From NCBI GenBank assembly GCA_022453515.1, contig JAJNNY010000049.1, forward strand, positions 1-64,000: a stretch of 64,000 nt of DNA. The letters run 5' to 3'. The notes under the pieces were generated by a model. It was not told the origin of the DNA. It did not search any database and saw only the letters and a list, made by a program, of their open reading frames with translations. Below are positions 1 to 64,000 of the stretch, piece after piece. Both the position numbers and the translations under genes were made by a program. Every line of letters begins with the position of its first letter. The stretch's first letter is position 1. The stretch comes from Astrocystis sublimbata (taxonomy: Eukaryota; Ascomycota; Sordariomycetes; Xylariales; Xylariaceae).

Positions 1-807
1 GAAGCTTTTGTGGCAGCGTACCACCCTGATGACCCCAATCCTGATTGGGCCGACGATATACTGAGGCACCAATTTCTATCATCCAAGCTGCCAGCCGCGT
101 TGAAATTTCGCGCAATCATTAATGACTACCGGCTAAGCCCGCCCGGATTCTATGAAACATTCAAAGATTTTCTCATCAAGGTGATCATGATTCTCTTTAT
201 CGTGCGATGTGATCGCACTCGCGACCAACGACACGAATTCGACTTACTTGCCAGCGTGTATCTGACAGACGAGCCTAAGAACCAAGTCGTTGTCAATATT
301 TACACATACTCACCAGGTGTGGAGGAGGTCTCCGACACCATAGCCCGCTTCCATGGGGCGTTGGTTGGGCTGCACCAGCGCCACCGGGACATAGACAGCT
401 GGGATGACATAGCCTTTAGGTGGAATATCGATACCGATACTAGAGCATGGACTTCAACTATAATGTGCTGGGCATGCGAGCCAACTCCCAATCCAATACA
501 GGCAGGTCTCAACCGCAACAGGTTGCGAAGCATGAGACTTGGATGGTTTAGCCACGTGGATTCGCAACCACCTACGCCGGGACCAGATGACAGGGCAGCA
601 TTTCTGCGTTATTGGGAAATGAGGCGTGATGATATAAGTCGTTTCCGCTTTGAAGATATCACTCACTGTGATCCACGGAGAATGCCGGCACATCGTGTTG
701 CGATGGCAGATGTTGCGGTGGCAGATGATGAGATGGCAGATGTTGCGGTGGCAGATGATGAGATGGCAGATGATGAGATGTCAGATGAGGAGACAACAGA
801 TGAATGA
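1..807 (+). CDS. Unknown protein, 5' truncated mirror copy (left arm)
   Basis: This frame is open from the first base of the window and is identical to the C-terminal 268 residues of the gene at 6963-8261. It starts within WEAFVAAYHPDD and ends in a run of ADVAVADDEM-type repeats and an acidic tail. There is no start codon in the window because the 5' part lies beyond the edge. No domain is recognised. It exists only because of the palindrome, so if that is an assembly artefact this copy is not real. Confidence 0.6.
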   Translation, partial: EAFVAAYHPDDPNPDWADDILRHQFLSSKLPAALKFRAIINDYRLSPPGFYETFKDFLIKVIMILFIVRCDRTRDQRHEFDLLASVYLTDEPKNQVVVNIYTYSPGVEEVSDTIARFHGALVGLHQRHRDIDSWDDIAFRWNIDTDTRAWTSTIMCWACEPTPNPIQAGLNRNRLRSMRLGWFSHVDSQPPTPGPDDRAAFLRYWEMRRDDISRFRFEDITHCDPRRMPAHRVAMADVAVADDEMADVAVADDEMADDEMSDEETTDE

Positions 808-1297
808 TTACCCAGGGAGGGGCCGGAGAAACTAAGTAACCTAAGTTAAAAGATAAACAACAGCGACAACAATAGGACAGCGACCATGATAGGTAGCCAT
901 TGCTTAAGCAATACGTGATCTCTGAATCCTTTTTAGGAAATTTATTCTTACGTGAAGGTGTAAATTGCTCGGAAGGCATAATCAGTACTTAAGTAAGCAA
1001 TAAGTATTCCTTTAATTATGGAATAATTATAGAATAACCATTACATAATTAACAAACTGTCTTTAAATAACTATTATATAATTAAGTAATAAGAGAAAAT
1101 AAATAAGATATATTAATTTCTAAAGGGGATTCATATTTAATAGGTATAATTAAGACCTTGGAACTGTCTCATCTACTTTGTGTGGCACCTCGGCCCTCTT
1201 CCTTCCCCCTTTTCAATATCCGCAACCACAGCAGCTGTTTCCCTGTCTGCTAACCAGTCTGTCCTTGACTAAGGTTGGAGCCTTAAGGTTGTTCTGG
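808..1297. other. Intergenic, left arm: TIR copy and AT-rich tract
   Basis: This holds the mirror of the right-arm terminal inverted repeat at 891-985 and then an AT-rich tract rich in TAATTAT-like words. I see no gene. The mirror of this stretch is 6473-6962. Confidence 0.6.
891..985 (+). repeat. Left-arm copy of the 95-bp TIR
   Basis: This is the reverse complement of 6785-6879, the terminal inverted repeat of the element described at 6785-8625. Against the other TIR copy (8531-8625) it differs mainly by C-to-T and G-to-A changes, as expected after RIP. Confidence 0.75.
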
Positions 1298-2047
1298 TCA
1301 GGGGCGCAAGTCCAGGTCCACAGTCTTCTTGTCCTTTGCCGCTTCCTTCGCTTCCCAAATCCAACCTCGATGGTTCCACTTCGACCAGCCCGACAACCAT
1401 CCCAGAGGCAACCCCCCTTCTGGGAGGGATTTGAGTGCCTTCGATAGCGAGTCATGCTCGCTAGAACTTGAAGACAGTACCGTCTTCGTTCGAGAATAGA
1501 GCGTTTTTCGGGTATCAGACCAGATCCTCCAGACGATTCGCACCTTGCCCCAGGCGAGTTTATCGCCGTTGTCGCGGAACATCCCATCCACGGTCTTCTC
1601 AAATCCGATAGCCTTGTCGACATTTAGCTGCAGATTGTCCGTACCCATTCAGATCTCGACTTGGGCCTCCTCTTTCGTTTCGTTGTTCGTGTCGTCTTTT
1701 GTTTCGTCGTACTTGAAGTTCACAAAAAGATCTTCCCAGGCGGGACGTTTTCCGATTTCGATCAAATGGAACATTAGATAGAAAACGAATTCCTTGATGT
1801 GCCTCTGATGATGCGCAAGCAAGTGGCCAAACTGCGCGTCGATACCGTTGTCTCTCAACAGCTCCAACACCTCCCACCCTACCCTAAGTTTTTGTTCCTC
1901 GTTCTTGTCCTCTTCCTTCTTTTTTTCTGCTTGATCATTGATGACAGTTTGTCGCGACCCCTCAGGGCCAGTGTTGTAAGTGGCTCGAGATTCCATTGCC
2001 GGTCCCTCTGCGCCAGGCGTTGGCGGCACTTGTGGGTTATTGCTCAT
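1298..2047 (-). pseudogene. Unknown protein with in-frame TGA (left-arm mirror copy)
   Basis: Exact mirror of 5723-6472. Two open frames (132 and 116 codons) lie in the same frame, separated only by a TGA stop at 1649-1651, and the second starts with ATG immediately after it. See the right-arm entry for the protein description. Confidence 0.5.
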
Positions 2048-5000
2048 GTTGTATGGCAGGGGTGATGAAGTGGTCGGAAGTTCGAGAAACGAATAATTAC
2101 TGTATATGTGGTGTCGAATTTGAAACTTGAGCGATATCTTTGTAAGTCAGAACTGCTTATCAAAGAAGATGGTAGCGACGAGTGGTATTCATGTGCGGAT
2201 TTCCATCACACTTTATAGAAAACGGACAACTATTACCCTCGTCGGTGCTCGAGACCTGTGCTTAATACTAATTATGGCCTTTCTGCCTTTTCCTCAAGAT
2301 CATATAGATGAAACTTTGAGCATTTGGGAACGCGCTTAGCAAGCAAGGGGGGCTGTTTTGTGTGTAACCCATGCCCAAGGGTTGATTCACCTGCCGCCAA
2401 TCATGGCCTCCCTCAATAACAAACAGCCCGGATATCCTATCAATTGTCCGTAGTCAGGGACCCAAGTCGGGGGCTAAGTGATGCGTCACTGGAATTGGCA
2501 TTCGTGTTCAATGGACGAAGGGCGCCTGCAGTAAATCAAGACTGGATTCAATCATTCAGCTCTCGCAAATATGAAATAACATATTCATCGAGAGGAGACA
2601 CAAACACTGCTGATCACAGATCATGACATGCACCCACCTCTCAGCCTCAGCTCTAAAGATGTGACAACAACCTCCCTTGCGAGGTATGCATACGTATCGC
2701 GTAAGCTCAGCAGTCTTGCTGCACTGATTTCGATTACCGAGCCGCTATCGGAGTGAACATGATATGATATAGTAGCCCCCTGCGTATAAGAGCTCCCCCA
2801 AGATTTTGAAAGTCGCCAGTCCTTATGTAGCCAGGTTTACCCTACAGTTGACCCCTTGCCTGCTAGCTCCTGGGCGGCTGCGATCGAGGCTTCTACTACT
2901 TTGTATCTCCATCCATTTTGACAGTGGTATTATGCAAACTATACTGATTAGATGACGGTAGTATGTCGTATTTATTTCGTACTGTAGTTTCGTTAGCTCT
3001 TTGGATTGCCTTATCTTTTTTTTGCTTTGCTCAGTCTCGTGTATTCCGATACGCACTTATTCCAATCCTAAAGCTATTAAGATTAATATCCAACTAATAA
3101 CCCCCGACCTGTATTATTACATTTTTGCGGCGTAGCCCTAAACCAGCCCGTAATAGTCGATAGCTGGCAAATATCCATAAGTAACCACTTTAGTAAATCG
3201 ATATTAGAATATATGCCTTATTGCTTAAGTCTAAATCCGGGTCGCTATACTTTTAAAAACTGTTTATACCCCTTGCTCCCAGTGCGCCGTTGTAATATAC
3301 TTGGAGTTGGGTTATAGCTGGAGGATTGTCTGAAAGGTTCATATTCAGAAAGAAATTAGGTACGATAAAGAGATTATACTGTTTCGATAACATAATATAT
3401 TTATTTAGTTATATTTGAACGTATTGATCGAGCTAGTTAGGACTGGCATTATAGTATCGATTGGGATTACCAAATATAAGTAAGTTATACGTCAGGTCCT
3501 CTAGGTTTATAAATAGAATTTGCCCGGCAACCGATCTAGCATCCCTTACGTCTCTTTTGATAATAGGTAATACTGTAGTTATAAATTACGCCTCTATATA
3601 AGCATTATTATCTTTTTATACAAAGTCCTTAAAATCTCTTTGAGTTAAAAATAAAGGAGATAGAGACAGCTGTGGCTATTTATAACAAGGACTAGATCTC
3701 TAGGGCTTGGAATAGACTTTAATTTAGCTAATAATTCTCTAGGGCATAAAAGGGTTTATATCTTCCTAAAGCCTTTACTTTAGGCTAAAGGAATCTTTTC
3801 TATTTATATTTTTTTGAGTAACTTTTAAAGCTAGTTTTAGATTTTCCTTAGGTTTGTAATAATATTTATTATATTATTAATTTATTAATAAATATAAATA
3901 AATATTATTACAAACCTAAGGAAAATCTAAAACTAGCTTTAAAAGGTTACTCAAAAAAATATAAATAGAAAAAGATTCCTTTAGCCTAAAGTAAAGGCTT
4001 TAGGAAGATATAAACCCTTTTATGCCCTAGAGAATTATTAGCTAAAATTAAAGTCTATTCCAAGCCCTAGAGATCTAGTCCTTGTTATAAATAGCCACAG
4101 CTGTCTCTATCTTCCTTTATTTTTAACTCAAAGAGATTTAAGGACTTTGTATAAAAAGATAATAATGCTTATATAGAGGCGTAATTTATAACTACAGTAT
4201 TACCTATTATCAAAAGAGACGTAAGGGATGCTAGATCGGTTGCCGGGCAAATTCTATTTATAAACCTAGAGGACCTGACGTATAACTTACTTATATTTGG
4301 TAATCCCAATCGATACTATAATGCCAGTCCTAACTAGCTCGATCAATACGTTCAAATATAACTAAATAAATATATTATGTTATCGAAACAGTATAATCTC
4401 TTTATCGTACCTAATTTCTTTCTGAATATGAACCTTTCAGACAATCCTCCAGCTATAACCCAACTCCAAGTATATTACAACGGCGCACTGGGAGCAAGGG
4501 GTATAAACAGTTTTTAAAAGTATAGCGACCCGGATTTAGACTTAAGCAATAAGGCATATATTCTAATATCGATTTACTAAAGTGGTTACTTATGGATATT
4601 TGCCAGCTATCGACTATTACGGGCTGGTTTAGGGCTACGCCGCAAAAATGTAATAATACAGGTCGGGGGTTATTAGTTGGATATTAATCTTAATAGCTTT
4701 AGGATTGGAATAAGTGCGTATCGGAATACACGAGACTGAGCAAAGCAAAAAAAAGATAAGGCAATCCAAAGAGCTAACGAAACTACAGTACGAAATAAAT
4801 ACGACATACTACCGTCATCTAATCAGTATAGTTTGCATAATACCACTGTCAAAATGGATGGAGATACAAAGTAGTAGAAGCCTCGATCGCAGCCGCCCAG
4901 GAGCTAGCAGGCAAGGGGTCAACTGTAGGGTAAACCTGGCTACATAAGGACTGGCGACTTTCAAAATCTTGGGGGAGCTCTTATACGCAGGGGGCTACTA

Positions 5001-5722
5001 TATCATATCATGTTCACTCCGATAGCGGCTCGGTAATCGAAATCAGTGCAGCAAGACTGCTGAGCTTACGCGATACGTATGCATACCTCGCAAGGGAGGT
5101 TGTTGTCACATCTTTAGAGCTGAGGCTGAGAGGTGGGTGCATGTCATGATCTGTGATCAGCAGTGTTTGTGTCTCCTCTCGATGAATATGTTATTTCATA
5201 TTTGCGAGAGCTGAATGATTGAATCCAGTCTTGATTTACTGCAGGCGCCCTTCGTCCATTGAACACGAATGCCAATTCCAGTGACGCATCACTTAGCCCC
5301 CGACTTGGGTCCCTGACTACGGACAATTGATAGGATATCCGGGCTGTTTGTTATTGAGGGAGGCCATGATTGGCGGCAGGTGAATCAACCCTTGGGCATG
5401 GGTTACACACAAAACAGCCCCCCTTGCTTGCTAAGCGCGTTCCCAAATGCTCAAAGTTTCATCTATATGATCTTGAGGAAAAGGCAGAAAGGCCATAATT
5501 AGTATTAAGCACAGGTCTCGAGCACCGACGAGGGTAATAGTTGTCCGTTTTCTATAAAGTGTGATGGAAATCCGCACATGAATACCACTCGTCGCTACCA
5601 TCTTCTTTGATAAGCAGTTCTGACTTACAAAGATATCGCTCAAGTTTCAAATTCGACACCACATATACAGTAATTATTCGTTTCTCGAACTTCCGACCAC
5701 TTCATCACCCCTGCCATACAAC
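2048..5722. other. AT-rich palindrome core, no supported gene
   Basis: This contains the fold point near 3884. About 3060-4700 is very AT-rich, with many TpA steps and short stop-riddled frames, which looks like RIP-decayed transposon DNA. The 77-codon frames at 2823-3056 and 4714-4947 are mirror images with no recognisable similarity, and I do not call them genes. Confidence 0.6.
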
Positions 5723-6472
5723 ATGAGCAATAACCCACAAGTGCCGCCAACGCCTGGCGCAGAGGGACCGGCAATGGAATCTCGAGCCACTTACAACACT
5801 GGCCCTGAGGGGTCGCGACAAACTGTCATCAATGATCAAGCAGAAAAAAAGAAGGAAGAGGACAAGAACGAGGAACAAAAACTTAGGGTAGGGTGGGAGG
5901 TGTTGGAGCTGTTGAGAGACAACGGTATCGACGCGCAGTTTGGCCACTTGCTTGCGCATCATCAGAGGCACATCAAGGAATTCGTTTTCTATCTAATGTT
6001 CCATTTGATCGAAATCGGAAAACGTCCCGCCTGGGAAGATCTTTTTGTGAACTTCAAGTACGACGAAACAAAAGACGACACGAACAACGAAACGAAAGAG
6101 GAGGCCCAAGTCGAGATCTGAATGGGTACGGACAATCTGCAGCTAAATGTCGACAAGGCTATCGGATTTGAGAAGACCGTGGATGGGATGTTCCGCGACA
6201 ACGGCGATAAACTCGCCTGGGGCAAGGTGCGAATCGTCTGGAGGATCTGGTCTGATACCCGAAAAACGCTCTATTCTCGAACGAAGACGGTACTGTCTTC
6301 AAGTTCTAGCGAGCATGACTCGCTATCGAAGGCACTCAAATCCCTCCCAGAAGGGGGGTTGCCTCTGGGATGGTTGTCGGGCTGGTCGAAGTGGAACCAT
6401 CGAGGTTGGATTTGGGAAGCGAAGGAAGCGGCAAAGGACAAGAAGACTGTGGACCTGGACTTGCGCCCCTGA
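5723..6472 (+). pseudogene. Unknown 249-codon protein interrupted by in-frame TGA
   Basis: The ATG at 5723 opens 132 codons ending in TGA at 6119-6121. The next codon is ATG and the same frame stays open for another 116 codons to 6472, so the two parts look like one gene with a single nonsense codon. The N-terminal part is hydrophilic (Pro-, Glu- and Lys-rich, around KKKEEDKNEE), followed by a helical region containing RVGWEVLELLRDNGI and HLLAHHQRHIKEFVFYL. The second part is Trp-rich (WRIWSDTRK, GWLSGWSKW, GWIWEAKEA). I recognise no family. Alternatives are two adjacent genes, stop-codon readthrough, or a small intron removing the stop; I see no good donor and acceptor pair around the TGA. 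The mirror copy carries the same stop. Confidence 0.5.
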
Positions 6473-6784
6473 CCAGAACAACCTTAAGGCTCCAACCTTA
6501 GTCAAGGACAGACTGGTTAGCAGACAGGGAAACAGCTGCTGTGGTTGCGGATATTGAAAAGGGGGAAGGAAGAGGGCCGAGGTGCCACACAAAGTAGATG
6601 AGACAGTTCCAAGGTCTTAATTATACCTATTAAATATGAATCCCCTTTAGAAATTAATATATCTTATTTATTTTCTCTTATTACTTAATTATATAATAGT
6701 TATTTAAAGACAGTTTGTTAATTATGTAATGGTTATTCTATAATTATTCCATAATTAAAGGAATACTTATTGCTTACTTAAGTA
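6473..6784. other. Intergenic, AT-rich
   Basis: Mirror of 986-1297. It has AT-rich words such as AATTATA and no gene that I can see. It ends at the TA dinucleotide (6783-6784) flanking the TIR element. Confidence 0.55.
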
Positions 6785-8625
6785 CTGATTATGCCTTCCG
6801 AGCAATTTACACCTTCACGTAAGAATAAATTTCCTAAAAAGGATTCAGAGATCACGTATTGCTTAAGCAATGGCTACCTATCATGGTCGCTGTCCTATTG
6901 TTGTCGCTGTTGTTTATCTTTTAACTTAGGTTACTTAGTTTCTCCGGCCCCTCCCTGGGTAATCATTCATCTGTTGTCTCCTCATCTGACATCTCATCAT
7001 CTGCCATCTCATCATCTGCCACCGCAACATCTGCCATCTCATCATCTGCCACCGCAACATCTGCCATCGCAACACGATGTGCCGGCATTCTCCGTGGATC
7101 ACAGTGAGTGATATCTTCAAAGCGGAAACGACTTATATCATCACGCCTCATTTCCCAATAACGCAGAAATGCTGCCCTGTCATCTGGTCCCGGCGTAGGT
7201 GGTTGCGAATCCACGTGGCTAAACCATCCAAGTCTCATGCTTCGCAACCTGTTGCGGTTGAGACCTGCCTGTATTGGATTGGGAGTTGGCTCGCATGCCC
7301 AGCACATTATAGTTGAAGTCCATGCTCTAGTATCGGTATCGATATTCCACCTAAAGGCTATGTCATCCCAGCTGTCTATGTCCCGGTGGCGCTGGTGCAG
7401 CCCAACCAACGCCCCATGGAAGCGGGCTATGGTGTCGGAGACCTCCTCCACACCTGGTGAGTATGTGTAAATATTGACAACGACTTGGTTCTTAGGCTCG
7501 TCTGTCAGATACACGCTGGCAAGTAAGTCGAATTCGTGTCGTTGGTCGCGAGTGCGATCACATCGCACGATAAAGAGAATCATGATCACCTTGATGAGAA
7601 AATCTTTGAATGTTTCATAGAATCCGGGCGGGCTTAGCCGGTAGTCATTAATGATTGCGCGAAATTTCAACGCGGCTGGCAGCTTGGATGATAGAAATTG
7701 GTGCCTCAGTATATCGTCGGCCCAATCAGGATTGGGGTCATCAGGGTGGTACGCTGCCACAAAAGCTTCCCAGGACCATTTCAATATTGACGAGTCTGGG
7801 ACCCATCTACCTAATGCGCTAAGAACCTGCGATAGCTGTTCTTCGTGGCCGGGAATGGCATTGGTTTCTTGAGGGCTCGATACATCTGATGGGCTGGGGG
7901 CTTGTGCTAGTTGTTCTTCGCGGCCGAGAATGCCATTGGGTTCTTGCGAGCCCGGCGTGGCCTCAACGGCTGGTGGTATGGGGGGAAATTCATCTGAAGA
8001 ACTTGACGAACTTGCCATATTTCGTATCTCTGGTCTCGGTCGTCTCGGTCTTATCGATGGTCGCCATCGTCTTAATCGTCTTAATCGTCTTAATCGTCCC
8101 CATCGTCTCGATCGTCTCAATCGTTCCAATGCGCCACGGGCCGTCTGTGCTAGCGACGTTCTGCGGTCGGGACCAGGATTGGGTAATTGTTCAATTAGCG
8201 TGGCACTGGCGTCTGCTGGTGTGTCGGAGGGTTGATCTGACGACCTTTGCCTCGAAGCCATATTGCACGCGGCTATTTGATGTATGGAGTAAATATTTCT
8301 TTCGATAGAGGTGGGCAAGCAGGTAAGATGATGGAGATGGATGATCGAGGTAGATGGCAGAGTATCGAGGATGATGATCTGGGTAATGTGGTTGACCTCG
8401 ATGCTGTTCGGGCAATGCCTGGTTGATGCTTTCCAACATTCGCTCAAAATTGACCTAGGAAACAACGACCAATTACCTCACTCGAGCCATGAAAATAAGG
8501 TTACCTAGTCTGAATACTCAGGCAGGTGCTAGGTAACCATTGCTCAAGCAATACGTGATCTCTGAATCCTTTTCAGGAAATCTGTTCTTACGTCAAGGTG
8601 TGAATTGCTCGGAAGGCGTAATCAG
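6785..8625. mobile_element. TIR element with TA target duplication carrying one unknown gene
   Basis: Terminal inverted repeats of 95 bp lie at 6785-6879 and 8531-8625. They read inward from CTGATTAYGCCTTCCG, and both outer ends are bounded by TA (6783-6784 and 8626-8627), the target duplication typical of Tc1/mariner elements. The left TIR carries several C-to-T/G-to-A differences from the right one. The size (1841 bp) fits a Tc1/mariner-type element, but the single long gene inside does not look like a DDE transposase. It could be a cargo-carrying non-autonomous element or an element with an unfamiliar transposase. The palindrome's right arm ends inside this element at 7769. Confidence 0.65.
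6963..8261 (-). CDS. Unknown 432-aa protein inside TIR element
   Basis: The frame is open further upstream to 8465, but the first ATG is at 8261, with A at -3 and G at +4, so I start there. The N-terminus is Ser/Pro- and Arg-rich with a basic tract (RLRRLRRLRRW near residues 50-60) that could act as a nuclear localisation signal. A Ser/Pro/Glu-rich linker follows, with two similar segments containing REEQLAQ and HEEQLSQ. A globular part of about 230 residues (from WSWEAFVAAYHPDD) has a hydrophobic helix, FLIKVIMILFIV, near its start. The C-terminus is a short tandem repeat encoding ADVAVADDEM and then an acidic tail. I recognise no catalytic motif and no DDE triad. It lies between the two TIRs of the enclosing element, so it may be cargo or a diverged mobility protein. 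Confidence 0.6.
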   Translation of the reverse strand: MASRQRSSDQPSDTPADASATLIEQLPNPGPDRRTSLAQTARGALERLRRSRRWGRLRRLRRLRRWRPSIRPRRPRPEIRNMASSSSSSDEFPPIPPAVEATPGSQEPNGILGREEQLAQAPSPSDVSSPQETNAIPGHEEQLSQVLSALGRWVPDSSILKWSWEAFVAAYHPDDPNPDWADDILRHQFLSSKLPAALKFRAIINDYRLSPPGFYETFKDFLIKVIMILFIVRCDRTRDQRHEFDLLASVYLTDEPKNQVVVNIYTYSPGVEEVSDTIARFHGALVGLHQRHRDIDSWDDIAFRWNIDTDTRAWTSTIMCWACEPTPNPIQAGLNRNRLRSMRLGWFSHVDSQPPTPGPDDRAAFLRYWEMRRDDISRFRFEDITHCDPRRMPAHRVAMADVAVADDEMADVAVADDEMADDEMSDEETTDE

Positions 8626-9107
8626 TAAGCGGTGGCCCTTCAAATCTCATTCAAATCTTCGCACCACGGTCTTGGTTAACACAACACTGGAGATATGCTA
8701 GAAAACGGGGGTTGGTGTATGAAGGTAGAGCACATCTAAGCATCCACCTCAAGATTTAACAGGACGGTCATGCATGATTAGAAATTTGCGACTAGCTTTT
8801 GCATATCATCTCACTGGATGGAAGGAAGTGTTGTATAACCGTAGAGAGATACCTGGACGGATACATATCCATTAACAAACCCAAAAGGAAGTCTGCGCGT
8901 GAAGTCATCAATCGGTAGCCTGGCAGTGAGTGTAACATAAGAACTCAATCTCTAAAAAGTCTATACATATATACATACACGAAAAGGGGGTATCTCAAAT
9001 TCGCAATTTGCGTAGGGTAGCAGTGCCACCAACCTAACCTAACCTACCTTGCACGACGCCACCACACCACACCACATCACATCACGCCAAGTTGTGCTAC
9101 ACATACA
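8626..9107. other. Intergenic
   Basis: Contains the right-hand TA flank of the TIR element and the presumed 3' UTR of ALG7. I see no gene. A short ACCACACC/ATCACATC-rich tract lies near 9060-9085. Confidence 0.5.
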
Positions 9108-10592
9108 CTACACAGCGCTGCGTATGCTCCAGTTATCCTCGCGGAAGATGAGCAGCGCCAGCTTATGCCTCACGAACAAGCCAAAGAGGCCCACGAGCGT
9201 CTGCATGAGCGTGATCTCCATGGCAAGCACATCCTCTCTCCTAGGTCCCCTCCAGACAAGCCACAGATTGAGGATAGTAAAATTACTCGTCTCCTGTATG
9301 GCCCCATCGGCATCTTCTTTCATGGCGAGAAGCTTGAAGCGCGCCAGCAGGCGCAGGACCTGGGCGATGACGGGATGGGGCTGCTTGTCCTTCTCCCAGG
9401 TCGTGACGCTGGGCTCGAGCAGGCCGGTGCGGGCGTTGAAGTGCGGCAGTCGGTGGCGCGGGCAGGGGACGAGGCCGAAGAGCTGGGGCACCGAGTAGAC
9501 GAAGTTGAAGATCTGCGGGAGAAGCAGCAGGATCAGCGTCTTGGAGAAGTGGCCCAGGATGCTGACGACGACGAAGACCATGCCGGCGAAGTAGCAGTAG
9601 GTGTCGCCGACGAAGACGCGCGCCGGGTACCAGTTGTGGCACAGCAGGGCGAAGCTCACGCCTAGAAAGGGCAGCAGGAAGAAGAGCGAGAATAAGTGGC
9701 TGTCGGTCGCGGGGTGCGGGTATGGTGTGAATAGGTATAGGGCGTCGTTGAATACGAGGAGGAGCGCGATCACGATGCTTTGCGAGACTTCGATGCCGTT
9801 GATGCCGGCTAGGATGTTGATGCTGTTCGGGCTGAAGATACAGAAGAAGGCCATGTAGAGGTAGTATAGGATTCCGAGATCGAATAGTTCGCGGCCGACG
9901 TAGGGCTGGAGGAAGGTCGGTAGGACGATGGAGGTGACGCCGAAGTCGACGAAGTAGATGATGAGTAGCGGGATCGAGGCGAAGGCGGGGATGAAGAACT
10001 TGTGCCGCCAGCGGATGTCGAACAGGTCGTCGCCGATGCCGAGGAGGGTGATGCTCTGGAGGGAGATGATGGCTGAGAGGAAGGACGCCAGCTAGGAAGA
10101 ATAAGACTTGTCAGCGAGAACTCCAGGGCTTCAACACATAGGTGAAGAGAAACAACATACCTTGCTATGCGGGAACTTGTGCAACAACCTCCCCTTCTCG
10201 ACGAACTCGACATTCATGACCACATCCCGATTTCCACCACCACTAGTAGCGACCACGATATCCTTGTAGAACGGGAAGGGTATGAAGACGATGATGACGA
10301 GGATATAGACGATGGCGCAGATGGCGCCCATGCACTCGGGCAGGTCGTGGCTGTTGTTGACCTTGGACATGTCGCGGCCCTTCAGCCCGGCCTTGATGAA
10401 GGTCGGCCCCAGCCAGCGGATCGTCGCGTAGCAGGCCGCGAAAGCGAGGCCGCTGAGCGCAAGAGAGGCAACGAGAGGTTCGCCGTCGCCGTCGAGTGTC
10501 CGGACCAGCACGGCGAAACATGCGAGAGATAAAGCCGCGAGGTTGAAGGTCTCGGTGCGCGAGAGCGCCGTCGAGGCTACTTGATTGAACAT
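9108..10592 (-). CDS. ALG7: UDP-GlcNAc:dolichyl-phosphate GlcNAc-1-phosphotransferase
   Basis: Two exons, 10592-10161 and 10091-9108, joined across a 69-bp intron (GTATGT...CTAG with a CTGAC branch site), give 471 aa. The enzyme transfers GlcNAc-1-phosphate from UDP-GlcNAc to dolichyl phosphate in the ER membrane, which is the first committed step of N-glycan assembly and the target of tunicamycin. Family signatures are clear: SKVNNSHDLPECMG, the GIGDDLFDIRWRHK loop (Asp-rich and Mg-binding in this family), NSINILAGINGIEV and NWYPARVFVGDTY, set among about ten hydrophobic segments. The length is normal for fungal GPT. The start at 10592 is the first ATG of the frame. This is the expected single-copy housekeeping gene, and nothing suggests it is broken. 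Confidence 0.96.
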
Positions 10593-11244
10593 GTTGGCGG
10601 AGGAATGCGCATAGTTCGTCGGAGTCGTTTTACGTTTCTCGTTGCGCGCCTGAAGGTGACGATCGGGAGAAGGCGATTAGGTCTCAGAGAGCGAAGAGTA
10701 ACTGATGCGAAAGAACAGGAATCAAAGTAGAAAAACGGAAGAGAGATGAAGAGATGACAAGGTTTCACCTGATGGGCCGCATCGCGAGGTGGTTTGCTCG
10801 TGGTAGTGAGTGAGTGAGTGATTGGTGGTGGTGGTGGGGGTTGTTGCACGACCTCAAATTGGATGTTGTGAGTGGTAGGTTTAGGTTGTTGACGCTGTCA
10901 CAAGCAAGCAATTCAGCAAACCGTGTCCAAAACCGCAGCTAACCGTTTATCGGCATCGTGGCCTCAACCGCTGTCTTACAAGGCTGAAATTAGCCTAAGC
11001 TCCGCTAATCCCGACCCCTACACCCCTGTAGCTTACGGTACTGGATTAGCGGTACGCCAATGACGCCATAGGGGTCTTCCCGTCCCAGTTACATTCACGC
11101 TTTTACGTCTGTATTCCTCATTTCTCATATTCTATATTAATCCTACATCGCCCTTGAACTACTCGTTTTTCAGGGAAACACAAAAACTTCGCACCAGTTC
11201 ATGATACGTATGAGATCACACACAACTGGTCAAAAGGCACACGC
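10593..11244. other. Intergenic / ALG7 promoter and 5' UTR
   Basis: Separates ALG7 from the next minus-strand gene. A GGT-rich tract near 10823-10840 lies in the ALG7 leader or promoter. I see no gene. Confidence 0.5.
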
Positions 11245-11901
11245 CTAGAGTCGATCGAAACTGACCCCCAAATCCTCGGGACTGGTGCCACTGCTTTCAC
11301 TTTCGGCCCGCGACGATGCGGCCTCATCATGACTGATCTTGCTCCTGGAGAACTCTGTCCTGGTCTCGGTAGTGAGGCTCGATAGCGCGTCAGTCGTGTA
11401 CCGCCATGCAGCGTCAAAGCCCTCCTCCGCAAGCTCGGTAATGCTGTGCGAGATGCTATCCTGCGTCGATTCCTGCGTTGGTGTCTGTACAACTTCTTGC
11501 GTAGGTGCAATGTCGTCGTTTTCGCTATTTTTATTGTTGTCGCCATTGCTATCGTCGTCTCCACCGTTACCTTCTGGGTTCAAGGGGGCTGCAGCCTCAG
11601 GATTAACATCTTTTGACTCTACAACCTGTTGACTGCTTTCTTCCGAGCTTGGGGCTTGCGGAGTCTGTCGGGTCTTTCTCCTTGCAGCAATGGTCCTAAA
11701 CAGACCATAAGCGCCCACACTCGCGCCCCCATACAAGAGCGCTGTAACATATTGCAGAGGATTGCTCCAGTTACTGCCATCATCACGTCGTGGAAGGCTG
11801 GCTTTGAATGGTAAGCCGGGTATGGTGTTCCTCGTCCATTTGCCTAAACTTGACCAGGATGGTAGATGTTTTGGGAGAGAAAAACTTGGAGTACGAGTCA
11901 C
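11245..11901 (-). CDS. Unknown protein with one membrane segment; start unresolved
   Basis: The frame is open for 218 codons but has no ATG. The upstream limit at 11901 is a GTG, with an in-frame stop a few codons further 5', so the real start must be in an upstream exon. The N-terminal 45 residues are basic and rich in Ser, Pro and Trp, suggesting a mitochondrial targeting sequence. A single hydrophobic stretch follows (LQYVTALLYGGASVGAYGLF). The rest is acidic and low-complexity (GGDDDSNGDNN, TQEVVQTPTQEST). A candidate first exon starting near 11996 would need an unusual acceptor (AAAAG), so I leave it open. No family is recognised. A role as a small mitochondrial membrane protein is only a guess. 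Confidence 0.5.
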   Translation of the reverse strand: MTRTPSFSLPKHLPSWSSLGKWTRNTIPGLPFKASLPRRDDGSNWSNPLQYVTALLYGGASVGAYGLFRTIAARRKTRQTPQAPSSEESSQQVVESKDVNPEAAAPLNPEGNGGDDDSNGDNNKNSENDDIAPTQEVVQTPTQESTQDSISHSITELAEEGFDAAWRYTTDALSSLTTETRTEFSRSKISHDEAASSRAESESSGTSPEDLGVSFDRL

Positions 11902-12137
11902 TTTTCTTTCTAATCAGGCGAGGAAAATTGACATGAATTAGCTAACTGTCCTCTTATAGGTACATATTGAGATAACACAGATTGTCGTGTTTACCATGAC
12001 AAAGAAGAGAAAAGACCGATACGATACATCGCGCCCCCTGTCGTTGATGTATCCTCCTTCATAATCCCCCACATGAATGTGAACCAGTCACTCACTAGCA
12101 GCGTCCTGACTATATAGATAAACGAAAGCTCAAAGAC

Positions 12138-13299
12138 TTATTTACCTTTCTTGGCGCAAGACGGCTTGCTGCAGTCCACCTTGTTACAGCACTGATCGCC
12201 ACCCTTCCAGATGCAGTTGTTGGCATCCGACTTGAGATCGCACGGAACCTCCGTGAACTCGAATTCGACGCACATCTGCGGGTCCTGGGTATAGAACGTC
12301 AGAGCCGGCGTGACGGCCGGGCACGCCGGGCCGATACCCTCGGTGAAGCCGCCGAGACAGTACTTTCCGCACGGCCACTTGCTGATCGAGAAGTGGCCCG
12401 CCAGCGAGAACATGGGCGTGCGCCCGATGTGGCCCCCGTTGATGGCGTGGATGAGCCACTGGTTCTTGTTCGCGCCCGTTGCGAGGTCGCCGTAGGTGTC
12501 GCGGATAAAGATCTCGTTGGAGGGGTTGACGGGCTTGCCAGTCTCACACTTCTCGTCGAGGCAGAGCTGGAATTTCCCGTAGCGCTGCGTCATGCTCTCG
12601 GCGTTGGCGTAGTAGACGTTGTCGTTGGCCAGGCCGAGTCTGTATCCGTTGTCGGCCTTGAAGACGTAGCACTTGCCTGTGGAAAAGGTTAGTGTTGGAA
12701 TCCGGATATCGTGGGTTCATTGAAGTAGGATGGTAATTACCAGATTCAAGCCCAGAAGAGCACTCTCCGCCATCGCAATCGCCACCATCGTCACCACCAC
12801 CGTCGTCGGGACCTGGCTTGGGCTTCTCGCAGCTCCCATCCTTACCCTCGGTGGTCCCCTTCGGACACACACACTTGCCATCCACCATCTCCTTGCCATT
12901 GTCGCACTTCTCCGGCTTGTTGCACTGCTTGCCGTCGTAGGTGTAGCCCGTCGGGCAGCAGTGGTACCCACACTCGGCGTTCCCGGCCAGGTCGTGCCCG
13001 TCCGCGCAGCAGTCGAATGCAGTGTCCGGGCTGCCGCGGAGCTTTTGGCCGGCGAGACAGCAGGCGAAGTACTTCTTGTCCTCGGACATGGCCGGCTTGG
13101 TCCCGGCCTTGCTGCATTTCTTGGTCGTCACGCAGTCCAGGCCTTCGTCGCAGTCGGGGTCGTTGTAGGTGATGGTGTCGCCGTCGATGTTGGCCGGGTC
13201 GCCGATCTCGTAGGTCGGGATGTTCTTCTTGTATATCTTGGCTTGGAGCCCGGTGGTATATAGGGCCAAGGCCAGGAGGCTGAGTTGGAGGCTCTTCAT
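12138..13299 (-). CDS. Cysteine-rich secreted protein, 365 aa
   Basis: Exons 13299-12741 and 12676-12138 join across a 64-bp intron (GTAATT...CACTAAC...ACAG). The first 20 residues form a clear signal peptide (MKSLQLSLLALALYTTGLQA). The N-terminal half has many paired cysteines (FACCLAGQKL, FDCCADGHDL, YHCCPTGYTYDGKQC) and a Gly/Asp-rich linker (DDGGGDDGGDCDGGEC). The C-terminal half has a second cysteine-bearing module that includes GHIGRTPMFSLAGHFSISKW and CIWKGGDQCCNKVDC. The spacing resembles disulphide-rich extracellular or cell-wall proteins. I recognise no enzyme motif. It is probably secreted or wall-associated. Confidence 0.8.
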
Positions 13300-14963
13300 T
13301 GTGAATGAGTTGATGAGGTGTAGTTATGATTATGATGCTTTGAATAAAGGTGGATTGAGGAGTGGGAGGCTGGCTGGTGAGTATCCTGAATCCTGAGATG
13401 AGACCGGTGATGGTTTTATATCGCAACCTCGTGCGCTCAAACATTCCGAAGCATTCTGATGATTTCATATAACATGGTCCCCAGCCCCCGAGTCCCTGGC
13501 ATCGCCGACTTCAGCTTTCATCTGTCGTCAATAACATCGTCAGAAGCCTCAATGAACCAATATTGCATGTGAAGATCTACGCGAAAGTGGTAATAGCACA
13601 GCTACATTGACGCCATTGGTCCGGCGTTCAACAACTTCCCCAGTTTCCAACTAGCTCAAGCTGTAACAGCTGAAGCATTGATTGGATACCCTCAGAACTA
13701 TAATCTGGCTCGCTTGGAGGGCCGAGATGCTCGGGTAGGCTCAGCTAAGCAGGCAACCATTACATTGTTCACCGTCTGCATGTTCAGATGTAGGAAGCCG
13801 CCGTCGGCAATGCGTAAACGAATCCCATGACAGCTGCTGGGACTCAGCTCTCTGAGTTCTTCCGCTTCCTACATTGAGCGTTGCATTTTAACGGCATATG
13901 GACTTGTCAGCTCACTTGATACCAATGAAGATTTCCCGATCGGGAACGATTGAACGCAGGACTCATTGATGATGACATAGCAGGCAAGGGTTTGACTGGC
14001 TGGCAATTTCGGTTCTTGCCAGCTGCGAAGAGGGCTCGTATCTGTCTTCCATTACTCAATTGATGCCAACAACGGGTTTGCCGAGTTGCATACCTCATAT
14101 GCGTGATTGACAGCTCAACATTTCTAATTGACTCGGCAGAGTCCTCGCGCGTCGAAATAAGGCTGATCTTTGCGCATCAAGGTGGTATTTGATTAAACGT
14201 GCATAATGGGCGAACTGGTGCAGGTGGCATCTAGGTCACGATCACCAAAATATGGTCCCCGACCTGGACCTCGAGATTCGGCGACCGAGTCCTCCTCGCC
14301 TGGAGCACCAGCTGAAGGATTGTTGATATGCGAGCTTGATGTGTAGTAATGGCCGTTCATTGAGGCCAACTGTGATTAAAAGATTGACAAGAAGCGTCGC
14401 GGCAACAGCGGATCATCTCGGAAGTTTCCTCAAGTCTTCCTAGGACCTGATCTTCCACTCCACAGCTCCTCAAAGTAGAGCATGGAACTTGATCTAAATT
14501 ATTCGCAATGCCGAAATCAAGTAGAATTACCTTTTGCGCAGCTTTAATTCGACCAGTGACTGAGCCAATAAGATAGACGTTTCACCCAATCCCGTCGTTT
14601 TCGTTAAGGGTTGATGGCGAGGTATAAGCTGTGGTCCCGACGTCCGTGGTACTTACTACACGATGTCCCATTAAGGACAATTCGTACTAGATTGACGAAC
14701 CAAGGAGGAAAGGCGCTTGCTGTACTAAGCGAGAGAAGGAAAAGGGGAAAGAAGCAATGCAAACGGCAGAGACGGCTCCTTGTTAGGAGAAGAGTGAAGA
14801 CAGACGAAATGCGTAACCCACACACAATGACATTTCATTCCAAAATAACTCTACATCCCATTCCGTCATCAAACGAGACCTGCTAGGATCGCTTCCAATA
14901 TATAATAACATCCGAATTTAGAACAGATATAGCTAAAAGGACCAAACCGATTCGCAACCCCGC
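13300..14963. other. Gene-free intergenic stretch
   Basis: 1.66 kb between two minus-strand genes. The 5' portion is the promoter of the secreted protein. I see only short unsupported frames. Confidence 0.5.
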
Positions 14964-15771
14964 TCATTGCTTAACCCCCCTCAACTCCTCCCACTCATGT
15001 TCGAGAATCGCCATCTGCACCGAGTCAAGCCACTTCCTATCCCTATAAATAGCCTCTCGACTGACTCCCTCGACCTTGAAGCCCGCCTTCTTGTACACGG
15101 CCACGGCGCGCTCGTTGTACAGCGACGCGCCCAGGGCCAGGCTGTGCAGGCCGCCCCAGCGGAAGGCCCAGTCCATCGCCCAGTTGACGGCTTCGAGGCC
15201 GTAGCCTTTGTTCTGTTTTAGGGGTGGGATTTGTTAGTTGGATGCTCAGAGACCTATATGGGGGTCGTGCACTCAGAGCAGGTCTGTAATCACTCGAGAT
15301 CAACAGGATCTGGAGAATTGAGACCCAAAGATCAATCGTCACATAATTACGTGACTACCTCCCTTCACTCACCTGATACTTCGCCGCAATCCTAATCCCC
15401 AGCTGTCCCCGTCTCTGATAAGGCTTGCCATCTTTAATCCAGACTCCTCCGATAGGCTCAAGCGCCAGCTCCGGTTTCTTGTCATCCGCGGTCGTATCCT
15501 TATCTGCGTCTGTGTCCGTAATGCATATCATCACAGCCAACATGTGTTTGTCGCCCCATCTTCCCATCGTCTTCTCGTCGCTCGTCTTCCGATTCACAGG
15601 ACGGTGGATCGACGGATCCGACAGCGCGTGCGTCAGCGTGTCGGACAGGTGCGTGTACATGAAGGCCTTGTCCGCCTCGCTGTCTTCGATGGCGCGGTAT
15701 GTCAGACGCGCTGAGCGGAAGGCGCTGTCGAGGGCTGTGGTCATTGTGTCCATGGGCGGGTGTTGCGACAT
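14964..15771 (-). CDS. GNAT-family N-acetyltransferase, 215 aa
   Basis: Exons 15771-15373 and 15212-14964 join in phase 0 across a 160-bp intron (GTGAGT...ACAG). The acetyl-CoA pyrophosphate-binding motif is formed across the junction, GIRIAAKYQ|NKGYGLEAV, matching the (R/Q)xxGxG/A signature. It is followed by the typical motif B region (LGASLYNERAVAVYKKAGF) in which the NERA and YKKxGF residues are conserved. The N-terminal half (SARLTYRAIEDSEADKAF) fits the RimJ/RimL-like subgroup. The substrate cannot be told from the sequence. The intron is longer than its neighbours but both sites are canonical. Confidence 0.88.
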
Positions 15772-17644
15772 CTTGGATTATCTGTTTGTCTATTCCGAGT
15801 TGAGATTGTCTTGGCGGTGAGAATGATGATCGCGGGGATGGTGGGGGTTTGTGAGTGCGGTGAGATGGGCTTGTTGAGTGTTCATGGGAGGTTGAAGAGA
15901 TCAGTCTCAAAGTTCAGGTTCATGAGTATCTTGATAAGCACCTAGGTCTATTAAGGCGTTCTCGTTAACCCATACACTACTCTCCCGCCGTTGCCGGGCA
16001 TGAGTCAATAAGTATGGGGCTGGGGGCCGAAAACATATAAGCGGCATGATGATCAGATTAGATCCGATTGATAAGATGAAAGCCGGCGCTAATCCGCGAA
16101 ACACCAGAAGCGTTAAGCCGTTTGTGGGAGCTGGCCTTCACCGCGGTGACCGCTAGTCAAGCGCCAAGACGTGCTAGCTTCGCTTTACCAAAGCTTATCC
16201 AAGATTACAAGCTGGGTAGACGAAGACCTCGTGGTAGAAGCAGCATGCTATGGGGTAGCTTTAGCAGCGGCGATTTTGCTGATTTTAGATCATTGGTAGG
16301 GGTGCAGCAACGCATTTTGTCTGGCTAGTCTGGGCCCGTATGTCGGCTGACTGTTGCTGCCTTGGACGCTGCATACTGACTCATTGATAATCCTTGCATA
16401 TTCTTGTTTTCGAAGCATGAGAGAACTTAATTGGATGTAGATACATGATATTGTAAGCTAGTATGGTCTGCGAGGTATGAATTGAAGGCTTCAGATTCCG
16501 AAATGCGAGTTGCATTTTCTTGAAGAATACCCAGTAGTAAGCCCCGCGGAGTAGTGGACGTAACGACTTGATGCTTCCCAGGCGAATGAATCGCCGAATG
16601 GCTTGTCCGTAAGTAGGTTGCAGTTCCCGGTTGGGGTTCAGGCCCATATTGTTTGGTAGGAACTTCGGAAGGCAAGTCAACACCGCCTGATTGACATCCA
16701 TGCGATACCCCATTGTATCCCAGCTTTATTACAACCGTCAAATACCTTGCCATCGTGCGTCAGAGAGATAACTACAGTTATCACTGTAATGACAAAACTT
16801 ACTTTTGGCATCACCGGCATCGAATTACCCCTCGACTCATTGCACTTGACACCTAACTTGAGCAATTGCCGGCGGAATGAATGTTGAGAATGCTGACTAG
16901 ATCTCGTCGTCCCCCACTAGACAAAACCCTCATCGGTATGAGAATCCTCATGATCGGATTGAAGGGAGCTGCGAAACTCTCAGTGTTGGTAGTAGTAGCC
17001 CGCGATGCTCCAGGCTCCAGAGCTATACACCGAGTTCAAAACTCGAAACAGCTGCGGATACACGATACCACATTCATGGCGATTGATGCCGGCCCCGAAT
17101 AGCGATCATGAGTATGGGAAGAACACTGCTACGATATCAGCCATAATGTGATTTCCCTCGTTCGCATAGACCATATCGAACTTGACCGCAGAAACGCATT
17201 GGGATGAGTTGCAGAACATGGCACACTGTTCGACATCCGACCCTCCAAACAGTTCTCTTTCCATTTCATTTAGAGACATAATCTCAACGATGTTGAAGTA
17301 TAATGCGAGTTAGGATCAGTATAGTCGATTGAATCGTATCACAAGCCTCGTTCATTACTTGTATCCGGCAATGATTGAGGGAGAAGAATAGCCAATTCAA
17401 ATGGTATGACCAATTGATCTATACAATTCTCAAGTCGTGATGCACAGGAGCTATGTAGTGATCTCATTGTAAAATTGTGTTTACATAAGATTCGTTTAAA
17501 CTTGTTTTTATTTCATTTACACCTCGTAGGAGAGTGAAAATAATAAGCCTGAAAATAGTTAGGAGGAGATGATTAGCGCGTGTTCTGATCACAAAGAACT
17601 GTAACTAGCTACCTCTCGAGTAGTAGTGCCATGTTTGAATGAAG
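15772..17644. other. Gene-poor stretch with an unexplained minus-strand frame
   Basis: I see no complete gene in 1.87 kb. A 110-codon minus-strand frame at 16381-16713 (containing FLPNNMGLNPNRELQPTYGQAIRRF) has protein-like composition. It has no family I can name and no supported flanking exons, so it may be a gene remnant. It is the left border of the proposed biosynthetic cluster. Confidence 0.4.
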
Positions 17645-19173
17645 CTAGTCTTGTAACGTGGTGCTCTCCTTCTCACAAGATGACTCCGGGGTCCATTCCG
17701 CCTTGATCAGTGCCTCTTTGCTCCCAGGTGGTATCGCTACACCTAGGAACTTGAATCGAGCATCTGCTTTGGTGAACAGAGATACCCAGCCCTCGCGATC
17801 ACGTTCCTTGCCATTAGTGAAGCACTTCATGACAATGTCATATCCCCTATTGGACACTTTAGTGACTGAGCGATGGGACTTGCTAGGTTTAAGGATCAAT
17901 TACCTCAGCCATTGTTCTTGGTAATTACTAACAACGCCCTTCGGTGGAAAGCAGGCGTCGCTGATAATCACCATGGCACCCTTTTTCAACGCCGGTATGA
18001 GATTTCGAAGGATTCGTATCGCATACTTGTCGCTCCAATCGTGGAATATCATCCGGAAAAAATATATGTCGGCGTTCTTCACGGGTTGTTCCAGGAAGAA
18101 GTCGTGGACCTGGAAGGAAACTCTATCTTCCACGCTTCGTGGGAGTTCCTGTCTTCCGACGGCAATTGTTCGAGCTGAGTCCTGCACAATGAAGCTCCAG
18201 TGTGGATAACTCTGTGCTAGGTCAATGCTCACATGGCCCTTGGAGCCGCCAACATCGACGAAAAGTGGTTGCGCGGATCCGTCAAGGCGAATACCTTCGA
18301 GGATATAATTGGGTTGGAACCCCACCCCCGAGTAAACGTATTCCATACCTTGAGTGAATCTTTTGATTCTTTGAGGATCTTGTTCCCAAGTTTGGAACGC
18401 GGGCTTAACCAGGCCGTGTGCTAGTGCGTATGCCTAAGCGAGAATCAATATATGTGCTATAAATTCATAATAGACATTAGTATAGGAGGCTTACCGATTC
18501 TAGGGGTTCTTGGGAACCAGGATACTTGGCGAGCGCCTCGGTGATCTATCAAATGTAAGCAAATCCATATACATATCGTTGTGCTTGTCTAGAGAGTAAG
18601 ATATTCACCTTCAACATCGGAGGCCAATTCTCTTTGGTCATGAGTCCCACCCAGGCTGAAAGGCCCGTATCATTTGCCATAAGAAATGATGAAGATGTAT
18701 GTGTGACCATACCGTCGTCGGTTTCATCGAAGAGATGATGAGCCATAGCAAGTCGAAGCATTCGTCTGGTATCATCCTCATCCAAGCCGCATTTCTTGGC
18801 AATGTCATCATATGTGGCCTTTTCATCCCAATTCAGATCGTACCCGATCTTGTAAGTATAGATGAAGTCTAGTGCCATAGCTCGAGTGCTCTGCAGGATT
18901 TCAGTATATTACATGAAATGAAGACTGGATGCCAATACATACAGCTGGACCAGCCTCCAATATAACTTCTGACGGTGTAGTCAGAAGGTTTTGGAGTTCA
19001 TAGCAAGCCTCTTTTGCTGTCAGACGAGCTATTTCAACCTCTTTAGGAAGGATGGACGGCTTTTGCGATTTGTTGTCCTGCCAGGAAGTTCCTTGGGATG
19101 AGTAGTAGTCCTGGCAAGCTTTGACATTCTGAGATATGGACGACAGTAATTCGGTTGCCCGGTTGGAAGACAT
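17645..19173 (-). CDS. SAM-dependent O-methyltransferase (COMT type), 431 aa
   Basis: Five exons: 19173-18943, 18890-18609, 18545-18495, 18433-17904 and 17846-17645. All introns are 52-63 bp with GT/AG ends, and together they give one uninterrupted frame. The N-terminal half is the winged-helix dimerisation domain (DDIAKKCGLDEDDTRRMLRLA). The C-terminal half is the Rossmann fold, with SAM-binding FVDVGGSKGH (residues 246-255) and the catalytic region FRMIFHDWSD in which His319 is the general base expected in this family. The end (RGYDIVMKCFTNGKER) is also typical. Fungal members methylate phenolic hydroxyls in secondary metabolites. It lies 1.6 kb from a candidate RiPP precursor gene, so methylation of the Tyr-derived phenol is a reasonable inference. 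It looks intact. Confidence 0.92.
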
Positions 19174-20777
19174 GATACCTCACGATACCTCACGTAGGGG
19201 TGTGAATATATGTTTGAATGTGCCTCTGAGGAGCGAGCGATGGGGGCTTTAGATTTCCCCCAGTTTTGCAAAACCAACGAACACCAGTACCAGGTCGACT
19301 CACCAGTAGGAATGTGGTACTGAGAAATGGTGATGAAGAGTTGCCCCTGATAATGTCAGCACGTGCAAGAAGATCTCTGAGTTGTCAGGACTTCAGAATA
19401 AGTGTATGTTGTGCGGAAAAGAATCGAGTATGTTATCGAGAAAGTAGCTGAGTTGATTCCAGATGTCACGTATAAAAGCATCTATTCGTGATAATATTCA
19501 TGATATTTAATCCACATCCCAGAACCTCGGCTAAATACATATATTTTCGTCTAGGTATCTACTACTTGATCTCTCCAAGGTACCATCTGACTTGCTCCTT
19601 CCACTGTAGCATTCAAGTCCTGCTGACGGACCCGATTACCCCTGTTTCGGGCCGAGCCTGAGAAGGATGATGACCTTGCTGACACGCCGTGAGAATAGTG
19701 TAACATTCGTGTTAGTAGGCATGCATTTACGGCTCTAGGAAAGTCCTATGAATTTCACCGAATATTACCTACTGTTGGCTTGTCAGCAGAGTGCACGTAG
19801 CGTGATATGCCTGCCTAACTACCTATTTCAGGCTGACCAATAGAGGGGGTTGTCGCTGTTGGCGTAGGGCCTGCATGGTACTTTTGGGGATTAGCGGCGG
19901 GGGAGGGGCTGTGGGGGCGGGGCCGCGGGACGGGGATGCCTCTGGTAGGATTCGGAAGCCTCCTACGTATACTACTGTAAGTTGGTCTCATGCATAATTC
20001 GTGGGGGCTGTTGAATACAACTAGCCTCATACACGATCGATTGGTGGCGGTAGAAGCTGTTATGTCCCTTGGTGCTTTTTCTGACTGGGGTTCAGTAATG
20101 GTAGGCTGTGGTCACCTTAGCATCGTACTCGACGAGCCAGGATCCGCATCGGAAAAGGCAGCCGAAGGATGTCAACATTCAGGCTGGTAATACGGCATAT
20201 GGCCGGCCAACTTAGGGCTTACAGTCCCACCTCATGAGCATCGCGCACTGAAACCTTTTGTTTGCCACATATGCTGCCGGTACTTAGTAGGTACACTTAC
20301 GTACCTAGGTATCCTAATAACATCGAGTACCTCAGGTACATACAGTTCCACGCATCGTCGTATAGAAAACCACTCCAACCACACGTGCTCTAAACTATAT
20401 TTGAATAGTGATATGCTGGCGATCGAGGCTGTGATGCATGACTTATTTTGAGCACACTTCACACACTATCACACAGATCTTTGTTATACTAACAATTGTA
20501 GGAATAGGTCTGGCCAACGTAATCTCAGCTTCTGTGGCGGATCTCGATGTCATTGAAATGTGACTAAACAGATGCCTTCCTAACTGGGTAGTAAGATGCG
20601 AGGGTTTCTGCTAGGTACAATTGTGGTTGTCCGCCATGGAACTGTTGACAAGGACGCGAGAACGTATCAGGCTGGGGGATCCAATAACCAATCCTCGTCT
20701 CCATTCGCTTCTGCATCCGACCTCTATTTCTTATCGCGTAGTACCTGCACTATTTATATTGGGCATACAGGGTGTGC
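19174..20777. other. Gene-free stretch inside the cluster
   Basis: 1.6 kb between the methyltransferase start and the precursor gene end. It contains a GC-rich patch at about 19885-19940 and one copy of the TACCTAGGTA palindrome (20302-20311). I found no further signal-peptide-bearing small gene here. Confidence 0.5.
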
Positions 20778-21003
20778 TTAGCCCTGCTCGGCATATAGCC
20801 CAGCATCGGGGTATCTGATGTCCTCATCACGGTCAGGATATCGAATCTGGTCATCATTATCATGTCGTGCCATCATGATGGATCCACCATCTGTTGCTTC
20901 TTAGCGTATGTTATCGTTCATAGGGGTTATTCAAGTTACCTTGAATGGGCTGAGCTGAGCAACAGAGCCCGAACGTAATAGCCAAGAGGGTGAAGAAACG
21001 CAT
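20778..21003 (-). CDS. Candidate RiPP precursor peptide, 58 aa, signal peptide plus repeated IRYPD core
   Basis: Exon 1 (21003-20940) encodes a strong signal peptide, MRFFTLLAITFGLCCSA, with a likely cut before QPIQ. A 49-bp intron (20939-20891, GTAACT...CAACAG) joins in phase 1 to exon 2 (20890-20778). The mature part has a short leader (DGGSIMMARHDNDD) and then two tandem units, DQIRYPDRD and EDIRYPDAG, which share the five residues IRYPD (37-41 and 46-50), and ends in LYAEQG and a TAA stop. Signal peptide, acidic spacers and a repeated core containing Tyr match the precursor design of fungal dikaritins (ustiloxin, phomopsin, asperipin, epichloecyclin), whose cores are crosslinked by UstYa oxidases. 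Here a UstYa gene starts 573 bp away in the opposite direction. It lacks the Lys-Arg Kex2 sites common in that class and has only two repeats, so the processing route is unclear. The chance that it is another small secreted protein cannot be excluded. Confidence 0.68.
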
Positions 21004-21575
21004 AGTGAAGGCGCTAATGGCTGTGAAGATTTGAGATCTCAATCTTTTAGAGTGAAATTGTAACGAGGTTGAGCTGTGAGTGTATCGGTGTGGTTCTGAG
21101 AATAATGGGATGTGTAAAACTATGGGACCAGCTGTTCTTTATGTACGGCGGTGTCGAAGGATTCCCTACTGCCAAGCCGAGACTAGTCTTGCCTCTATTT
21201 CCCTAATACCTTAGTCCATGCAGGCTCTGGTGTGAACACCACCCAACGGAGTGGACAATATGTCATCTACGTACCAGGATGACATATCAGCAGCCTTCCT
21301 CACCGTGTAACCCACCATGCCCGTATACGTGCCCTACCATGTTCCATTTCCCAAGCAGGGTTGCAGACGTGGTAAAAGGATCCTTATTACCTCAGTACTT
21401 ATTCTTATCCTTGCAAATAATTTATCTGCAGTCGTGTTTCTACATAGTTCTCTGAAACCCACTGCAGAATCTATTATTTCTCCTTTCGAGTAACCTAAAT
21501 CTTCAATACCAGTTTGGAAAGTCTCGCGTGTTATCTATCCACTGTTATAGCTGCCTGGGTTCTCTATCTGACAAT
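21004..21575. promoter_or_regulatory. Shared divergent promoter, precursor and UstYa-A
   Basis: 572 bp separate the start codons of the minus-strand precursor gene and the plus-strand UstYa-A gene, so the two are probably co-regulated from this interval. I see no gene in it and I cannot name a binding site with confidence. Confidence 0.45.
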
Positions 21576-22317
21576 ATGGATGAATCATCGAGGGCGGGAT
21601 CGGAAACAATGCCCTTTATCAATGTCCCATGTGATGAAAGGCCCTTGCCTTCTTCGGAGACTTGCAACGTGGTGAAGTGGTGGGCCAGACTCTCCCCAAC
21701 AACAAAATTTCTCGGCCACCTCTTTCTCGTTCTCCTTTATACACTTTTGTTCATCTGTTTTCTTTCCGGTGGCAGCGGAACGCTTATGCATCCAAATAAT
21801 GGTAAGACAGCAACACTAACAATACGTATGGAAATTTCTGTCTAACCGCTCGAAGCACTGAAAAACATCCGGTTTCGATGGCAACCCACAATGAGCATTA
21901 CAGCTGGTGCAAGTCCGTTTGCGGGCGGACCAAGCGATGCTGTCGATAAAGCCTGGAGTAGCCTCATGGAAAGTATCAGCATCAGGGTAACCCAAGACGA
22001 ACTCAACAGAAATGGAAATCATCAAACATCAATCAATTTACCCATCGGCGGGGGAAATCTGGCTTGGTTGGGAGCATTTCACCATCTGCATTGTTTAGTA
22101 TGTATCAATACTCCCCCCTTCAAGTACCTAGTTATTAGCTACGGTATGTGTCTAACTCGGCAAGAAAATGATTCGACAAATAAATTACAGCCACCACTAC
22201 TTCCCCAACCAAACCGAGGGCGAGAGGAAAGATCTCGAGGTTCATTTCATGCTCGAGATAGACTCAAGGGTGGTCAGTTTTGAGGAAGTTGACAGTCTCA
22301 AAAACCCACTCCTGTAG
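21576..22317 (+). CDS. UstYa-family (DUF3328) oxidase A, 206 aa, second motif degenerate
   Basis: Exons 21576-21801, 21856-22097 and 22165-22317 give one frame. The start is the ATG before DESSRAG, because the frame further upstream has no ATG. One transmembrane helix (FLGHLFLVLLYTLLFICFL) lies near residues 45-65, as usual for this type II membrane family. The first metal-binding HxxHC motif is present (HHLHC, 151-155), preceded by the typical ASPFAGGPSDAVDKAW and followed by KMIRQINYSHHYFPNQT. Where a second HxxHC is expected the sequence reads EVHFMLEID, so the His-Cys pair is replaced by Phe-Met and the protein stops early. UstYa proteins are copper-dependent oxidases or cyclases in RiPP and related clusters. 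This copy may be inactive, or a partner subunit in the way UstYa and UstYb act together. Confidence 0.82.
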
Positions 22318-22518
22318 TCTATAGTTGCCTAAGTACGTAGTCATGGCCTCCATTCCTAATGGAGTTGGTTATGTTATATAGGTACAAAACATTATAATCC
22401 CAGTTGAACGTTTGTAATTCCATGTTCGAAAGCACATCTATCTACATGAAACATACTATGGACTACTATCTCATCTTCAACAATTCACCATGCTCAATGG
22501 CAAGTGATTAAGCAAGAG

Positions 22519-23234
22519 TTAATCCATCAGATGCTGTCCCTGCTGAGCAATACTCCAAGCTACAATATCCTCCCACACTATACACACATGTTCCCCGTCA
22601 AGCCCTGTAATACCACCTAGTGATGGATTGACATATTCCACAGTCAGGTCCGGATTGCACATCAACATTTGCCGTAAGAAGTCAATGCAGTGTCTCGTAT
22701 GCCAGTCGGTCTCGTAATCATTCAAATCCGAGAAAGTGACATTTACTCCATATTTGACTGCATCGAATAAAACATAGTAGGCTTGTCTGATAGCATCTAC
22801 ACAATGGAGTTGATGATACACTGCCAGGCTTGCACCGTAAGGAGCAATCACAGGATCATGAAAGAAACCTCCATGGGGCGGAAATATCGACTCCCAAAGT
22901 TTATTCGTTTCCGCTGATGGGGCCTCCGCGAAGCTTTGGTTGTAAATAAATGAACCAGTGGCCACGCGAACTTATAACTCTGTAAGCTTCGAATGAATGA
23001 GACTGGAGTGTTGGTCTTACAGGTGGAATTCAAAACCGTACCAGTCGTGCCCACACATGTACTTCTATGCTGCATCTGGCTGGTTGAATATCCGGCGAGC
23101 GCACCGACAAGAAAGATGAGTAGCAATAGGAACACAGCTAGAGCTCTTTTGAGCCCTGTATATTCGCAGGATATCTCAAGGTGTCCAGGGACCGGCTCTT
23201 CATTGTCAACTAGCTGAGTGTAGATGGCGGCCAT
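22519..23234 (-). CDS. UstYa-family (DUF3328) oxidase B, 221 aa
   Basis: Exons 23234-23021 and 22970-22519 join across a 50-bp intron. The start is the ATG of MAAIYTQL. A transmembrane helix (ALAVFLLLLIFLVGALAGY) lies near residues 30-50, and the rest faces the lumen or outside. Both conserved metal-site motifs are intact: HQLHC (124-128, in AVYHQLHCVDAIRQAYY) and HTRHC (162-166, in DWHTRHCIDFLRQMLMC). The FIYNQSFAEAPSAETNKLWESIF segment, typical for the family, precedes them, and the end has the usual CIVWEDIVAWSIAQQ element. It converges with oxidase A and is likely a functional crosslinking oxidase acting on the cluster peptide in the secretory pathway; the substrate is inferred from context only. 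Confidence 0.92.
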
Positions 23235-23724
23235 GATCGTGATCTTGGAAAACAAAGGCACTGTTGTTGTGGTGAGAAACTCTGGGAGGATGATATGGCA
23301 ATTTCTTGATGAGGTTCGCGTGAATTACAAAGGGTAGCGGAAACTACTTTAGTGAGGGGGGATTGGAAAGACCCTGAATCTTGACCTCTTGCAATGACTA
23401 CTTCTCCAGCCTGATCTCCTATCCATTCAAACCAACCGCTTCTACAACCGTGCTGATGGGTATTACTATGCAAGCCTTACGCCGTTAATATCACTGTGCG
23501 TCATTTCCCGTGATAGAACCGGTGAGAGGAGTTGGTCGGCTGAGTGTAACCTTGGCTGCATGTGAATGTATTACCCTTCCATCGTCTATGAATATCTCAA
23601 TGCGGCACCCATGACCAACAGGCTCAAGAACATCCACCAGCTCTTAAAGACTTGCTTTGTCGGTCACGTAGGAGATCGAAGACACAACTCTCACAGCCTG
23701 AATAGCAAATAAGGCGAACCAATC
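23235..23724. promoter_or_regulatory. Shared divergent promoter, UstYa-B and UstYa-C
   Basis: 490 bp between the start codons of two head-to-head oxidase genes. No gene is visible. It probably drives both genes. Confidence 0.4.
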
Positions 23725-24458
23725 ATGCGTATTCTCGATATGCTTGGGTCTCCCAGGTACTTTCAGCTGTTCCCTCTGGACCAACCTGAACGCCACCATC
23801 CACGGCCATGGCTCAAGCAAGTTCTTGCTGTTGTATTCATACTCTTCCTCATCGTCTCCACATTTGGAGTGTATCTGCTCTTTGAGAATCAGCCTCCAAA
23901 AGGGTCAATCTTCCAAGGTCGGCACATATGTTTTCCCTTGGTGAAAAGGAACTAACAGATCAAAGTCGATACTATTTCAAAGACATTTCAATACGATCGG
24001 AATTTTTCCTATGCCCCAAGCAATACAACAAATGCCGCGTGGCAAAGCTTATTTCCAAAAGGCGGAGGTTTCTTCTCCCACCCACCTGAGTTGCCATCTC
24101 GTGTCACAATATCGGTCTTTCACCAGTTACACTGTATGGTATGCCCCCCCTTTTTTTGATCAGTCTAGGTCTGGATCCTGTTGCCAACCTCTGATAGAGC
24201 GGTATCCATCGCGCTTATTGGCTTCTTTACGATGCGTCTCGGACCGGCCAAGGATTGTCGGATGAGGAATTCCCGCCGATGGCATCCCCATCCCACATCC
24301 GACATTGCATTGACTTAATTCGCCAAGCTTTGATGTGTCATTCGGATCGCACAATAGAACCCAAGGATGATACTGGAGGGGTAAGCGGGTTCGGAGTTAT
24401 GCACAGTTGCGTCGACTATTGGGGGCTAATTGAACGCATCGAGGAGTGGCAAACTTGA
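23725..24458 (+). CDS. UstYa-family (DUF3328) oxidase C, 208 aa
   Basis: Exons 23725-23917, 23966-24138 and 24198-24458. The first intron has a weak donor (GTCGGC), and its acceptor is probably the AAAG after CTAAC, because the nearer CAG is too close to the branch point; only this choice keeps the frame. The transmembrane helix is VLAVVFILFLIVSTFGVYLLF. Motifs are complete: FQYDRNFSYAPSNTTNAAW, HQLHC (117-121) and HIRHC (155-159, in SHIRHCIDLIRQALMC), with the C-terminal GGVSGFGVMHSCVDYWGL that is typical of the family. It is probably an active oxidase of the peptide pathway. Its downstream side is where the LINE inserted, about 70 bp after the stop codon. Confidence 0.88.
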
Positions 24459-24527
24459 TTTCCACGAGCCAGGAGCGTGTTTGAAGTAGCACTGAGATGT
24501 TGGTAGATCCAACTGAAAGTCCCATAA

Positions 24528-24542
24528 GCGGTGAGTGGCTGG
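24528..24542 (+). repeat. Left target-site duplication of the LINE
   Basis: GCGGTGAGTGGCTGG matches GCGGCGAGTGGCTGG at 30489-30503 in 14 of 15 positions; the one difference is C-to-T. The two copies bound the LINE exactly. Confidence 0.8.
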
Positions 24543-24586
24543 AGGAGGAGGAGGAGGAGGAGGAGGAGGAGGAGGAGGAGGAGGAG
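24541..24586 (+). repeat. (GGA)n microsatellite = 3' tail of the LINE
   Basis: About 15 GGA units. Read on the minus strand, the coding strand of the LINE, this is a TCC-repeat tail directly after the element's 3' end and next to the target-site duplication. This fits a simple-repeat tail added during target-primed reverse transcription. Confidence 0.8.
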
Positions 24587-24599
24587 TCTATTAACGTCT

Positions 24600-27500
24600 A
24601 TCTTAGGTAGCTATGGCTAATTGGGGAGTTCGATTGTGGCCACCCGTATAGCACCGGTCGCCGGTCGGCTATAGCTTCCTTACGTGACCCTGCAGGGTTT
24701 ATGTATAAATAGACGGCTATAAACAGCTGCCGCTAATATGGGAAAGGATATAGGAGAGGGTGCCAGTCGTTGGCTACGCCCGGTTTTCCTAAGCGGGGGG
24801 GCTTCCGCTTGTAGTGCTACGGCTGGCAGGGGTGGGTTAGGCATGATTACGCTATAGATAGATGTCTAGGGGGTCCTTGCACTAGAACTTCCAGAATTCT
24901 GTTGCTGCTTCCATGCCTGTAAGGCGTTGCTTTTCGGTCTTAGGCTATATAGAGCCTAGGAGCTTATTCCGCATGTCGGGGCATTTAAAAATGTGGCCCT
25001 AGTCCTGTTTTTTGCCGCAGGTACAAGTTGTAATACGGTTGGGCGGGTATCCAAACTACCGATAGTATAATACGAAGTATCCGTATCCCGATCTTTTAGT
25101 AAGTAGGGAGCGAAGTAATCCGCGGGACAGGTTAAGCTCCGGGAGGTCCGAGGCCTTATTTAGCTACTTAATCCCGAGTTTGGTATAGGTTTTGGGGCGG
25201 TTGGCCTGCCACTATTGTTAGGCAATCCGCTTTGTAGTCTTTCTAGCCTCGCTTTTAACGTGGGAGTAGGAGGGTAGGTCTGTTCTGGCTGGGTGGTCCG
25301 GGGGTAGGGGCTGCTTGGAGAGGGCCCCTGTAAGGGCGTCCGCTGCCTCGTTGCCTGCTATATTTGTATGGCCTGGGGACTAGTGGAGGTGTAGGCGGCC
25401 GGGAGTCCTAGTTGCGAGGCGCCGGAATTCTGCGAATCTGTATACCGAAGAGTGGGGCGAGCCGTTTAGTAGGTTGGTAAGGACCGAGGTGTTGTCTAGG
25501 CAGAGGTGGAGGGGCATAAAGGACTTGTAGTACCGGTCTACGAACTACCGGAGTGTTTTAAGGGCCCCGTTGGCTTCTATATTAAAGACCTCCTTATCCC
25601 CTAGCTAGTCCGAAGCGGAGTAAGCCCTAGTACTATTCGCGTATACAACGAAACCCCAGGACATAGAGGTATCTTTGGAGCCGTTGGAGTATATAATAAT
25701 ACTAGGGAGGCCAGCCGTTTGTACAGAGAGCATACGTGTTGCCCAAGCTTTATATGCTTTGGCTATTTTATTTTTGTTATTGAGCTCCTCCCTAGGAGTG
25801 GGCTAGGGGGGGAGAGGAGCTGTTAATAAAGGGTAGCGAATATATAGGACTAGACTTATGTTTTATTATAGGATCGTATCTCTTTTAGCTGTACGTTCTT
25901 TAATTTAGTAGATTAGTAAATATTATTTATCTAGTTTTAAAAGCTGGACTATTACTATATATCTAATATATTTTAAACAAGGTATACTTATAATTAGGCT
26001 AGATTCTTAAAATACTACTAAGTAAAAAAAAGTGCGCTAAACTAGGACAACTGTTTTTGCCGCTAGACTAAGAGCCGAGTGTACTTTTTATATATAGCCG
26101 GTAGTCCTGGCCCCAACCTCCCTAGTCCTACTACAGAGGGACTAGCGGAAAAGGCTACCGTACTAAACGGTACTACTATAAGTTATTATAGGGACCACTA
26201 TCGCTTTAGCAACAATAGAAATAAAGGTCTAAGGGGCGCCTTGTTAGGTATTCCCGAGGGACTTAAGGAAGGAAGCCACTTTAGTTGTTTTGCCGGCCTA
26301 TACTTCTATATGGTACCTAAACCGTAGGCGGGTATTAAAAAAAATACCTAGCTATTTAACTAGCGAACGGGAGGGTATTATAGCTATATCTAATACTATT
26401 ATTAGGTTTTTTATTTTTTCTAGAAAAATAGTATAGCTAATATATATAAGTTCGTATTTACTAAGCTTAAAAGCGATAGTGTTTTCCCTGCCCTAGCGGG
26501 TAATATAAACTACCCTAAGGGTTAGGATAAGAGAGTTATTTCTAAAGTTACGCCTATGTTCTGCTAGGGCGTAGTTATTTGTATACCTGAATATATCCCT
26601 AAGGATCCCTATTTAGAAAAGGGGGGAGATAAAAAGTATAAAAAGGATAGGAGAGATAGGCAAGCCCTAAGGGAGGCCGCTTTTTAGCCGTTAGGAGGGA
26701 GAGAGGGTATCCTTTAGCCTAAAAAAAGCCGTCCAGTTTATTATAAAGGATTGGACCCATTTAGCGAGATAGGGATCCTACCCTTAATTTAATATACAAG
26801 TAATAAAGCGATTATAAAGAACTATATTAAAGGCGCCAGCTATGTCTATTATAAGTAGGGAGGATACACGCCCTTTAGTAGCTATATTATTTTCGATATT
26901 GTGGGATAGTGCGAACGTAAGGTCTAGAGCTAACCGATTTGGGAGGGCCCCGAACTATTATTGGGGTAATACTTTATTTAAAATAGCTATAATTGCTATA
27001 CGCCTAGCTATAATCCTTTCGAGACTTTTACTAATATAGGGGAGGAGGGAAATGGGGCGCTAGGATTTAACCATAGTATAATTATTTTTGTTTAGTTTTA
27101 GCAGAAAGACTATTTTAGCGTTCCTGTAGCACTTGGGGTAGTAGCCTATTTTAAGGTAGGAGTTATATAGCTTTGTAATAGTAGGGCTGTACTACCGCTA
27201 TACTAGGCTAATTATAGCAATATTTATTTTGTTAAAGCCCGGGGCGGTGTAGGAAACGCCGCAGTATATGGCCCTCGCCTCCGGTTTAGTAACTGTTATA
27301 TTAATCTTGACTCGCTGTCTGTAGGTGGGGCCTGGGGCACCTTTGGGGAGAGGGTCGCGAATATTATCCCCCGTAGCCCTGACTATAAGGATGTTCTATA
27401 TAAGTATCTGGGTCTTTTTAACGGGGTTTATATAAACTTTTTTTTTATGTTTGAGTGGGGGAGCGCTAAATCGGTTGGTAGGTTTCCTTTATTTAGCTAT

Positions 27501-28560
27501 AGCGAAGAGTTGGGAAGGGGTATCTGTTTTAGAGATAATAGTTCTTTAGTAATTTCTTTTTGCCCTTTTGTATCCTTTTTTGTATTCCTGGACTTATTTA
27601 TAGGTAAGAGTCCCGTCGGACCGGTTTCTGGCGAGCTGGGTATATAGTGTAGCGATTCCCGGGTCCTACCAGGGAGTATCCCGGTGCCCATTACCCATAG
27701 GGGTAGAAACAATTATATAGGCGTTATGAAACGCGGTACTAATGGCGGCGCTAAAATCGTTAATCGCCTTGGGGGTGAGGAGCCGATTGGGGACCTTAAG
27801 GGTAGCCGCTCTTTGTTTATATATGTTTACCCAGAATTGTATGTACTAAAGTTAGATCTTTCGTTTGTTACGCTTGGGGGGGGGGGGAGCGGAAAAGGAT
27901 AGTGGTACAGATAGTGAAATAGTCCGAGCCCGTGTAAAGGTTATTATTTACTTAGGAGGCCGCTCCTGGTATATCGGTTATTAAAAGGTTAATAATCCTT
28001 CTGCGCTTGTGCGTAGGGGTGCCTATAACTATTTATACCAGGCCTTTAGCTTCCGCGTATTATACAACTCTATCTCCTGTAGTGAGGTTATAAGTGGTAT
28101 CGGACCTGGGAGCCTAGGTCTAGTGAGTAGCGTTGAAATCCCCCGCAATAAGGATATCGGGGGGAGTGGGGAGCGCTTCTAAGGCATTTAGTACCGGGTC
28201 TTCGGCGCTACGTTTTAGAGGGCGGTATATATTGTACATAGTGAGGCCATGAACCAGTATAGCTAGGATGTAGGGGTGTGTGGTATCGCTGGGGGGGTAG
28301 GTGTGGCTTTTCTATTTATTATGGATATAAGTTATAACTCCCGGAGGGGTGGATTTCTAGTTGCCCCAAGGAGCGTAGCACTGGTAGGAGGCGTGGCTTT
28401 TATGCATATTCCTAGTGCCTATGGAATAAGTCTAGGGTTCCTATATTAAAATAATGTCTGTTTCAATATCGTTTGCTAGATATAAGAGTGTATTATAGCA
28501 AGGGGCTGACTTTCTAACGTTAGCTTGGAGAATAGTAAAGGCTTCCTACGCCTTTTTCTA
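24600..28560 (-). pseudogene. LINE ORF2 remnant (endonuclease, RT, RNase H)
   Basis: No long frame survives. The order of motifs on the minus strand is endonuclease (GDFNATH near 28120-28150), an unresolved RT core around 27 kb, RNase H (GHTNIAGNEAADALTGA near 25330-25375, preceded by a stop where Trp is expected) and a C-terminal zinc-binding motif CTCGKKQD...HIFKCP. Domain limits are approximate because of RIP. Confidence 0.75.
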
Positions 28561-28579
28561 TATTAACGGTTGGTTATTA

Positions 28580-30337
28580 TTTATTAATAGGGGCGTTGTT
28601 TATATTGTTATTATTGTTATTTCCCTTAGATTTAGCGTCCCTGTTTGTTTTGCCGTTGGATTTAAGACTTTTAGTAGCTGTGCTACCGGGGGGAGCAGGG
28701 GAGGGGCTAGCCTCGCGGCGGTGTGGGATCGCTGGTGTGCGGGATGTCCCTAGCAGGGGGGGGGCTGTAGATGCTGGGGGCTTGCGTGCTGGCGTGTTGA
28801 ATTGTTGTTGGAGGGGCCGCTTAGGGACCGTAGGGGGGTCTGTTCCCAAGGGGGGGGTAGAGGGTCGAACCTGAGTCGGCTGTAGGAGAGTCGGGGGGGT
28901 ATAGGGGTCGCCTTCCGGGCGAGGGCAGCCGCGGCTTCCTTTTATACTCTAGAGGCCCTGTCGCTTAACTGTCTGATAGCTATGAGCTGTGCCTTACTTA
29001 GCTGGACGATGCGGCCGTTTTTTATAGTTGGTCTAGCGAGGCAAGCTAGGGAGGAGGCTTAGTGGGGGCTGTGGCAGTTAGTATAGCGCTCCGGGCTAAT
29101 ATAGGCGCTGGGTACGTATGTTTTCCTGTAGATAATGCAAACCCGTTTTTTTTTGTATATACAGGAGTTGTAGAAGTCCTAATAATTATTGTACTATATA
29201 ATAGTAGTAGTTCTGGCGAATAGGCGGGAGGGTTTAGATCTAAATAGGGAGAAGTTCTTTTTAGTAGGTTTAAGTAGAGAGACTACCCAAAAGTCCGCGT
29301 TATATTTTAACGGGGCAATTCTATTGGGCTACTACCTGGTTTAGCGATAACCTTTTTTATAAGGAGGTTAACTATAGTCCGTTCTAGGGGGAGCTGGAGG
29401 GCAGGAATACCTAATACTATATAAGTAAACTATTCTTTATCCGTTTTGGCCGTAATACTATATTTAAAAAGTTTTTTATTGGATTAAAAAAAAAATTTAG
29501 TTGCTTTTTAGTTTTTATACTATACTAACCATCCAGTTAAGATCGGTATAACTATAGGGAAAAGGGCTAAAGTATATTATAGGAGCGTATAAAGCGAGAC
29601 GCGGAAATCTGCTGGGCCTAAGTTATAGGTAGTTAATATGTTAGATACTCGAAATATAACCCTAGGGCCTCCCCCTGGGCGGCGTTGCTTGGTTTTCGGT
29701 TTTTTGCTACTAATAATTGTCCAATCGGTATTATCCCTGGAGTTAGAGTTAAAAGGGGCCTACCGGCGGGGGTTTGGGACCTAGAGCGAGTGTAGGATCT
29801 GGAGCGTAAACGTTCGCTTCTACCCCTGCTGTTAGAGCGGGGTTTATTACTGAGTTAGGCACTGTTAGTAGCGCTTGTAAGCCTTTTGGCCGCTATATCA
29901 CGCGCGCTTTTACTATTTGTTACTGAAGCAGTAGTATTAGTATAAGTTAGTGCTCCTTTTATACGAGTTTCTTTGCTAATTGCTACTTTTTTTATAGGGG
30001 GGCTATTTACTGTAGGAAAGAGGGGGCGCTTAGAGGCGCTATTTCCTCTTCTTTTAGTAAGCTTTATAAAAGCGTGGGAGATCGTGTCGGATACTTTTTT
30101 TGCCTATTTAGTATGCACTATTGTGGTGCTGGTCCTGTAAAAAGCCGCGTTAACCGTAAGCGTGGTTACAGAAATAACTTCTTTATAGGCAGAGAAATTA
30201 CGGTTACAGTTTTTAAATATAGCGAGTACCGAGCGGGAACCCGTAAACTTGGGGTCTCTTAATAGCGCTTTGGCCGCAAGTACGTCCGGGGCGACGGGGG
30301 CGGGAGCAGGCCCGTTATGGGAGTCGTTAGGTGGCAT
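28580..30337 (-). pseudogene. LINE ORF1 (gag-like) remnant
   Basis: The ATG at 30337 starts MPPNDSHNGPAPAPVAPDVL and stays open for 77 codons before a RIP-type stop. Further 3' are the zinc knuckle region (CTNCHSPH...SSLAC near 29050-29090) and a Pro/Ser-rich basic tail at 28577-28849 that ends in an Asn run. This gives the usual ORF1 layout of nucleic-acid-binding gag-like proteins. Confidence 0.65.
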
Positions 30338-30488
30338 CCTTCTAGTAAGAGAGGGATATCGAGGGTGAGTTTGGGGAGGGCGTGAGCCTGTCGCAGAGGC
30401 GTAAAGCCGAGGGGATGTATAGATATTTCCTAACCAGGGAATAAGTGGGACCTTTCCAAGAACTTAAAAAGGTGGAAAGGAGGAGGTT

Positions 30489-30503
30489 GCGGCGAGTGGC
30501 TGG
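30489..30503 (+). repeat. Right target-site duplication of the LINE
   Basis: GCGGCGAGTGGCTGG, partner of 24528-24542. It is the unmutated version, with C at the position where the left copy has T. Confidence 0.8.
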
Positions 30504-31260
30504 GTCCGGTCTCCAACACGCTGTGGGCCCTGTCGTATGCGCCAGGATAAGCGACGTTTGTTAGCTTAATACAGCCTTATTACGGGTCATGCCACCATAC
30601 CGTTCTCGGAATCATGCTGCGATAATGACAGGTCGCGACCAACAAGACCAATTGTCGCAATTTATTTAGTCGCCTGGTCTAGGCAGTTGTAGACCCATCC
30701 CAGAGCCTGCATGAGACAATACGTATAATATTGCGCCACATTGGTAATTCATCTGTCTCTAGAGGTAGGCTGCAAATACAACGCCATCCCAACAGTCAAG
30801 CTTTTGGAGCACTAGCAACCAGTCATAAATCATCAATTCAATCCCTCAATGCAACGTCATGTGAAGGTACATCAGATACCTCCGGTCCTAAAGAAATCTG
30901 TGTCACGTAGACTCGGAATTATACCTAGACGAGAATGCAGCTTTTTGGAAATCCACCATTGACTACAACCTAGGTAGGTATGTACTTTCAGATACATACC
31001 TAGGTAGTTAGGTACCTCTATGTACTTTAGGTAGGTACCTAGGTACTTCACAGGCTGGATCCAGACCTTGGGAACTTTCGTTGGCACTTCTGGGTAGTAC
31101 GATATCAGATAATATATGAGCGTACGGTTCAGTGGACCGTATAGAATCTTATATGGTACATACTGCCGAGAGAGGTGAGAAGGGCCTGCTTGTATACCCA
31201 TGATGAGCCTGTGATATGTGTAGTGACCCCTTGACCTGCACCATTTCCACACATACGACC
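30504..31260. other. Intergenic with clustered TACCTAGGTA palindromes
   Basis: No gene. Between 30966 and 31050 there is a dense run of TAGGTA/TACCTA words, including two exact TACCTAGGTA palindromes (30997-31006 and 31036-31045). It is the continuation of the sequence that lay next to UstYa-C before the LINE inserted. Confidence 0.6.
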
Positions 31261-33022
31261 TTAGGCATTCGCTTGCCTAAATTTCACATCCAGTCCAACA
31301 TGATCAAGCATCCAATACATAGTGATCTTTGGGGGATTTTCCGGGTGTGTGAACCTAATGTCGAACGTTTTCAAGACATTGGTCAAAATCATCCGCAGCT
31401 GAAGCATTGCCAAGTCGCGCCCGACGCAGGCACGGGTTCCTCTGCCGAACTAGAGATGAATTAGTTAGGGCTTAGCAATGGATAATGGGTTATAGCTACT
31501 GCGAGAAAGTTGCGTTCCATTAATCTCAGAGTTGGCTCGTCTGCTTCAAGCCAACGCTCGGGTCTGAAAATATGCGCATCTTCGCCGTAAACTGCGGTAT
31601 CTCGATGGACAACGTATTGTGGGACACTAACAATCGTACCCCCTGGAATATGATGACCGTTGAATGACATGCCGCTTTCTGGCACAACACGTTCCATGGG
31701 CGGCGAGTTTGATGAATATAGTCTTAGAGACTCCTTGATTACGGCCGTTCTGGGTCCGATATTAGCGGCTAAGCTAACAGACTTCCTTAAGGCGGTGTAA
31801 GATTGGTGATAACTTACATGTACCGGCTATTACAGGTAGCGTCAACTGCTGGATTACTGCGAATCCCCGTAACCAGACGACAGTAGACGTCTGGGTTACT
31901 CAGAAGGCAATAAAATGTGGTCCCGAGAGTGACAGCAACTTCTGCAGCAGCAGCAAAACTATCTATCGTAAGATAAAGACCAGGATGAGCCACTTACTAT
32001 ATTCACTTACAATGTTTCGAATAGGATGTTTACAGCTGTGGCGTGTTCATCAAAATTATCAAGGTTCTTCCGATCGGCGAGGACTTTGCAAATAAAGGTT
32101 TTATCACATCGATGAGTGGTTTCGTCATGAAGTTTGATTCGATTCTCAACTTCCTAAAAATAAATAAGATAATTTCCAAACATAGAGAAGGGGAGAAGTT
32201 CGATTACCTCCATAAACTCTTGCGTAGGATCCGGAAAGGTTTGAAAGTGTCGGAGAAAACCCATGACTCTATCATTGGCAAGGGTCCATGAGCACCATTC
32301 CGGCGTCTGCCCCAGAATCGCAGCGAATCCTGTAATAGTTTTGAAGGTGTATATCCATTGGTTCCAGTCAGCTCTGTTCTTCATATAGCCGTATGGAACC
32401 CCAAAGATTAGTGCAAATGTGATATCGAATGACCAGAAGAATGACCAATAAGATAGGTCGACGGATTCTTCTTGTGATTCCATCATCTGACCAACGAAGG
32501 TATCAATACTTTCTTTAATTTCACCCAAGAAGAGTGACGAGCATGTAGTCAGGTTCTTGCAAAGTATTGCTTTTAGTCGTTTGTTATGGGCAACATCTTG
32601 CGTTGTGAAGACTGTGTCCATTGGCTGGCCACGAAACAACGGTCGAAAAACATTATAGAATTCACTCTGCTATCAAATCAGCCTCTGACATACTGCCTCA
32701 TTCACAAGTACTTAGTTTGGTAATTTTCGAGACTAACTTTAACGAACAAATTCTTCGTATCATACACCACTGGTATACAAGAAGGATCGGCTATAGAGAT
32801 ATGATTTGGTCCTGTCTGGACGATGGGCCCATATCTGTGGTGTAGTTCTGCGTAATGGATAGGTCCTTTCCCATCACAAAGAAGCCAGATGCGATACAAT
32901 GGTGAGACCCGAGCTGGTAGCGGACCAGGAAGCGACCCAAGGCGTGGCCGAATTAATCGAAGGATGTATTTATAAGCGAATGCCCAAGCAAAGAAGACAC
33001 ATGCAAGCATGAGAAGTGCCAT
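31261..33022 (-). CDS. Cytochrome P450 A, 496 aa, atypical I-helix
   Basis: Six exons: 33022-32738, 32666-32208, 32153-32011, 31958-31818, 31773-31500 and 31449-31261, with introns of 44-71 bp; together they keep one frame. The N-terminal anchor is MALLMLACVFFAWAFAYKYIL, followed by the proline-rich LGSLPGPLPARVSPLY. Other marks are KSEFYNVFRPLF across the first junction, the ExxR pair (Glu357, Arg360 in VIKESLRLY), ERVVPESGMSFNGHHIPGGT, the FRPERW element, and the heme loop FGRGTRACVG with Cys442 as thiolate ligand. It resembles the pisatin-demethylase-like group. The I-helix reads FFAAAAEVAVTLGTTF instead of AGxDTT, so the usual proton-relay Asp/Thr pair is not evident; the intron there makes exact residues slightly uncertain. 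It is probably a tailoring enzyme of the peptide cluster. Exons 4-5 are the least certain. Confidence 0.85.
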
Positions 33023-33541
33023 TGCGAGTTTTTTGATTGATTCAGAAGATAATAATTGAGTTATCAGCTCAACCTCTTTCACTTCAATAAACAATCAGAG
33101 TTTGGTGCCTTTTGATGATTGTAGAAAGGTAGGCAGATAGGGTTAGGTAATTATGGTCATGGATACGAGAGACATCTTTGCTGTCGAGGTACCCATGTAC
33201 TGTGAGCTACGTACATGTACTGTACATGTTACGGTACTCACCTACATGTAAGGTATAATGCATGTACCTAGCACTGATCCATGTCCAACCCTGCCCAGGC
33301 GGCTAGCCACATGCGCAGGGGTGCTGCCTGGCTGCGACCCCAATTTTGCCCGCACCTGCAGCAGGCTTCCTTTCCCCGTCTTACTGGATACTCGGTACGT
33401 ACTGGCTGACGCACGGGACTTTCAATGCCTTTTCTACTTCTACATACCGACAAGCGATTAGGTAGTGCTTTTATCCCCAAAATCTTTCCCTTGTGCATAT
33501 CCTCTATCCTTCTACGCTCAACTTCATCCAATTCACACATC
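33023..33541. promoter_or_regulatory. Divergent P450 promoter rich in GTACATG palindromes
   Basis: 519 bp between two head-to-head P450 start codons. At 33190-33270 it packs several related palindromic words: CATGTAC at 33194, the perfect GTACATGTAC at 33211-33220, TGTACATG just after it, TACATGTA at 33243 and CATGTAC at 33261. These could be binding sites for a pathway regulator. Confidence 0.4.
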
Positions 33542-35101
33542 ATGGAGCCAAAAACTGCCTCCGGGCTTCTATTCCTTACGCTTGTCGCATTCTTCCTATT
33601 TCGGCGTCGGCACCAGAAAGATGCTTCTGCGCGGAGGCAAGGATGCGAGCCGGCGACTTCTTATCGCCCATTTGAGCCGTTTCTAGGCTTCGACTTTCAA
33701 ATGCAGATGTACTCGAAAATTCCATTTCTTCACAAGGTCCATCAAAGACTTGGCGCCACGTACCAGGTGCCATGTCTCATTGGCCCCCTTACTATCTGCA
33801 CAACTGATCTCGAGAACATCCGCACCATCAATACCTCCAAAGACTATGGCGTCGAGCCCCAGAGACTTCCAGGGCTGGGCCCTTTTTGCGGGCGCGGATT
33901 CATCACTACAGATGGAGACATCAGGAAGCAAGCTCGCAAACTCCTGAAGCCCTCATTTGATCTAAGTAACTTGCGCGATTTGAGCACATTACGACTCGAG
34001 ACAGACAAGATTCTTGAAGATATTCCGAAGGGAGACACTGTCGACTTACAGCCTCTACTATATGTCGCCGTTAGTGACAAAACATGACCCTAGCATCGAG
34101 TATATCAACTAACTTGATGTCACAGTTTCTCAACTCGGCTTTGCATTTCGTCCTCGGCGTCTCCCCATCAACGCAGCAGCCCGATGCACCTATCACAGGG
34201 GATGAATTTGTCAAAGTGTTTCATTCAGCACTTTTTTACAGCATGTTTCGAGTCATACTCGGTCGAGCGTGGAACATTCTGCCTCAGAAGAAATACAATG
34301 AAGCGCGGGCCGCATCGCATGATTATCTCGACTACCATATCAACCAAGCACTAGCGAGTGACGACAAACAGCGAGCCAGAAGTTTAATTCAAGGCCTTTC
34401 AGCACAGACCGAGGACCTGAGTTTCATTCGCAGTCAGGTCATTCAGGCCATGATGGCAGCTCAGGACACTACATCCGAACTCCTCACCAACGCCTTATTT
34501 GTACTAGCACGCCACCCAAAATACTGGGAGCAGCTTCATATGGAGTTTGCTAAATGCCCAGAGGAAGATCTTTCAGCTGACAATCTCTTGAAATCCAAAC
34601 TAATCATGAACATCGTACATGAGAGTAAGAATCCCCCCACACCTCCGGTCTCTATATTGGTACCTATTCTGATCCCAGTGTAAAGCTTTACGTCTATACC
34701 CAATCTTTCCGCTACTTGGCCGGGTCGCCTTGTGCGACACAATCCTTCCAGCCGGGGGAGGTGTCAAGCACGATCGTCCAATCTTTGTTCCACAAGGATC
34801 GGCTGTGGTGATGGCCTATTACGCTCTCCACCGCAATGCTTCAGTGTTCGGAGATGAAATTGAGGCATTCAAGCCTGAACGTTGGGACTCGTTAAAGCCA
34901 CAGCAGTGGGAATTTATGGGTTTTGGTAACGGCGACAGGGCATGCCTTGGGCAGCAAAAGGCCTTGATAGAAGCAGCCTATGTCCTCGCTCGATTCGCCC
35001 GGAAATTTCCCAAGCTTGAAAGCAGAGACGCTCGAGATTGGAAGGGCGAGCTCAAACTAACATGTAAGAGCGCACACGGATGTAAGATAGCAGTATATTA
35101 G
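33542..35101 (+). CDS. Cytochrome P450 B (CYP52-like), 480 aa
   Basis: Exons 33542-34069, 34126-34624 and 34686-35101, all in frame with introns of 56 and 61 bp. The N-terminal anchor is LLFLTLVAFFLF followed by a basic stop-transfer RRRHQK. The I-helix is canonical (MMAAQDTTSELL). The ExxR pair is Glu342/Arg345, formed across the second junction (HETLRLYPIFP), followed by FKPERW and the heme loop FGNGDRACLG with Cys429. The HETLRLYPIFPLLGR and FLNSALHFVLG segments are characteristic of the fungal CYP52 alkane-hydroxylase-like clan. It is likely to hydroxylate a hydrophobic or aliphatic position of the cluster product, which is inferred from context. It looks intact. Confidence 0.92.
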
Positions 35102-35882
35102 AGTCTCAAGAGTAATTCTCAAGTCATAACCCCATATACGTTATGCCGTGAATCATCGTGAGCATCCTACCTATTTCCCCAATCAGCTTGCCCACTTGTA
35201 TCGATAAGTCATACAATTGTTTGACGTTGAAGAAGTGGTCTTTCGGAGCACTGCGCATGTTTGGTCGATGATATACCTTATCGCCCAGAAGATCAAACCC
35301 AGATGTTTGGTATATACCAAAATCCCATTGTTACTATTCCATATCTTCACACGCTCACGGACTACAGCACGACTGTAAGAAAACCTTTGGGAGCTTTCGC
35401 CAGGGGTCTAGCTAACTAGTTGTAGTCATTGGTATCACGCAGACCTAGACATGGGAGTCCAATTATCACAAGGATATGAGAGAACACCGAAGTCAGCTGC
35501 CAGAGCTTGCATCGTTATCTCAAGCTCCATGAGCCGAATAGTCTGCATCTCAGCTTGAGTTGAATACAAAGGCACGTGAGTACGAAGGACGCTAGTGATG
35601 TACATATCAACGAGACAGTTTACCAGGAAGTTAGAGGAAAATCATTATGCTCTGGTGGCCTATGAATACAATATCTTGAGGACGAGGAATATTTTAGGAA
35701 TTTGGCACTTCGACAGCTTGTACCGCTCAACTTCCCCTGTCTTTACACAACAATACTCCCATTTTCCTGTTTGCGTTGGAGGAACAACGCTCCAGCTTTG
35801 GCCATGCTTGCGACTAAGTAAGCAGTATAGCAGCATGGGCCACAAAGGCCTTCTTCAAAGAAGTCTCTTTTCAATACTCTCC
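35102..35882. other. Gene-free intergenic stretch
   Basis: 780 bp between convergent genes. I see no gene or clear repeat. Confidence 0.5.
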
Positions 35883-37254
35883 TTAGACTTGGCTATTCTC
35901 ATGATATGAGCCGAAAGTATCTTTCACCACAATAACATCACCCTTAGGGACTTGGCCATCCTCTGCTGGGTAAAATTCAGAGGATACCAAATGAGGCTCG
36001 GACACAGCTGTTGATTGATACCAAGCCCTGTGCTCCTTTCCAGAATCGCTTGAATGGCCTGTTTCGATCCCCCGAAGCGGGATAGTCTTTTCAGAAGTGC
36101 TCCGAAGTGAGAATACAGACCTCACTTTCCCAATCAAACTTCGAAGATCGCTCTTACTTGTGAACAGAGGGCGAAGTGTGGGAAGACACGCAGTGAAGAC
36201 AGAGGCATAGGCTTCTATGTGCGCCCATAGATCGTTACTTTCTGAAAGGTCTATTTCAGAATATCAGGTCAATATCGTACTAAAAGGAACGGAGGACCTT
36301 TTGTGAATACGCACATCTCTTTTGCTCTAAGGAGCTTCCAGTGAATCCTGCAAGAGCATGGGTATAGTAAAGTCTGACAACTGAACACACAAGACAGCTG
36401 AGTCGAGAACTTTTAGTCAGTACTGTCCTCGCATCTTGGGTCACGATATACTCACAATGCGCCCAGAAGGAATATAGAAGCAACGGCAACCTTCCTTTTC
36501 CAGCTTAAATGAAGACTCTTGATGATAGGAAAGGGAAGACTAAGGACAGCCAAGTCTAAAGTAACATCGACAGCTGCAAATGCAATGATGCCAGTTGATG
36601 GGTTAATCACGTATTCGGTGCCTTCCAACTCTGCAGGGGTTGTCCAGAAGGTCGAGACACCTCGTGCAGAGAAAAGAAACGTCTATTGATAAGTTAGGCG
36701 CAAGCTAAAGAACATTGCACCAGAAGGCTAACTCACAAAGAATGAAACAATCATATAAATGCTTATTGCGCTGATGACAATGTTCGCACTCAGATTAAAG
36801 GATGGATCGACGGTGAAAATCCTTTTGTAGAAGAGTACAACTGATATTTTGATGAGGCCATACACAAAGTGACATATGAGAATCGCTGCCAGTTGAACCT
36901 GGAGCTCTTATTAGTTTACATAGGCAATCAAGAGATGTGATGTACCTTTCTTGACTTTACAAAGTCTGTAGCAGAGATTGAGGACCATGGAACACCATAG
37001 AGATGCATGGAAACAACATAAACGAAGCTAGAGAAGAGCCCGATGCAAAAGAGCTTCAGCTAGATTAGAACCCAATGCGTCTGGAGATTCCGAAGCGTAC
37101 TAACCAATGAGACAAATATAGCCCAGTCATCACTTTTCAGAGCTTGTTTGGTTCTTATACGAGTTATAAAACGAAGAGTAACAACTGTGATAGCGAGGAG
37201 CAAAAGGACAACGTTGGCGCTCAAGTGGCCGATACTCTCTGCCGAGAGAGACAT
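35883..37254 (-). CDS. PTH11/rhodopsin-like seven-helix membrane protein, 367 aa
   Basis: Six exons: 37254-37105, 37059-36946, 36898-36737, 36682-36456, 36397-36315 and 36250-35883, with introns of 45-64 bp. The protein begins MSLSAESIGHLSANVVLLLL and has about seven hydrophobic helices. It has the family hallmarks RTKQALKSDDWAIFVSL after helix 1, LICHFVYGLIKISVVLFYKRIF in the middle, TLDLAVLSLPFPIIKSLHLSWKRK, and DLWAHIEAYASVFTACLPTLRPLF before a hydrophilic C-terminal tail. Fungal members of this rhodopsin/PTH11-related family are sensors or of unknown function and are common in secondary-metabolite clusters. Here it sits between two P450 genes. Transport or sensing of the product is a guess. 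Confidence 0.85.
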
Positions 37255-38598
37255 GATGGGCTTGAGTATCAAGGTGTAATTGACCAGGAATGAATGTGAG
37301 AATCCCGCCAAACACGATACAGAAGTCAGTCAGGCTGGTGCGGAGAGTTGAATAGCGAGAGTTGGGGAAAGGGCCCAGAGTCCCTGCCATTTAAGTCCCC
37401 TGACCATGATGAGTCATCGGCTGGAGGAAATGAAGTGGGCAGGCTCTTCGACCGGAGTAAAGTTACTGTAGGACTGATGGATGCTTGGCACCAATGCATG
37501 TTGGGTCGTGCATCAGGGTCTGACCTGCATTCTGTGTTGTACGGTACTTTGACAAGGACAGGATGGCTGATCGAGATGGAGAGTCAGTTAGGCAGGCTCT
37601 GACAAAAACAGTTATCCGTCCGGTCACATATTCAATGTGTCTGGTAAGCCACAGCCTGCATTACCCTGTAGCTCCAATGTTCCAGTCGGTGCAGATGTCT
37701 GTTGGAACATATTGCGTCACCTTCCACGTTTGGGGTCGGCTCCTGCACTATGGTTTCATTGCCAAGAGAGCCCTGTGAGTACTCCAACACGTCCAACACC
37801 AACAAGCCTAAGCACATCGAATACGGCCTTCAGAAAATGGCATCCTCTCGCCGAAAGTGGATAATGCTTCACGAGTTATCATTGGATAGGAACATGTGGG
37901 TTAACTTTCGGTACGGCCCGATGTTGTTCTATTGTATACGTATGTACCTAGCCTGAGCTATGTACACATAGCTGCGCGCGGCTCAAAGATAGCCACCAAT
38001 CTGCCTGCTGTCCGGATTTCGTGTCTAAATTAGGATCAAATTTTGTACTCAGGTATGCATCCATGTGAGTCCCCTATTCCTAGGCGTTTCGATTCGCCCA
38101 TTCGCCTCTATCAAGCAACTCGGCAATGCACATGATCGATTTCTGAGATGACGCAAGGCTAATGAGCTTGCAAATGGAATTCTTCAGAGTTTGTGACCAT
38201 CTTTATCACTAGCCCCGCTAGCGAATTCTTCATGCCGTTGTTGTTTGGTCAATGAGTTATTGGTAACGGTATGTAGAGCCACGATCTATCATGCTGTACC
38301 AATAAAATGAATGTTTGGAATTTACTGGGATGCTGCCAATCAACTTTACTATACACTGTAGATTTCTGTGAACTCTTTGATAGGATTGCTATTATGGTCT
38401 TTGACTAAATACAGAGGATAGGCCAGGATACCTATGAGGTATGATGCTGCACTCCACATGCTGTTGTGGTAAACAAGTTCCAGGTGCTGGCGTTGGGGTA
38501 ACACTAGGATTTCATTTCACTTCTAGGGATTGCTGATCAGTGATAACCTCATCCTCCTTATCCCTGGAGGCATCCGATGGCGGTACCGCGAAGTTTAG
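37255..38598. other. Gene-free stretch; missing 5' half of P450 C not found
   Basis: 1.34 kb. I looked here for the N-terminal half of the truncated P450 downstream and saw only short unrelated frames. The region probably marks a deletion. Confidence 0.5.
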
Positions 38599-39265
38599 TT
38601 TCTCGCGTTTCATCTTCTTCAATCACTCATGAACATGCAAGAAACCACCGCTACCTTAGTCAGCAATACGGTTTTCCTTCTTTCACAACACCCGGAGATT
38701 TGGGTTCAACTCAAAGAGGATGTAGCCCAAACGGATATAACGAAACTGACTCCAGAAATGCTCAAAAGTATGACTCTTGTGTGGAACATACTCAGAGAAA
38801 GTAAGTCAACACTCTTGATCATAGCATCGATCCTGACGGTTTCAAGGCCTTCGCTTGTATCCAGTTTTGGCCACTGCTGGTCGAACGTCTCTTCAAGATA
38901 CAGTGTTGCCACGAGGAGGGGGTCGAGACGGACTATCTCCGGTGTTCGTGCCTAAGAACTCACGAATCATTACACCTTACTATGGGTTGCATCGTGACAC
39001 ACAAGTGTTCGGTGACGATGTGGAGATATTTTGCCCCGACCGATGGATCAACATCCGACCCAAGCCTTGGGAATATCTCCCCTTTGGGAACGGACCTCGT
39101 ATCTGCCCTGGTCAGGACAAAGCAATGCTTGAGGCAGGGTATGTCATTATTAAGTTTGCACAAAAATACGAAAAAGTGGAAGGGCGGGATGATAAAGCAT
39201 GGGCCGGAAGATGGGAATTGACTGTCAAGAATGCCAATGGATGCAAAGTAGCGGTTCATACTTGA
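38599..39265 (+). pseudogene. Cytochrome P450 C fragment (CYP52-like C-terminal half)
   Basis: The frame opens right after a TAG (38596-38598) and begins FLAFHLLQSLMNMQETTATL, which aligns with the I-helix of P450 B. One intron (38801-38846, GTAAGT...CAAG) is conserved at the same place as in P450 B, between RE and SLRLYPV. The remaining C-terminal part is complete, with FCPDRW, the heme loop FGNGPRICPG and an end (NANGCKVAVHT) similar to P450 B (SAHGCKIAVY). The substrate-recognition half and membrane anchor are missing, so it is a truncated paralogue, probably non-functional. Use of the ATG at 38629 as a start would give only a partial heme domain. Confidence 0.82.
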
Positions 39266-41467
39266 GGTATAGATGAAGTCATGCTTTAGCCTGTCGTCCT
39301 ATTGAGAGTAATCAAATGGAGGGGTTACACCGGATGGTTATTCACTCTATTACTCACCGCACAAACATTGAAATAGTAGGATTGATTCGAACGCATGTAT
39401 TGGGAGAGGGCATGAGCATCTATTGAGACATGCGCTTTCGTTGTCAGAAGTATTAGTTGTAGCCGGCCACCTCGACTAAGGCTTGAATAGCTGTCCACAC
39501 CGTAGTAAGAAGCACCATCTCAAAGAATGAATGAATAATCCGTGTCCTAATCCCAGAAGTCCTCATTTCGTCCTTTTTAGCCCTTTAGGCCTACCCGTTA
39601 TTGTAGACCTAACGGCGCATTGCCCCTTATGCATATGAGGGACGGTGAGTGGGATGGAAACTCCCTGTCCATAGGTCTGCCAGGTCCACGCAGACCCTGG
39701 CCCGTTGGGATATTGAACCAAATCACAGATGAATAATAGTCGCTGCTAATTTACGAGTTAAGTCTGACATATCACAAAAGAGAACACAAATGTGCGACAT
39801 TAAGATTTTAGAATGTGGGCGTCTTCCAACTCATTATGGCGGTGCGGCACGTGCTTGGATTGCAATATTGATAACTCGTGATAAGTCTCTGAAAGTGACG
39901 TTCTACTGAGTCATCTCAGCGGTGAAGGGGACTCGGGAGGGTTGTCGGTGTTGATAGCCACCATTGAATGGATATGTCAATGAGGGCTAGAGTAAAGAGC
40001 AGGTGCAAAGCCTGCTTGATCGTACTTTTATCTGCACCATTCGTGATGAGAACCTGCGAAAAATCTATGATTTGACAATATCTACTTGTACGTGAGCTCA
40101 GAAAAGGAGGGAGCGAGATCGGGGGGTTCTTGGCGCGCCTAAGGATCTCTTGGCGGCGATCAGCGATCTGGAACAGGGGTAGCCCTACTACCAATTGGGA
40201 GAGTTATAGTTGCTATAGATAAGTTAAAACTATAGCGGTAGCTCTTGAGTAGTCAGCCAACGATAGTAAAAGGGATTCTAGCACTCTGGCATTCTGGCAT
40301 GTCTGGCGAGTCCGGTAGCATCTGATCCTCTTGGTTTCATGACTCGAATTTAGGTAATTATCATGTAGATCATTTACGCCTATTCTAGTAGGAGACCATC
40401 AGGGTTCTTGACAACAAATGGAAGATAGCTTATTGCATAATTCTTGGCTTTACCCCTTCGGAATCCTCTGCGGAAATCATTCCTTCAATAGGTAGTTGAA
40501 TAAAAAAATACCTGTGCGTAGATACTAGTCTTGCTAGTAAATCTTCATGACCCTCCGACAAATTAAACCGGAATCAACAGTGATCAACATACGCTGTCGA
40601 TCGTCGCTCTCCATACCTGCATAAAATGCCTATATCGCAAGGTTGATAGTTAGATTGTGCCTGAAGATCTGGATGATGCCGGATCTACAGCGGGAGAAAA
40701 ACGGGCCAAAGATGTACATAACCGATCGGCAATTGAAGAGTTATAATTACTGAAAAGACATGGACTTCCCCAGCGAGCGTATCCGAAGGTTGTTGTCTTA
40801 TCATACACGTGATAGATCGATCAAGTATTACCGCGCAGCAGAGGTAGTAATACCATGTGCTCATCTTGGCTCCAGGCACGCCAAGCTACGCTATACCTTG
40901 TTTTTCTGCCTCTTCATGACCAGTTCCAACCTCCCTAAAACGGACAAAGCTCCATGTCCGCCAGGGACCACGACGTTCGAAACTCGAAAGGCCGACCACG
41001 ACCGAGGTTATAAGAAAATAAACACTAAGGAAACTCGTTCTTCTGCCTTCCTGATCAAGCACTCATAAAGGTCACAAGGTTGATTGCTGTTGTCGACTGC
41101 CCGCGACTCCAACTCAGCGGGCCAAAGGCCGTCGATCACTCCGCTTACGGGCTAGGACAGAATCCACACGGATCCGCATGGCTATATCGACATGCCAAAT
41201 CTGATAGCTCAGCCTTCGCGAAGATGGCATTTTCAAGTTCCATTTGCGATAACATCTCTCGGCTCTTAAAGGCAAACTAGGAAGGAGGAAAGCAGCCATG
41301 GCATGCCGCGGACGACGACAACAAATGCATGATCATGATGGTAGAGTTAGGATAAGTATAAAGACATCGAGGTGTTCCCCTCTGGTCTGGTATGTTTGTC
41401 CTGTCTTCCATCCTCACCTTAAAGCCTCTCACCCACATAATCACTACTCTTTAAACATATCATAAAC
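39266..41467. other. Gene-free intergenic stretch
   Basis: 2.2 kb with only short frames. A 92-codon minus-strand frame at 39916-40194 has no recognisable similarity. It marks the right border of the proposed cluster and the promoter of the protease gene. Confidence 0.45.
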
Positions 41468-42586
41468 ATGGAGCTCACCAGTTTCCTCGCCTTTTTGGCA
41501 ATCACCTTGCCTGTCGCCTACGGTGCCCCCTCACCGACGGCGACAACCCTCCACCCCCAAATCCTGGCCGCTATGAAGCGCGATCTTGGTTTAGACACTA
41601 AGCAAGCTACCGCCCGTGTTGCCCGGGAGCGATGGGCTGCTGGAGTTATCGAGGAGTTGCGCACGACAACAAAGGATTCCTTTGCCGGCGCCTGGATTGT
41701 CGACGGCCACAACCTCCACGTCGGCGTGACCGACCAAGCCATGGCCAAGAAGGTGGCCGCTGCTGGAGCCACACCAGTGATGATGGCCAACAGCTTTTCC
41801 AAGCTTACCGAGGCCAAGCATGCCGTTGACAAGATGGGCAGCCAGACTAGGTCCGCTCGCTCCGGCATCGCGGCATACTACGTCGATGTTGCCACCAACA
41901 AGCTTGTTATGGAGGTACTCTCCAGCAGCACCGCCCATGCCAAGGCGATGGCCGAGAAGGCCGGACTCGTCGAGAACGACGATTTTGAAATTCGCATCGT
42001 CGACAAGATGCCCACCACTTTCGCCTCGGTGCAGGGCGGCGATGCTTACTACATCAACCAGAGTGCTCGGTGCTCCGTTGGCTTTCCGGTCACAAACGGC
42101 TTTGTATCGGCTGGCCACTGTGGAACTTCGGGAAGCTCTGCTGCGACTGCCGACGGTGAATTTCTCGGCACATTTCAAGCGTCCGTCTTTCCAGGAGACG
42201 CTGATATGAGCTTTATCGGTACCGACGGGGCTACCCTCTTCCCCCAGATCAACGGCTATGGCGGGGACAGCATACCTGTATCGGGCAGCGATGTTTCTGC
42301 TTCAGGATCCAGCGTTTGCCGTTCTGGATCTACCACCGGTGTCCACTGCGGCCAAATCAGGTCATTTGACGCAACAGTCAACTACTCCGAGGGCAGTGTT
42401 ACCGGTCTTACCGAAACCGATGTTTGTGCCGAGCCTGGAGACTCTGGTGGCTCCTTCTACTCCGGCACCCAGGCCCAAGGCGTCACCTCCGGAGGTTCTG
42501 GCGATTGCTCCTCCGGCGGCATCACCTACTTCCAGCCTGTTAACGAGATTTTGGAGACATACGGTCTTACCTTGCTTACTTCCTGA
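41468..42586 (+). CDS. Secreted streptogrisin-like serine protease (S1E), 372 aa
   Basis: Intronless. The signal peptide is MELTSFLAFLAITLPVAYGA. A pro-region of about 165 residues follows that looks like the alpha-lytic protease propeptide (TARVARERWAAGVIEEL; later GAWIVDGHNLHVGVTD). The mature chymotrypsin-fold domain starts around residue 188. The catalytic triad is visible: His217 (FVSAGHCG), Asp246 (GDADMSFIG) and Ser326 (EPGDSGGSF), with cysteines placed to form the disulphides seen in streptogrisins. The prepro layout, the lack of introns and the bacterial-type sequence point to ancient transfer from actinobacteria, as proposed for similar proteases in other fungi. It lies next to the peptide cluster, but a role in precursor processing is only a possibility. 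Confidence 0.93.
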   Translation: MELTSFLAFLAITLPVAYGAPSPTATTLHPQILAAMKRDLGLDTKQATARVARERWAAGVIEELRTTTKDSFAGAWIVDGHNLHVGVTDQAMAKKVAAAGATPVMMANSFSKLTEAKHAVDKMGSQTRSARSGIAAYYVDVATNKLVMEVLSSSTAHAKAMAEKAGLVENDDFEIRIVDKMPTTFASVQGGDAYYINQSARCSVGFPVTNGFVSAGHCGTSGSSAATADGEFLGTFQASVFPGDADMSFIGTDGATLFPQINGYGGDSIPVSGSDVSASGSSVCRSGSTTGVHCGQIRSFDATVNYSEGSVTGLTETDVCAEPGDSGGSFYSGTQAQGVTSGGSGDCSSGGITYFQPVNEILETYGLTLLTS

Positions 42587-43586
42587 TTAGCCAGCATTAT
42601 TACGGCTTTTTGAGCAGAAATTGTTTTTTAAGTTCTTGTCTATACCTTGGATATGTATATATTTAGACGTATATATAATGAGAGAATGCCCACGTATGTT
42701 TACATAGCTTCCGTATTGATTTAAATGTGATGTGAAGTTACGCATGTACTATCTGGCGCGATAGCTACGCTGGCTGGCTCGGGCATCGGGCGTCACCATG
42801 GGATGCCGCACGATAGATCCTGGAGACAAACACTCTCGACAAGTAACTACCGCTTTTGGAAATTTTCACTTTGATTTATCTAAGACAATACCAAATTCAG
42901 TTGAACGCTTTGTCTGCATCGGTATTATTATAGCCTTAATCTCTTGAGATGAACTACAATAACTCCCCTTATAAATGAGCTCGTGTGAGCTTCATGAGAC
43001 AAGGGTGGTATGGGGATTCCAGATCTTGGGAACCAGAGCCTCCAGTCTTAGAACCTTCGACGCCAGCACCTCACCCCTGTCTGCAAAATCGGATAATCCA
43101 GCGGCCACAGAAGTGCATCGCATAGTCCATGAATCATAGAAAGCTTGAATTAGTCTTGGTTTCGATGGAGGATATGTTTGCTAGGGATGACCTATCTATT
43201 TGGGTCAGCTTCAGTAGGTCGTAGGAGAATTTTGATCGATACTATTACAGTAACACATAACAAACAAATTTCGGTTTCACACGTGCTACCACATAGCTGT
43301 TATTCTTTTCGCTATCGCGTCAGCAATGACGTACTGGAATGTCTCGCCCCATACTCTATTTTCTCTCAGCTTCTTCGAATTCTTATCACGATTGAATGGC
43401 CGTCACGTAGTCCAATGTAAGAAGAACTCCTGTTGTTGTATGTTTGCCACTAACTAGTAGTGAATAGCCCGTCAGGTATATAAGTAGCAAAGGTTGTATT
43501 CAACCCACCCCACAAGGCCTGGTCACCTTCCGTCACTTCCCGATCGCATCTTATCTTCGCATAGAAAAGGGGTGCAGCACTACACC
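42587..43586. other. Gene-free intergenic stretch
   Basis: 1 kb; protease 3' UTR and the upstream region of the next gene. I see no gene. Confidence 0.5.
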
Positions 43587-44271
43587 ATGACTATCGCCGA
43601 AACCATGTTTGGTAAAATCACCTACAGCGAGCCACGACGTATATGGAACAGGGAATACTGCACTTCGAGTGATGGCAAGAACTGGCGCCGCAGGATTAAG
43701 GATGGGACAGTAACTGAGTGGGAACTATGTAACTCCGTGATATCAGAAGCAGGAGCAGGAGCAGCGCCAACAACAGCCTTGCAAAACAATATTCTTTTCC
43801 TTGTTCGTCAGTAAGTAATCTGACCCCTTTAACACCAACTCCGTTCCTGTTTAATCGATGATTAATCGATGGTTAATACTAAAGCATTCCCTATCTTAAT
43901 ACAGAGCCCAGACCACCGGACGTTATCACTGGTCGCTTGCTATCGCGGGAGAGGATGGTGGACCGAGCCAACTCTACCATGTGAAAGGAGACCATACTCA
44001 CATGCGCTATGCTCATGCTTCAGATGTAAATATTTTTGTGTCTGATTCCTACTACGACTCCCTCAAGTTGGCAGATCTTGACGGCCACGGTCGAGGCTTG
44101 GTGGACCATGTTGCGAACTCTCAACCGCCTCCTACAGCTAAGAATGCTGCGTCGATCACCGAGACCTGCCAGGGATGGACTGTCAGAGTGATTGCAGATC
44201 TAGAGGTACAGGGGGTTGTGCCCGTTGGGACTACCGATAAGGTTCGGCCTATGATGCAGCCTTTGTCTTGA
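43587..44271 (+). CDS. Unknown fungal protein, 196 aa (HWSLAI / YHVKG type)
   Basis: Exons 43587-43810 and 43905-44271 join across a 94-bp intron (GTAAGT...ACAG). The start is the ATG of MTIAETMFGKITY, since the frame upstream has no earlier ATG. The second exon has the conserved-looking GRYHWSLAIAGEDG...QLYHVKGD and the C-terminal TCQGWTVRVIADLEVQGVV. This pattern recalls small uncharacterised fungal domain families in which a His-Trp-Ser-Leu strand is followed by a YHV strand, but I cannot assign one with certainty. There is no signal peptide or membrane segment. Confidence 0.7.
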
Positions 44272-44295
44272 ACTTCGGTCTTCGAGCAGGATATC

Positions 44296-45171
44296 TTAGA
44301 AGAGAACTCGCTTCGCTTTGAGTATCCCCGTTATGTCCCAGTCTTGAGGCTTGGTTTTGTCCATCCAATGTATCCAGTCCTCCCGTAGCCATTGTACTTG
44401 TGTCCTTGCATACTCCCAGTAGTCTGGGTACCAGCCAGAGAATTCCCAATCTATCAGACCCGTGATTGTGCATGACTCGTCTACCATAATGTTGCGTGGA
44501 GCTAGATCGCAATGTGAAAACACGGAAACATCAGAATGCGGGAGGTAATCGGGCAGGTGTTCTCCATAGCTGCCTCCATTGAAGTGTAGATAGCGCTCAT
44601 TAATACGTCGTCGGAGAGACTCGTCATCCAAGATCGGCGAGTGGGGAGACTCGAGGTCTGCCAGCAAGACATCTCGACTAAGAGAGCCGTCGGCGCCGCA
44701 TTGATAAAGCTCCTCGAACTCTGACGGCTTGGGTATTTTCCGCAGCTGCTCGACAAAGCCCCAGGCTTGACTGCAGATGCGCTCTTTGGTGGACGGCTCT
44801 AACGAGTCCCACGTGCCATCTAACGGCAAGCCTGGGATCTCTTGCATAAATATTTCGCCGTATGGCAATCCGTTCTTGGTGCTGTATTTTGTCCAGTACA
44901 CCTCTGGGACTGGGATGGTCGTGTGTTCTCGCACGATGCGCAGGGCTGCTTCTTCGTTGCGCGTGACGCGGCGGCCTCGTTTCCAGATGATATCATCGTC
45001 GAAAATACGGACTTCGCATCCCATTTGGATACTCACGAGCCGCGGATCGTTGATATATAGATCACGATCCACCATGAGTCCTATGTAAGGCGGCGGGCGG
45101 GTGCGTGGCGGAGATGGTTTTGATTGGACTTCTACTTCCTCGAGGGGCACCAAACGGGCCGGCGCAGCCAT
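44296..45171 (-). CDS. Aminoglycoside phosphotransferase (APH)-fold protein, 291 aa
   Basis: Intronless. I start at the ATG of MAAPARLVPLEEV; the frame is open upstream with another ATG at 45381, but that part is not conserved-looking. The kinase-like fold is shown by HCDLAPRNIMV (His220, catalytic Asp222, Asn227) and the metal-binding GLIDWEFSGWYPDYWEY (Asp241). The N-lobe has EEAALRIVREHTTIPVPEVYW, the usual strand-helix in this family. Fungal APH-type proteins are numerous and mostly uncharacterised small-molecule or protein kinases. Antibiotic resistance should not be inferred. It is convergent with the preceding gene, only 24 bp apart. Confidence 0.9.
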   Translation of the reverse strand: MAAPARLVPLEEVEVQSKPSPPRTRPPPYIGLMVDRDLYINDPRLVSIQMGCEVRIFDDDIIWKRGRRVTRNEEAALRIVREHTTIPVPEVYWTKYSTKNGLPYGEIFMQEIPGLPLDGTWDSLEPSTKERICSQAWGFVEQLRKIPKPSEFEELYQCGADGSLSRDVLLADLESPHSPILDDESLRRRINERYLHFNGGSYGEHLPDYLPHSDVSVFSHCDLAPRNIMVDESCTITGLIDWEFSGWYPDYWEYARTQVQWLREDWIHWMDKTKPQDWDITGILKAKRVLF

Positions 45172-46520
45172 GTTGGGCAGACAGGAGGATCGCTCGGTTG
45201 GGAAAGAGAGAAAGCGAGGAGACTCGTGTCGGTAGTAGGATAGGTAGTAGGAGCACGCCGAATTGAAGGTCAAACTGGGCGGCAACGATATTATATTCAG
45301 CGAAAGGCGGAGTCCCGGACGACTTAGTAGGTATCCTTTACCAGAATAGGTAGCTGCTGAAATCGTTCTAGTGCGTAACATGTGGCTTGGCAACGCCTAG
45401 AGGTACAATTTGATTCACTAGATGCATCTCATTGAACAAATATAGCCCTGAGGTATAACCCTCAGTTACCCATTTACCCTTTATAAGGTATTAGAAAGAT
45501 TTCAGCCTACTGAAATGCTACATATGCGCTATGGGATTCTCATGCACAAAACGGATGCGCAGATCTAGCGCTGTGTCATATGTCACAGGCACTAGATACC
45601 TATCTAGGCATCCACCTATCTGTAGCCCACGGTTACGGCCGTAGTCCTCCCTGCGCAGCGGGAACCCTTATCCTGGGGGTAGTAACACTTGAACATCTAT
45701 ATGGAAGATAGCACTTTTTAACATAGCCAGGTGATTGACTTAACAGGGCGGGCTCGCTTCGTGGTAACAACAGCTCCAATCATCCCTCCATATCTGCAGA
45801 AACTTGGACTTTCAATTATCCGCATTTAGATTTAAGAGCCTCCTACTAGTAGAGGGTGCACTGACTGCTCTCTTAATGGGTATGTGTTCAATGTTGACAA
45901 GGTGAGCTTAAAGCAGTGTTTTTACGCCCCTCCACCAATCGTCCACTCTCGCATAGCTGAATGTAATCAGGTTATGATTTGCACCATAGGCCTGTATAGA
46001 GTCGTTACTGATTTGCTGAATAAGCTGGTGACACTACTAGTACTAACATCGTCACGTCTGATGCGAAATTCGGAGCGAAAGAGATGATGACCTTGTGAGC
46101 CCACGTCATGTCTCATAGATGGGAAACAAGAGTGGAGGCAAGTCGTAGTATCCGGGCATACTGTTGAAGATTTCGGGGTCTGAATGGGCACTGAAAAAGC
46201 TTTCTGGTCATCACCACGATTGCTATGATGATTGCTGACCGATTGAAGGGTGCAGCAACGATGAGGCTGATGTGAGAGGTCTACCTCCGCTGCACCTCGG
46301 AGGTTAACGAACTCGATGCAAGGCTTATAAATCGCAAACAACAATGTGTGGAGTCTACGGATATGTCGTGCACTGGAGTCTCTAAATCTATAAAGGTATC
46401 AATGCCCGTCAGTAAATTATGGCTGAAAATCAACCACAGGACCAGAACAGTATTCCCTCTCACTAGACATCATTGCTCACTGAACTATTATTTCAAGTCC
46501 TTACTCCTCTATCTGCAAAT
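45172..46520. other. Gene-free intergenic stretch
   Basis: 1.35 kb between divergent genes. It includes a partial TACCTATCTAGG-type word near 45595-45610. No gene is seen. Confidence 0.5.
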
Positions 46521-47406
46521 ATGTCTCGACCCATCACCTTTGGCTCTCTTCTCTATGATTACCAGGCGATAGATGTGATTGGAGCAACGGACCTCCTTAA
46601 CTCGTCGGGAAAACAGATCTTGAAGGCTCGTAAGTGATAGCTCCAACGCTGGTTTCCCGTTACCAAAACAATTTGGAATAAAGCAAAAAATACATTAACT
46701 CGCTGTGACATCTGTAGTCAGAACGTATGGGCCAATAGATGAGTCGACCATCTCTCGAGCACCGGAGCTGGTCTTCCATCATATCGGGCTCACCCGAGAG
46801 CCTGTTACTCTTCTCACGAGCAACCTTACAATTGTGCCAACCGCCACCGTCGATGATTGCCCCGAGCTCGACGTTCTGCTTCTGGGAGGTCCGAATCCGG
46901 AGCACTTCCAGCTCGACCCAACCTATGCCGAGTTCATCCGTCGCCATGTTGCATCCGGGAAGTTGGTATTCACCACAGTGAGTAAAGAGTCACCCCCTTT
47001 CTTACTATTTGGCGCTTTCGGGATGAACCTCTGACTGTAATCATCAAAGTGCACCGGTGCATATGTCGCTGCGCAGGCCGGCGTCTTAGACGGCAAGAAC
47101 GCGACGATCAATCACATGGAAATCGAATGGGTCAAGAAGCGTTTCCCTCAGGTCAAGTGGACGATGGAGAAGCAGTGGATGGTTGACGGCAATATCTGGA
47201 CTGGATCTGGCGCGGTTGCAGGAATGGACATGGTGGCGCACTGGATTCAGATGAACTTTGGCCATGATGTTCTCACTGCGGGCGCTTTGGGCTTGGACTA
47301 CGAGCCGAGGGACATCGATGGCCTGTTCACTGTTCTGCCGAAGAGGTTTGATGAGAATGGGAAACAAATCCCGACTCATGTCTTCAAGTACTACGACGAG
47401 TACTGA
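46521..47406 (+). CDS. DJ-1/PfpI family protein, 241 aa
   Basis: Exons 46521-46629, 46718-46977 and 47050-47406, with introns of 88 and 72 bp. It begins MSRPITFGSLLYDYQAIDVIG, the usual first strand and acidic turn of the family, followed by LDVLLLGGPNPEHF and the nucleophile elbow formed across the second junction, FTT|CTGAYVAAQAGVLDG, with Cys124 as the expected reactive cysteine. The C-terminal WTGSGAVAGMDMVAHWI matches the conserved Gly-Met-Asp region of isonitrile-hydratase/transcriptional-regulator-like DJ-1 proteins. Activity could be glyoxalase, isonitrile hydratase or redox sensing; the sequence alone does not decide. It looks intact. Confidence 0.9.
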
Positions 47407-47531
47407 GAAGGCCTTCCGATTGTAGTCTGCCATGATACTTACCTACCTAGGTAGGTAGACATCCACCACACAATTACAACAACCCCCATGTTCATTGAGA
47501 GTTTTTAGTTCGATAAAATAGCATTTAGATA

Positions 47532-49465
47532 AGCTAACCGCAGGGGCCACGGGCCATGACCTCACGGGCCACCTTAACCACCAACCACCATTATACAATC
47601 GAAGCTGTTTTTTTTAATAAAAACCATCGCGAACGCTGTTTTTAAGCATTTTCTATAATAATACAGTCTTTAACCTCTGATTCATCTTCTGGAATAGCCC
47701 CATAGCTTGGAATAACGATCGCTAGCACTTCGCAATCGCTAGCCTCGTCCTTATATACGATCCTACGCTTTAACCTTCTCTGGACCCTACGTACGTCCGC
47801 TATTATTACTAACCGCTGTCCCGGCGCTGGCTTGACTTTTTTTCGATTCTTTTTAACCGATCTTATAACTTTAGTTTTAAAATATTGGATTTTAGTTTTA
47901 AGATTTGCGATTTTTTTAGCTTAGTAGTTTAAAGCTTTTGTAGCTTTCTAAGTTATTAGCTTTTAAACTAATATATCGAACCTGCCGATTTTGATAGTAG
48001 ATTTCCAATAGTTTCGTAAAAGATTTTAACTATTTATAGGCGTATTAAAGCATATTTTCGGCTCGAATACTAAAAAATCCGGTATTTTTGGTTTTTCTAC
48101 TATAGCTAACTCATTTATAGCGTCCTTTACTATACTTTTGTTTTTTAAAATTATATATTTCGATAATAATAGTTTTATATAATCGTAAAAAAAGATCCCA
48201 GCTATTACCCAGGCTTTAGTAATAACCCCAGAGTTTAAAATATCGAGCCTTGCTAGCTGGAGTGCTTTTATAATATCCTTTTTTATAGCTTTAATTCCTA
48301 AGGTAGCTAATAAAATATTACAAAGATATTTTTAAAGCTTTTTTTTTAATAACCCAAAGATTCCTATATCTAACGCCTAAATAATATAACTATAGTAAGG
48401 CTTATAAAAGATTAGCTAAACCTTGTTTAATAAATAGGTTAATAAAAAAAAGTCGTTTGTATAAAAATCGTAGCTATTATAAACCAGAACTACCTATCTA
48501 TTACTATACCGCTTATAAATATAAAGAATAAAAAGGCTTTTAAGCTAATCTATCGCGATATTATTATTAGTCCACCCTTTAGGCGAAGCTTTAAATAGCT
48601 AGTTGTCCTATAATCTAAAGTTCTGTTTTAAAAACCACTATTATTAGACCTTTTTGCTTTTTAAAATCACTAGTAGTAGAAATACTACTCTATTAGCAGA
48701 AATATATTCTATTATAATAATCTATTCGCTTTTTTCGATATTTTTCTTAAGTACTAAATAGGTTTTAGCTTTATATATTACCTAGTAATCTTTACTAATA
48801 CTTTAGCTAATTCCTATTTTATCGGCGTTATACTAGCGGTTTTATAGGATATTAATAACCTATAGGACTTTAAAACAATCGAAAAAAACGTTAATATTTA
48901 TAACTATAACACTATTTACTTTTAAATAAACTATTATATACGATCTTAAAGCTTTAATAATTAGATTACGCTTAAAAAAAGCGCGATATTATACTTCCCT
49001 AACCCTTCTAGCAACGCTAGAAGCACTTAATAGTAAGTTAATAATCTATCGGAATTTAACGAGCAAAGGTGCGTAGCCTAGTTTAGCCTAGTTAATCGCC
49101 CAGAACGCTAATCGGGCTTCTAGGTAAGGTAATAAAGCTTGGAGGCTTCTATTGGTATCTTTTCTAGTAGGAATCCTGTCGATACGGCGTTGTAAGGTAG
49201 TTCGAAGGACTGCCCACTTCTTAGCCGCGGCTCGGACAGCCATACCAAGTTTAACGTCGCGTAGGGCACCCCAATAGCGTATATCATAATCATTTAAAAG
49301 CATTATAATAAAAAGCGAGAAAAAGCAGTTCGATTAATAATAATTATAATAAGAGAAGGTTAAAGGTGGTTGCGTTATTGCGCTAGGATTAAATACGCGG
49401 TGTCACGAAAAGTCGCGGGGCTGGGTGGCCCGTGAGGTCATGGCCCGTGGCCCCTGCGGTTAGCT
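47532..49465 (-). mobile_element. Fot1/pogo-type DNA transposon, RIP-decayed inside, perfect TIRs
   Basis: Two 42-bp terminal inverted repeats (47532-47573 and 49424-49465) are identical, begin AGCTAACCGCAGGGGCC, and are flanked by TA on both sides (47530-47531 and 49466-49467). The interior is extremely AT-rich with no long frame. On the minus strand, near one end, a helix-turn-helix remnant (AAAKKWAVLRTTLQRRI, in 49088-49303) matches the N-terminal DNA-binding region of pogo/Fot1 transposases. Element length (1.93 kb) is right for the family. Confidence 0.88.
49088..49303 (-). pseudogene. Transposase N-terminus remnant (HTH, pogo/Fot1)
   Basis: 71 codons from an ATG at 49303, ending in a stop. 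The segment KLGMAVRAAAKKWAVLRTTLQRRI is the usual psq-type helix-turn-helix, followed by TNRSLQALLPYLEARLAFW. The rest of the transposase frame has been destroyed by RIP. Confidence 0.75.
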
Positions 49466-49686
49466 TAGTGCCAATTGGGTCATTATATAACGCTTCCACA
49501 ATTGTTTTGTTATGATCTTATTGCCAGCGTTGTTTATAAGCAAAAAATAAGCAAACGAATATTTGTTTTGTTTCAACACCAGAAACCCTTGATTGATTCT
49601 TTTATTTATCGAGAATTATTATTAACTGAAGCAAATATAACTGAATATTTAAACCACTTGATTTAACTTAAGTTAACTTAGTTAAA

Positions 49687-52600
49687 TTAAGAAATTGCTT
49701 CGTTTATAAACAACGCTGCTTGCTGCCTGTGCTTCGAACCCATCGACACTTCCACCAGCGTGTTTTGTATCGAATCTTTCGCTGTTTTAGATCTAATACT
49801 CTGGGCATATTCTTCCGCTGTTGCACCACTAAGGCACACAAGGTAAGGGTTGGCTCCAGCTTGAAGAAGAATTTCCAGTATCTCTGGTTGGTCATAATGA
49901 ATAGCTAGAAAAATAGGGGTCAGGTCGTGTGAGCTAGGGATATTTGGATCAGCTCCATATGCAAGCAGTAAGTTGATCAGCTCAACATCTGAAACATCGC
50001 ACCCCACTTGAACGGCGTAATAAAGCGGCGTCAGCTCTGCAGCGGAGCGAGACCGGCTATGCTCTATCAATTGACCCGTGCTGTGCCAATCAAACAATTC
50101 ACTTCGTGGCCTGATGGACACATTATGAGTCTGGCTTATCATAATCCGCCCTGGGTCCAAATTCTTTGGTCTTGGAACTCTTGAGCACCGGCATTGGCGC
50201 TTTGTTTTAACGAGTGGTTTGAAGTTGACACGAGCACCCTGACCAAGAAGAAAATGTGCGCTTGTTACATTCTGCTGATTTATAGCCATATGGAGGAATG
50301 AGTCGAGTCGATGTTTTTGATATGACGAGGGGTCTAAGGTATCCAGGCCAGTTGCATTGTCTTGAAAAGGGTCTCTTTTCAGCAACATGTTGATTGAATA
50401 CATATTTTCTGCCATGATAGCGACATGCAGTGGCTTTTTGGGCATGGAATCCAGATTATGGCGAGAAGCGGGTTCTTTAACCCTTGTTTTGGTCACCAGC
50501 TCAGCAAGCCCCGACTGAATGCTGGTGAAAAATAGAATCTCAAGCAAATCAGGATGGTCCGCGATACGATCAATATTGAGTTTATCTTCCAATAGTCGTA
50601 GCTCTTGATGATTCTTGAATTTGGACCATGCCTGTTCAATGGAGTAGGCTTGTGCTGTGGACAGGAGATAGGCTATCACAGTCTGTATTTCCATAGAGAT
50701 CACCATATCTTTTGTCCAATGCCGTGGGGTGAAGCTCGAGATTACTTCCAATGTTGATTGAACATTTCGAAGGGGTCCGCCTCCGGCGATGATGCTGCAA
50801 GAATAATAGAGAAATGTGTCAAGACCGATGTAGCCAACAGCTAGAAGTTCATAGATCATCGCAGAGTGACAATGTGTCTGCGCCCAGGCCAGAATAAACT
50901 CATCTGCTGAGATATACTCATCGCGAGTCCATTCAGTCTGTGCTATGGGATGAATGCCCTCCAACATGTGTCTCCATGGTCTATAAATAGGCGATGTGGT
51001 CTTGAGTAGCCTGGTATGATTTATCCAATACCTCTTCGCATATCCGAGGAGTGGGTAGATTATATTGCCGGCTTGTTTTCTACTATTAGTCTGCATGATT
51101 GCATCAATATTGAACTTGCATCTGGCGTCGCGTGTCGATAGTTGAGGAATGAAACTTCCGATCATCGCGATAGGATTGCTCTGCCACTCAGCTGCAAGTG
51201 CTGTTTTCGCAATCTGACGAGGGTGGGGAAGCTGTGTATTGACAGGTGGAGATTCTGACCCCACCAAAGTTTTCTTGAAATCATTCCATTCGAGATAGGT
51301 GACACAAAGCTCTCCCACATTGGTGTTTAGGTCATCTATAGGGCGATGGAAGTCGTTGAGGTCGTGGGAATGGGGGTCGATAATGGAGGTGTCAAGGATA
51401 AAAGTGCGAACACAATGATGAATGAACTGTACGGAAGCTGAAGCTTCATCGATCTCAACCAAGTTTGCACACCAAGTTGGTATCATATTGATGTTTTTGG
51501 GGCGTCTTTCAGGCTTGCTATACGTTTCTCCAACTTCAATGGATAGGGCATCTTGTATTTCGTCTAAGGTTAAAGGCCTTTTGGTAACGGAAACCCATTG
51601 AAAGATATCTTTGGCAATTCGATGAGTCTTTTGGGAAAGTATTCGAGATAGTGCACGATTGAACACTTCAGTCAACGTATTCGGGAGTTCGCGAAGGGCA
51701 TTGGCAACGTCCTCTTCGCAGACTTGGAAACACAAGTCGTCAATCTCCAATGCGACCCATAAAAACCTGTTGTTTCGATTCAGTCAATTTTAACAACACT
51801 GGCACATTCGACTCGGTAATAACCAAGCAAGAATGTCAGGGTATTTAAGGCACAACTTACATTCCTTGAGCTCCGCTTGTGACTGCCTCACATATATCTT
51901 CCAATGAAACAACGTTTCCTATTGGCAGCTGACCCATGTTCATCCGCTCACTCAAATTTTGGCGGGCATAAAGCTTCAAGTCTGAAATAACCTTTGGGGA
52001 GTTCATCCGAAGCTTTGGGACTTGACCGAAGACATTTGCTACCTCTGTTTCCAAAGAGTCCCGACTTGCGAGAATTATCTTTATCTTAGACGAATTCCGC
52101 TTGATTGTAGTTCCAAGAATATCGAGGATCATCCGTCTCTCCTTTGGTTCGCATTCATCTAGCGAGTCGATAACTATGTAATTCGTCGAGTACATGGCCA
52201 TCTTTGACATGAGTAATTCCGTCAGTGCTTCTTGGCTATAACACGAGTCATGTGCCTTTTGCAACTCATTGGAAAGTTTATCAACCAGATCGGGTTGTAG
52301 ATTTTGCCGGATTAAAGATCTGATAATAGTGTCCGCCAATAAAGACTCTTCGTTGTCAAATCTAGGGAAGAAGAATGAAATCGAGTCTGAAGCTCTTCGT
52401 TTAGCAAGCAGATGATCAGTGATAGTCGCACTGATTGTTCATGTCAGTACCAACCACATCGGCATGTCGGCTTTCGTTACTATTACCTTAGCACAGTCTT
52501 CCCAGAACCAACTGGTAATATTGCCATTAGTTGTGCAGTCAATACTAAGATTGGAAGCTGCTTACTTTTGCCTGATAACCAACATACACTGGAACAATCT

Positions 52601-53706
52601 TCGTCCTTCCACCTACACCACTCAGGTGTCTGGAACACCCACTCGCCAGTCGAGTGGTATCTTTTCGAACGCGCCTGATTGAAAGCTCGTATATAGTCAA
52701 ATGTCGATAAGTGATCTAGTCTTCTCTGATTATTCTCGGCTATGCAACATGAGTCAGTCCCAAACTCGAATTAACTGTCGTATTCAAAGACAGTAAAACT
52801 GGACTATCATTTTACCCTTGCTCCGGACATCAGCCATTGTTCTCCATTTTTGCGCTTCAGATATTTCCCGATCGGAACTTGAAATGAATGAGGTTAGAGC
52901 CAATCTATGCCTGTCAGCAGCATTACGCTCCTGCCTCTGGGACTGTTGTTCTTCGAATATGGATTGCGCCTGGGCTAGATCAATTGCGTCTCGAACTTCC
53001 TGTGCTGTAGCCTTGATTAGGCGAACATGTAATGCGAGCTCAGATTGGAAGGATTGTGTGAGTGAATGGACGAGATGTGATTGCACTAATAGAAGTCAGA
53101 CGAACCGCCCTGCTATATACGAGTGATTGTTTGGGGTCAGGATGGCTGACAGGACCGCTGTGATATGCACACAATTTGTTTGCAGCAACGAATGATGGAC
53201 GCATTGAAGTCGCAGATGGCTACTTGAAGCCCAGTTGATTTGGGGAACAAACTTTGATACTGCCGGAAGAGAGGTGCTCATCTGTTGAAATCCCGAAAAG
53301 CTTGAGACGTCTCCTCATAATATGTTAAGAAATTGGTAACGATCTAAAGGGTGTGTAAGTGTATGCGCTGTGCAAGGGAGCATCGATGCCAAACCTGGAA
53401 TGTCAGCTTCACTGAACCCCATACTAAAGCTGCAATAGTTGGGTTGGATGAGACAAATGTGTCCACAACACCGGCGAACTGCTGGACAGAGAGTAGAAGC
53501 GGATAGAGCCGGCTGGATATGCTCGCACCTTTCCTCTTAGCGGCATTTTCTTGATCAAGAGTAGCAGTGAACTGAATGGCAGCATCCACTTCCGGTTTGT
53601 TCTTGATATTCTGAAGTCTTTGACGATGTTCATCTGACAGACTGCTTTGAAGAACTGCTAATGCTGTCTGCAGACCATCCGTTGGGTTTGCGACCATTGA
53701 TGCCAT
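49687..53706 (-). pseudogene. NACHT-ankyrin NLR-like protein with one in-frame stop
   Basis: Seven exons: 53706-53395, 53343-53151, 53085-52816, 52739-52566, 52511-52487, 52430-51861 and 51766-49687, totalling 1208 codons in one frame, broken only by TGA at 53278-53280 (codon 126). The N-terminal domain (ALVWGSVKLTFQ, APLFRQYQSLFP, SFQSELALHVRL) is the helical type that precedes NACHT in many fungal NLRs. The Walker A SGKIGSGKTVL (about 314-324) is built across a 25-nt micro-exon, and the Walker B is YIVIDSLDECEP (about 408-419). The C-terminus has ankyrin repeats (LTPLYYAVQ...LLLAYGADPN, LTPIFLAIHYDQPEILEILLQAGANP). Fungal NLRs act in heterokaryon incompatibility and innate recognition. The exon 2 donor (GTCAGC) is weak. 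If the TGA is a sequencing error or is read through, the gene is intact; otherwise it is a young pseudogene. Confidence 0.82.
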
Positions 53707-54631
53707 TCTACCGCATTGTAGTTTGAGGGTGTAGCATACCTAGGTTGTGATTGGGAGCGTAGTGTCTCAAAAACAAAAAGGCGCTCGATTGACCTCATGC
53801 TACTCGAATACGGTAACGAGGCTTGTTGGCTGTGTACGAGGCAGGCTGACATGCATTGTGGCGTAGATCATGCAGGCTGCCATTGCTACCCTACTTCATC
53901 AACCCCGCTCGATGTTGATATAAGCGTGTGCCAAATGCAAAGCAAGTTTAAGATAAGAAGCCATCCCGACTTGCTTCGTCTTGCTTGAGGCTCAATTATG
54001 GCCTTTGCGTCTCGGTTGATCATTTTTTATACTGGAGAAGCATGATAGCTACTCGAATCTAGGATTCGATGCTTAGCCCCTGAGCACCCAAACCCCTCAA
54101 CCCCCTCCCCCTATGCCCCTGACCAAGTTTATATGCCAAGACACTAGATACTGTAAAGTCTTGGCAATCAACCATCAGAAGGTAAGCTACCTACCTAGGT
54201 AGGTAGGGATAGCCTACCCCAGCGTTCGAGCCGAGCGAGCGTTGCTCATTCTCTTCAGTCCTACATCTCGACAGCAGACTCACGCTCTGTGGCTGATCGG
54301 GTATTGGTGTCAGGTGTCACGGTAGCAAGGGCTTCACTACGACCTAGGGGCTCCCCTGTAGGGGCTGTTTGGGCTACTAGATCTGTGTATAGAAGGGCTG
54401 GGCGGCTCCCACTATATGGGAGAGCCCAGGACTCAATAGAATTGACACCTGACCCCTACTATTCTACTTCACTACTAGGCCACTGCTATATTCCTTCACT
54501 CTGGTGCAAAAGCATTTGACATTTGGATGCATTTGAAAGTCTATCTAAACTTACATACACAAGCTAGGCACCAATTCCAACCTTCCTAGGGAGCCATCTT
54601 TTCTGGCTAGATAACTGATCACCATCTCCTA
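53707..54631. other. Intergenic with small repeat element
   Basis: No gene. It contains a TACCTAGGTA palindrome (54192-54201) and a short terminal-inverted-repeat unit at 54308-54454. Confidence 0.5.
54308..54454. repeat. Small TIR unit (MITE or solo-LTR candidate)
   Basis: TGTCAGGTGTCA at 54308-54319 is matched by TGACACCTGAC at 54443-54453 in inverted orientation, about 147 bp end to end. The TG...CA-like ends would also fit a short solo LTR. I see no clear target-site duplication. Confidence 0.35.
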
Positions 54632-57473
54632 TTAAGACACGAAAGATTCCTTGCAAGTAATCGCGCCGTCTAGTGGCGTGCCCACCGTCAACCGCCCCCA
54701 CGTGTCCACCCGCCAAATATACACGAACCAGCCATTCGCCGTCATCTCATCAACAGCATCTTTCCCCAGCCAAAACGCCGCCGTATTCGTCTTGCGAGCC
54801 CAAGAGAACGTCGACACGACCTTGACGCCATCAGCACGAATGAGACGCGCAATCTCCGTCGTAACCCCCTTCTCATCATCAAGCAGGATCGGCCGCAGAT
54901 TATTGCGCACCGGCTCCCCATACCTGCGCTGATTCCAGAACACAAGGGCAAAGTGCGGGTAGTTCAGATCGTGTCCCGCGAAGTCGGGGAATCGGATCGA
55001 GTACTCGCTGATCCGGCTCGGCGACGGCAGTAAGTCCCGCGCTAGCACGAGCGTGCCGGCGGGCCACACGCCGCGCCACATGGCTGCGAGGGTCGTGAAC
55101 TCGTCGGCCCACGCGCGCACGCAGATCGTCTTGGCGTCGTGCGTGCGGTCCACCGCGCCGGACGTCATGACGTATTTCCGCGGGGCGCGCGCCGTCGTGG
55201 TGATTTCGCCTGACGCGATGGCGGACACGAGGGCGGATATCCAGTGAGACGGATATCCGAGCTCGACGACGAGGCCGAGTAATCGCATGAACGCCGTCAT
55301 GTTCAGTGGCGCGTAGACTAATGTGAAATCCGGAACGGCACGCGGGAATGGGAGGCATAGCTTCAAGAAGTGGGAGTACAGCCAGCGGAACAGGTTTTCG
55401 CGCGACATTCGCTCGGTGAGCGCGAGAGGGCGCCAGCCGACGCTCTCCCACATCTTGTAGTCTGTCATGGTCAAGCTCATCGACGAGAACATATCCTGGG
55501 GCAAGAACTCGGGCGTGAGCCGCGAGAACTTGAGCGCAAAGTGCCTCTTAATCAAGTCTCGGTCATGCATCAGGAGGTGCTCGGCGTTGAACTGGTCGAC
55601 GCCCTTCCACCTTGGTGGGTTTCGCAAGACGTTTGCCGTCAGGCCGGTCCCGGTCCCTTGCTTGAGGAGTGGGACGGCATACATGAAGCTCGTCAAGGTC
55701 CCTCCGATGTAATCACTAAGTCCTTGTTAGCATGGTTGCGTGCATATCATGACATTTGCGAGAGATTCCACAAAGTGACCGAACTTACGGAATGTTGCTC
55801 AAGTGGATAACGTGGTACTCCTTTGGCGACGTCGCACTAGGCCTTTGCAAGCGATCATAGCGAATACGTTCCTGAACATCCATCATGTCCCCAGCCATGG
55901 CCTCAATCATCACTTCGTCCTGTAAGCGATGAAGCACTTCAACCACTGGGCCGAAGAACTTCGTGACAACAGTCATGGCCTCGAGATCCTTGACCCGGTT
56001 TCTCTTCAGCAGGGTCCCCCCCTCTCTCAAGGCTCCTATAATTGAGAAAGGGTCGAACCCAAAGTCGGGTGGACCCTATTCCTCCTTGTTCGCTTCCCAT
56101 TCGAAATCAAGCAGGGTAGGGTTGACGGACCAGTGCGTATCAAGATGACGTCCAATCTTCTGGCGAAGATCTTTTCTGTAGCCATTTCGGTACTCCGAAA
56201 CCAGCTCCGCCAGCTCCGGATCCGTCTTCTTCAAATATTCTCGAGGAGGCAGCACAACTGAGAATTCCTCAAAGAAGCGGTGTTCCAGTTCGCATTCAGG
56301 CATGGAAAGGTAGTCGCCCACATCATTCCGAGTCGGGGCATCACACAGAGCAAGAGCTATCTCTCTCCGCACTTCTGCGGTAGGATACATCGTCTTAGAG
56401 ACTTCCTTCCATTGACTGATGATGGTTTCTAACGGCTTCATCTGCGCAGTGGGTATGTGTAGCCATTTGAAAGGGCTCTCCTCATTTTGGAGCTTAGCCC
56501 TGATTCTTTCAGCTGCGTCGTGGAACTTTGCTGCTGCCTCGGCTGGCATGAGGGAGGTGCAGAAGATATAAGCTAGGGACAGTAACGAGGTATAACTCTC
56601 GCTACTGTCGGTGGCCACATCCATGCCTTCTTGCATCAGTGAAAAAAAGATCAAGACCCGGGCCAACACCGAGGGCTTGTGGTCAAGTATTGTGAAATGG
56701 ACCTTCTGGGATGGGTTCTTCCTCATCTTGTAGTAGTCATGAATGGTCTTGAATAGGTGGCGAGCATCTCAGACACCGCAGAACATAAAGGATAAGACTG
56801 CTTCATCTCCGCATGAGCTGTGTAGCTCGCTGGTGTACAGCGATTCGGCCTTGTCGTGACCTGGCCCGAAATAATCAGGCACATCTTGGCTGGTCTTGTC
56901 ATCAGCAGCTACCCTCTTCTTGATCCTTTTCACCAACTTACATGCTGGGTCTGATCCGTGGTAGTCGCAGCAGCTTCTCGCGGAGCTCAGGGTCTCGAGC
57001 CGATCCCGGGCCCCCAGCCTCCTTTAGTGCGAACACGAGGCCGTCGAGCTCTTTGCCTGGGAGGATCTTATCAACTAATCCCTTGGCCTCTTCGACCTCC
57101 GCTAGATGAAGTCGCGATTTAGCAGAGCGGACGAGGAGCTTCTGCGCGATGGGCGATTTCGTGTCGGCGACGAATTGCGGCTTCTCGAGCGCCTTCTGTG
57201 CCGCCTCGACAGAGTCGGTGTAGGATCCGGTCTCGAAGTGGGCTGCGGAGAGATTCGAGAGGGGCAATGGATCGGCGGGGTCCAATGCCGCCGCTTTCTC
57301 GTAGGCCGCGATGGCTATAACGAGTTATAGATAAGCCAGCTCGTACTCGCGACGTTGGGAAGACGTTTGGGGTGGTAAGGAGTACTACCTTCTTTCAGCG
57401 CGCCTTTCTTATAAAACGCATTACCGCGTTCTCGCATCTCGTTCGCAGTTTTCGGTGCATTGATAGCGCTCAT
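54632..57473 (-). pseudogene. TPR-DUF4470 protein gene with two in-frame stops
   Basis: Four exons: 57473-57389, 57314-56942, 56889-55789 and 55715-54632, 881 codons in one frame, interrupted by TGA at 56769-56771 and TAG at 56076-56078. The N-terminus is a TPR pair (NEMRERGNAFYKKGALKE, AAALDPADPLPLSNLSAAHFETGSY). The DUF4470 region follows (FMFCGV*DARHLF, VHFTILDHKPSVLARVL), and then a long C-terminal region (HLSNIPDYIGGTLTSFMYAVPLL) typical of this fungal protein family of unknown function. The stops fall inside conserved blocks (normally GxGDARHLF), so they look like real lesions. The introns are all canonical, which suggests recent loss. Confidence 0.78.
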
Positions 57474-58802
57474 GTTGTTCCGATTTCCGGGTCTGTTGTA
57501 TTCAGAAGTGATAATACAGGAAATTGTTTGTTGTTGAACTGCCCGCAAGTATGAGAAAGTGGCGCTTCCACATTTATAGCCTGCGATAGAATTTTTATCT
57601 TATCGTTAGGGCATGGATCTCCGCGAATTGCTTAACCCATGATAGGCTTGGCAGCTGTGACGGCGTGATAGGTCTCTTGCATCTAATCCGCCCAGATGCG
57701 TAATGTTGTGTGTGTACGGACCGGGAGCTGCCGGCTGGGGAGATGCATGATATCCTGTATAATACTACTAATGGGATTTCGTTCATTCCAGACCCATTCG
57801 TGCCAGATGAGATATCTGTTCCCATTATTCTCAACAGTAGATATGTAAAAATAAAATCTTCGGGTGTTCAATAACCTCGGGACTCAGGATATCGTAAAAG
57901 CGGGGCCTATCGGAGCAGGAGGAGAAGCTTGCGCCGTGATTAAACCGGCGATTTTCGGCAGGGCGGGACCGGAAACCTCGGTTCTATAATTGGAAACGCT
58001 TCTTTTTGTGTGGGGAATCAATTACCCCTACTCTTGAAGTGCAATTTATTGATCTTAAGGGCTTAATCGCAAAATTGAGATTTATGGTTGTACAACCATT
58101 ATCGACCTTGATCAACCTTGTACGACCTTGATCAAGGTTGAACGCTAGAGGGTGGCAAGCCTCAATTACTTCAATTCACCAGGATTAATCCACCTAGGAC
58201 TATTTACTGAGATATATAATTCTAACGCGAAGGTTTCTGCCCTTGAATGATGCATCTAGCTCAGACACCAAGCGAAGACTACCGCCGGGTATAAGGTGCA
58301 ATAGGAAAAAATCAGTAGAAAGCGGAAGGCGGCACAGTCACGTCGCGATATTCAGGCAACAGGCACCTCCATACCTCCGAGTGTTCAACATATCATTCAG
58401 TCCAGCAGCTACTATTAAGTTAGGAAGAAGTCTACTTTGGTCATCAATAAAACATACGTTCTTTATCGCCCGAGTGCAACATGCACGCAGTCAAGGTAAT
58501 TGGTTGTTGATATTCTTTCGACCGGCTGAGTTGAAAGCCTTCATAGTTGTATCTGAAGCCTTGAAAGGGTATCTACACTAGTTTCTCTCGGCTATGAGAC
58601 GCAATCTCAAGTGCATCGAGTATCCAAACGCTCCACGGCGTCGCAAGTTGACACGTCATCTTGTACTTGTTTCGGCGGGTAGCATTTGTTCTGCCCGCGC
58701 CCAATTGAAGCATGAAACGCTTTCGGCAGCATGCTTATTGCGCCACTCCCAGATTACCTCGCACCGCCTTCATCAGTAAGGTCATTTCAGTAAGGTCATT
58801 CA
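57474..58802. other. Gene-free intergenic stretch
   Basis: 1.33 kb. Two short repeat patches are visible: CGACCTTGATCAA/CAACCTTG repeats at 58107-58145 and a CAGTAAGGTCAT repeat at 58772-58818 reaching the stop codon of the next gene. The 112-codon plus-strand frame at 58243-58581 lacks an ATG and is not supported. Confidence 0.5.
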
Positions 58803-60017
58803 TCAGTCATCAGTAAGGTCAATGACAAGCGGTGGCGCTTGCGATTGGCCCTTTTCGTCGCTTGGTGGCGTATTGGCGGATTGGGGGGTTTGGGGGATTT
58901 GGGGTTGTGGGTGCCTCAGGGCGCTCGCGACGGCTTGTGCTGTGATGAGCTTGTGGCGGGCTAAGACGCGACGGATGATATCGTCAGTATCACCGCGCAC
59001 CTCTATACCCGGCTCCCTTCGGATATCGCCACGAGTCGAGCGAGGGGCTTTTACGCGACGGATAGTATCATCGGTATCATCGGTATCATCGGTATCATCG
59101 CGCACCTTTATATCCGGCTCCTTTTGGATATCGCCGCGTATCGAGCGAGGGGTTTCAACGCAACTGACAGTATCTTCGGTATCATCGCGCATCTCTATAT
59201 CCGGCTCCCTTTGGATATTGCCGCGTGTCGAGCGAGGGGCTTTTACACGAGGGGCGGTATCATCGGTGTCATCGGTATCATCGTGCACCTCTATACCCGG
59301 TGCCCTTCGGATATCGCCGCGTATCGAGCGAGGGGTATTAACGCAACTGATAGTATCTTCGGTATCATCGCGCATCTCTATATCAGGCTCCCTCTGGATA
59401 TTACCGCGTGTCAAGCGTGGGGCTTTCACACGACGGGTGGTATCATTGGTATCATCGGTATCATCGTGCACCTCTATATCCGGCTCCTTTTGGATGTCGC
59501 TGTGATCTCTGTCTCCCCTGTCACGATCCCTATCCATCTCTCCATCGCTATCGCGGTACCGATCTCCCCTATCCATATCCCTATCCCGGTCCCGGTCCCG
59601 GTCCCGGTCCCGCTCACGCTCACGACTCCGTTCACGCTGTCGACTGCGACTTCTGCTCCGACTTCTCCGTTGTTCGCGTGTCGAGCGACGGCCTTTTACG
59701 CGACGGGTGGTATCATCGGTATCATCGCACACCTCTATATCCAGCTCGCTTCGGATGTCGCTGTATGTCGAACGAGGGGCTTTTTCAGTGCTAGGATCGG
59801 ACCGAAAAATTTGAAATGACTGCACGGTGCCGTACTCTTTGAAGCGCTGGATCTGCTCCCCTACTCGATGGCCACGCGTGCCTACGGCCCTTCCGATCTC
59901 GGTCTGGGTTGCGCCCGCTGCGTATGCGCCTAGCATGAAGGCGCGGAGCTCGGGTGTGAAATTCGCATGCCTTGGGCGCTGGCCTATAATGCGGCCCCAT
60001 TCCTGTAATAATGACAT
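58803..60017 (-). CDS. HTH protein with seven acidic repeats and C-terminal SUMO-interaction motif, 404 aa
   Basis: Intronless from the ATG at 60017. Residues about 18-65 form a transposase-like helix-turn-helix (FTPELRAFMLGAYAAGATQT, EIGRAVGTRGHRVGEQIQRF). After it come seven degenerate units of about 30 residues with the pattern (D/N)I(Q/R)(R/K)EPDIEx(R/H)DDTDDT...RVKAPRSTRG; the first and second are split by an Arg/Ser/Asp-rich low-complexity block (RRSRSRSRSRQRERSRERER). The C-terminus, PPLVIDLTDD, is a textbook SUMO-interaction motif (hydrophobic V-I-x-L next to acidic residues). It could be a domesticated transposase DNA-binding domain turned chromatin or SUMO-linked regulator; that is inference. 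No family is recognised for the repeats. Confidence 0.65.
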   Translation of the reverse strand: MSLLQEWGRIIGQRPRHANFTPELRAFMLGAYAAGATQTEIGRAVGTRGHRVGEQIQRFKEYGTVQSFQIFRSDPSTEKAPRSTYSDIRSELDIEVCDDTDDTTRRVKGRRSTREQRRSRSRSRSRQRERSRERERDRDRDRDRDRDMDRGDRYRDSDGEMDRDRDRGDRDHSDIQKEPDIEVHDDTDDTNDTTRRVKAPRLTRGNIQREPDIEMRDDTEDTISCVNTPRSIRGDIRRAPGIEVHDDTDDTDDTAPRVKAPRSTRGNIQREPDIEMRDDTEDTVSCVETPRSIRGDIQKEPDIKVRDDTDDTDDTDDTIRRVKAPRSTRGDIRREPGIEVRGDTDDIIRRVLARHKLITAQAVASALRHPQPQIPQTPQSANTPPSDEKGQSQAPPLVIDLTDD

Positions 60018-60496
60018 GGTGTCGAACTTTGATGGTTTCTCGACGGCGACGAGGAGTATTTATTGTTGACAATGGGAAATGAGGAAATGCGCTGGAGTGC
60101 ATGGGTTTAGCGGCTTGGACCGCGCGTCGCGCTAAAGCGCCATGACACCAGACACCCCCGAGCTTGATGTCATGCCTGTTCTCCTTTTCAGCTGATCATC
60201 GACAGGCATTTAAGGGCTATTTTTAGCAGCTTTCGGGGCTGCAATGCTACCTACCTAGGTATCTACCTAGATAGGTAAGTACCTAACCATACGATGCGTC
60301 GAGGTATGCCAACATCTCATGGCATGCAAGTGAGCACTCTACTTTTCCTTCATTTTTTGAGTGCCATGGGTTATACTGTCTATAACCAAGCAATGGCTTT
60401 CAATGTTCATTGACCATACGGGATGAAATTCTTTTCATGAGATACCAATAAACCTGCCCCAATCTAGTATTTCCCCGGGTTGTCCATATATCATCT
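60018..60496. other. Intergenic with TACCTAGGTA palindrome
   Basis: 480 bp. Contains TACCTAGGTA at 60252-60261 within a TACCTA/TAGGTA-rich patch (60248-60285). No gene. Confidence 0.5.
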
Positions 60497-61583
60497 CTAA
60501 CGTTCAATACTTGCAGACGACGGTTTCCGATATCCGTCTTTGCTTTCCTCTTTGGATAATAATCGTCTGTCTGTTACCGAAGTAGACGACCATAGGGATG
60601 TTATCTTTCCGTATATTTCACCCACACGGCGTAGCGGGTGCATGTTGCGCATCAACGGCGACAAAGCAGGCAGGTTCGCGCCCCAGAGCCCAAGCGCCAT
60701 CTCAATTGTGGCGAGCAACGTCGGATTGAGCGTCTCAAAAATCGGCGAGGGTATCGCGGGCTCGCCAGGTGCGGGCTTGAAGTTGAAGCTAAACCAGTCG
60801 TATTTCAGCGCGACGGAGACGTATATGAGACGTGCTATACTGGCCCCAGTTGAACTAACAAACGTGGTGTCAGCGATGCGCAAGCACATATATCAATGTC
60901 AGAGGTGAGAACATGTTGACTCACGCGAAGCCCAAGAAAAATACCGCGGCCGACGCCCACTTCCTCCTCGTAGACATCTGCAACTTCGCGACAAACAGCA
61001 GTGGTAGCCCGACGACCAGTATATCCGTCAGGACGCTGAAAAGCGCGAAGAAGAATTGAAAATGCCCCCTCTCGGCACAGCGCTCTCGCGCCCTATGCTG
61101 GTCCAAGTCCGCCCATATGAGATAGAAGTTGGTGCCGCAAAGGAAGAGCTGGCCGAAGCCGAACGCGAGTGAATATCCAACTAGCAACACAATGACGGCA
61201 TTATTAATCCTTCGAAACGTCGGCCACACGCCGAATATGCGGCGGTAAAAGAACGAGAGGGATAGCTTGATCAGACCGAATGCGAAGGCCTCGAGTAAAG
61301 GGTTCACCCAGTTGGCTTGCAGCGCAATGCGGGCGCGTCGTTGGGTCTCGGCTAGCTTGATATCGTCGCCGGCTGTGCCTAGGATCGCATTCGTGATCTG
61401 GAGTCCCACGGCACCCGTCACGAACACGGCTGCTGCGGCGGCGGCAGCATCGTCGGCCGCTAGAGAAACTCGGATGTACCGAGTTCGGGCCCATATGCGA
61501 GTGATAGTCAAGGCGATGCCGATGCCCGTCAATGTGGCATACACCGGTATCACTTTCTCTGGTGAGTAGGTTGAAGAAGGCAT
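60497..61583 (-). CDS. Rhodopsin/PTH11-like integral membrane protein, 338 aa
   Basis: Exons 61583-60925 and 60854-60497 join across a 70-bp intron (GTGAGT...GTTAG). It has about seven hydrophobic helices, starting VYATLTGIGIALTITRIWART. Family marks are LLEAFAFGLIKLSLSFFYRRIFG, an aromatic FNFYLIW-like loop with cysteines (LFLCGTNFYLIW, RERCAERGHFQFF), LTDILVVGLPLLFVAKLQMSTRRKW and MALGLWGANLPALSPLM before the C-terminal tail. The family includes PTH11-related and Sat4-like proteins; function is generally unknown. It looks intact. Confidence 0.88.
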
Positions 61584-63209
61584 GTCCGCTGAGAGTCTTG
61601 CAGAGAATTGAGTTGCGATTTTTCCCGTTATCTAGCGCTCATCGTTAGGAATCGCCAGGTCATTATAATGATATCTGGTCGAAGAGATGTTTCGTCAGCA
61701 GACATTGGAATTGCCCCTTCATTGTCCGTTTGGTCACATCAGCCACGAGGGAGGGTTGCGCAGATGGATGAGACTGCATGAACTATGATACAATTACTGC
61801 TTCGTCAGCCATGTGATAGACTGCCTCGACTGCCTCGACTGCCACTCATGACAGAGGCAGTTCTTGGCCCCTTGGGGGCTTGGGTTCCATTTGGGATGAT
61901 CCCTTCCAATTCCATGCTCGTCACACTTCCTCGCGGTCGCAGATGGTGCGACGCAACAGAGTAAGCAGACAAATCGCTTTATCGTGCCCAGATAGGACGC
62001 TGCTTTTCCTCAGCTAACAAATCGAGGATCTGGAGGATTCGACCCCGCAAACTAATACCGGTACAGGAACCAGGTCGTGCCAGGAGACCGGGTCTTGATT
62101 GGCAGATCGATCGAATCACACCCTACTCGCAGCAATCACACCTATACTACCCACACAACATAGCAGTATCGCCCGTGTTTGGGAGTCTTGGTGTTGTGCT
62201 GTCGCGGGCATGTAGTCATCGCAGTCCATGTAACCAATGCGGAAGGTCTATTGGTATCTATGCTAATCTTAGTAACACGTTCTCAAGATGAAGAATATGA
62301 TATGAATAAGAGACCAGTCGTTGGCCAAAGATATGAGAACTCCAATTGAGTCTGGTTGAGAGGCAGGGCTCGGCAGGTAAACTTGCCTTGTGGCGTACAC
62401 GTAGATCATCTCGGGCTGCCATTGCGAGCAACCCCGGAGGACCCAGAAAGCTGTGTTGATTGTGTCGATAGGTCTGACACCACAGGTCCTATCGGAACAT
62501 TCTATCAAAATTAGAAACCGTTTATTGTATAAGATGATCCGAATCGTTACACTGTTTCATATCAAGATTAAATTTGTCCACAGACGTGACACGATTACGT
62601 CTGCGCATTCGTCAGGCTCGCACAAACACTCACTATTCTAAATCGATTTTATCATTACCCGGCCGAAAATTTTAGAAAGAGGAATTGAGCGTAAATATCT
62701 CACTTGAATCATGAGTTAAAGTTACGTTGTAAATATTTCTACTCCCTGTTCGTGGAGTTTCAAGTATACAAGAGGGGGGTGTATAGTCTCACAACTATGA
62801 TACTAGGTAGTGTTCTCCAGGGCTATATTTAGATGCAACCCCGCCAACATGTTGCCGAGGCTCAAGATGCTATCAGTAGCCACTACTCACATCCCAATCT
62901 TTACGATAGCTATCATGCTCATCTACCTAGGTGCTTATCGAGGACGTTTTAACTTATTTGGGATTGTTCCTCCTAAAACTGATCGGATACAAAGAGTATA
63001 GGACCATAGTGCATAAATTTCACCGAAATTGGAACCACGTACGTAGTACGGGATAGCGCTGGTTTTTCCAGGTTCACTGGTCGCAGGTGCTAAGGTATCA
63101 CTATAATCAATCACCTGTATCATCCCACACATGAACACACCACTCCTTTGAGGGTATTGGCCGCCAATAGCTTCATTCTTATCAAGGTGAATAAATAATT
63201 ATCAGCATT
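61584..63209. other. Gene-free intergenic stretch
   Basis: 1.6 kb. Short frames only; a 63-codon frame at 62810-63001 has one hydrophobic stretch but no support. A small GCCTCGACT duplication sits near 61824-61845. Confidence 0.45.
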
Positions 63210-63353
63210 ATGACTCGAGTTGCAATAGGCTCCATTGTTTTTGCTGCTTGCCTAGTTCGTTCGACCTTCGGGGAATTTCCAGGCCTCGGAGGAAAGTTGA
63301 CTAGCGATACGCCAGAAGCCCTCCCGCCACAAGTACCTAGGTATTTTGTTTGA
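63210..63353 (+). CDS. Small secreted peptide or first exon of GH43 gene
   Basis: The ATG at 63210 opens a 47-codon frame with a convincing signal peptide (MTRVAIGSIVFAACLVRSTF, then GEFPG). It ends at a TGA, but a GTACCTAG donor after ALPPQ could instead splice into the downstream glycoside hydrolase frame, which otherwise has no signal peptide. I could not find an acceptor that settles it. Confidence 0.3.
   Translation: MTRVAIGSIVFAACLVRSTFGEFPGLGGKLTSDTPEALPPQVPRYFV
63334..63343. repeat. TACCTAGGTA palindrome (one of seven in the window)
   Basis: Exact 10-bp palindrome. Other exact copies are at 20302, 30997, 31036, 47444, 54192 and 60252, nearly all intergenic. See findings. Confidence 0.6.
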
Positions 63354-63682
63354 TGAGATGGTCTCACAGCTCATCTTACACTCATCTTGGACCCAATGGC
63401 TGCTCAGATTGAGCTACACCGGATCAACATGCCACTTCTGAACCGTTGCGCAAATGATAAATATGACATAATGATTGACCTGCGCACTCTTGCACAACGC
63501 TCGGAGTAATTAGGCTCTTTGATTTAGCCAGATCTACCATGACGGCGCCCGCTTTTGCACTCCGACCCGGAGTGGCATGTTGTCGCATACATCTACTATA
63601 AGACGCAACCCGTGTCCGGCTTTTCAATATCGGCGAGAATCCGTGCAGCAACTCTATTGCACGATCCATTGATAACCCCAAC

Positions 63683-64000
63683 ATGGCCGCATCAATCGAA
63701 GTAGGGCCGGTCGAAGCCCGAAGAAAACTAGACTATACCACCGCAGAGGCGGGCAACCCATTTGTGGAAGGCTGGTATGGGGAACCCGGCATAGCATGTT
63801 ACGACGGGGTCTTCTGGGTGTATCCAACATCGTCTTGCCCAGAAATATTCCAAACAGCTGTGGACGCATTCTCTAGTCCGGATCTGATCAATTGGACTAA
63901 GCATCCCAACGTCCTGATAAGGTCTAACGTGGCCTGGGTGACTGACGCACTATGGGCACCGACACCCATTTCTCGGAATGGTAAATACTACTTGTATTTC
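63683..64000 (+). CDS. Glycoside hydrolase family 43-like protein, 3' cut by window edge
   Basis: Open from ATG 63683 to the end of the window (106 codons), and the frame is also open some way upstream (to about 63606), so an upstream exon is possible. The segment NPFVEGWYGEPGIACYDGVFWVYPT, then FSSPDLINWTKHPNVL and ALWAPTPISRNGKYYLYF, matches the first two blades of GH43 beta-propellers, which act on arabinan/xylan side chains. In this family the catalytic base is an Asp or Glu near the first strand; here the sequence has GWYGEPG where GWYADPE is usual, so the usual Asp is replaced by Glu or the subgroup differs. The catalytic acid would lie beyond the window. Confidence 0.78.
   Translation, partial: MAASIEVGPVEARRKLDYTTAEAGNPFVEGWYGEPGIACYDGVFWVYPTSSCPEIFQTAVDAFSSPDLINWTKHPNVLIRSNVAWVTDALWAPTPISRNGKYYLYF

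Follow-up and report, generated by a model that had tools for sequence, protein, structure and literature searches.

A small two-exon gene next to UstYa genes in Astrocystis sublimbata as the probable precursor of a conserved dikaritin-like peptide family

A minus-strand frame of 58 codons in Astrocystis sublimbata raises the question whether a gene of this size, with a signal peptide, two tandem IRYPD units and UstYa genes close by, encodes the substrate of a ribosomal peptide pathway, and if so, of which kind. The 64,000-nucleotide stretch that we analysed (here termed the window) belongs to contig C134 (283,592 bases) of a 42.6-Mb genome in 189 contigs. The original prediction had described the frame, a 49-bp GT/AG intron that joins in phase and the twin units, and all of this was borne out when the sequence was read again (Table 1). 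We consider it probable that the IRYPD gene is the precursor of a new conserved UstYa-dependent (dikaritin-like) fungal RiPP family. The grounds for this view, as well as the findings that speak for other readings, are laid out below.

Table 1. Features of the IRYPD locus and a second small precursor candidate of the same genome (window positions unless a contig is named)
Feature	Position	Strand	Remarks
O-methyltransferase (Methyltransf_2), possible tailoring	17645..19173	-	exon limits by eye
Precursor exon 2	20778..20890	-	pro-region, two core units, tail, stop
Tail AGLYAEQG	20781..20804	-	third conserved Tyr (16/17 rows)
Conserved block HDNDDQIRYPDRDEDIRYPDAGLYAEQG, 28 aa	20781..20864	-	likely mature region, from homologue alignment
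Core unit 2, IRYPD	20805..20819	-	
Core unit 1, IRYPD	20832..20846	-	
Precursor intron	20891..20939	-	49 bp, GT-AG (GTAACT..CAACAG), phase 1, directly after signal peptide
Precursor exon 1	20940..21003	-	signal peptide MRFFTLLAITFGLCCSAQPIQ, 21 codons + 1 nt, phase 1
U1, UstYa-like, divergent from precursor	21576..22283	+	one HxxHC motif; PF11807
U2, intact UstYa	22519..23234	-	HQLHC + HTRHC; F4808DRAFT_437230 (P0017)
U3, UstYa	23725..24458	+	HQLHC + HIRHC in separate frames (exons); exon limits approximate
Cytochrome P450, possible tailoring	31261..33094	-	limits by eye; beyond stretch of broken frames
C57 mini-precursor	L040:1902-2174 = C57:173901-174173	-	63 aa, two exons, strict scan

Gene structure and homologues of the 58-residue product

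Joined, the two exons encode 58 residues followed by a stop, MRFFTLLAITFGLCCSAQPIQ-DGGSIMMAR-HDNDDQ-IRYPD-RDED-IRYPD-AGLYAEQG. Use of an alternative in-phase acceptor 9 bp upstream (GCTAAG) would shorten the intron to 40 bp and yield a 61-residue form, the three added residues all falling within the variable pro-region; the 58-residue form aligns with homologue P0001 free of gaps. Our signal peptide call is a heuristic one that considers hydrophobicity and the residues at positions -3 and -1, and by this measure the query as well as the full-length homologues begin with a hydrophobic stretch and have small residues around the probable cleavage site. The codons of the two units, ATTCGATATCCTGAC and ATCAGATACCCCGAT, differ at all five IRYPD positions, in each case synonymously, so the repeat does not stem from a fresh DNA duplication. 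The Tyr residue of the tail, like the core Tyr, precedes a small and then an acidic residue, and the tail AGLYAEQG may represent a degenerate third unit.

A search with the 58-residue protein scored six of six candidates (E 2e-18 to 7e-11), and a profile built from those six gave 16 matches at E ≤ 10 among 5069 candidates, 14 of which had E ≤ 5e-6, the other two scoring 1.8e-4 and 0.13. Byssothecium circinans CC80DRAFT_598493 is a named member. Since no identical 58-residue protein was among the database matches listed for the precursor, the gene looks unannotated. Searches for the family in IMG/VR (49 pattern matches) and in prokaryotic genome contigs (24 pattern matches) led to no confirmed member.

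The resulting alignment has 17 rows (query plus 16 homologues); the identity means given here are derived from its eight full-length rows, while the 17-row counts include P0014, whose match is lost after unit 2, as well as P0015 and P0016 (E 0.13 for the latter), which have one common start and look like diverged copies. Mean pairwise identity was 48% in the signal peptide and 24% in the pro-region, compared with 95% for either unit, 100% for the spacer RDED and 86% for the tail: the C-terminal block is near-invariant, and signal and pro-region vary freely. Invariant in all rows are D41, D43, E44, D45, I46 and P49; R42, Y48, G52, L53 and Y54 are found in 16 of the 17, as is Y39, which is replaced by Trp in the remaining row. 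This aromatic swap at the first core Tyr (IVWPD in P0013) hints at which residue is modified. The position after Ile varies (R/V/E in the first unit, R/T/E/V in the second), and the pattern I-x-Y-P-D fits both units in 11 of 17 rows, the others differing at one position at least. Conservation of the spacer RDED and the tail AGLYAESG is roughly on the level of the cores, so that the mature unit may extend further than the original prediction had assumed.

Five homologues (P0002, P0005, P0006, P0007 and P0008) carry an insert exactly at the intron site of the query, and all five inserts start with Gly-Met or Arg-Met, as expected from a retained phase-1 intron beginning GTATG (N before GT ATG, N = G/C). 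P0014 likewise has a signal-like start and an insert, but the latter starts with Ser-Leu and does not fit a GTATG intron; P0001 and P0004, each of 58 residues, have no net insert. We infer from these alignments that the intron after the signal peptide is old and common to the family.

Neither KR, RR, KK nor RK occurs in the 58 residues, consistent with the earlier statement that Lys-Arg sites are missing. That this is unusual does not extend to the family as a trait, as four of the 17 rows have a dibasic site within eight residues before the block, namely KR in P0010 and P0012 and RR in P0007 and P0009 (two overlapping sequences). Between the units, a dibasic site was found in 0 of 17 rows. 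The query has a single Arg before the block, and within the eight residues preceding the conserved Asp32, 14 of the 17 rows have an Arg and two have a Lys only. For KEPs of the basidiomycete Coprinopsis expressed in yeast, peptides seemingly cut after a single Arg have been described, with Kex2 suggested by the authors (PMC9769878). Dikaritin precursors are usually described as having dibasic separators (PMC9769878), and owing to the absence of these we speak of a dikaritin-like rather than a dikaritin precursor.

The UstYa neighbourhood

When the genome was searched with its own precursor, three matches were listed, two of them being the exons; the third (C176:72689-72832, E 0.025) was rejected as a second locus, its translation having a stop and no repeat units. 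The precursor is thus a single locus in 42.6 Mb, and its ATG lies 573 bp from that of U1. PF11807, the UstYa profile, was found at about 20 places or more in this genome. Among the neighbours, which the original prediction had counted as three UstYa proteins, U2 and U3 hold up, with PF11807 scores of 5.5e-22 and 3e-13 for their frames and two HxxHC motifs each; at U2, the frame matches the annotated full-length F4808DRAFT_437230 of A. sublimbata with 100% identity. For U1, a single HxxHC was seen across the three forward frames of 21576-22520, and the match to the profile breaks off at position 138 of 220. In CctR, the two halves of the motif HxxHC(x)nHxxHC make up a binuclear copper site, and mutation of its His or Cys residues gave inactive enzyme (PMC12435403). 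Because the second half of this motif is missing in U1, U1 is probably not a working enzyme, leaving two rather than three plausible UstYa enzymes. U2 and U3 have the motif reported for CctR (PMC12435403) and in this resemble the UstYa/DUF3328 copper enzymes CctR and AprY. U1 (21576-22283) has the appearance of a UstYa gene that is truncated or in decay.

The 22 matches that make up the U2 relatives fall into 11 with both motifs and 11 with one, the latter being short or matching only part of the query. Seven matches of U2 to solved structures at E ≤ 1 (best E 0.27) were taken as chance, and horizontal transfer of U2 is not claimed, as the tree of 11 relatives has one well-supported branch among eight inner ones.

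Judged by its position, the O-methyltransferase would belong to the cluster; membership of the P450 is uncertain. No tyrosinase was found on C134 among the 30 genome matches listed, and no S41 peptidase among the five listed. The rings of ustiloxin and phomopsin are closed with the participation of a tyrosinase (PMC6514808, PMC7329392), and for the asperipin cluster no tyrosinase is among the four genes named in PMC6514808.

Several other features of the window may be recorded here. Between 24600 and 30700, G-over-C skewed broken frames without a clear gene, which by eye read like a decayed retroelement, separate the UstYa genes from the P450 genes. At the contig start, positions 1-3633 and 4137-7769 form a perfect inverted repeat of 3,633 bp with a 503-bp spacer that could be an assembly fold-back, and the segment 58979-59500 is an imperfect tandem repeat whose period ranges from about 87 to 183 bp. 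A near-palindrome at 21175-21194 in the gap between precursor and U1 was dropped as a regulator site. The pattern GAGACTAGTCT, with at most one mismatch, has three matches in the window (two being one site on both strands) at a chance expectation of 0.88, and nine of 100 shuffles had as many.

As a proxy for co-location across genomes, contigs harbouring the 16 peptide matches were compared with those of the 22 U2 matches, and by length no longest contig was common to both; the proxy is blunt, as each cluster is represented by its longest contig alone and U2 relatives enter it only if they share exact 5-residue words. On the Byssothecium contig (316 kb) and on a 131-kb contig, the peptide is present without a listed U2 relative. 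This result is in line with the strongest of the alternatives, according to which the gene encodes a conserved linear secreted peptide (a signal, pheromone-like or effector-like) that is released by one Kex2 cut at a basic site and undergoes no UstYa chemistry, the UstYa neighbours then belonging to something else. Conservation of the entire 28-residue block, spacer and tail included, is what one would expect of a receptor ligand, and the presence of one KR or RR before the block in four of 17 rows, with none between the units, fits such a peptide as well. Difficult to accommodate is that the gene sits 573 bp from a UstYa gene and beside two with both motifs, there being about 20 such places in 42.6 Mb, that its architecture equals that of other UstYa-linked precursor candidates (see below), and that twin units suit a RiPP precursor. 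In the kingdom-wide survey of Umemura 2020, moreover, pheromone-type repeat precursors were without DUF3328 neighbours, with three exceptions (PMC7329392). Repeated STE13-type XA/XP dipeptides, which after Kex2 sites are a feature of mating pheromone precursors (PMC9769878), were not seen by eye in the 58 residues. All in all, we regard a purely linear peptide as unlikely.

The state of U1 could also suggest that we are looking at the remnant of a dying cluster, with a real precursor that no longer leads to a product, U1 truncated and a decayed element interrupting the region. The single HxxHC of U1 and the broken frames lacking a clear gene at ~24.6-30.7 kb, as read by eye, would agree with this, but the precursor frame is intact, the two units differ only silently, the block matches that of the homologues, U2 has an annotated full-length counterpart, and both motifs are retained in U2 and U3 alike, which makes a defunct cluster very improbable.

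Precursor candidates at other UstYa loci

To place the IRYPD gene among its likes, we assembled 9.5 kb around each of 19 other PF11807 places and the same length of the window (20 regions, 190 kb), leaving out C57:120078 with its very weak PF11807 match (E 0.5). Under a strict rule (signal-like start, at most one intron, exact 5-residue repeat with Y/W/H) two finds were made, the IRYPD gene and one on contig C57, and 200 first-order Markov copies of the 190-kb set gave 10 matches in total, spread over nine copies. The notion of a chance open frame without function, conceivable for a frame that is small, apparently unannotated and in need of an intron, is refuted by the existence of homologues (16 database relatives, 15 of them below 1e-3); these Markov controls speak against it too, and it has practically no probability left.

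Two looser rules returned eight and seven rows, from which a second frame in L036, a second model in L040, L045 (GYSI) and L046 (PTWA) were set aside by eye as not precursor-like. What remained, again by eye, was a believable precursor in seven of the 20 regions: L036, L040, L042, L043, L045, L049 and the window. The same rules gave nothing in five Markov copies, for either rule, and nothing in a 64-kb non-UstYa control, where only about two would be expected at the UstYa rate. In all seven candidates a phase-1 intron with a GTA donor is possible just after the signal peptide; all six other candidates permit other splice choices too, with other phases in L036, L043, L045 and L049. In our view, no other local finding speaks as strongly for the IRYPD gene being a UstYa precursor as this common architecture.

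Dibasic sites by the repeats were noted by eye in five of the seven, and L036, L042, L043, L045 and L049 can be listed as UstYa-linked repeat precursor candidates of this type. L042 (C19) and L045 (C132) have a common RDGTTEFDPDF repeat, to which SEFDADL of L043 looks related, with Phe instead of Tyr. At L049 (C141:188500-198000), a tyrosinase match (C141:189692-190433) lies beside a UstYa pair and the precursor candidate, and the locus looks like a fuller ustiloxin-type cluster.

The find on C57, present at one place in the A. sublimbata genome, is the closest parallel to the IRYPD gene. Its units RQHGYTVHDYED and RQHGYTVHEYED represent two RQHGYTVH units, each after a single Arg; it has no dibasic site, a UstYa pair nearby and, by eye, a P450-like frame beside it. 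Both genes combine a signal peptide, a phase-1 intron and two Tyr-bearing acidic units that each follow a single Arg, both lack dibasic sites and both have UstYa genes nearby, whereas their core sequences are unrelated. Two repeats, which had been held to make the IRYPD gene unusual, are therefore not peculiar to it in this genome, the C57 candidate having two cores and no dibasic sites as well.

Proposed maturation and relation to known peptide families

Taken together, the predicted secretion signal, the Tyr core units and the UstYa (PF11807) neighbours support the kind of precursor that had been proposed for this locus. The dikaritin-like RiPP reading draws on a near-invariant block in a homologous family whose signal and pro-region vary freely, on a single locus whose start codon is 573 bp away from that of a UstYa gene, a family found at about 20 or more places in the genome, on the two HxxHC motifs kept by U2 and U3, and on an architecture common to seven UstYa-linked precursor candidates. 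It has to be set against the lack of peptide/U2 co-location by our proxy and of a dibasic site between the units, the lack of a tyrosinase or S41 match on C134, the apparently inactive U1, the conservation of spacer and tail on a par with the cores, and the small size of the 64-kb control. From the work of Umemura 2020 it is known that DUF3328 genes most often lie immediately beside the repeat precursor and that Tyr is found in 65.6% of the repeats that have DUF3328 neighbours and in 38.2% of those that have none (PMC7329392).

Gene, family, conservation and neighbours are matters of observation; from here on, we infer every biochemical step. The signal peptide would take the 58-residue product into the ER; a Kex2-type protease may then cut after the basic residue before the block and thereby free the 28-residue acidic peptide HDNDDQIRYPDRDEDIRYPDAGLYAEQG; a second cut could follow the conserved Arg42 between the units. 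Each acidic-I-x-Y-P-D unit would next be a substrate of the copper oxidases U2 and U3. According to the model put forward for CctR, this enzyme is tethered to an organelle membrane and its catalytic domain faces the lumen (PMC12435403), the compartment to which the signal peptide would bring the 58-residue product. Our guess as to the chemistry is an oxidative (ether) bond from the Tyr ring to the beta-carbon of the Ile two residues upstream and/or desaturation of Pro and Asp. This is by analogy with phomopsin, which contains a Tyr-Ile ether ring as well as dehydro-Ile, -Pro and -Asp, these dehydro residues being ascribed to three UstYa homologues (PMC6514808, PMC10512285, PMC10880069). The methyltransferase, and perhaps the P450, may finish the product. 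Computed [M+H]+ values of the unmodified peptides are 3336.479 for the 28-mer, 1387.587 for HDNDDQIRYPD, 1811.808 for DEDIRYPDAGLYAEQG and 663.346 for IRYPD.

The IRYPD gene resembles precursors of dikaritins (ustiloxin, phomopsin, asperipin-2a, victorin, epichloecyclin) in its signal peptide, repeated short Tyr core and nearby UstYa/DUF3328 genes (PMC6514808, PMC10512285), and that of ustiloxin also in cores flanked by acidic residues (PMC6514808, PMC10512285). It differs from them in having two cores, against a five-fold average (PMC10512285), in the absence of dibasic sites between cores and of a tyrosinase or S41 match on the contig, and in the high conservation of spacer and tail, which is similar to that of the core. 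With the KEPs of Umemura 2020 it has in common a secreted tandem-repeat precursor and a DUF3328 neighbour, yet the survey rule of at least three repeats of at least eight residues between KR/KK/RK/RR sites (PMC7329392) would miss a gene with two repeats and no dibasic site. A study on Venturia accepted one or more kexin-site-separated repeats of at least 10 residues (PMC9632046).

UstYa-linked repeat precursors as such are well known; what sets the IRYPD gene apart is its core, the lack of separators, the presence of two cores and its constancy. The literature searched, outside which most subscription journals fall, yielded no I-x-Y-P-D or IRYPD core in a fungal context, in agreement with the original remark about a core of unrecognised type. 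Titles retrieved with IRYPD concern insects, venoms and human immunity, those with YPDAG yeast redox and vaccines; YPDRDED and RDEDIRYP were not found in this literature.

What might such a constant peptide be for? A block this invariant is odd for metabolites of the kind and points to a conserved target. One tentative extension, which we think rather doubtful, holds that UstYa enzymes here have substrates with uncut cores: a single cut at a basic site would free the 28-residue acidic peptide as a multi-ring, conserved signal. If this were true, two Tyr units (or three, with the tail Tyr) would each be ring-closed on one chain, spacer and tail would be part of the product, and the latter would be a secreted signal and not a diversifying toxin. 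By 2022, the number of known dikaritins stood at just five (PMC10512285), and a study on lichens described UstYa clusters for which a repeat precursor could not be found (PMC12048977). Short two-core precursors are invisible to a kingdom-wide survey that requires three or more repeats between dibasic sites (PMC7329392), and the IRYPD family together with the C57 mini-precursor suggests where some of the missing precursors may be.
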